From a virus, in IMG/VR virus record IMGVR_UViG_3300009481_001841, positions 1-21,695 of that record: DNA of 21,695 nucleotides; one strand, written 5' to 3'. A program made the translations under genes and the position numbers. A model generated the notes under the pieces. That model saw only the letters and a list, made by a program, of their open reading frames with translations. It had not been told where the DNA came from and made no database searches. Shown piece by piece: positions 1 to 21,695 of the stretch (positions within the stretch are counted from its first letter, which is position 1; the number at the start of each line of letters is the position of its first letter).

Positions 1-1
1 G

Positions 2-1072
2 GATGTTGGCGAATCGCTGTTTCGCTCGAACAGGGAGACCTACCTGAATCACAACATGGTTATGTCAACCATGCTGGAGATGGTAGCCCGAAGCAAGCGA
101 CAGGGACTGAAGGTCAAGTCAAGAGACGGTACGAAGACACTCGATGATGACCCATACTTGGAAGGTTCGGAGATTGCCCTTGCACAGGGCGAGGATGTCG
201 AACCACTGGGACTTATGGAGGTAGCACGGGAGACTGGTGCATTCATGGGGCTGGTTGCAGGAGAGCTACAGCGTGGTTCACTCCCACACTCAGTCTATGG
301 TGATGTGCAGTTCCAGCTATCAGGGTTTGCAATCAACACACTCAGACAGGGTGTTGAAACTATTCTTGGTAAGTACCTTCGCTCGATGGAGAAGGCATAC
401 CAGATGATATTTAATATTATCTCTGACCAGTACTTATCGGATTCATTTCAGGCAATTGAAGTATCGGGCATGGACAGAAACAGGAACTACTTTTCTGAGG
501 AAATCACTCCTGAGAAACTAAAGGGTACAGGTATTCCAGAGGTCAATGTGGTTGCACGACTGCCACAGGACGACATGGCGAAGTACTCGATGGCACAGAT
601 TGCACGAGAGGGTGCAACACCACTGCTCTCCGACAGGGCTATCAGGGACAGAATCCTTGCCCTGCAGGATGCAGACCAGATGGACTACGCTATCAAGGAA
701 CAGATGGCCGAAAGGATGCTGCCAGAGGCAGCACTCTGGTCACTGATTCAGGCTGCACAGGAACAGGGACGAGAGGACCTTGTGCAGTTCTACACAGGCG
801 AGCTTATCCGTATACTCATGGAAAAGAACCCTGCGATGCAGCAACAACCACCTATGGGACCCGGTGGTCCTATGGGTCCACCTCCCGGACCTATGGGTCC
901 TCCCCCTATGGGTCCACCTCCTCCCGGTGGTATGGGTGGTCCTCCGGGACTATCTCCGCAAGTCATGCCTGAAGCAATGATGGGCGTACCTCCTCCTGCT
1001 CCGACTCCACCTATGGGGCCACTCGTACCACCCGGCACACCACGACCCGGTGCACAGCAAGGACCGTTATAG
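2..1072 (+). CDS. Portal protein, C-terminal part (5' end cut by window)
   Basis: The frame is open from base 2, and the first ATG at 56 is internal, so this is the last 356 residues of a longer protein. A portal forms the twelve-subunit ring at one capsid vertex through which DNA is packaged and ejected. Support is the segment 'FQLSGFAINTLRQG' followed by a long helical stretch, which is the style of podovirus and siphovirus portal stem/wing regions, and the position upstream of scaffold and capsid genes. From about base 836 the protein becomes a low-complexity tail made of Met-Gly-Pro and Pro-Gly units, continuing nearly to the TAG stop. The next gene starts 4 bases after the stop. Portal identity rests on motif style and gene order; no family search was possible. 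Alternative: another head-tail connector protein. Confidence 0.72.
   Translation, partial: DVGESLFRSNRETYLNHNMVMSTMLEMVARSKRQGLKVKSRDGTKTLDDDPYLEGSEIALAQGEDVEPLGLMEVARETGAFMGLVAGELQRGSLPHSVYGDVQFQLSGFAINTLRQGVETILGKYLRSMEKAYQMIFNIISDQYLSDSFQAIEVSGMDRNRNYFSEEITPEKLKGTGIPEVNVVARLPQDDMAKYSMAQIAREGATPLLSDRAIRDRILALQDADQMDYAIKEQMAERMLPEAALWSLIQAAQEQGREDLVQFYTGELIRILMEKNPAMQQQPPMGPGGPMGPPPGPMGPPPMGPPPPGGMGGPPGLSPQVMPEAMMGVPPPAPTPPMGPLVPPGTPRPGAQQGPL
856..1040 (+). repeat. Met-Gly-Pro / Pro-rich coding repeat in the portal C-terminus
   Basis: Irregular in-frame repeats built on CCTATGGG encode 'PMGPGG', 'PMGPPPGPMGPPPMGPP' and similar units, followed by further Pro/Gly/Ala-rich sequence. The stretch is not a perfect tandem array. 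The protein product would be an extended, flexible tail. It is unclear whether this tail points into the capsid or towards the tail adaptor. Confidence 0.85.
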
Positions 1073-1075
1073 GCT

Positions 1076-4060
1076 ATGGCAAACGAAGCTGAGAATCTCG
1101 TTAACAGTGGGTTGATAGCTCAACTTGCCTATGGTGTGCCACCTGCTGCCGTATCACAGATACTGGAAAGCGGTGGCTCTATTGATGATGCCATGCGTAG
1201 GCTGGAACAGTACGAGGATGAGGCTGAGGAATCAGGGTTTGAGTTGGATTTTGACATTGATGACCTCTATGACCAGTTTGAAACAATTAGCCAGATAAAT
1301 AACACTGCTCCATTTCCTGTTCGTGATGAGGCGGAGGTAGCAGCGATAGTTGATGAAAACCCAGAGCTTCTGGATATGGCAGAACTGGTAGCAGCTACGA
1401 TAGAGAATCCTGATGACCTTGATGAGTTTGAGATGCTTGTCGGTGATATTGATGCTGCAATGAGTAATCTTTCTGATGATGTTGTTGATGAAATACTGGG
1501 AGCAATGGATTCCAAGGATTCCTTTGTTGGCCTTGAAAAAGTTATCACTGATATTGAAACAAGTATTGAGCAAATGGGTTCAATGGGAGAATCACTTAAC
1601 AACTGGGTTGCAGAGGTCGATACTATCTTAAAGCCTTCGATAGTTTTAGAAGCATCAGGATATGAAACACCTGAAACGACAGACCCTGTTAGTACAGGCA
1701 CTGCACCATTAGGTGGATGGGAAGACCCTGAAGATTATGTTCGGTCTCCTTGGATAGACCCCGGTGGAGATATAGGAGTGACAGGAGATAATCAGGAAAT
1801 TTGGGATTCAATGAATCCTGCCCAGCAAAAAGAAATCCTTGAGGTTGGATGGGAAAACTACGACTGGGATAATTTCCGGGAAAACAGAAAAATAGATTTT
1901 GCTGATGCCGATAAGGTTGAACTTCCGCCAACAGCTGAAGAAATGGAAAAGATGCGTAGTGTATACCGACCAGATTGGTATCACGAATTAAATGATATCG
2001 AAAAAGGAAAGTTTGAACAGTATATGTTTGTTGAGTCAGGACTTGAATTTGACGAACATACCGACTGGTATGGAATGATAAACAGAGGAACTTCTCCTGA
2101 CTTAGACCTTTCTCTTACCATGAGCAATTTACACCAGCAATGGAAAAAAGGTGGAAAACTTGATGTAAATGCTGCGATAGCAGCAGCAGAAGAAACCGCT
2201 ACAGGATTTCCCGGCTTCCCTTATGACCCAACAATGGTAGCAGGTACAGGTGGTTCAGGTTATAAGAATGAGTATGACGATGACGGAAAGATTATTTACA
2301 ATCCAAACGTACATGGAAGTGTCACGGATAGTGAAGGTAATAAGCAACCTATACCAGTCACGGGTAATTTCTTTTGGGATTCAGGTAGCGAGTTTAACTT
2401 TGAAACCGGACCAGCCGGACAGGCTGGTTACAACCGAGTAGAAATCCTAGATGCATTGAAACCGTACCTTGCACCAAACTTTGGATACGTTGATTGGTTT
2501 CAATATTTTTCTGAAGCCTATACTGGAAACAGTCAAGGTGAAGGCGGTTATCTCCAGAGTGCATCAGCCTTCGATACAGGCACACGTTCCCCTTGGATGA
2601 AGGGAGCGATTCCAGACGCGATGGGAGAATCATATGGAGAATGGCTTGGCTATGATATTCAGGAAAAGCTATTAGCAATAGAAAATATGCTTGGAGCAGA
2701 GGTTGCAAGTAAAGAAGCAGCAAACTTATTTGCTACTTTGTTTACGGGGATACATGGAACTAATGAACAGGGAAACCATCTATTAGAGCAACTTGATGGA
2801 GTGTCAACTGCATCACAGTTATTCAGAGTTGCTTCAGGTGCACTTCAAGGAAGGATAATAAATCCTAACTGGGACCCAACAGCGGGTGCTCCTCAAGCCC
2901 AATGGTATCAAAGGGGTGACATAGGCAAAGGAAAATCTTGGCTAAATGACATAGCAACTGCAATGCCTGATATTGCTCGATACTTCGGTGCAGAAAAAGG
3001 CGAACCCAAAGATACTGACCCAAGAGGTGCTTATGGAAATCGAGTGCAAAGCTGGACTTGGGACGAAGCGAAATTCCCTTCATTTGAAACACTTTCCCGT
3101 GGATATGACCTTAAATACGGAGGGGCTATTGACCCCAAGTCTGCTTTTGGTCAGGCTTACCTTGCTGATATCCTTGGTCAGCAAAAAAATGAACGAGATA
3201 AGTTTGATAAGGCATTTGGCAATACAAACCCAATGCTGATGGGTTACAGCGATATGCAAGATGCTCTCTTTGAAGATGCTTCTATCGCACGATTCCTTAA
3301 TGATGAAGGCTATCAGGAACAAACTGAACGATATCAGGGTATGCAAGCAGACCACTTATGGCCAGCTGAGGATAGTGCTAAGTGGCCTCAACCAGAAAAA
3401 CTTTATAACCTATCTGGTTGGGAGCAGGATACTGGTTACTACGAACGATATATAAATAACCGTAATGAAGAGGCTGAAAAACTTTATGATAATGCCTTTG
3501 AGCTTGCTGACTTCCTCGCTGATACTGCATGGATGGCAAGAGGTGAAGACTTTGCCAGAGATATAAGTGAAAAGGGTGTAGAACTTACTGAAGGTGCAAT
3601 GGCTTCTCAGGTTTATGAAACTTTTAATTTAAACCCTGATTCACTTGAGGACAGAAGAAAATATGCACAGCTTCAGGTATTTAACCCACTTGTTTATGCA
3701 GCAGGAAGTGACAATTATACTTCTGCTGAAGCAATGATAAAACAGATGGCACTATCTTCGACCTTACCTGTCGGTGCTAATCCATATCAAAGACAATTGC
3801 ATCGTTCAATGATTGACCAAAGGTATGATGAATGGGTAAATTCTAATAACAATCCAAATAGTTTCTTGAAATATTGGTTAGAAAGTGGCAGGATTGTTAG
3901 TACAAGAAGTTCATATTACGAACCAGAAACTGAAGAGGAAAAGACAGACCCTAAGTACTACTGGAATAAATATATACAGGATGAGTTTGGAGATGGACCA
4001 GACCCGATAAAAAGATATAGGTCAGCACCTTCAACAGTAACACCTACACCACCAATTTAA
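1076..4060 (+). CDS. Large acidic putative internal virion protein (994 aa)
   Basis: I do not recognise a full-length family. Residues about 1-185 are strongly acidic and helical, rich in Asp and Glu, and include 'GGSIDDAMRRLEQYEDEAEE'. The rest is a mixed, Trp/Tyr-rich sequence with many soluble-looking segments and no clear signal peptide or membrane span. The C-terminus ends in a Thr/Pro-rich tail. The gene begins 4 bases after the portal stop and is followed by two small genes and the giant 2511-residue gene. Size and place fit a virion-internal or ejected protein, or a portal-associated structural protein. I looked for a lytic transglycosylase signature: 'FVESGLEF' near residue 320 looks superficially similar but lacks the following Ala/Ser-Gly-Gln motifs. 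Function is therefore unknown; virion location is an inference from context. Confidence 0.6.
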   Translation: MANEAENLVNSGLIAQLAYGVPPAAVSQILESGGSIDDAMRRLEQYEDEAEESGFELDFDIDDLYDQFETISQINNTAPFPVRDEAEVAAIVDENPELLDMAELVAATIENPDDLDEFEMLVGDIDAAMSNLSDDVVDEILGAMDSKDSFVGLEKVITDIETSIEQMGSMGESLNNWVAEVDTILKPSIVLEASGYETPETTDPVSTGTAPLGGWEDPEDYVRSPWIDPGGDIGVTGDNQEIWDSMNPAQQKEILEVGWENYDWDNFRENRKIDFADADKVELPPTAEEMEKMRSVYRPDWYHELNDIEKGKFEQYMFVESGLEFDEHTDWYGMINRGTSPDLDLSLTMSNLHQQWKKGGKLDVNAAIAAAEETATGFPGFPYDPTMVAGTGGSGYKNEYDDDGKIIYNPNVHGSVTDSEGNKQPIPVTGNFFWDSGSEFNFETGPAGQAGYNRVEILDALKPYLAPNFGYVDWFQYFSEAYTGNSQGEGGYLQSASAFDTGTRSPWMKGAIPDAMGESYGEWLGYDIQEKLLAIENMLGAEVASKEAANLFATLFTGIHGTNEQGNHLLEQLDGVSTASQLFRVASGALQGRIINPNWDPTAGAPQAQWYQRGDIGKGKSWLNDIATAMPDIARYFGAEKGEPKDTDPRGAYGNRVQSWTWDEAKFPSFETLSRGYDLKYGGAIDPKSAFGQAYLADILGQQKNERDKFDKAFGNTNPMLMGYSDMQDALFEDASIARFLNDEGYQEQTERYQGMQADHLWPAEDSAKWPQPEKLYNLSGWEQDTGYYERYINNRNEEAEKLYDNAFELADFLADTAWMARGEDFARDISEKGVELTEGAMASQVYETFNLNPDSLEDRRKYAQLQVFNPLVYAAGSDNYTSAEAMIKQMALSSTLPVGANPYQRQLHRSMIDQRYDEWVNSNNNPNSFLKYWLESGRIVSTRSSYYEPETEEEKTDPKYYWNKYIQDEFGDGPDPIKRYRSAPSTVTPTPPI

Positions 4061-4084
4061 TGAAGTGTGATAAGGAGAAATATT

Positions 4085-4750
4085 ATGGTTAGTTTTTACG
4101 AAAGTCCATTTGATTACTCAAAATCGTTGAATCCATATGGTACGTTTACTGCACAACAAGCAGCAGATATTCCTGCAGCATCTGATGTAGATTACATGCT
4201 TTCTCCGCTTGACCAGTATCGGCGTGCTCAGGCTGCAAGAATGGGTACGGGGCCTTATCTTGAACAAAGCCCTTGGGCACGAGCAGCAATGGACCGAAGA
4301 TTTGAACCACTCTACGGTTTATATCAGGCTGCAGAACCATCAGGACAATATGCAGCATTTACTGATTTCCTGAGAGACCGACCTAATATAACAGCAGGAA
4401 ATATTACAGCAGCTGCACAGAATGTTGGTCAGTTAACATCAGCACAAAACCCGATACAGTACTCACTCTACTATGGTGGCGAAGGAATATCACCACAGCA
4501 AGCACTTGATAGGCAGCAACGACTAGCGAGAACGCAGATGCTTGCATCAATGGGTTCATCGACAGGCGATGGCCAAACGAATCGTGCTATGTTTAATAGG
4601 ACATTGCAAGCTGCTGCACGGGGAGCAGTTAACCAGATGTACCAGAACTACCTAGCAGGTGGAGAGGGTGATAACTTTGCAACGCAGGGCCCAACTGGAT
4701 TTATGAACTACTACCTCTCACAACGTGGCCTCAGTCCACAGAACGATTAA
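4085..4750 (+). CDS. Hypothetical virion-module protein (221 aa)
   Basis: The ATG at 4085 is preferred because AGGAG at 4073-4077 lies 7 bases upstream. The in-frame GTG at 4067 would add six residues but has no such site. The product is rich in Gln, Tyr, Ala and Gly, with no signal peptide or membrane span. It carries 'SPWARAAMDRRFEPLYGLYQ' (about 62-81) followed by 'AFTDFL' (91-96), a pattern loosely shared with the next protein. A second aromatic patch, 'GFMNYYLSQRGL', lies near the C-terminus. Sitting between two large putative internal virion proteins, it may be a small internal/ejection protein or an assembly partner. No family recognised. Confidence 0.65.
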   Translation: MVSFYESPFDYSKSLNPYGTFTAQQAADIPAASDVDYMLSPLDQYRRAQAARMGTGPYLEQSPWARAAMDRRFEPLYGLYQAAEPSGQYAAFTDFLRDRPNITAGNITAAAQNVGQLTSAQNPIQYSLYYGGEGISPQQALDRQQRLARTQMLASMGSSTGDGQTNRAMFNRTLQAAARGAVNQMYQNYLAGGEGDNFATQGPTGFMNYYLSQRGLSPQND

Positions 4751-4760
4751 AAGGTGAAAC

Positions 4761-5114
4761 ATGGCTAACGGTGACAATCCATTTGCTGACTATCTAGATG
4801 GCGGTTCATCATGGGGTTCACTTCTGCTTGAACAGCTACCACAAGCTGCCTATTTTTCTTCTCCTACTGGGCAGTCTTTTGGTGCAGGAAGCCCTAGGCA
4901 GCAACGATACTTTCAACAGAACTATCAAGATACATTTAATCAGTACATGGGTTCATTGGGCCAGCAGCTGCGAGAAGGCCAAAGTCCTAATCTGTCCTTC
5001 CAGCAGTTCTTGGAACAAGACCCGTGGACATCGAGATACTCACAGTTACCGCAGGCAGCTAGAGGCGTAAATACTGGTATGTATAATCCACGTACACGAC
5101 ATTTGTATTACTAG
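4761..5114 (+). CDS. Hypothetical Gln/Tyr-rich small protein (117 aa)
   Basis: The ATG at 4761 follows AAAAGGTG about 4-8 bases upstream, 10 bases after the preceding stop. The product is rich in Gln, Tyr, Ser and Gly. It has 'RQQRYFQQNYQDTFNQYMG' (about 46-64) and 'SFQQFLEQDPW' (79-89), which loosely match the 'RRFEPLYGLYQ...AFTDFL...SPW' elements of the preceding protein. There are no Cys residues, no membrane span and no signal peptide. The shadow reading frame at 4798-5070 is rejected because this frame has the ribosome site and joins the flanking genes tightly. Likely a small virion component; function unknown. Confidence 0.6.
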   Translation: MANGDNPFADYLDGGSSWGSLLLEQLPQAAYFSSPTGQSFGAGSPRQQRYFQQNYQDTFNQYMGSLGQQLREGQSPNLSFQQFLEQDPWTSRYSQLPQAARGVNTGMYNPRTRHLYY

Positions 5115-5125
5115 ACAGGTAACAT

Positions 5126-8100
5126 ATGACACTTGAAGAAATGCTTCGACAAATACGGGACAAGGGAAGGAAGCCTACCTATGCTCCTGAACCCGGTCCT
5201 CGTGGCGGAATGCTTTCAGAAAAAGCTAGGATAGGACCGTCTTTCATATTCGCTTCTCCAGAATCCGTACAGCCAAATGACCCACAATTTAGACCATTGG
5301 TAGCTTCACCTGTAGATGATTACTATTTTGATATCTACGGCAAAGGGCCAATGGGTGATGTTGATAGACCAGCAGATTTAAGGGCATTACAAGAGCAGGC
5401 TATGCAAAATAATGACCTTGCTCGATACTGGGAACTTGAACAAGCAAGGCAAATGCGTGAGTTTGAAATGAGAAAGGCTCCGCCAACAGAAATCTTTGCT
5501 GAAGATGAATCACAACGGTTAACGTCTTACCCTTATACAGCAACTGAAGTTTTACCTCTTGCTCAAAGAGGTGCAGCAGAGGTAACTGAAGAATTTGTTC
5601 CTATGTTGGCATTAGGTGCTGGTTTGACAAGAGAACAACCAGAAGCGGCTGCGTGGAATTTAATACAATCACTAAGACAAGATGATAAAGCTAAAAAATA
5701 TACAGAAGAAAGATTAGAAACTTTACGGAAACTCCCAACTATTCAACCAAAGTACAATGAGCTTGGAGAAAAAGCAGGAGAGGCATGGGCTGAGGAATGG
5801 GATAAATATCAAAAGTTAAAAGCAGCAGGAAGAACTGAAGAAGCTGTTGCGGTAAGAAATGCAGCCTTTGGAAAATTTAAAGAAGAGTATCCTGAAGTTC
5901 CAGATTTTTATTGGACTGCAGGAGAGATAGCACTTGAAACTGGAGTTTTTCTTGGTTCAAATTTAACAAAAACTGCGATGACGCAATTAGCACTTAGATT
6001 GCCACGGATGGTTGGTGGTGCTGACAAAGTAATTCGTCCATTCATTAGAGCGTTCGGAGAAACTGTAGGTATTCCAGATACTTTAGAAAATGCTTTTACC
6101 AGAGGCATTATAAAATCACTTATTGGAACAACTCGTTATGGTAGAGATGTCTATAGACTTTTAAGCAGAGGAGAAGGAAGAGCCTTCGACCCTGAGCAAC
6201 ACGAAATGCTTCGGGCAAGAAGGGCAGAGTTTAAAGGAATAACCGACCCTCGGCATGCTAGAGAACAAGAATTAACTCGTTTGGGAAAGTCTGAATGGGA
6301 AGGTCAGGATTTAAGAATACAAGGTAGTGTGACTGACACTGGTGTCCCTCGGTATCCTAAAGGACAAGGTGACCCAACAATAAAAAGAGAGCCTCCCATT
6401 ACGCCACCAGAGCAGAAGTCTTTGTATGATGAGTATGCTGAATTTAGAGCTAACACACCACCACCACCTTTGAGTACTCTTGAAGGAGAATATCCAGACA
6501 CCAGAATACTAGCTCAACAGCAGCAAGCATTGGCTGAAGATGCACGACTTGCTGAAGAGGCAAGATTTGCTGAAGAAGCACGACGCGTTGAAGAAGCACT
6601 ATATGACTATAGAGTTCGAGGTAAATCACCAGAACAATTAAGGCTTCAAGAAATTGGTGAGGAACAAAAGATTAGTAAAGAATATGATGATTTTACTAAG
6701 TCTCGTGAAGAAGCAATACCTGCAATGGAAGATAGGGTTGATGCAATTCTAGATGCACTAGATGATACTGATGAAGAAATAATTCAAGCACTATCAAGGG
6801 CAACAGGACGTGAACTTAGAGACCCTGCATATGAAGCAGGGCAATCAGTAGTAGAAGTTAATGTTGAAGCACTTCAGAGGAAGTATCCCGGTTGGTATCA
6901 GGAGTTAACTGATAGAGAGAGACGAGCTAGTAAGACCTATCCTGCAAAGGGAAAGCCGGGGACATTCGATAAATCTTCTTTTCTTATCGTAGGTCCAAGT
7001 AAAACCCCACGATTTAGAGGAAAGGACTTTACTACTGACCCTGCATCATCTTTTGGAACCACTATAGGCAAAAGCGAAAAACTAGGAATGGACCCTGATA
7101 TGCGTGAAGGTGGTCGTCTTTCACCTACTGATGAGCCTTATGGCCCATTGGAATATCGTGAAGAAGGAGGGTCACAGCTTTTACCCGGAACAGAGCCATC
7201 CAAGTTAGTAGCAATTATTACTGAAGATAATAAATTGAGGATGTATTACTCAGCTGATGAAATTAATCTAGGCATGAGAGTACAAGCTCAACCATTAGGT
7301 CCAAGACCTGAAGGCCAACTTTCGGGTGACCTCAGACCTTTAGATGAATTAGGGTATGGAAGGCAACAGGAAGTAGAAGTACCACAAGAGTTAATTGATT
7401 TAATTAGAAAACGCGAAGCATTAAATAGCGAGTTTCAAATTCTAAACTCAGATTTAGAGGAATTAAATGAGTTTTTGTCTGAAGCATTATTCCGTCCAAC
7501 TAGAGGGCAAAAAGGATTAGCACCAACTCCTCAAGAAATTGAACAACTTGATTTCTTAGAGAGGGAAGTTACTAATCTTAAAAGACAAAAACAAAGGCAG
7601 GAACTACTTCTCAAAAGACCACGTACCCCATCAGAATTTTTAAGATTTATTATTGCAGTACGTCATGGTAGAGAAACTGCTCTAGCAAATCCTGAAATGA
7701 TGGCTAGGAGTACTTCTTTTGGTGGTGAAGTTCCTACCCCGTGGACACGAGAGAAAATCGGGCAGGATGTTACAGACCTCTATGGTCCTCCATCACAAGC
7801 CAATGTAGGTACTTATGTAGAACTTAATTTGTGGTCGAAGACTCGAAGAAATACAACTGATGTTCCGGTAAAAGTTCCTTCAGAAGTACTTGATGCTTTT
7901 GAAGAATATCGTATGTTTGAACGGTATATGGTGGAGGAGACAGGAAGACCCGCTTGGAATGATATCCAAGAAGAGTGGTACTACTCTGGTCCCTCTATGA
8001 GTCCAAATCAGTACATGGCTTATACGATGGGTCGTGGAGAAAACCCTTGGTTAATAAGACCAAATGACGAGACAAAAACAATATACCTGCAAAGCAAACG

Positions 8101-11100
8101 ACGTGGTTCAGTAACTGAGGTAACTGACCCGGAGACAGAAGAGACATGGTTTTATAATAAAGCTGAAGATGAAAGATTTCAGGAATACTTTGACTCTGAA
8201 AAAAAGTTTAAATTTAACAGATTACAAAGAATTGAGAATGACTTATTTAAGGCTGAAGAAAGAGTACGTCAATATCAAAGACAAGTTGATAGGTCTGTTC
8301 GTCAAAGAATAACTCCTGAAAGAGTACCTCCTGAACCAGATTTATATGATGAGCCTATCGGACCAATCCCAGCACAATACGATGAGCCTATTGGGCCAAT
8401 CCCGACACAGTACGATGAACCTATTGGTCCTGTGCAAGCACAGTATGATGAACCTGTTGGACCACCAGTCTTTTCATATGAGGGTGGACCACCTGTTGGA
8501 CCACCCACTGCGTATGGAGCAGGACTACCTGAATATGGTCCTAAGCCTCCTGAAGGGTTTTCCCAAAGAAGAAGAGATGATATCCACGATAAAATAACAG
8601 GTGGACTCTGGGCTACTGCTGATAAGGCAGGAAAAGTTTTTGATAGTGCTATGAGAGGTATCGCCCGTGGAGCAGAGCAAGCAGTAACTCAGGCAACAGG
8701 TAAACGTAGGAAGCCAAGTTTCGTAGCTAGCTACGAGAAGATAAAGAACAATGTATTCCGTTTGGAAGGTGGAGCAAAGAAATCACTTGCTGATAGAGAG
8801 ATAGGCATTCGTAATATAGCTCAGAGAGGCTATCGAAATGTTGATAATACTGCTGATATAAAAAAACAGTTCAGGGATTTAGAAAACCAGCTGGCTACTA
8901 AAGCGAATTATAAAGGCAAAGCAAGAGCAACGTGGCGTATTTTACTGCAACAGTTAAGTAGACGTGCTCCTGATATAGATTTTAACGATATGGAAGAGTA
9001 TTCGTATTTGCAAGCAGCAAAAGACGCAATAACAAGAGAAGGTGATGGAAACGTAAAAATTAATATAGCAAGACAAGGCGAAGAAAATAAAATTATTACT
9101 ACAAGGGAAGAAGTAAATGCTGCTATCACTGAATTTACGGAAAAATTTGATACTAATTTAAGAAAAAATGTGGTAGATGGAGTAACAGGAGCAGAAACAG
9201 AAGTATATGTAAATCCAAGAATGCAACTTGATGAAGCACATACAGTAATGAAAGAGCATATAGCAAGTATACGAGAGAATATGGTCTTTACTGGAAGATT
9301 ATCGCGTGGGATTGCAAATGATATGAGTGCTAATTCACCAAGTTTAAATCCACTTTATCAGATTGATGAACAGTCTCAACTTTATGACCCTTTTGTTCAA
9401 ACACAACCATCTCTTGTTGCACCAAAAAGAACAAAATATTACCCGACTCTAAAACGATTGCCATCAAGATTTGATGGTATGAATGACTATCAAAAACTAA
9501 TAGGAATTTCCTCTATAAGAGATACGAATAACAGACTCTTTCTATCTATTATTGATGCTGCACAACTAGACGTTGGTCCTATGGGGATTGCTCGTAGTGT
9601 AAAAAAACTTACTCAAGAAGAAGTTAGTTCATTTACACTAGCTGATTATGAGGAGGCAATAAGAGAAGGTTTAGATATATATGACTATGATGAGATGGGT
9701 CGTTTTCAAAAGATGCGAGAGGGTGAGACTGAATCTGATTTCCTCGTCAGAATCACATCGCGACCTCCTAAGCGACCTACTGAAACCATGACATTCTTTA
9801 GGGACGGAGTAGAGGAAACATGGCAAGTACCGAAGGAGTTAGTTGAGTTGTGGGGTGCAGCTAATCAATTTGGATTTGATGATAAAGCAATGATAGGAGT
9901 TGTAGGTGTTACTAATCTATTTAGGGTATCTGCTACACAGGTAAATCCCACATTTATTAATCGGGCCTTTGCTGCTGATATATGGAACTATATGTCGCAT
10001 GAAGAAAAGACTCCGCTTCATGCTGCTGTTCGTATGGGACATCTAGGTGCTAGCCGTATCGCTTATGAACTTGGTGCAGAGAACACTGTTTATGAAAGAG
10101 TAAGAGATGTTTTTGAGTTACGTGGTGGTTCACAGGAAAAAACAAGAGGTATTGAAACTGCTGGAATAATGGCTGGTAAAACTAGGGCTGCTGAAGCTGG
10201 CAAACCAGTTTCCTTAGACGACAGTGATGCATTAAGGAGATACTTTAGTACTAGTTCGCTAAGAGAAACCGCTGAAGAACAGGGCTATACTGTAGTTACG
10301 AATGAAAAAGATGCTATGGCAATGGTTGGTAAGAGCTTAGGTATAACTTTACGAGCTCCGGTTACAGCTATTAAAGGAGGTTTGGATGCTTTGCAGTGGA
10401 TGGCACGAAAAAATGAGTCAGCAGCAAGGTTATTAACTGCCTATAAAGTTCTTGATAGCGAGGAAGGAGGAACTATTCGTGGTGGATTTGCTATAAAGAC
10501 ACCCTCTTGGGCTAGCAAGTCTTCTATGGAATTAGCTAGAAGTCAAGCAGGTCAGGAAGCAGCAGCCCGTGCTGTTGATATTACTCTTAACTTTGACCGT
10601 GGTGGTACTGCTATTAAGCAAATGAATACGTATATTCCTTTTCTCAATAGCACATTTGAAGGGGCAAAGCATCCTTGGAGGCGTTTGTTTTACGGTCCAA
10701 CAAGAGGAACTACGGCAATGAACCTTGGTTATTTAATGGCAGCAGATACTGCCATTACTGCACACAATATGTCCTACCCTGAATATATGGACATTGATAC
10801 AAAAACTCGATGGGGTTCAATATTCTGGATAACAGGTTATAAAACAGATAGTCAGGGTAATTACATAGAAGATGCAAATGGTAAACGTCAGATTGATGTA
10901 GCTGTATATCTTCCTCGGTTATGGAACTGGGGTGGATTACTTGCAATTAGAACTATCATGCATGAAATGATTTATCAAAATGACCCTTCACAAGAAACAA
11001 ATGCAGAGTTAGTAGACAAACTTACAGGTGATTTACCAACATGGTTAAGACGTACCCAGTACGGAATAAATACTCTTCGTAATGTTACTGAAGACCCGTT

Positions 11101-12661
11101 TGGAATTGCTAAAGAGACTCTAGCAGAAGGGCTTCCAGAATTTGGCAGGCAGCAAGCTCCAATACAGATACGTGGTGAAACTCCGACTGATACAGCTTTA
11201 AATATCTTTACGCAACCGGGATTACGTGCTGCATTATCATGGGTCTTTAATAGGAACTATTACTTTGGTTCTGATGTTGTACCGGAGGGCATGCGAGACA
11301 TGCCCAAAGAAGAACAATACCTTCCCGGCACTCCACGTCCTTATGTGGAAGCTGGTGCATTAACTGGTCAGTCTCCTTTACAAATACAGCAGCTAGTGAA
11401 TGATTTGTTTGGTGGTGGGGCAAAAGCACCAGTTGATATTTTTGATAAGGTGATTGATTTAATTTCTCCAGCATATACGGAAGAAAACCTTAAAGACTTT
11501 ACTGATTGGGCTACTGCTAATAGGAGAGAGCGGGCTGAGTTGGAAACAGATAGAACAGATGAATGGGTAAATCTTATGCGACGCATGGCACGGGACCCAG
11601 ACTTGGAGCAATTTGATGTTGCTCGCCTTGCTGAACAAGCAGAGGAAGACCCTCGTGTTGGTTCTCTTGGTGATTTATTCCGTGCACCATTACGTCCATT
11701 TACTGATGTCTTTACGCCAGAACAAAGAGCGAGAGCAGGCTTTGCCAAAGGAGTAGAGGAAGTAGAAAAACAAACTCCATTTTCTTTCGAGGATAGTAAC
11801 GCTGTGTCTGGCATTATGAGAGAATGGGATAACAATATGCGTACCCGCAAAATCGAGCTACAGAATCAATTAAATAGAAACGATATTACTTGGGAAACAT
11901 GGCAGCAGCAAGCTCTTGCGGATATAAGTCTACTTAGAAGAGAAGAATTAAAAAGGCTTGAAGACCTAGGTAAATATCCTAATGCTGTTCAGTTTGCTGA
12001 GATTGACGAACAAGCTATTGCTGACAAAAGTAAATATTTTAGTCTCTTAGCTGCTGAGGGAATATTACCTGATACAAGAGAACGTGGTGAAATTATCTAT
12101 CGTTCTATAAATGATATTGCAACAGATATAGAGCTTCTAGGTGCTAACCAACTTATTGAGAATCCTCATTACGGTAAACGTTTAAAAGAAATACAACAAA
12201 AAGTTGCTGCTCTTTCACCAGAGGACAGGAATCTCTATAGGCAATATGAAAATTCTCAATTTGCTACGAGTGCTGAAAAAGAAAGAAAAAACGATTTAAA
12301 TGCTATTAGTGATAGTGGTTACTGGCAAGCTGGAGTAGAAGAATTTAAAACAACTATGTCTGTTAAGTACAGTGCAAGAAAGACATTAATTGAAAAATGG
12401 TTAGATTCAAGTAAAGCGAAACAAGATTCGCTTGAGAAGCTTGAAGGAACTGATGAGGAACAAGCATTTTATACAATGCTTTCACGGGCTTATTTAAGGT
12501 CATCATCTCGAAGAAGAGCAAGAAGAGTTATCCTTAAAGATAACCCTGAGATAGAAGAACTTCTTATAAAGCATGGGTATCGAGAACAATCTATACCTGA
12601 TGCAGATATAGACGAAGTATCAGGATATCGTAGAATGTTAGTAGGTTCATTAACAAGATGA
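5126..12661 (+). CDS. Giant LPD38-like internal virion / polyvalent protein (2511 aa)
   Basis: This single uninterrupted frame covers over a third of the window. Residues about 262-340 hold an amphipathic, fairly hydrophobic stretch ('ETGVFLGSNLTKTAMTQLAL'). Residues about 469-491 are an Ala-Glu-Arg helix with repeating 'AEEAR'. Residues about 1074-1115 carry four 11-residue repeats of type 'YDEPIGPIPAQ' that look like a flexible hinge. The next half is helical. Near 1598 'FRVSATQVNPTF' is followed by an aromatic segment, and at 1818-1846 'DITLNFDRGG' and 'YIPFLNSTFEG' match the core pattern of the LPD38 domain (large polyvalent protein-associated domain 38: 'NFnrkG', then 'F-F-N-s-QG'). The C-terminal 500 residues are charged helices, with a basic patch 'SSSRRRARRV' near 2465. 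LPD38 proteins occur in phage virions and in polyvalent proteins injected with DNA. I infer a DNA-associated ejected protein. No nuclease, RNA polymerase or peptidoglycan hydrolase motif was found. Confidence 0.72.
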   Translation: MTLEEMLRQIRDKGRKPTYAPEPGPRGGMLSEKARIGPSFIFASPESVQPNDPQFRPLVASPVDDYYFDIYGKGPMGDVDRPADLRALQEQAMQNNDLARYWELEQARQMREFEMRKAPPTEIFAEDESQRLTSYPYTATEVLPLAQRGAAEVTEEFVPMLALGAGLTREQPEAAAWNLIQSLRQDDKAKKYTEERLETLRKLPTIQPKYNELGEKAGEAWAEEWDKYQKLKAAGRTEEAVAVRNAAFGKFKEEYPEVPDFYWTAGEIALETGVFLGSNLTKTAMTQLALRLPRMVGGADKVIRPFIRAFGETVGIPDTLENAFTRGIIKSLIGTTRYGRDVYRLLSRGEGRAFDPEQHEMLRARRAEFKGITDPRHAREQELTRLGKSEWEGQDLRIQGSVTDTGVPRYPKGQGDPTIKREPPITPPEQKSLYDEYAEFRANTPPPPLSTLEGEYPDTRILAQQQQALAEDARLAEEARFAEEARRVEEALYDYRVRGKSPEQLRLQEIGEEQKISKEYDDFTKSREEAIPAMEDRVDAILDALDDTDEEIIQALSRATGRELRDPAYEAGQSVVEVNVEALQRKYPGWYQELTDRERRASKTYPAKGKPGTFDKSSFLIVGPSKTPRFRGKDFTTDPASSFGTTIGKSEKLGMDPDMREGGRLSPTDEPYGPLEYREEGGSQLLPGTEPSKLVAIITEDNKLRMYYSADEINLGMRVQAQPLGPRPEGQLSGDLRPLDELGYGRQQEVEVPQELIDLIRKREALNSEFQILNSDLEELNEFLSEALFRPTRGQKGLAPTPQEIEQLDFLEREVTNLKRQKQRQELLLKRPRTPSEFLRFIIAVRHGRETALANPEMMARSTSFGGEVPTPWTREKIGQDVTDLYGPPSQANVGTYVELNLWSKTRRNTTDVPVKVPSEVLDAFEEYRMFERYMVEETGRPAWNDIQEEWYYSGPSMSPNQYMAYTMGRGENPWLIRPNDETKTIYLQSKRRGSVTEVTDPETEETWFYNKAEDERFQEYFDSEKKFKFNRLQRIENDLFKAEERVRQYQRQVDRSVRQRITPERVPPEPDLYDEPIGPIPAQYDEPIGPIPTQYDEPIGPVQAQYDEPVGPPVFSYEGGPPVGPPTAYGAGLPEYGPKPPEGFSQRRRDDIHDKITGGLWATADKAGKVFDSAMRGIARGAEQAVTQATGKRRKPSFVASYEKIKNNVFRLEGGAKKSLADREIGIRNIAQRGYRNVDNTADIKKQFRDLENQLATKANYKGKARATWRILLQQLSRRAPDIDFNDMEEYSYLQAAKDAITREGDGNVKINIARQGEENKIITTREEVNAAITEFTEKFDTNLRKNVVDGVTGAETEVYVNPRMQLDEAHTVMKEHIASIRENMVFTGRLSRGIANDMSANSPSLNPLYQIDEQSQLYDPFVQTQPSLVAPKRTKYYPTLKRLPSRFDGMNDYQKLIGISSIRDTNNRLFLSIIDAAQLDVGPMGIARSVKKLTQEEVSSFTLADYEEAIREGLDIYDYDEMGRFQKMREGETESDFLVRITSRPPKRPTETMTFFRDGVEETWQVPKELVELWGAANQFGFDDKAMIGVVGVTNLFRVSATQVNPTFINRAFAADIWNYMSHEEKTPLHAAVRMGHLGASRIAYELGAENTVYERVRDVFELRGGSQEKTRGIETAGIMAGKTRAAEAGKPVSLDDSDALRRYFSTSSLRETAEEQGYTVVTNEKDAMAMVGKSLGITLRAPVTAIKGGLDALQWMARKNESAARLLTAYKVLDSEEGGTIRGGFAIKTPSWASKSSMELARSQAGQEAAARAVDITLNFDRGGTAIKQMNTYIPFLNSTFEGAKHPWRRLFYGPTRGTTAMNLGYLMAADTAITAHNMSYPEYMDIDTKTRWGSIFWITGYKTDSQGNYIEDANGKRQIDVAVYLPRLWNWGGLLAIRTIMHEMIYQNDPSQETNAELVDKLTGDLPTWLRRTQYGINTLRNVTEDPFGIAKETLAEGLPEFGRQQAPIQIRGETPTDTALNIFTQPGLRAALSWVFNRNYYFGSDVVPEGMRDMPKEEQYLPGTPRPYVEAGALTGQSPLQIQQLVNDLFGGGAKAPVDIFDKVIDLISPAYTEENLKDFTDWATANRRERAELETDRTDEWVNLMRRMARDPDLEQFDVARLAEQAEEDPRVGSLGDLFRAPLRPFTDVFTPEQRARAGFAKGVEEVEKQTPFSFEDSNAVSGIMREWDNNMRTRKIELQNQLNRNDITWETWQQQALADISLLRREELKRLEDLGKYPNAVQFAEIDEQAIADKSKYFSLLAAEGILPDTRERGEIIYRSINDIATDIELLGANQLIENPHYGKRLKEIQQKVAALSPEDRNLYRQYENSQFATSAEKERKNDLNAISDSGYWQAGVEEFKTTMSVKYSARKTLIEKWLDSSKAKQDSLEKLEGTDEEQAFYTMLSRAYLRSSSRRRARRVILKDNPEIEELLIKHGYREQSIPDADIDEVSGYRRMLVGSLTR
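8345..8470 (+). repeat. 33-bp in-frame tandem repeat, about 3.8 copies
   Basis: Copies begin at 8345, 8378, 8411 and 8444 and encode 'YDEPIGPIPAQ', 'YDEPIGPIPTQ', 'YDEPIGPVQAQ' and a partial 'YDEPVGPPV'. Many base differences between copies are at third codon positions, so the peptide is being kept while the DNA drifts. The repeat divides the helical N-terminal portion of the giant protein from the LPD38-containing portion, and is best read as an extended linker. Confidence 0.9.
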
Positions 12662-12680
12662 GGAGGAATAAGGAATAGAT

Positions 12681-13463
12681 ATGGTAATGCAAGAAGAAAA
12701 TCAAATACAGGAATCACAGCAATTAGGGTTTACTGATATAACCCCTGTTGAGGCTGAAGCTCCAACGGAAGAGCCAGCTGAAACAACAGAGCAGCCTGCT
12801 GAGGAAACTCCGGTACAGCCAGAGGTAACCACTGCGGTAACAGAGCAGCCTGTACAGGAGCAACCACTACCTGAAAGTCCTCCTGAAAAAACACAGGAGC
12901 AGATACAGCAGGAGTTGCAACGGCAACGTGAGATAGATGAACTGAGTCAACGCAGGTCACAGGAAGTAGAGGCTCAACGTAAGCAGCAGCTTGCCCAGAA
13001 AGCACAACAGAATGAACGACAATTGCTTGATGAAGGAATGCTTCCTGAACAGGCAAGAAAACAAACAAGGCAGATGGTGCAGTATGAAAACCGTCTATAC
13101 GAACAGGATAAACAAGCGGTAGAATTGCTTCAATTTGCTGAAGGACGTAATATTGCTGCACTTCAGATAGGAATGAGGCATGGACTTATACCGAAGGAAG
13201 TGGTAGATGATATAAACGTGTTGTTACGTTCTCAAAGTCCAGACAATATGGAGTTTGAGGCGAAGCGAATGTCTGAGTTACGTCAGACAAGGGCGGAAAT
13301 AAGTCGGTTGAAACAAGGACAGGTGAAGCCACAGACGTTTGACAACAGTCAGGGTTCGGCAGAAGCTGTTAACAATGAAGACAGACTTATTGAAGCATAT
13401 CTTAACGGTGACCGTTCAGAGGCTGCGGTGCAGGCAGCAAGACGGCTTACATTGGGTAGCTAA
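12681..13463 (+). CDS. Capsid scaffolding-like protein (260 aa)
   Basis: Scaffolding proteins fill the procapsid and guide coat protein assembly, then leave or are degraded. Residues about 20-70 are disordered and rich in Glu, Pro, Thr and Gln ('TEQPAEETPVQPE'). Residues about 70-135 form a long charged helix full of Gln, Arg and Glu, suited to a coiled coil. The C-terminal third has a further helical segment and ends 'EAAVQAARRLTLGS', where scaffolds often bind coat. The gene sits directly upstream of the capsid gene, the usual place for a scaffold. AGGA at 12671-12674 is 6 bases before the ATG at 12681; a second in-frame ATG at 12687 is possible. There is no sequence motif that proves the role; composition and position carry the call. 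Confidence 0.75.
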   Translation: MVMQEENQIQESQQLGFTDITPVEAEAPTEEPAETTEQPAEETPVQPEVTTAVTEQPVQEQPLPESPPEKTQEQIQQELQRQREIDELSQRRSQEVEAQRKQQLAQKAQQNERQLLDEGMLPEQARKQTRQMVQYENRLYEQDKQAVELLQFAEGRNIAALQIGMRHGLIPKEVVDDINVLLRSQSPDNMEFEAKRMSELRQTRAEISRLKQGQVKPQTFDNSQGSAEAVNNEDRLIEAYLNGDRSEAAVQAARRLTLGS

Positions 13464-13474
13464 AGGAGGCTCCT

Positions 13475-14338
13475 ATGGCACAGACAGCCACGACTGGTAA
13501 TTTAGAGAATGCACAGAAGATTATTATAGCAACGTCTCGTTACACCGAGGAACACAATGCTCCTGCGATGAACTTGATTGAGCAATTCAACCTTCCAAGC
13601 GGAGCAAAAACAATGACTGTTCCAAAGGTTGGACAAATGTCAATGAGTGACCTTGTTGATGGGGTTGACATCACTGACGAAGAAGACATCGGAATGACCA
13701 CGGTAGACCTCACTGCATCCGAGGTTGGAGCCAAGATTGTTATTACCGACAAACTTTCCCGACAGAGTGCTGAGAACGTATTCAGCATTATCGGACGACA
13801 GCTTGGTGACGGCATGGCCCGAAAGAAAGATGTTGATGTAACTTCACTTTACTCTGGCTTTAGCACAGATTTAGGTGCGTCAGGCAGAACTATGAAAATT
13901 GCAAACGTTGCTGCCGTTATCGCATATGCCAAAGGTAATAAATTTGGTTCTCAGGTGTACATCAACCACCACCCATTTACCGTGTTTGACTTAGCCAGCA
14001 CCGCAGCAGTAAGCAATGCAGCAACGTACCCTGTACCTGCTGGATGGACTGCTGATTTGCTAGGCAATTTTTTCAGTGGTCTTCGTCCTCTTAACGGAGT
14101 TCCAATCTTTGAAGACGGGAACATAGACCGAAGCACTGCTGCAGCAACTGTTGGTGTTATTGCTGACAGGACTGCTTTAGGTGTACTAAAAAGCGTAGAC
14201 ACTCGAACAGAGCGACAACGTGACGCTTCCATGCGTGCAACAGAAGTGGTTATCACTGCTGACTACGGTGTATTTGAACTTGATGACAGTAAAGGTGCAG
14301 CCCTTACACTAGACGCAACAGCACCTGCTACTGACTAG
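13475..14338 (+). CDS. Major capsid protein, HK97-fold type (287 aa)
   Basis: This protein would form the icosahedral shell. Its length suits a small HK97-fold coat protein. It has an N-terminal helix region, a central 'VDLTASEVGAKIVITDKLSR' strand-turn-helix, a 'KKDVDVTSLYSGF' segment, a 'VYINHHPFTVFDLAS' core helix/strand and a late 'RDASMRATEVVITADYGVFE' stretch. That order (E-loop-like part, P-domain helix, then A-domain strands) is typical of coat proteins from environmental podoviruses. The ribosome site AAAGGAGG just 5 bases from ATG is the strongest in the window, as expected for the most abundant virion protein. It follows the scaffold gene by 11 bases. Identity is inferred from pattern and context rather than from a search. 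Confidence 0.85.
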   Translation: MAQTATTGNLENAQKIIIATSRYTEEHNAPAMNLIEQFNLPSGAKTMTVPKVGQMSMSDLVDGVDITDEEDIGMTTVDLTASEVGAKIVITDKLSRQSAENVFSIIGRQLGDGMARKKDVDVTSLYSGFSTDLGASGRTMKIANVAAVIAYAKGNKFGSQVYINHHPFTVFDLASTAAVSNAATYPVPAGWTADLLGNFFSGLRPLNGVPIFEDGNIDRSTAAATVGVIADRTALGVLKSVDTRTERQRDASMRATEVVITADYGVFELDDSKGAALTLDATAPATD

Positions 14339-14347
14339 GAGAGTTAA

Positions 14348-14686
14348 ATGGCTATAGGAACTAAGGAGCGTACTGAAATGAGAGACAAGTTAGTATCTCA
14401 AGGGTACGACTGGAAATATATAGATGAATGGCAACCCAAGGTAACCCTGTACAGGCATTGCCCGGTATATTCTCCATCAGGAGCGGAGGCTAGTCCGAGA
14501 GGAGCAGCTATCCATAATCTACCGGGTAATCCTGACTACGTTCATAAGAAAACTAGGATTGGGTTATTCAAATGGCCTCCAAGTGATACGTGTGCGTGTC
14601 AATGGTGCGTTGAAGAAAGAAGTAAATCATCTACTAAAACTAAACCAGAAGTGGTTATTGAAGAGGTAGATGGGATACCTAGCTAG
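14348..14686 (+). CDS. Small Cys-containing hypothetical protein (112 aa)
   Basis: Not recognised. The start at 14348 follows AGGAGAG, 9 bases after the capsid stop. The N-terminal 35 residues are charged and helical. Cys38 in 'YRHCPVYSP', then Cys82, Cys84 and Cys87 in 'TCACQWC', with His37, His56 and His66 nearby, could form a metal-binding knuckle. The C-terminal 20 residues are charged and probably disordered. Because it lies between the capsid and decoration genes it may be a minor head protein or an assembly helper, but nothing in the sequence fixes the role. Confidence 0.6.
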   Translation: MAIGTKERTEMRDKLVSQGYDWKYIDEWQPKVTLYRHCPVYSPSGAEASPRGAAIHNLPGNPDYVHKKTRIGLFKWPPSDTCACQWCVEERSKSSTKTKPEVVIEEVDGIPS

Positions 14687-14763
14687 GTGTAACGATTACC
14701 GTGCCTAGCGATATATTAACAACGGTGGTCGCAGGACTTAGGGCCTGAGAAAGGAGAAAAGCA
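14687..14763 (+). other. Short intergenic leader of the decoration gene
   Basis: This 77-base gap is one of only two sizeable gaps in the window. It ends with a strong AAGGAG at 14751-14756, 7 bases before the next ATG. A TATATT at 14712-14717 resembles a -10 box, but no convincing -35 box is visible. Possible stems (ACCGT at 14698 with ACGGT at 14722) are short. I see no confident promoter or terminator here. Confidence 0.4.
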
Positions 14764-15513
14764 ATGTCTTTTCCTAATGTTATAAATGGTCACTACGGGA
14801 TGGAGAAGGAAACTTCAACATCTAAAAAACGTAGATTTGGTACGAAGCTAGTTCTTCCCGATGGTAGAGTTTTTTACTACGGTTCTACTGGAGAGGCTAT
14901 TACTGCTGGTAAAGTTGCGATGGGTAAAGCTACCGCATCTGACCACATTAAAGACCTCGCTGTCGCAGCAGCAGTTTCTGCAAACACTGGTGGTATCGGT
15001 GCTATTACTGTAACTAATGGTGGTTCTACTGCTATCACTGGTTCTGCGTACTACACAGGAGTCGTTGGTGGGGTTGGTGACTATGAAGATGGTTACCTTT
15101 TCGTTAACGATGCAGATGGTGAAGGTCAGGTGTTTCCTATTTGGAGGCACTCTACAGCAGCTACTGGTGCAGCCATTACCATTGACCTATTTGAGAATGA
15201 CTTTGTTGCAACAGCATTGACTACATCTTCACAGGTTGGTCTTGCTAAAAGCATTTATGCAGCAGCAGAAGTATTTGATTTAAGTGATATTGATGGTGTT
15301 GTTGTTGGTATTCCAGCAAGAGACATTGCCAGTGGTTCTTACGGATGGTTCCAGACTGCTGGGCCTGCTGCAGTACTTACAAACGGCACGGTTGTCGTAG
15401 GTAAGAACGTAATGACAGGTTCTTCAACTGATGGTTCTGTTGACGTTATGGCTGATGACTCCAGTGCTGAGTTCCTCATTGGTGGTGTTATCAACGTAGC
15501 TGCTACAACCTAG
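14764..15513 (+). CDS. Probable capsid decoration / head protein (249 aa)
   Basis: The product is rich in Gly, Ala, Thr, Val and Ser, has few charged residues after the first 30, and is mostly predicted beta strand. 'GTKLVLPDGRVFYYGSTGEA' (about 26-45) followed by 'ITAGKVAM' is a pattern I associate with head decoration proteins encoded just after the coat gene in environmental phages; such proteins sit on the outer shell and stabilise it. The C-terminus ('GWFQTAGPAAVLTNGTVVVG', then 'VMADDSSAEFLIGGVINVAA') has the look of a jelly-roll or lambda-D-like stabilising fold. The AAGGAG ribosome site is strong, which fits high-level expression. A virion surface protein is likely; the exact class is not proven. 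Alternative: a minor head or tail structural protein. Confidence 0.6.
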   Translation: MSFPNVINGHYGMEKETSTSKKRRFGTKLVLPDGRVFYYGSTGEAITAGKVAMGKATASDHIKDLAVAAAVSANTGGIGAITVTNGGSTAITGSAYYTGVVGGVGDYEDGYLFVNDADGEGQVFPIWRHSTAATGAAITIDLFENDFVATALTTSSQVGLAKSIYAAAEVFDLSDIDGVVVGIPARDIASGSYGWFQTAGPAAVLTNGTVVVGKNVMTGSSTDGSVDVMADDSSAEFLIGGVINVAATT

Positions 15514-15553
15514 TACTCCTTGGTTGACCTACAGATTCGATACTAATAACTAG

Positions 15554-15600
15554 CGTTACTACCCTCCCCCCCTTTAGGGGGGGGGGAGGTAGTAGTAACG
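15554..15600 (+). terminator. Strong GC hairpin, putative terminator/attenuator without U-run
   Basis: The outer arms CGTTACTAC (15554-15562) and GTAGTAACG (15592-15600) pair perfectly. After a two-base bulge (TA) on the right arm, CCTCCCCCCC (15563-15572) pairs with GGGGGGGAGG (15580-15589), leaving a small loop TTTAGGG. This is the strongest RNA hairpin visible in the window. It lies between the capsid/decoration genes and the tail genes, matching the place of the T7 T-phi terminator. No U-rich run follows on either strand, so a standard Rho-independent terminator is not proven. It could instead stabilise the upstream mRNA, mark an RNase site or slow polymerase. Confidence 0.5.
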
Positions 15601-15610
15601 GGGCAGGAAT

Positions 15611-15985
15611 ATGACAACTGATTTATGGATACCTAATGGAGCGACTTACCAAGGGGTGAGTCCTATAGGAACAAATGCAGAAACAGGCGGAGCGATTGTA
15701 ACCCATCAACTCAAGGTAGTCTTTACAGATATCTGGGGTGTTGAACATAAGCAAATCATCAGGGTACTAGCTGATGCAGATACCAGTCAGGCTCACATAG
15801 ATGAGATGTTTGGTAATGCAACAGAGAGTTGGCTTAATGAAGCAAAGGTAAAGTACAACCGCAGACCTGCCACTGCTGAGGAAAGGAAGCAAGCTGGTAA
15901 AGCCCTGAATGAAATCCTGAAGCATAAAGTATTGCGGAGGGCAAGTACTACAGGGAAAATATACTTCAAAGGAACAAGGAAATAA
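15611..15985 (+). CDS. Hypothetical virion-module protein (124 aa)
   Basis: Not recognised. The ATG at 15611 is 10 bases downstream of the GC hairpin; AGGA is very close (2-base gap) but GGGG at 15600-15603 is better spaced. The N-terminal half is beta-like ('IVTHQLKVVFTDIWGVEHKQ'), and the C-terminal half is helical and basic ('RRPATAEERKQAGKALNEIL'), ending in a Lys/Arg-rich tail. It is the first gene of the tail-side cluster and precedes a coiled-coil protein by one base. A head-completion or assembly role is possible, but unsupported by motif. Confidence 0.6.
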   Translation: MTTDLWIPNGATYQGVSPIGTNAETGGAIVTHQLKVVFTDIWGVEHKQIIRVLADADTSQAHIDEMFGNATESWLNEAKVKYNRRPATAEERKQAGKALNEILKHKVLRRASTTGKIYFKGTRK

Positions 15986-15986
15986 G

Positions 15987-16181
15987 ATGGCAGACATAGA
16001 TGTTACGGTTACCAAGGAAGATTTGGATAGTCTCTTACAGGAAAATCCAACAGTCTCATTACAGTTACGACTCAAGGCATTGACTCGTAAATGCCAAGAG
16101 CAAGCGGATAGGATAGCAGAGCTTGAGTCTCGTGATAGAGAGGAAGAGCTTCGTGAATCTATTGAACAGGAAGGTGACTAA
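15987..16181 (+). CDS. Small acidic coiled-coil protein (64 aa)
   Basis: Residues about 24-62 form a charged helix with heptad-like spacing ('CQEQADRIAELESRDREEEL'). The protein is acidic overall, the reverse of the two basic proteins that follow. It starts one base after the preceding stop and its TAA stop overlaps the next ATG by one base, so translation is probably coupled. The AAGGAA/AAGGAAAT stretch upstream can serve as ribosome site. Function unknown; a dimerising assembly helper is one possibility. Confidence 0.6.
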   Translation: MADIDVTVTKEDLDSLLQENPTVSLQLRLKALTRKCQEQADRIAELESRDREEELRESIEQEGD

Positions 16182-16318
16182 TGCCCTCAGTAAAAACCAA
16201 ATCCGGTAAGATGAAGCACTACAGCTACACGAAAGCTGGACGTGCTGCTGCTGATAAGGCAGCAAAAAAGTCTGGTACTAAAGTTATGAACAAGAAAAAG
16301 AAAAATGGCAAGTACTAG
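16181..16318 (+). CDS. Tiny basic protein (45 aa)
   Basis: This frame overlaps the preceding stop by one base (TAATG) and has AGGAAGGTG just upstream at 16168-16176. The product, starting 'MPSVKTKSGKMKHYSYTKAG', is Lys-rich: 'KHYSYTKAGRAAADKAAKKS' is followed by a Lys cluster 'NKKKKNGKY'. Short proteins of this style ('YPYT..GK.AA..AA') occur in structural modules of environmental phages, from memory. It may bind DNA or RNA, or act inside the head. It is real rather than random because start, spacing, composition and coupling to its neighbours agree. Confidence 0.65.
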   Translation: MPSVKTKSGKMKHYSYTKAGRAAADKAAKKSGTKVMNKKKKNGKY

Positions 16319-16454
16319 GAAGTCAGCTAAACCAAAATCCAGCAAGTCTGACATGCGTTCTGCATTGAAGCGAAGACTTGCTATGAAGTATGTCAAAGGT
16401 CAGCGTTCTGGTGGCAGACGTGTAACTCGTTCTGCTATGGGCGAAGATGACTAG
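16305..16454 (+). CDS. Tiny basic protein, overlapping start (49 aa)
   Basis: The ATG at 16305 lies inside the end of the previous gene, giving a 14-base overlap in another frame; the TAG stop at 16452-16454 precedes the AAGGAG of the next gene. The product begins 'MASTRKSAKPKSSKSDM' and continues with Arg/Lys-rich helix ('RSALKRRLAMKYVKG') and 'RSGGRRVTRSAMGEDD'. Upstream is A-rich with no clear Shine-Dalgarno, so coupling to the upstream gene is likely. Together with its neighbour it forms a pair of small basic proteins. Possible nucleic-acid binding or capsid-interior role; not proven. Confidence 0.6.
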   Translation: MASTRKSAKPKSSKSDMRSALKRRLAMKYVKGQRSGGRRVTRSAMGEDD

Positions 16455-16469
16455 TCAAGGAGTAACGTT

Positions 16470-17732
16470 ATGCCTGTCATCCAAGGGAGGACACGAGAAC
16501 AATTAAGGCAGGACATAGGCCATGCACTTGGTGCTATAACTGTGTCTTCAGCTAGCTCTAATGGTACGACAGGTACGCTGATTGACAGTTCTCTTGCGAT
16601 TGGTGGCGATGACACCTTTAATGGCAAGTGGATTCGTTTTACTTCAGGGGATGATGATGGTGCTATTCGTAGAGTTACCGACTATGTGGCTTCTACCTAC
16701 ACGATGACCCTACTCCCTGCCCTGTCTGCTTCAAGCACAAGTGGTGATACTTACGAAATGTGGGACGAGGAGTTTCCTCCTGCACGTATCGACAACTTTA
16801 TTAACCAATCTATTACTGATGCGACAGGCCATGCCTATGACCCCATAGAGAACATCTCTCTGCATGGTGATACCTACCAGACGCGATTCGATATACCTTC
16901 AAACATCGACATGATTAGCAAGATTGAGTACCGCAAGGATGTTTCAATGAAGAGACTCCATGCCTGTGGTACTACGTTCGATGAGACAACAGACAGTGAT
17001 ATCACTCAGTCACTGGACACCAAGGACAACAAGCAGGGAACACAGGCACTCAAGTTGGTTATGGCAGCAGGACTATCTGCTGGTGATTTTGTCACTGACT
17101 CCATTACCTCTACTGATATTTCTGGTTATGACACCATTGAGATGTGGGTAAAGAGTACTGTAGCCACCAGTGCAGGCAACCTGAAGCTATTACTTGATGA
17201 TTCTGCTGCATGTGCAAGCCCACTAGAGACACTTTCGATACCAGCTTTGACCGCCAATACATGGACGTTCGTTAGAATGTCTCTATCGGCTCCACATAAT
17301 GCGACAGCGATAATTTCTATAGGACTTGAATACGATTCAGACCTAGGAGCCTGCACAATATGGCTTGATGACATTGTTGCAGTAGCCACAGATACGGCTG
17401 AGTGGGAGATACTCGACAGGAGAAACTGGAAGATAGACAAGGAGGCTCGTGACCTCGTGCTACTCAGGGAAGGACAGAAGAAACTAGGTTACTCCCTGAT
17501 AAAGATTGTAGGTGGTGACAAGCCTGCTTTAATGACCAGTGATTCTGATGTCACAGAGATAAATGACCATTACGTAGTCTCAATGGCTACGGCACTGGCA
17601 CTCATATCCTCATCTGGAGGACCAGCAACCGACCCTGATGCGAAGAGACAACTCAGTGCATACTGGGCAGCAGCAGCAGAGCGTGAACGCAATGCTTTCC
17701 CGATGCTCGTTAATGTACGGACGGTTAGTTAA
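16470..17732 (+). CDS. Head-tail adaptor-like protein with CBM-like insert (420 aa)
   Basis: AAGGAG at 16457-16462 is 7 bases before the ATG. Three parts are visible. Residues about 1-20 are helical ('GRTREQLRQDIGHALG'), and residues 21-97 are a beta domain with 'DDTFNGKWIRFTSGDDDGAI', a common phage structural pattern. Residues about 98-165 ('PPARIDNFINQSITDATGHA') and 305-420 are helical and adaptor-like. Between them residues about 166-305 read as a beta-sandwich resembling a carbohydrate-binding module: 'ISGYDTIEMWVKST', 'TWTFVRMSLS' and a closing 'CTIWLDDIVAVA'. The gene is upstream of a propeller-like protein, as T7 gene 11 precedes gene 12. I infer a tail adaptor or tail-tube protein carrying a surface binding domain. 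Confidence 0.6.
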   Translation: MPVIQGRTREQLRQDIGHALGAITVSSASSNGTTGTLIDSSLAIGGDDTFNGKWIRFTSGDDDGAIRRVTDYVASTYTMTLLPALSASSTSGDTYEMWDEEFPPARIDNFINQSITDATGHAYDPIENISLHGDTYQTRFDIPSNIDMISKIEYRKDVSMKRLHACGTTFDETTDSDITQSLDTKDNKQGTQALKLVMAAGLSAGDFVTDSITSTDISGYDTIEMWVKSTVATSAGNLKLLLDDSAACASPLETLSIPALTANTWTFVRMSLSAPHNATAIISIGLEYDSDLGACTIWLDDIVAVATDTAEWEILDRRNWKIDKEARDLVLLREGQKKLGYSLIKIVGGDKPALMTSDSDVTEINDHYVVSMATALALISSSGGPATDPDAKRQLSAYWAAAAERERNAFPMLVNVRTVS

Positions 17733-19657
17733 TGGCTGCGAAAGTAGTAGACACCAATGAAATTTCTCTGAATGGTGTCTATTACCCGGTAACAAAACCA
17801 GTTCAGAGTATGCTAGCTTCCATCTATCCGGGTAAGGTGGTTATTGGTGATACCACCAAGGACTCCCAGATACGTACATCTATCATTGCATGGGCAGACT
17901 GGCGTGGTGGCCTTGGTATTAATCGCATGGATAATGTAGGCGAGGTCAACCGTGCATGGTGGTCTACTGCACAACTCCGCTACAAAAACCACCTTGTTTT
18001 GCCGGGGCTGGCAACAGCCACTACAACCCCTTCTCATGGCCTTGCAAATGCGTATATAGGGGCAATCAATGAACTAAATAATGAGGTCTATGCTTTCTGG
18101 AATGGCTCAGTGTCAGAGAGCCCGAAGCTATTTAAGTACAATAACACCAACGATAGCTGGGGTTCAGCATTAACCCAGAGTGCAACTGACCAAGTGACAG
18201 ATAGTATTGTCTTTACTAATGCAGCAGGCACAAGCTACTTAGTATTTGCCCATTACGATACGAACGGTAGTGGATATACCTACTCATCCAATGGTTCTAG
18301 TTGGACTACAGACACACAGGATACACAGTTCCTGACTGTCTGGGATGAAAGGCTTTGGGGTATCTCCTATACGGGGCAGTTATGGCATGCATCAACCATA
18401 GGTACAGAGGTACTGGATGCGGTGCTTCCCTTGCCTGATGGGTACATTACTTCACTGTTTGTAGCACGTAATGCTGCTGGTATTCCTATCATCTACGCAG
18501 CAACCAAGGTTGGTTTGTTTGCCCATGATGCAGACAATGCCATGTGGGTAGAGACACAGATGGATTTTCCTCGTCATCCTGAGAACGGTAAAGGTACAAC
18601 ACGATGGCGTGACAGCGTGTATATCCCATCTGGTATGGGTATTTACAAGTACATCAACGGTGGAAATTCTGCTGTTGTTACGGTGGTTGGACCCGACAGG
18701 GATGATGGATTGCCACAGGATAAACGTGGAGCTATCCGCACCATGTCTGGTAGCCATAATGAGTTGCTTATAGGTATAGATGCAACGGCTGCACCATCAA
18801 CGATAGCCTCTACTTCTCTTCCCTACCAGTGGCAGTCACACCAAGGTTCAATGGTTATTGCAGCAGATACTGGATACAGTGCAATCCTTGGTTATAACGA
18901 ATTGGGATGGGAAACTAAATGGTTAAGTGCTAATGCTGGAAGAGGAATTAACTCTCTGTTTGTAAGCAGTGCCTACGATAAATACAGGGTCTACTGGGGT
19001 CACGGTGAAGATGTTTACTTTATGGCATTGCCATCAGATATCATCAACCCATCAGAGATAGGTGACTTTGACTATGCATTGACTGCTACGCATGAGACTC
19101 CTTGGTTCAATGCAACCCAGAGCGAGGTTGATAAGCTCGCCATTAAGGTTAAGACTGAGGTACAGGGAGCTTCCAATACAGAAACAGTCAAGGTTGAGTA
19201 TGCAACTGATTACAGTGACACCTACACGACAGCAGTATCAAGCATTACAAGCAATGGTATTAACACTTACACCTTTAACTCTGGAGCAGGTACTACCTTC
19301 AGGTCAATTAAATTCAAACTGACTTTGAGCAGAAGTTCAGCTACTACCACTGGGTTAGAGAAACGAAATACACCAGATGTAGTATCTTTGACACTAGAAT
19401 ATCGAAAGAAACTACCTGCAAAATGGGGTCACTCGGTACAGGTAGACTTGAATAATACGCATAAGGGAAAGAATTCAAAGGATTTAAGGGCTGCTTTAAT
19501 AGCAGCCATAGAAAGCACAGAACTCGTAGAGTTTACCTACAGGGATGATTCAGGAGGGACAAGGAATTACTACGTGGATGTGGTTTCTGCGACAGGATTA
19601 GAGTTCACTGGGCTGGATGAACGAGGGTACTCTACAATATCAGTAATGGAACCATAG
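17732..19657 (+). CDS. Beta-propeller-like tail (nozzle) protein (641 aa)
   Basis: The start overlaps the previous stop by one base, so translation is probably coupled. Residues about 60-430 contain recurring blade-like units ending in short aromatic/Gly turns, such as 'NEVYAFWNGSVSESPKLFKY', 'DERLWGISYTGQLWHAS' and 'TKVGLFAHDADNAMWVET', as in beta-propellers. The C-terminal 200 residues are beta-rich, with a final 'GLEFTGLDERGYSTISVMEP'. Podovirus nozzle proteins such as T7 gp12 contain a beta-propeller and cap the portal/adaptor, which matches this position. The propeller assignment comes from spacing and residue pattern only, and the blade number cannot be counted safely. Alternative: a tail baseplate or receptor-binding protein. 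Confidence 0.6.
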   Translation: MAAKVVDTNEISLNGVYYPVTKPVQSMLASIYPGKVVIGDTTKDSQIRTSIIAWADWRGGLGINRMDNVGEVNRAWWSTAQLRYKNHLVLPGLATATTTPSHGLANAYIGAINELNNEVYAFWNGSVSESPKLFKYNNTNDSWGSALTQSATDQVTDSIVFTNAAGTSYLVFAHYDTNGSGYTYSSNGSSWTTDTQDTQFLTVWDERLWGISYTGQLWHASTIGTEVLDAVLPLPDGYITSLFVARNAAGIPIIYAATKVGLFAHDADNAMWVETQMDFPRHPENGKGTTRWRDSVYIPSGMGIYKYINGGNSAVVTVVGPDRDDGLPQDKRGAIRTMSGSHNELLIGIDATAAPSTIASTSLPYQWQSHQGSMVIAADTGYSAILGYNELGWETKWLSANAGRGINSLFVSSAYDKYRVYWGHGEDVYFMALPSDIINPSEIGDFDYALTATHETPWFNATQSEVDKLAIKVKTEVQGASNTETVKVEYATDYSDTYTTAVSSITSNGINTYTFNSGAGTTFRSIKFKLTLSRSSATTTGLEKRNTPDVVSLTLEYRKKLPAKWGHSVQVDLNNTHKGKNSKDLRAALIAAIESTELVEFTYRDDSGGTRNYYVDVVSATGLEFTGLDERGYSTISVMEP

Positions 19658-19666
19658 GAGTAAGGA

Positions 19667-19960
19667 ATGCGAGTAGATGTAGGAGTAACAACAATAAGTT
19701 CGGCTGGCACAAGGGTGCAATTAAACAATGTAACCAACAGGGTAAAGTTTGTCAGGGTTAAGGCACTGGCTGGTAACTCTGGACTTGCCTACATAGGTAT
19801 TAGTGACGTGGCTGCTACTGTTGGCTACGAATTAAGTGCAGGGAATGAGCATGAACTGAACTTTGGTGAGTTCGGTGGCAGTGTTCCTGCAAATATATTC
19901 TATGCAGATGCAGCTACAAATGGTGACAAGATATGTTGGACGATGGTGCTTGAGGGATGA
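19667..19960 (+). CDS. Small beta tail-associated protein (97 aa)
   Basis: AGGAG at 19656-19660 lies 6 bases upstream of the ATG. The product is nearly all beta strand with alternating hydrophobics: 'TRVQLNNVTNRVKFVRVKAL' then 'GLAYIGISDVAATVGYELSA' and 'PANIFYADAATNGDKICW'. Small proteins of this shape are common beside tail fibre and nozzle genes in environmental phages and resemble a compact sandwich domain. It may be a tail accessory or fibre-attachment protein. Its stop overlaps the next gene by four bases. Confidence 0.6.
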   Translation: MRVDVGVTTISSAGTRVQLNNVTNRVKFVRVKALAGNSGLAYIGISDVAATVGYELSAGNEHELNFGEFGGSVPANIFYADAATNGDKICWTMVLEG

Positions 19961-20364
19961 CAACGCAGCAATATATATCCCAGATTCCTAGTGACTGGAT
20001 AGGCTCGATACCTGAGTATGTGGCCCTTGCTGCTTTTCAACGTGCAGGTAAAGTTCTGGATACTGACTTTACCTATCAGTCACCATTGCAAGGTGGACGC
20101 ATGGAGAAGGGCGGACAGGTATTGGACTTCCTTTTTTATGACCCACCTGACCTAGCGGTTAACATACAAGGTGTTTACTATCACTATAACTTTGGTGTTG
20201 AATCACTAGCAAGGGATAAGATAGGCAGAGAACAGATGCTGGGTGCTGGGATATACGTTATTTTTATAGATGAAGATGACCTGTTACAAGACCCAGATTA
20301 CTATGTACGTGAAGCATTGAATTACCGAGACCACTCACGTCTTGGACCGGGAGGTTCAGTATGA
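19957..20364 (+). CDS. PD-(D/E)XK (Vsr/DUF559)-like protein with changed catalytic site (135 aa)
   Basis: The start overlaps the previous gene (ATGA) and the end overlaps the fibre gene (ATGA). The layout follows Vsr/DUF559-type endonuclease domains: Glu20 in a first helix ('PEYVALAAFQRAGKVL'), 'DFTYQSPLQGG', Asp57 in 'VLDFLF', then 'LAVNIQGVYYH' (67-76), Arg86/Asp87 in 'ARDKIGREQMLGAG', and 'YVIFIDEDDL'. In active members the fourth motif reads like I-E-x-D-G; here it is N69-I-Q71-G72, so the acidic residue is Asn and the Asp is Gln. The protein probably keeps the fold but may have lost metal-dependent cleavage. It sits between tail genes, so a structural or DNA-holding role is possible. The fold call is from pattern only. 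Confidence 0.5.
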   Translation: MTTQQYISQIPSDWIGSIPEYVALAAFQRAGKVLDTDFTYQSPLQGGRMEKGGQVLDFLFYDPPDLAVNIQGVYYHYNFGVESLARDKIGREQMLGAGIYVIFIDEDDLLQDPDYYVREALNYRDHSRLGPGGSV

Positions 20365-21695
20365 CCATTAACTTTAGAGGCTATGTTTTTGATGATTCAG
20401 GAGCAGCAGTCAGTGGAGCCAGTGTAAAACTCCTTGATACAGGAACAACAACACAGGAGGGCTCTACTGCTACGACTGACTCTGATGGTCTATGGTATTT
20501 CAATACTGTTTCGGAAGCTGATGGTCCATTTGATGTAGAGATAACGAAGGGTTCATCAGTCAGGCGTATCAGGTGGGATGACCAGATACACCTGAAAGAA
20601 ATAGATGTACAGAACAACACAGGCAACACTACTCCTGCTGCTACCTTTACTAATTATACTAACAATGCTGATAACGATATTGCTCACTTCAGAAGCCTTC
20701 GAGGTACTGGGGCAGACAATGATGAAATGTATATTCGTTACTACATGGATGACGCATCATCAAACAGCACTGAAGTAGCACGGATGACCGTGAAACTTAT
20801 CAGTGCTAATGCTACGTCTGAAGACAGCGAGATTCGCTGGGGGGTAGCTGTAGGAGGAAGCATTGTCGATGTATTCACCATCAGTAATACGGATGGTGGC
20901 GTATCTACATTTGCGATTGATGCGGCAGGAGATATAACCCTCGATGCAGATGGCGGAGATGTTTTCTTTAAAGATGGTGGTACTACGTTTGGTTCTGCCA
21001 CTAATAACTCAGGTGAGTTAATTATTAAGTCAGGAACTACCACAGCTTTGACATTCTCAGGAGCAAACGTAGCGGTAGCAGGTGACCTTACTATTACAGG
21101 TGATGACCTTGTAATGGGAACGAACACTGATGGGTATGTTCTTATAGCAGATGGTACGAACTACAACCCTGTTGCAGTCAGTGGTGACATAGCGATAACC
21201 AATGCAGGTGTCACCTCTATTGCTTCAGGAGTAATCGTCAATGCTGACGTTAATTCCAGTGCTGCAATAGCACAATCGAAACTAAGCCTGACTGACGCAT
21301 CTACTTCTGCTAAAGGTATTGCTCAGTTTAGCTCTGATAACTTCGCAGCTTCTTCAGGAACTATAACCATCAAGGACGGTGGTGTTGTTACTGCTGAACT
21401 TGCTGATGACGCTGTTACTTCAGCCAAGATAGCAGACGATGCCATCACCAGTGCGTTAATTGCAGATGATGCTGTAGTCACAGCAGCTATAGCAGATGAT
21501 GCTATCACTAGTGCATTAATAGCTGACGATGCAGTCGTAACAGCAGCCATAGCAGATACTGCTGTTACCTTTGCTAACATACAAAACGTAGCAGCCAACA
21601 GTATCTTGGGAAGAAACGCTAACAGTTCAGGCGTATTGTCAGAGGTAGCACTTGCTACAACGCAGATACTCATAGGTGATGGTACAGGGTTTACC
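20361..21695 (+). CDS. Tail fibre protein, N-terminal part (3' end cut by window)
   Basis: The ATG at 20361 has GGAGG about 6 bases upstream and the frame is open to the window end, giving 445 residues. Residues about 3-80 resemble a carboxypeptidase-regulatory/Ig-like beta domain ('FRGYVFDDSGAAVSGASVKL'), which could attach the fibre to the tail. Residues about 80-330 are Gly/Asp/Thr-rich shaft-like sequence. 'DASTSAKGIAQFSSD' is a phage fibre repeat-like element. From about 348 there are six 10-residue repeats of the type 'ADDAITSALI'. Then 'NSILGRNANSSG' begins another fibre module. Fibres of this kind trimerise and bind the host surface. The receptor-binding tip, which would lie at the C-terminus, is not in the window. 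Confidence 0.85.
   Translation, partial: MTINFRGYVFDDSGAAVSGASVKLLDTGTTTQEGSTATTDSDGLWYFNTVSEADGPFDVEITKGSSVRRIRWDDQIHLKEIDVQNNTGNTTPAATFTNYTNNADNDIAHFRSLRGTGADNDEMYIRYYMDDASSNSTEVARMTVKLISANATSEDSEIRWGVAVGGSIVDVFTISNTDGGVSTFAIDAAGDITLDADGGDVFFKDGGTTFGSATNNSGELIIKSGTTTALTFSGANVAVAGDLTITGDDLVMGTNTDGYVLIADGTNYNPVAVSGDIAITNAGVTSIASGVIVNADVNSSAAIAQSKLSLTDASTSAKGIAQFSSDNFAASSGTITIKDGGVVTAELADDAVTSAKIADDAITSALIADDAVVTAAIADDAITSALIADDAVVTAAIADTAVTFANIQNVAANSILGRNANSSGVLSEVALATTQILIGDGTGFT
21402..21581 (+). repeat. Six 30-bp in-frame repeats in tail fibre
   Basis: Copies start at 21402, 21432, 21462, 21492, 21522 and 21552, each coding ten residues. Copies 2 and 4 both encode 'ADDAITSALI', and copies 3 and 5 both encode 'ADDAVVTAAI', so there is a 60-base higher-order unit present twice. 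Copies 1 and 6 are related but less alike. The peptides suit a trimeric fibre shaft. Confidence 0.92.

Follow-up and report, generated by a model that had tools for sequence, protein, structure and literature searches.

A cysteine-free giant LPD38 protein with shared ends and a variable core, likely an ejection protein of a phage with a probable Chloroflexota host

Polyvalent proteins (Iyer et al. 2017) are giant phage proteins encoded among the late genes, in which LPD domains occur within a mix of two or more unlike domains. For one of these domains, LPD38, the only reports are from polyvalent proteins of the phage type, with none from integrative or conjugative elements (PMC5512222), which corrects an earlier sequence-only reading of the present locus that had named integrative elements as a further source. 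Stx phages likewise carry LPD38 relatives. In JC1, gp69 (4515 aa, LPD38 at residues 4195-4401) was found in purified virions by mass spectrometry, with 51 unique peptides (PMC9144972). Proteins proven to be ejected with no cysteine in their sequence have also been described; for the N4-type virion RNA polymerases (vRNAPs), the absence of cysteine has been published and proposed to ease passage through the tail and the envelope (PMC2784036, PMC3915230, PMC3715699).

The DNA analysed here, referred to as the window, is a fragment, entered as a virus record of 21.7 kb (21,695 nucleotides). Its genes follow the order portal C-terminus, three proteins of 994, 227 and 117 aa, a giant protein, a scaffold-like protein, the major capsid protein (MCP), then tail-type genes up to a fibre (Table 1). 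The sequence-only reading had placed the giant between portal and scaffold. This order holds, except that the giant does not directly follow the portal gene, as the 994-, 227- and 117-aa ORFs intervene. The portal assignment relies on a weak P22_portal match in Pfam and on the place of the gene right after the terminase in relatives. Indeed, the ORF is 66-76% identical to the one following the terminase large subunit in contigs L101, L099 and their relatives, and 42-43% identical to homologues from Chloroflexota metagenome-assembled genomes (MAGs). The scaffold label derives from position and conservation. The giant corresponds to a single open frame, as had been proposed. Contig L002, in which the genes follow the same order, has an ORF of 2490 aa that is 23-24% identical to the giant; the frame is therefore not an assembly artefact. 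Downstream of the capsid gene, a 112-aa protein (14348-14686) contains four cysteines (CACQWC), most of its neighbours having none; it is ~47-82% conserved in relatives and possibly binds metal. The fibre-like gene begins with a carboxypeptidase-regulatory-like domain and contains a 60-bp tandem repeat (21429-21565) encoding IADDAITSAL/IADDAVVTAA units.

Table 1 Features of the window. Positions are those of the whole 21,695-nucleotide stretch; residues are those of the giant unless stated otherwise.
Feature	Positions	Strand	Remarks
Portal protein, C-terminal part	56..1072	+	338 aa from first ATG; frame runs off window start
994-aa cysteine-free protein	1076..4060	+	34% identical to 857-aa ORF of L093 over residues 689-953
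227-aa cysteine-free protein	4067..4750	+	37% identical to L002
117-aa cysteine-free protein	4761..5114	+	37-70% identical among 17 loci matched
Giant LPD38 protein	5126..12661	+	2511 aa, no cysteine, ATG start, AGGT upstream
N-terminal end domain, residues ~260-343	5903..6154	+	HHalign to other-core giants, E 2e-5
Unmatched putative cargo region, residues ~350-1061	6173..8308	+	matches nothing in databases searched
Linker, 33-bp tandem repeat coding YDEPIGP-type units	8344..8464	+	
Extended LPD38 module, residues ~1423-2117	9392..11476	+	HHalign to known LPD38 giants
Motif DITLNFDRGG..YIPFLNSTFEG, residues 1818-1846	10577..10663	+	7-sequence alignment; aligns to BcepIL02 gp70
Pfam LPD38 match, residues 2020-2109	11183..11452	+	profile 72-172 of 189; invariant PxEEQY
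C-terminal end domain, residues ~2310-2487	12053..12586	+	HHalign to other-core giants, E 6e-8
Scaffolding protein, probable	12681..13463	+	placed ahead of MCP; matches in 80 loci
HK97-type major capsid protein	13475..14338	+	PHROG and Pfam capsid matches; 526 viral-contig relatives

Membership of the giant in the LPD38 group is supported by family and profile searches. Pfam returned PF18857 at 33.5 bits (E 5.7e-8), the curated cut-off being 27, and a six-frame search reached 38.3 bits. The sequence-only reading had recognised LPD38 by two motifs, DITLNFDRGG and YIPFLNSTFEG, which are confirmed at residues 1818 and 1836. However, the Pfam stretch begins ~170 residues downstream, so that the motif is not the Pfam core, but a conserved part of an extended LPD38 module. 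In an alignment of seven sequences, F1823, G1827, N1834 and N1841 are invariant, together with the PxEEQY block of LPD38. The giant gp70 of phage BcepIL02 (4667 aa) has the corresponding VTVDFDRKG..YLFLN at residue 4283, with LPD38 at ~4348-4553. When a profile built from the proteins of the window, L002 and L080 was compared by HHalign with six known LPD38 giants, they aligned over residues 1423-2117 with an E-value of 9e-17. This extended module is common to giants of BcepIL02 and of Vibrio, Ruegeria and Planktothrix phages. The window protein alone gave E 1e-4 at the motif; when the reference alignment was longer, it gave E 6e-9 over residues 1811-2097. Among 40 shuffled controls for the window protein alone, the best E-value was 0.011. 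The late-gene context of LPD38 is also found here, the gene lying between portal and MCP. By sequence, no solved structure matches the module. Its AlphaFold model (7 sequences) has a mean pLDDT of 38.8, making it unusable, and it was kept out of the fold search.

Compared with BcepIL02 gp70 and JC1 gp69, the giant likewise has LPD38 near the C-terminus, an FxRxG..FLN motif upstream, a length of thousands of residues and a position in a late virion block; like gp70, it contains no cysteine. In contrast, lytic transglycosylase-like, methylase/helicase-like and LPD3 regions occur in the two known proteins, and none of them is recognised in the giant. In addition, the giant gene of Bcep22-type phages follows the genes for tail fibre and head closure, whereas that of the window precedes the scaffold gene. 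With the polyvalent proteins, the giant shares the size, the LPD domain and the late-gene setting, and a protein in the same slot of a related phage bears an ART-PolyVal domain (see below). The mix of two or more unlike domains is not encountered, LPD38 being its only recognised domain. A lack of cysteine and a set of proteins including a very large member recall T7 gp15/gp16, P22 gp7/gp20/gp16 and N4 gp50-52, although no similarity to T7 gp15/16, N4 gp50/51 or P22 gp16/20 is detectable by BLAST or HHalign.

None of the 2511 residues of the giant is a cysteine. The other genes of the window have 9 cysteines in 3172 residues; at this rate, about 7 would be expected in the giant, and the chance of finding none is 8e-4. 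Cysteine is also absent from 13 distinct complete giants (23,496 residues) and from 44 partial ones, some of which are near-copies. The same is true of LPD38 giants from other phages, namely BcepIL02 (0/4667), Vibrio K248 (0/2502), Vibrio D274 (0/3162), Planktothrix (0/2803) and Ruegeria (0/3597, incomplete), as well as of L103 (0/1500) and L117 (0/1399); the exceptions are Bacteroides BF1-TP2, with three cysteines, and L118, with one. Among proteins of well-studied phages, T7 gp15/16, N4 gp50-52 and P22 gp7/20/16 have none and T7 gp14 has one, against 4, 7 and 8 in the portal, gp10 and tailspike of P22. Nonetheless, the portal fragment, scaffold and MCP of the window are equally free of cysteine, so this trait alone is not specific for ejection. 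We used it as a supporting trait of podovirus ejection proteins and not as a definition.

With the whole giant as query, nothing was found in phage records or viral contigs. Relatives were therefore reached through the capsid protein, which finds 526 viral contigs, of which the best 80 (78-86% identical) were retained. Wherever the region is complete in these 80, the scaffold gene is immediately preceded by a giant ORF (1340-2490 aa). LPD38 is present in three of the 50 records with this capsid, those of the window, L002 and L080; the giant of L080 is also found in a longer contig, L099. In most other giants of the slot, the core has no detectable similarity to LPD38, and full-length profiles of LPD38-type and other-core giants gave no convincing similarity. 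The other core does not match the LPD38 module and the ends alone match. The C-terminal ~175 residues align across core types with an HHalign E-value of 6e-8 (best of 30 shuffles 0.06, reversed 0.6). At the N-terminal side, residues 260-343 of the window protein align to other-core giants at E 2e-5, against 0.09 for the best of 30 shuffles and 0.055 for the reversed control. BLAST gives the same picture for the giant of L099: residues 1-281 (E 3e-11) and 1771-1865 (E 3e-7) match the other-core giant of L047, while the part in between has its matches in L002 and in the window protein. As to the genes upstream of the giant, the 117-aa protein is kept with both core types, and the 227-aa protein has a weak profile similarity (E 1e-4) to its counterpart in other-core phages. 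No similarity is detectable between the 994-aa protein and the ORF in the same slot of those phages.

In a tree of the capsid protein, LPD38 carriers do not form one clade. The window stands beside other-core L062, and L079/L080 are placed elsewhere. Well-supported branches force at least two core changes, with the LPD38 label on four rows only. This scattering suggests that the core has been exchanged, although a similar picture would result from recombination near the capsid gene. Fragments of same-slot giants in L004, L035, L036 and L050 match neither LPD38 nor the main other type in BLAST, and further core types may exist. The same-slot giant of L064 (2694-9149) has TPR repeats (residues 342-418) followed by an ADP-ribosyltransferase domain (458-537), the ART-PolyVal match reaching 32.5 bits, barely over the cut-off of 31.2. 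It is probably an injected modifier of host proteins.

The sequence-only reading had also suggested that up to 1500 N-terminal residues may hold undescribed functions, with no recognised enzyme domain outside LPD38. The latter is borne out by Pfam, NCBIfam and PHROGs, in which no enzyme family matches; in addition, the giant has no HExxH or Walker A motif of the sort expected of polyvalent peptidases or ATPases. The unmatched portion is shorter than was thought. For residues ~350-1061, searches of Pfam, NCBIfam, PHROGs, PDB, phage records and viral contigs gave no match, but residues ~260-345 form a shared end domain, and the LPD38 module extends from ~1423 onward. Weak PDB-search matches to ankyrin on one 30-residue stretch were judged to be due to chance. 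The C-terminal end domain is all-helical in its AlphaFold model (pLDDT 74.8, reaching 86-96 at residues ~2387-2486), for which a fold search returned no match at E below 0.1.

Capsid relatives in cellular genome contigs all belong to Chloroflexota or Dehalococcoidia MAGs (8/8, 48-55% identity), which makes a Chloroflexota host probable. From these relatives, the window phage would probably infect deep-ocean Dehalococcoidia, perhaps SAR202, a clade of this class that has been discussed as bearing S-layers (PMC5395668). Two of the capsid relatives come from long contigs (161 and 253 kb), in which relatives of terminase, capsid, portal and tail genes occur within ~20 kb, in a prophage-like arrangement. 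Prophage-like regions with these four kinds of relatives were observed in L107-L111 and L128-L132, from Dehalococcoidia/Chloroflexota MAG contigs, with portal and capsid genes ~18-20 kb apart. No comparable giant was seen near the prophage-like MAG regions. In the literature searched, we found no described phage of SAR202. Pelagiphages HTVC111P, 112P, 026P and 202P have a capsid protein ~30% identical to the MCP and annotated tail modules (with tape measure genes) that differ; by this comparison, the origin of the window phage appears mosaic.

Four other roles were weighed for the giant. It could be a virion structural protein only, part of an internal core or of the head vertex, which is retained in the capsid without delivering an activity. 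Such a role is unlikely. It would agree with the lack of a recognised enzyme domain and with adjoining capsid proteins that are just as cysteine-free, but a large, fast-changing, module-swapped sequence beside conserved capsid genes fits delivered proteins better, as does the ART/TPR cargo of the related giant of L064. An anti-restriction protein of the DarB kind, shielding the incoming DNA, is more doubtful still: although LPD38 is present in the DarB-like giants of Bcep22-type phages (PMC9144972), their SNF2 helicase, methylase-like and LPD3 regions are not found in the giant, nor is a Walker A motif.

Great length and absence of cysteine would also suit a tape measure protein of a long-tailed phage, and the pelagiphages with the ~30% identical capsid protein are annotated with tape measure genes. 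We nevertheless regard this as very improbable, given that those genes are separate and follow the capsid gene, whereas the giant precedes it and lies outside the tail block. Moreover, the giant has no tape-measure match, and neither a tail tube or tail chaperone gene after the capsid gene (by family searches) nor any other long-tail module is seen in the window, itself a fragment. Finally, size, lack of cysteine and presumed delivery with the DNA are common to the giant and the vRNAP gp50 of N4. That it is such an enzyme, diverged past recognition, can hardly be expected, as the polymerase domain is absent and neither BLAST nor HHalign (E at least 0.1) finds similarity to N4 gp50.

We favour the interpretation of the giant as an ejection (pilot) protein, probably of a short-tailed Chloroflexota phage, and consider it likely. 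An injected protein is the best reading in view of the presence of JC1 gp69 in virions, the restriction of LPD38 to phage-type polyvalent proteins and the ART and TPR domains of L064. The LPD38 score above cut-off, the homology to BcepIL02 gp70, the complete lack of cysteine and the location in the head-gene block support ejection; the lack of similarity to proven ejection proteins and of a catalytic domain weakens it. Delivery with the DNA, already suggested by the sequence-only reading, is thereby strengthened, if indirectly, by the absence of cysteine, the late-gene context and the virion mass spectrometry of JC1 gp69. The giant would be packed in the capsid near the portal along with the products of the three preceding genes (994, 227 and 117 aa), the first probably being a second large ejection protein and the 227-aa one a small ejection protein. 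It would then exit via the portal and the tail as a largely unfolded chain and refold within the host envelope or past it. Packaging and docking would probably be served by the end domains at the N- and C-terminus, and the LPD38 core would probably handle envelope or DNA passage, with residues ~350-1060 as individual cargo.

LPD38 giants were already known as a kind, as was the lack of cysteine in N4 vRNAPs. What is new here is the combination of conserved ends with an exchanged core, the strict absence of cysteine, the link to Chloroflexota and an unmatched putative cargo region of ~700 residues. More tentatively, the giant might act as a cassette in an abundant marine phage group, its ends fixed between portal and scaffold and its core and cargo exchanged; in that case, the ends could act as a transferable signal for packaging and ejection, and residues ~350-1060 as an effector, as yet undescribed, directed at Chloroflexota. 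Ejected phage proteins diverge fast and are thus seldom recognised. The locus offers a set of rules for finding them, namely a cysteine-free giant frame in the head block, with conserved ends and an exchanged middle. It also draws attention to a group of phages whose probable hosts are Dehalococcoidia, a class to which SAR202, abundant bacteria of the deep ocean, belong. Should packaging and ejection be directed by the end domains, these would define a natural protein-delivery cassette.
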